Of a DNA stretch of 6,617 nt, positions 1 through 6,617 are shown piece by piece. This DNA comes from Candidatus Hodarchaeota archaeon (GTDB taxonomy: Archaea; Asgardarchaeota; Heimdallarchaeia; Hodarchaeales; YT1-057), in the NCBI GenBank assembly GCA_016839955.1, contig JAEOTI010000246.1, forward strand, positions 1-6,617, read 5' to 3'. The translations under genes and the position numbers were made by a program. A model generated the notes under the pieces. The model was given only the letters and a program-made list of their open reading frames with translations. It was not told the DNA's origin and made no database searches. The first letter of the stretch is position 1; every line of letters begins with the position of its first letter.

Positions 1-658
1 GTTAATTTGGCAGGCTTTATCTATTCGGGGTTCTAATTTACCCACAGACGAATTTGAAAGGCTAGAATACTTAGGTGATGGATTATTAGATTGTGTTACT
101 AGTATCATTCTTTATGATCAGTCTAATGGACTGCCTCCAGAGGAATTAACACGTTATCGTTCTATTCTAACAAATAACACAAATCTTGCTAAAATTGCAA
201 AAAGCTTAAACCTAGATGAAATAGGAAAACTTCTAGGAATGGGAAAATTAAGTCCAGGCCAAGCAGCAGATTCTTTTGAGGCATTAGTAGGTTCAATCTT
301 TATTGATACTAATCGAAATTTTGACAAGACATTAGAATTAGTAAGTGAAATTGCACAATTCAATGACAGGTTAGAAGCAATTCGTCAAAGTCCTTGGGGT
401 ACTAAAGATCCTAAATCGTTCTTGCATGAGTGGGTTCAACAGGAATATAAGAATGAAGCTGATGTCATCTATGATGACAGGAATGAAGGAACAGCTAATG
501 CTCCCGAATTTTATGTAAAAGCACTTATTGAGAAAAAAACTGATCGAGAAAAGATGTTCGAAGGAGAAAGTGTTGGCCCCTTTTCAAGAAAGAAACACGC
601 TGAAAAGGAAGCATCAGAATCGTTATTAACTTTATTAAGAGAAAGAGGTATTCTATGA
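1..658 (+). CDS. rnc: Ribonuclease III (RNase III domain + dsRNA-binding domain), 5'-truncated by the window edge
   Basis: An endonuclease that cuts double-stranded RNA, acting as a dimer with Mg2+. The frame is open from base 2 (218 visible residues), so the true start lies upstream; compared with ordinary RNase III only the first 25-35 residues seem missing. The family signature is seen at visible residues 19-26 (ERLEYLGD, bases 56-79), which supplies the equivalents of E. coli E38, E41 and D45. The second catalytic motif, DSFEALVG (D at 269-271, E at 278-280), supplies D114 and E117. The nuclease core is therefore expected to be active. A canonical dsRNA-binding domain follows at about bases 407-640. 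It starts DPKSFLHEW and ends in the lysine-rich SRKKHAEKEAS helix that contacts RNA. The stop TGA is 22 nt before the Argonaute start, so the two are probably co-transcribed. An internal ATG at 239 is not the start, because the catalytic motif lies before it. Identification is firm; a defence or RNAi role rather than rRNA processing is inferred from context. Confidence 0.95.
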   Translation, partial: LIWQALSIRGSNLPTDEFERLEYLGDGLLDCVTSIILYDQSNGLPPEELTRYRSILTNNTNLAKIAKSLNLDEIGKLLGMGKLSPGQAADSFEALVGSIFIDTNRNFDKTLELVSEIAQFNDRLEAIRQSPWGTKDPKSFLHEWVQQEYKNEADVIYDDRNEGTANAPEFYVKALIEKKTDREKMFEGESVGPFSRKKHAEKEASESLLTLLRERGIL

Positions 659-669
659 GGAATATTGTT

Positions 670-677
670 GGTGGATC
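670..677 (+). promoter_or_regulatory. Ribosome binding site of the Argonaute gene (supports GTG start at 681)
   Basis: GGTGGATC is close to the Shine-Dalgarno complement of the 16S rRNA 3' end (GGAGGTGATC) and lies 3 nt before the GTG at 681. The Argonaute frame has a stop at 636-638 and no ATG between it and 681, so this site decides the start. The overlapping ATG at 679-681 is in another frame and stops after two codons. Confidence 0.6.
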
Positions 678-680
678 GAT

Positions 681-2987
681 GTGTTAGATACTCAAAAAAA
701 TAGGACTTCCTTTATTCTGAATACTGCTCGTATCTCTTCTACTTGGAATTCAACTTGGGGGATTTTTGAAGCCCATTTTGAAGATTGGGTCGATGAATAC
801 TATAGAAAAATTATTGATTTTCGAAGAAATTTTCATAATGATGATTTTATTTTAGAATCTTATGGGAGGTTTCTTATTTCCATCCCAATTAGCCAAATAG
901 TTTTGACTAATGTTAAAGAGCTTCTAAAAAACGCTTTATCAGAAGAATTCAGTCAACAGGTGGAATTAACTCAAATTCCTACCCCTTCACCTACAGAGAA
1001 AGTCCAACCTGATATTTTAAACGCTTTACGGAATGCTCTTGGTGGATATTTAGCCCATCGCCTTAAGGAGTTAGGATTTGAAAAAGTATCTTCCAAAGGT
1101 ACAATTGGCCGTTTTTTCCATCCAAAATTATCAAAAATAGAGAATCTACGTGAAAGATCTTCAGATGTAACGTTAAAATCGTTATTTGAATTTACAGCCT
1201 TATTAGAACGAAAAGTAGCATCAATTGAAGCTCACTTAGCAATTGATTTGAAGACTGAAGTTGAAGGACAAGAAACATTAGAAGAATTGATATTTGATAA
1301 AGGTGGAATACAGGATATCAAGTACTGGCCCAGTGATCAAAAGAATTGGTTTATCAAGAGCGAGGATGACATTCCAAAGGAATTAAGAAAGTATTCTAAT
1401 TATCGTCTACGGTTAACAAGTGTTGAAAAAAGAGAAATTGGAATTAATAAACCACTTAATATCGTAAGATATAATCCATATAAATCTATGACAGTAAAAG
1501 AGTTTCTTTCACATCAAAACACAACATTACCAGAGTTCAGGTACATAGCTGTAGTTAAAGATAAGTCAGGATCATTTAGCGATCCAAACACTGAATATCG
1601 TCTTCCAGCTATCTATTTACAACATAATATCTCTAATAGTTCTCTCAAGCATAAAAAATGGGAAAGAAAATTTCATCGTTTCTCAAAACCTCCATTAAAA
1701 GAACGTTATCAACGTATAACAGAGGTCTTTAGATTATTGAAAAATGAAGGACTAGTCGAAGTTCCAAGAAGGTTCAGCGGAATTAAACCGAAGATTGCTT
1801 TCCCCACGATACGAGGTCAGAGTGAAAATGTATTTGGTAAACCTCCAAACATTATAGAGAAAGGAATTGATGAGTGGGGAAACCTAAAGAGAATCATGTT
1901 ATATTCTCACCGTAAAGACGAGAATATAGCAAATAGATTAAGAAGAGAACTGGAAAACCAATTCAGACTTATTAGTGAGGTATCAAGGGTAGATGTTCCT
2001 ACAATAACGATGATGAACCTTCCTAATAATCCAGCCCAATTGAAAGATCTAGCAGAGCAATATGATCCGAATCGTGAGGGAACTCTGTATCTTTTCATTC
2101 ATCGGTACGATCGAAATTATTATCGTAGAATTAAGAGTATGTTTACTCAAGAAAATCGGAAACCAGTCCAATTTATTAGAACCACCACTTTATCGAGATC
2201 GAGGAACTTTTTCGCTTTAGTTCGTACATTAATACCTCAAATTCTTGTGAAAACTGGAGGATTACCATATCGCTTGGGTAAAGCAAATCTCGAAAAGACT
2301 CTATTAATAGGGTTAGATAAGGCTAGAGATTCAAGTAGTACCCGTCCATCTGCTAGTGCGGGTGTTGCTGCTGTTACTCCAGAGGGACGCTATGTGTCCG
2401 CAGCTTCCACTCCCCTTGACAACACTAAACATGACAGTATAGACGTAGATAAGTTAGCAGAAGGGCTTTTAGAGGATTTGAAAGTTACATATAAAGATAA
2501 ATTGGATTATGTTGTAATCCTACGCGATGGTTCTCCTGAAGTAGCCCAAGCAGAAGTGGATCCTTGGAAAAAATATGTTAAAGAATATGGACTAGATATG
2601 ATCTTCCTAGCAAGTCGCAAGGAAAATTCTTATCGTGTTTTTCCATCAGAAGTGAAACTAGATGACAGAAGGCCTTATGAACTACCAGTAGTTCTTAATG
2701 AAAGCCCTTTACCAAGTGATGAATTTCTCGTTGTTGCATCAGATGCTCCAATAGGCACACCGAAACCAGTCGTCTATACACTTTTGGATAATTCAGTCAA
2801 TTTCACTCTTGAAGAGATTCAAACGAAAGTAATTGCTCAAATAGTCAGTATGTCAATGTTGTGTTGGGAATCTCCAAAACCGACTAGCCAACCACTTCCG
2901 TTACACTATGCTGATAAATTGGCAGGGTTTACTCAAATGGTTCAACAGGCTTGGCAAATATCAAATAAATATCCAATGTTTATCTAG
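681..2987 (+). CDS. ago: Long prokaryotic Argonaute with PAZ-like, MID and PIWI domains, probable slicer
   Basis: A guide-dependent nuclease that uses a short nucleic acid to find and cut complementary RNA or DNA. At 768 residues it matches full-length (long) pAgos. The N-terminal region is about residues 1-230. A PAZ-like segment spans roughly 245-320 and ends in YRLPAIYLQHN, resembling the YLP(L)E part of PAZ. A linker follows to about 400, then MID about 400-530 and PIWI about 535-768. The MID pocket for the guide 5' phosphate is seen as Y481, K485, Q497 and K524 (the lysine of VKTGG); the Y-K-Q spacing equals that of human AGO2 (Y529, K533, Q545). PIWI aspartates are D546 (LLIGLD), D616 (ILRDG) and D745 (LHYAD), a 70-residue D-to-D spacing typical of slicers. 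The glutamate finger, expected near residues 582-585, has no Glu; D585 is the best candidate. The C terminus is hydrophobic (PMFI), as in pAgos whose end packs into the MID pocket. It starts at GTG. Argonaute identity is firm; guide and target chemistry cannot be read from sequence. Confidence 0.96.
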   Translation: MLDTQKNRTSFILNTARISSTWNSTWGIFEAHFEDWVDEYYRKIIDFRRNFHNDDFILESYGRFLISIPISQIVLTNVKELLKNALSEEFSQQVELTQIPTPSPTEKVQPDILNALRNALGGYLAHRLKELGFEKVSSKGTIGRFFHPKLSKIENLRERSSDVTLKSLFEFTALLERKVASIEAHLAIDLKTEVEGQETLEELIFDKGGIQDIKYWPSDQKNWFIKSEDDIPKELRKYSNYRLRLTSVEKREIGINKPLNIVRYNPYKSMTVKEFLSHQNTTLPEFRYIAVVKDKSGSFSDPNTEYRLPAIYLQHNISNSSLKHKKWERKFHRFSKPPLKERYQRITEVFRLLKNEGLVEVPRRFSGIKPKIAFPTIRGQSENVFGKPPNIIEKGIDEWGNLKRIMLYSHRKDENIANRLRRELENQFRLISEVSRVDVPTITMMNLPNNPAQLKDLAEQYDPNREGTLYLFIHRYDRNYYRRIKSMFTQENRKPVQFIRTTTLSRSRNFFALVRTLIPQILVKTGGLPYRLGKANLEKTLLIGLDKARDSSSTRPSASAGVAAVTPEGRYVSAASTPLDNTKHDSIDVDKLAEGLLEDLKVTYKDKLDYVVILRDGSPEVAQAEVDPWKKYVKEYGLDMIFLASRKENSYRVFPSEVKLDDRRPYELPVVLNESPLPSDEFLVVASDAPIGTPKPVVYTLLDNSVNFTLEEIQTKVIAQIVSMSMLCWESPKPTSQPLPLHYADKLAGFTQMVQQAWQISNKYPMFI

Positions 2988-3015
2988 AAAAAACCTTTGG
3001 TAGAAAAAGTTTAAC

Positions 3016-3020
3016 GAGGT
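3016..3020 (+). promoter_or_regulatory. Possible ribosome binding site for the ATG at 3022/3025
   Basis: GAGGT lies 1 nt before the ATG at 3022 and 4 nt before the tandem ATG at 3025. The first spacing is too short and the second is marginal, so if this site is used, 3025 is the likelier of the two starts. It competes with the site at 3041-3045. Confidence 0.35.
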
Positions 3021-3021
3021 T

Positions 3022-5052
3022 ATGATGTGTCAAAATTTCAGAGGGAAAAATATGAAATGTAGGGAGAAAGATTGCCCCTTATCCTTCAATGATGAAAATA
3101 CATATTATTTTCATCTTATAGCAGATCATAATTTGATGATATGTCCCATTTGCCCTTCAACCTCTTTACGTCCACGAAATCTTCAACAACACCTTTTTCG
3201 TAAACATAAAATTGATTGGAATAATCAGAAGTTTGTTGACCTCTTTATTGAAAAATTTGGACAGGAAGACTCGCTGTTTGACTTCTTAGAAATAGTCAGT
3301 GGTTTTATTCCTTTAGATATAATGAGAAATATTACACGAAAGATGGTTGAATTATCTGGGGGCATAGATCGCCTTAACCGCCAGATTTCTATATCAATAG
3401 TTGATTTTGCAGGTGAATACAAAGTCTATGAGACTCCAACACTCGATGCAAGCGAATACACTAAAATTAGTGGGATTGAGGTATTTTATTACCAGCTTCA
3501 ATACGCAACAGGTGATATTGAAGAAGTAAAACATTTCTGGTATCAATTTGCATTGAGTCAGATTTCGGAATTTCGACAATTAGACTTTGAAACCTTTATT
3601 AATCTTATATTATTCGGATTAAACTTAAGTAGGACCTCTAAACTTTATTATAATGCAGTTGATGAACTCTATAGCATTGTAAAAAGAATAAATCATATAA
3701 AAAATGTTAAGATGAGAGTTAGAATACTCAACTTGGCAATAAATCACTTCTCACAGTTAGGGAGAAAAGAACATGCACTAGAATCTTTTCAGATCTTTAA
3801 AGACCTAGTTAATAATGAGGTTATCATAAATAAGAAAAAATTAACAAATCAAATTGCGATTATTGATTCGCTTCTTCAAGAAAACACCAGTGAAATCATT
3901 TTACTTCTAAAAGAGCATTCAAAAAAGTATCATTATGAATTTCCCATTCTCATAGCAAGAGATCAAATAACAATTGGAAATCTACTCGTTCAGAATGAGA
4001 AATTTAAAGAGGCAAGAAAAGAGTTTGAATTGGCATTTAAAATCTTTGAACAACAAAAAAATTTCAATCAATTTGTAAAAACAGGAATAAATCTTGTAAA
4101 AGTTCATTTGAAGCTCCAACAATATTCAGAAGCAATTAAATGTGCTAAATACACATCAAATACCACTAAAGAACTAAGGATCTCCTCTATATTGAAACTT
4201 AGTTTAGAATTTGGTATTTTAAATATTGATTATTTTTTGATCAAAGATCTACAACCAAAGACACTAGACGATATTAAGGCAGTTTTTAGAAAGATAAAAA
4301 ACGTTAGTGAAGTTATAGACAAAATAGAAGATGCTTTAGTATCTGGGGAAATGGATCACTACTCTCCTGAAGATTTAAATAAGATAGAAGCGCAAATTGA
4401 TACTTTCAAGAAATCTTTTTCAGATTTACACGGTAGATTCACTCAAAATGAAAATAAAATCATCACTAATGAGCTCATTCAACTTGGATTATCGACTTTT
4501 AGTTCTATTGACAAGAATTTTACTGTTCCAGATGCCACTTTAAGAGAGAGATTATACAACATTCTCACAAGTGCCGAAAAAGTCATTGGTTATCGTTTTA
4601 ATCATCCACACCTACTTTGGCAGTCTCTTCTAGACATTGAAAGCAAAAAGGGAACCAAAAAAGGAATTCCCTCACAAAAATTAGCTTTTTTAGGTGATGC
4701 TGCCTTAAAATTGGCGATTAGTGAAATATTGATGGAACACGGAGGAATTGACTCATCACTTGATGAATTATCAAAAAGACGTCAGAAAATTGAGAAAAAC
4801 GCGAATCTCAGTTTAATTTTCGATAGATTGGAACTAGATAAATATATATTGAGTAATAGAGATGTTCTTCCTTCTGATACCTTCTCTACTAACCTCGCAG
4901 AGGAGAACATAATTAAATGGAAGGGGACAATGGTCGAATCTATAATTGGCGCAATCTATTTCGATGGAGGAGTCAAAGCAGTCAAAAGATTCTTAGTTGG
5001 ATGGAAACCTCAACTGTTTGTAAATTTATCTAATGACAAGAAGGAAAAGTGA
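3022..5052 (+). CDS. Two C2H2 zinc fingers + TPR-like helical region + degenerate RNase III domain
   Basis: I know no named family with this arrangement. Residues 11-36 form a first C2H2 finger (C13, C18, H31, H36) and 41-62 a second (C41, C44, H57, H62), probably for nucleic-acid binding. Residues about 70-500 are mostly helical; 311-384 look like two TPR-type repeats (for example KFKEARKEFELAFKIFEQQ), suggesting a protein-binding surface. Residues about 519-660 are an RNase III fold, opening with IGYRFNHPHLLWQSL. The first signature reads QKLAFLGD (552-559), so the equivalents of E. coli E38 and E41 are Q552 and A555 while D45 is kept as D559. The second reads TMVESIIGAIYFDGG (636-650), so D114 is T636 while E117 is kept as E639. 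Cleavage is probably lost or weak, pointing to a structural or partner role, perhaps as a heterodimer with the upstream RNase III. There is no dsRNA-binding domain. It follows Argonaute by 34 nt. The start may be 3025 or, better, 3052 (666 residues), where the ATG has a well-spaced GAGGG and lies just before the first finger. Confidence 0.9.
   Translation: MMCQNFRGKNMKCREKDCPLSFNDENTYYFHLIADHNLMICPICPSTSLRPRNLQQHLFRKHKIDWNNQKFVDLFIEKFGQEDSLFDFLEIVSGFIPLDIMRNITRKMVELSGGIDRLNRQISISIVDFAGEYKVYETPTLDASEYTKISGIEVFYYQLQYATGDIEEVKHFWYQFALSQISEFRQLDFETFINLILFGLNLSRTSKLYYNAVDELYSIVKRINHIKNVKMRVRILNLAINHFSQLGRKEHALESFQIFKDLVNNEVIINKKKLTNQIAIIDSLLQENTSEIILLLKEHSKKYHYEFPILIARDQITIGNLLVQNEKFKEARKEFELAFKIFEQQKNFNQFVKTGINLVKVHLKLQQYSEAIKCAKYTSNTTKELRISSILKLSLEFGILNIDYFLIKDLQPKTLDDIKAVFRKIKNVSEVIDKIEDALVSGEMDHYSPEDLNKIEAQIDTFKKSFSDLHGRFTQNENKIITNELIQLGLSTFSSIDKNFTVPDATLRERLYNILTSAEKVIGYRFNHPHLLWQSLLDIESKKGTKKGIPSQKLAFLGDAALKLAISEILMEHGGIDSSLDELSKRRQKIEKNANLSLIFDRLELDKYILSNRDVLPSDTFSTNLAEENIIKWKGTMVESIIGAIYFDGGVKAVKRFLVGWKPQLFVNLSNDKKEK
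3041..3045 (+). promoter_or_regulatory. Ribosome binding site favouring an internal start at 3052
   Basis: GAGGG is followed by a 6-nt A-rich spacer and ATG at 3052, an optimal Shine-Dalgarno geometry. This start would give a protein beginning MKCREKDC, immediately at zinc finger 1. The ten residues between 3022 and 3052 contain no recognisable domain, so the shorter product is attractive; both could be made. Confidence 0.45.
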
Positions 5053-5125
5053 AATGTTATGTTGAGTATTCATGATGAAGGAATCCTAGATCAAATTTCC
5101 TAGACTTTTTAGGGGTTAAGGTGTT
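5053..5125 (+). other. Longest intergenic gap (73 nt), no clear terminator
   Basis: This AT-rich gap separates the zinc-finger/RNase III-like gene from the helicase gene. It holds a direct repeat CCTAGA at 5085-5090 and 5099-5104, and a feeble 4-bp CCTA/TAGG hairpin at 5099-5113. Neither is strong enough to call a terminator. A 14-codon ORF at 5059-5103 is not supported as a gene. Read-through transcription into the helicase is likely, although a separate promoter cannot be excluded. Confidence 0.4.
5111..5123 (+). promoter_or_regulatory. Ribosome binding site of the helicase gene
   Basis: Two overlapping Shine-Dalgarno-like blocks precede the ATG at 5126: AGGGG at 5111-5115 (10-nt spacing) and AAGGTG at 5118-5123 (2-nt spacing). 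The latter matches the 3' half of the consensus, where a short gap is expected. An in-frame TAA at 5117-5119 means 5126 is the first possible ATG. Confidence 0.5.
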
Positions 5126-6617
5126 ATGGCGTCAACAGATTTTGGAGACTTGGATAGGGATTACGATGGATTAAGCAGAAGAAATGCTACAATTATTCCA
5201 TTAGTCCTTTCATCAGATACCCGATTTTCTAATACAGATAGTTTTACAGCAAGAACACTTGGGGTTACTGACATAGTAGACAGAAAACCAGATAAAACAG
5301 CAGTCAAAAAAGCATTATTATCCAAATTAGGTGAGTTATTTCCGGGGAGTTCTGAAACAATTCAATTCCTAGTTGAGAATACAACTACTAAAGCTTTTGA
5401 CGGTGAAATGGCAGAACTGTTTGGTTTCTGGCGTCTTCGAATAGATCCTGCCACGCCAATGTATGATAAAACTGTTTTTAACAATCATTCGATTATTTTT
5501 GATTGTACAAGAAAAAAAGGGAGATTAAGAGTAACACGGATATCGTTACAAATGCCTTCTAAAAGACCATATCCCACTGAAGGAATTTTTGCTGGTCCAG
5601 TCAAATTAATGACGAGCGAAGCTTCAAGCGATTATTTTTTGACTAAAGAAGATTTTATATGGTTATTGAGCTTACCTAAACGAAGGAAAGCGTTGTTAGA
5701 AAGATTGACAAATTGGGAAAACTACCTTAATACTTATTTGGAGATTATAAAGTATAAACAAGCATGGATAGCCTTTAGAAACCTTGAAAGAATTAATGAA
5801 ACACAAGCAAAAATGCAGATTTCTACAATTCATTATTCTCAAAATGCTATGAAACGATTTTATTCTGGTGATACTGTTAGTCTTTTACATGAGACTATCC
5901 CTGATAATATAGATTGGCTTCCTAGTGATAGTGAGGCGGATCCGTTCCCGATAGGAGATATAGAACACGGACAGAGATTCAAAAAATTTTTTGAGACTAG
6001 ACCTCACCACAAGAAAGACCGTGAATGGATTGATTTACTGATCGATCTAAAGGATGAATACGTTATTTCAGAAGAAATGAATACTGAGAACGTCTACAGT
6101 TATGTACCAAGGAATCCTTTTGAAGGTTTACCAAAAGAAGGTCTATTGCTTAATTCTATATTTTTAGATCAATTGCCATTTACATTACAATTAAAAGCAA
6201 TAGGACGTCTTTACGAAGGACAAGCCGTTAATCCACGACTTGAAGATTTCATTTTTAATATTGCAGAAGCACGATTGCCCATACGCCAAGAACAAATTGA
6301 TCCTGAATCTTTGATTCGCAAAGACCTGAATCCAAGACAAATTGTTGCATTGGAACGAGCATTAAACTCTCCTGATATTACTCTGATTCAAGGCCCTCCA
6401 GGAACGGGAAAAACTACTGTAATTGCGGAATTATGTCATCAGATTGCCTTGTGGGGGGGGAAAGTCTTGGTAGCTTCCCAAGCCAATTTAGCGGTTGATA
6501 ACGCTTTGAAAAGATTGGCTAATCAGCGTGTAATAATGCCAATAAGAATTGGAAAACACGCAACAGAAGAAGGTCTTGATTTCATTGAAGAAAATGTTGT
6601 AAAAAGATGGTTTGAGA
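5126..6617 (+). CDS. UPF1/MOV10-like superfamily 1 helicase (AAA_11 type), 3'-truncated by the window edge
   Basis: An ATP-driven helicase or translocase on RNA or DNA. The frame is open from ATG 5126 to the window end (497 residues). The first helicase motifs are in order near the end: a Q-motif-like LNPRQIVALERAL with Q405, Walker A GPPGTGKTT at 423-431 (bases 6392-6418) and motif Ia VASQANLAVDNALKRL at 449-464. This set is typical of UPF1/DNA2/SEN1/MOV10-like SF1B enzymes; motifs II-VI lie beyond the edge. The first 400 or so residues match no domain I can name. Residues about 170-230 look like a long charged helix or coiled coil around LERLTNWENYLNTYLEI, as seen ahead of the ATPase core in some prokaryotic AAA_11 proteins. 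The gene lies 73 nt after the zinc-finger/RNase III-like gene on the same strand, so it is probably in the same operon. A run of eight G (6453-6460) sits between Walker A and motif Ia, and the frame is continuous across it. The helicase call is firm; substrate and subfamily are not. Confidence 0.92.
   Translation, partial: MASTDFGDLDRDYDGLSRRNATIIPLVLSSDTRFSNTDSFTARTLGVTDIVDRKPDKTAVKKALLSKLGELFPGSSETIQFLVENTTTKAFDGEMAELFGFWRLRIDPATPMYDKTVFNNHSIIFDCTRKKGRLRVTRISLQMPSKRPYPTEGIFAGPVKLMTSEASSDYFLTKEDFIWLLSLPKRRKALLERLTNWENYLNTYLEIIKYKQAWIAFRNLERINETQAKMQISTIHYSQNAMKRFYSGDTVSLLHETIPDNIDWLPSDSEADPFPIGDIEHGQRFKKFFETRPHHKKDREWIDLLIDLKDEYVISEEMNTENVYSYVPRNPFEGLPKEGLLLNSIFLDQLPFTLQLKAIGRLYEGQAVNPRLEDFIFNIAEARLPIRQEQIDPESLIRKDLNPRQIVALERALNSPDITLIQGPPGTGKTTVIAELCHQIALWGGKVLVASQANLAVDNALKRLANQRVIMPIRIGKHATEEGLDFIEENVVKRWFE

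Follow-up and report, generated by a model that had tools for sequence, protein, structure and literature searches.

The window, as we call the whole 6,617-nt (6.6 kb) stretch of DNA that was analysed, carries four co-directional open reading frames, all on the + strand (Table 1), whose products have their closest named proteins in 'Candidatus Hodarchaeota' (Asgard archaea). The source is an uncultured archaeon, probably from the branch nearest eukaryotes. The co-directional layout and the three gap lengths given in the first-pass annotation agree with the ORF coordinates, and the identities it assigned (RNase III, Argonaute, zinc-finger RNase III-like protein, UPF1-like helicase) are upheld by Pfam matches. 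Its likening of the locus to a complete RNAi pathway is not supported, as the window holds neither a Dicer nor an RdRp.

Table 1. Genes and intergenic gaps of the window
Feature	Position	Strand	Description
Gene 1	2..658	+	RNase III with divergent dsRBD; 5' open, 218 aa left
Gap, genes 1/2	659..680		22 nt, operon-like
Gene 2	681..2987	+	Argonaute, 768 aa, GTG start
Gap, genes 2/3	2988..3021		34 nt
Gene 3	3022..5052	+	Two C2H2 fingers, TPR-like helical middle, degenerate RNase III; 676 aa
Gap, genes 3/4	5053..5125		73 nt
Gene 4	5126..6616	+	Predicted UPF1/IGHMBP2/MkoA-like SF1 helicase, N-terminal 497 aa; 3' open

The product of gene 1 matches Ribonuclease_3 (E 1.5e-15) and retains all of E, D, D and E at the positions which, here and in gene 3, we take to be catalytic. 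It had been called a canonical RNase III with a dsRBD, but the dsRBD is divergent and falls below the Pfam cut-off (dsrm E 0.0016, 19.4 bits against 23). Full-length relatives mostly measure 257 aa, and PF00035 is annotated in 5 of the 12 closer ones (P0009-P0020). Kinship with Dicer, suggested by Drosha as the top PDB match, was considered and rejected, since the 57 bits of Drosha come from two domains (30.1 + 21.6), and the Aquifex RNase III reaches 42.9. In the RNase III tree, which holds part of the RNase III matches and was built without G178 and a duplicate G110 row, gene 1 and the RNase IIIs standing directly before Argonautes of the window family form one Asgard clade (100/99), termed AgoR1, while the RNase III that is commoner in Asgard genomes is separate (99/98); the P0020 and G160 sequences are near-identical and therefore do not count as independent rows.

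Gene 2 matches Piwi (E 7.7e-26), with the PIWI domain spanning residues 470-750. Y481, K485, Q497 and K524 make up the YKQK of the MID pocket, the 5'-phosphate motif, and are kept in 12/12 family members, as are the slicer positions D546, D616 and D745. The Glu finger is an Asp in most members; the alignments disagree on which of the candidates D580 and D585 it is, and both positions are acidic (580 with D in ten members and E in two, 585 with D in all twelve). Compared alone with the PDB, gene 2 matches best the cyanobacterial DNA-guided Argonaute CtAgo (9iad, E 0.024), with PIWI next (0.12), while both the family profile, by sequence, and a weak structure model, by fold, match PIWI proteins best. 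The Argonaute tree that had been proposed as a check contains no AGO-clade, MjAgo or PfAgo sequences; fam_P0001, G036 and G111 were dropped from it, and G170, G003, Chl345 and Pse531 were removed before alignment. In this tree, HrAgo1, EfPiwi and Siwi form a clade (100/99) that excludes the window family, which forms a clade of its own, and the union of the two (85/18) leaves membership unsupported and a sister relation neither supported nor rejected. RNA-guided RNA cleavage therefore cannot be transferred from HrAgo1 to the window Argonaute.

In gene 3, Ribonuclease_3 is matched with E 4.4e-16, and the TPR and C2H2 matches are sub-threshold. C2H2 spacings occur at residues 13-36 and 41-62, and all eight ligands are unchanged in 3/3 homologues, while the C-terminal RNase III domain, at about 516-660, is degenerate at the catalytic positions (E->A, D, D->T, E). 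Both parts named in the first-pass annotation are thus present, but the TPR-like middle had been overlooked. The domain clusters with Asgard RNase III-like proteins of ~235 aa (94/94), and the structure model (pLDDT 44) is too weak for use.

Gene 4 matches AAA_11 (E 9.1e-19) and contains the Walker A sequence GPPGTGKTT. It appears to be UPF1-like and SF1, as had been stated, but the contig end cuts the gene, so that only the first 497 residues, up to motif I/Ia, are present. Three full-length helicases, found beside the Argonautes of G034, G032 and HrAgo1, show GPPGSGKTT, DEAS/DESS, GDIxQL and NVAxTRA and have UPF1 as their best PDB match; the helicases of the window and G036 belong to a distinct subfamily.

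Conservation of the gene linkage in Asgard archaea

Six of 227 Asgard genomes contain the Argonaute family of the window at E 4e-120 or better, and ten of them at E <= 1e-3 do. In three of the six (G034, G001 and G160), RNase III lies immediately upstream of the Argonaute, with 30-34 nt between the rnc and ago matches, while in G032 and G036 the contig stops directly upstream of the Argonaute, and the 6.8-kb contig carrying the G054 Argonaute contains no RNase III. The next gene after the Argonaute encodes a UPF1/MkoA-like helicase in G034, G032 and G036 (3/6); none was found near the Argonautes of G001 (20 kb searched) and G160 (16.7 kb searched), where only the rnc-ago pair is present out of the four genes of the window. 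Homologues of genes 1-3 share one longest-contig size of 14,468 (P0001, P0007, P0009) and a second of 79,419 (P0002, P0008, P0010), so two further contigs very probably carry these three genes together. Generality of gene 3 finds no support: besides the window copy, full-length versions were seen in P0007 and P0008 alone. The outcome that would have spoken against the earlier proposal, a neighbourhood seen in one genome with no co-conservation, does not hold, because the Argonaute-RNase III linkage is conserved within the family and also occurs in two other Asgard Argonaute lineages (HrAgo1; G120), and the UPF1-like helicase is a recurrent neighbour.

Among 23 Asgard PIWI matches, 22 were examined (G186:C60 was left out, and several loci lie on short contigs, the smallest of 3.7 kb), and five of these have an RNase III within 3.5 kb of the PIWI. 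A rough Poisson estimate, which assumes genomes of 3.4 Mb and 170-400 RNase III loci, gives 0.04-0.08 such loci among 23, a figure to be read as indicative since the five loci represent three lineages. It is thus very improbable that RNase III and Argonaute merely travel together through a mobile or defence-island neighbourhood without cooperating, even if such clustering would agree with the patchy distribution, with the presence of RNase III domains in 152 of 227 Asgard genomes and with one of ten bacterial control loci (L244), where an RNase III lies ~4.5 kb from the Argonaute. Besides the estimate, the persistence of the pair, although family Argonautes go down to 37-40% identity with that of the window, argues against chance.

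A tblastn search of plasmids and phages with the window Argonaute gave no match. An alignment-based scan of genome and viral contigs confirmed no Argonaute locus, which means little, because each scan used two short peptide patterns and the Borrarchaeum Argonaute, found by another search, escaped the one of genomes. Rfam at gathering scores returned nothing in the window or in loci L155, L157 and L191. The window, like four upstream stretches that were also searched, has no inverted repeats (possible dsRNA sources) other than short imperfect pairs; the most complementary pair, 22 nt and AT-rich, lies in the rnc-hrAgo1 gap.

The neighbours of the G160 locus (DUF1156, DUF499 and Helicase_C; MoxR-vWA) and of the G001 locus (TIR) are what we take to be defence-island gene kinds. 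The isolated rnc-ago pairs in such surroundings, together with the absence of an Argonaute beside three of the six strong AgoR1 RNase III loci (the second G001 copy, and those of G033 and G178), suggest a possible, although clearly less favoured, alternative: a defence operon in which RNase III, with gene 3, is an independent arm degrading or sensing dsRNA, while the Argonaute takes its guides from its own chopping or from RNA decay and may act against DNA. The mostly DNA guides and/or targets of characterised pAgos, according to the accessible text of PMC11217426, are also in line with it. On the other hand, rnc stands directly before ago in three family genomes, and separate pairings exist in HrAgo1 and, less tightly, in G120, where the divergent orientation and an intervening CARF/Csa3-like gene make it weaker than an operon.

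Partner genes and the HrAgo1 locus

One Lokiarchaeon, 'Candidatus Harpocratesius repetitus', is already known to have an Argonaute adjoining a helicase and an RNase III-dsRBD gene, in the HrAgo1 locus (Bastiaanssen et al. 2024, Nat Commun, PMC11217426), an operon termed unique by its authors in the accessible part of that paper. This locus corresponds to our L191, whose Argonaute matches PDB 8r3z over its full length, and its gene order is rnc-ago-helicase-g4-g5-radSAM-AAA. The HrAgo1 operon has relatives, as homologues of its partner genes follow two Argonautes of the window family, in G034 and G032. Behind the G034 Argonaute lie homologues of the helicase (34% over 865 aa), g5 (E 4e-13), radSAM and AAA, and g4 has homologues in G034 (E about 5e-4) and G032 (6e-6). 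The HrAgo1-type RNase III of G087 has no Argonaute nearby. In the g5 search, 13 of 17 matching genomes cover g5 only in part, and a hypergeometric association of g5 was discarded, since three of the four genomes were rows of the query alignment A5 and only G054 was independent. The HrAgo1-locus helicase is UPF1/MkoA-like and SF1, not Dicer-like.

MkoA, of the Mokosh system, is the top PADLOC match for all five helicases scanned (window 6.7e-28, HrAgo1 locus 2.1e-80, G034 1.3e-78, G032 5.1e-81, G036 8.6e-35). Its partner MkoB is a PLD protein, and in the HrAgo1 locus the N-terminal stretch of g5 is PLD-like (PLDc_2 25.5 bits against a cut-off of 27). Mokosh is said to degrade viral transcripts, and MkoA and MkoB to share domains with the piRNA pathway (accessible text of PMC11291487). 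The locus could therefore be a Mokosh-like system with an added Argonaute, in which the helicase effector handles or degrades viral transcripts and Argonaute and RNase III serve recognition. We regard this as unlikely, given that the HKD motif is absent from three g5 proteins, that the two g5 proteins scanned with PADLOC (HrAgo1 locus and G034) gave no MkoB match and that G001 and G160 lack such a helicase in the stretches searched. The absence of HKD also rules out g5 as a Zucchini-like nuclease.

A possible RNA-interference-like module

Since relatives share parts of the arrangement, a simple RNA-interference-like pathway is possible. At slightly better than even odds (roughly 0.52), we read the conserved Asgard operon as an RNA-interference-like module in which RNase III makes the guides; its most likely targets are viruses or mobile elements. 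The gene 1 RNase III would dice double-stranded RNA into short 5'-phosphorylated duplexes, which may then load into the Argonaute, where the canonical MID 5'-phosphate residues are present. The helicase could strip or remodel RNA or RNP, by analogy with MOV10/Armitage-type helicases, which do so in eukaryotes, and the PIWI domain, acidic at the slicer positions, would cleave the complementary target. The most likely role of gene 3, seen in Hodarchaeota-type loci only, is to partner gene 1 or to act as a scaffold that brings dsRNA to the complex. Gene identities, conserved linkage, residues and the homology of partner genes are observed, and guide production, the type of nucleic acid and target cleavage are predictions.

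A wider reading is tentative. In Asgard archaea, among them the closest relatives of eukaryotes, silencing triggered by dsRNA might be self-contained, with guides made by a dedicated RNase III serving an Argonaute and a UPF1-type helicase, and with Argonaute clades interchanging on one partner set. The presence of different Argonaute clades on the same partner set would then imply that an RNAi toolkit was assembled in operons before, or in parallel to, eukaryotes, and the presumably dead RNase III of Hodarchaeota, which would assist the dedicated one, might be a split forerunner or analogue of the paired RNase III domains of Dicer. Ancestry to eukaryotic RNAi finds no support here, as the supported HrAgo1/PIWI clade excludes the Argonaute and the helicase is unlike that of Dicer.

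According to the accessible text of PMC5303251, RNAi is usually seen as built during eukaryogenesis from archaeal and bacterial parts, and RNase III as rare in archaea. The frequency of RNase III domains in Asgard genomes contrasts with this rarity. A conserved Asgard gene set combines RNase III with Argonaute and, in part of the loci, with a UPF1-type helicase. With two Argonaute clades having homologous partner genes, an RNase III-fed Argonaute pathway in prokaryotes is now a directly testable question.

Comparison with known systems

With long prokaryotic Argonautes, gene 2 shares its length, a Foldseek coverage of about 700 columns, the YKQK of the MID domain and an acidic active site. The accessible text of a pAgo operon survey (PMC6299218) contains no Argonaute-RNase III pairing, 'RNase III' occurring once, in its Discussion. 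A literature search of partial coverage, without bioRxiv or subscription papers, found none besides the HrAgo1 paper with an Argonaute beside RNase III; for this adjacency, PMC12624956 cites the same paper in its accessible part.

Eukaryotic RNAi, with Dicer, AGO/PIWI and a MOV10/Armitage-type helicase, resembles the window in that RNase III, Argonaute and a UPF1-superfamily helicase are combined in one unit. It differs in the Dicer fusion, as the window RNase III is separate and single-domain. Dicer unites an SF2 helicase, PAZ and a pair of RNase III domains in a single chain, where the window has separate genes and a helicase of the SF1 kind. Gene 3 resembles kinetoplastid KREPB-type RNA-editing proteins in domain make-up, as these also combine a C2H2-type finger with a degenerate RNase III that probably pairs with an active one, but its RNase III domain groups with Asgard proteins. 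Mokosh shares with the window the best profile match of the helicase, MkoA, but the window, which ends inside the helicase gene, shows no MkoB and pairs its helicase with Argonaute and RNase III.

In the HrAgo1 locus, as in the window, an RNase III gene (there with a dsRBD) stands upstream of the Argonaute and a UPF1/MkoA-like helicase downstream. However, the two Argonautes belong to different clades, with about 21% identity over 303 PIWI-region residues and a last slicer residue that is H in HrAgo1 and D in the window, and the RNase III of the HrAgo1 locus falls in a clade other than AgoR1. The window is further set apart by its extra zinc-finger/degenerate-RNase III gene and by its other helicase subfamily.

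Gene content and recurrence of the locus

The 6,617 bases are filled by four + strand genes, separated by intergenic gaps of 22, 34 and 73 nt. Gene 1 lacks about 39 residues, since its two closest relatives have a full length of 257 aa, and retains all four RNase III catalytic positions in the alignment, while two of the four are altered in the RNase III domain of gene 3. The top defence-library match of the gene 4 helicase is MkoA, the helicase of the Mokosh anti-phage system. The nearest named proteins belong to 'Candidatus Hodarchaeota archaeon', with identities of 76% (Argonaute), 68% (gene 3) and 91% (RNase III); among 12 gene 1 relatives at ≥45% identity, all four that carry an organism name are Asgard.

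Genes of the window
Gene	Product	Coordinates	Strand	Remark
1	RNase III, start missing	2..658	+	weakly recognised dsRBD
2	Argonaute, 768 aa	681..2987	+	
3	two C2H2 fingers, TPR-like middle, C-terminal RNase III domain	3022..5052	+	
4	UPF1/IGHMBP2-type SF1 helicase, N-terminal part	5126..6616	+	

In regard to recurrence, relatives of the Argonaute, gene 3 and gene 1 form two trios with equal longest-contig values (14,468 for P0001, P0007 and P0009; 79,419 for P0002, P0008 and P0010), and genes 1-3 therefore very probably occur together at two further loci. In profile and relative searches, whole gene 3 was detected only in the window, P0007 and P0008.

Of 227 Asgard genomes, 10 contain a match to the Argonaute profile with E ≤ 1e-3, and in six of these the match is strong, with E no higher than 4e-120. 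An RNase III of AgoR1, the Asgard clade containing gene 1, lies immediately upstream of the Argonaute in G034, G001 (Borrarchaeum weybense) and G160, with 30-34 nt separating the two matches; the contigs of G032 and G036 stop short of the position where it would be, and none was found on the 6.8-kb Argonaute contig of G054. The gene after the Argonaute is a UPF1/MkoA-like helicase in G034, G032 and G036; such a helicase was not found in the searched Argonaute stretches of G001, G160 and G054.

With tblastn, RNase III was detected in 5/22 Asgard PIWI loci and an MkoA-like helicase in 4/22, compared to 1/10 and 0/10 bacterial control loci. The single control RNase III, in one genome of the Chloroflexota sample, lies ~4.5 kb from the PIWI gene (443-aa frame) and is perhaps a housekeeping copy. 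Among 23 loci, an assumed RNase III density predicts 0.04-0.08 RNase IIIs at a distance of up to 3.5 kb, a comparison that is indicative only, because the five loci represent three lineages. Against exclusivity, three of the six strong AgoR1 loci do not adjoin an Argonaute, and RNase III domains are present in 152 of 227 Asgard genomes.

Argonaute and RNase III lineages

The Argonaute tree, of 40 rows, resolves the window's family as a single clade (100/99) whose sister is G162 (100/99), and places HrAgo1 with two PIWIs in a separate clade (100/99); the union of the two clades received 85/18. Two Argonaute clades thus occupy the same operon slot. The RNase III tree is likewise divided, into AgoR1 (100/99; 18 rows, two nearly identical) and an HrAgo1-type clade (99/93) including copies from G120 and G087, the latter with no Argonaute nearby. 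The RNase III domain of gene 3 clusters (94/94) with RNase III-like proteins of ~235 aa that form a family in Asgard archaea. Four aligned members are altered in the same way as gene 3 at the E and D positions, and gene 3 resembles a fused form of such a protein. The family accounts for 23 rows of the tree, and the altered catalytic positions of the four members read LALLGD and [GA]TL.E.

Other Argonaute neighbourhoods were also observed. In G120, an Argonaute clustering with Nostoc/Chloroflexota ones is divergently oriented to an RNase III of the HrAgo1 type; a gene resembling CARF/Csa3 at a sub-threshold score separates the two, and a NERD-helicase gene lies downstream. The gene after the G162 Argonaute encodes a Helicase_C_2 (DinG-like) helicase, and a C2H2 zinc-finger gene lies two genes beyond it. 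The G160 rnc-ago pair is flanked by DUF1156/DUF499/Helicase_C genes and a MoxR-vWA pair, and a vWA gene is also near the G054 Argonaute. A haloarchaeal example, on a Natrarchaeobaculum plasmid, is an Argonaute gene that overlaps one annotated as phospholipase D-like.

Partner genes of the HrAgo1-type locus

HrAgo1 of 'Candidatus Harpocratesius repetitus' (817 aa; matching PDB 8r3z over its whole length, 1,857 bits) is encoded in the order rnc, ago, helicase (1276 aa), g4, g5, radical SAM and AAA, the last incomplete in the stretch. G034 has rnc, ago, helicase (1152 aa), g4, g5, DUF2997, a 175-aa gene, radical SAM and AAA. The two helicases share 34% identity across 865 aa, and the partners match at 4e-13 (g5), ~5e-4 (g4), 1e-24 (radical SAM) and 9e-27 (AAA); g4 of the HrAgo1 locus also matches G032 (6e-6). 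In G054, homologues of the helicase, g4 and g5 share a contig, apart from that of its Argonaute, with radical SAM, AAA and DUF2997 genes identified by Pfam; the helicase and g5 are each split over more than one open piece. This second HrAgo1-type cassette has lost its upstream side at the contig end, and its helicase pieces show 35% and 46% identity to the helicase next to HrAgo1. In all three loci the cluster runs on into radical SAM (Fer4_12) and AAA+ ATPase genes; G034 and G054 each contain, in addition, a DUF2997 gene and a gene of 175 aa or 188 aa.

In PMC11217426, HrAgo1's neighbour is described as a helicase of the HEDxD/H type that is homologous to functional domains of Dicer. The full-length helicases contain SF1 motifs, with UPF1 as top PDB match, and by sequence this points to a probable SF1 rather than Dicer-like helicase beside HrAgo1.

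Possible role and relation to the HrAgo1-type locus

We give slightly better than even odds (roughly 0.5) to Argonaute silencing in which RNase III would supply the Argonaute with guides, the helicase would remodel RNA and gene 3 would act as a partner without catalysis; each step beyond gene identity and linkage is inferred. A defence role for the module is favoured, because the G160 and G001 loci lie near genes that we take to be of defence-island kinds.

We regard the window as a variant form of the Asgard Argonaute locus typified by HrAgo1, with which it shares the same kinds of partner gene. It differs in that its Argonaute and RNase III belong to other clades and in the additional degenerate RNase III gene.
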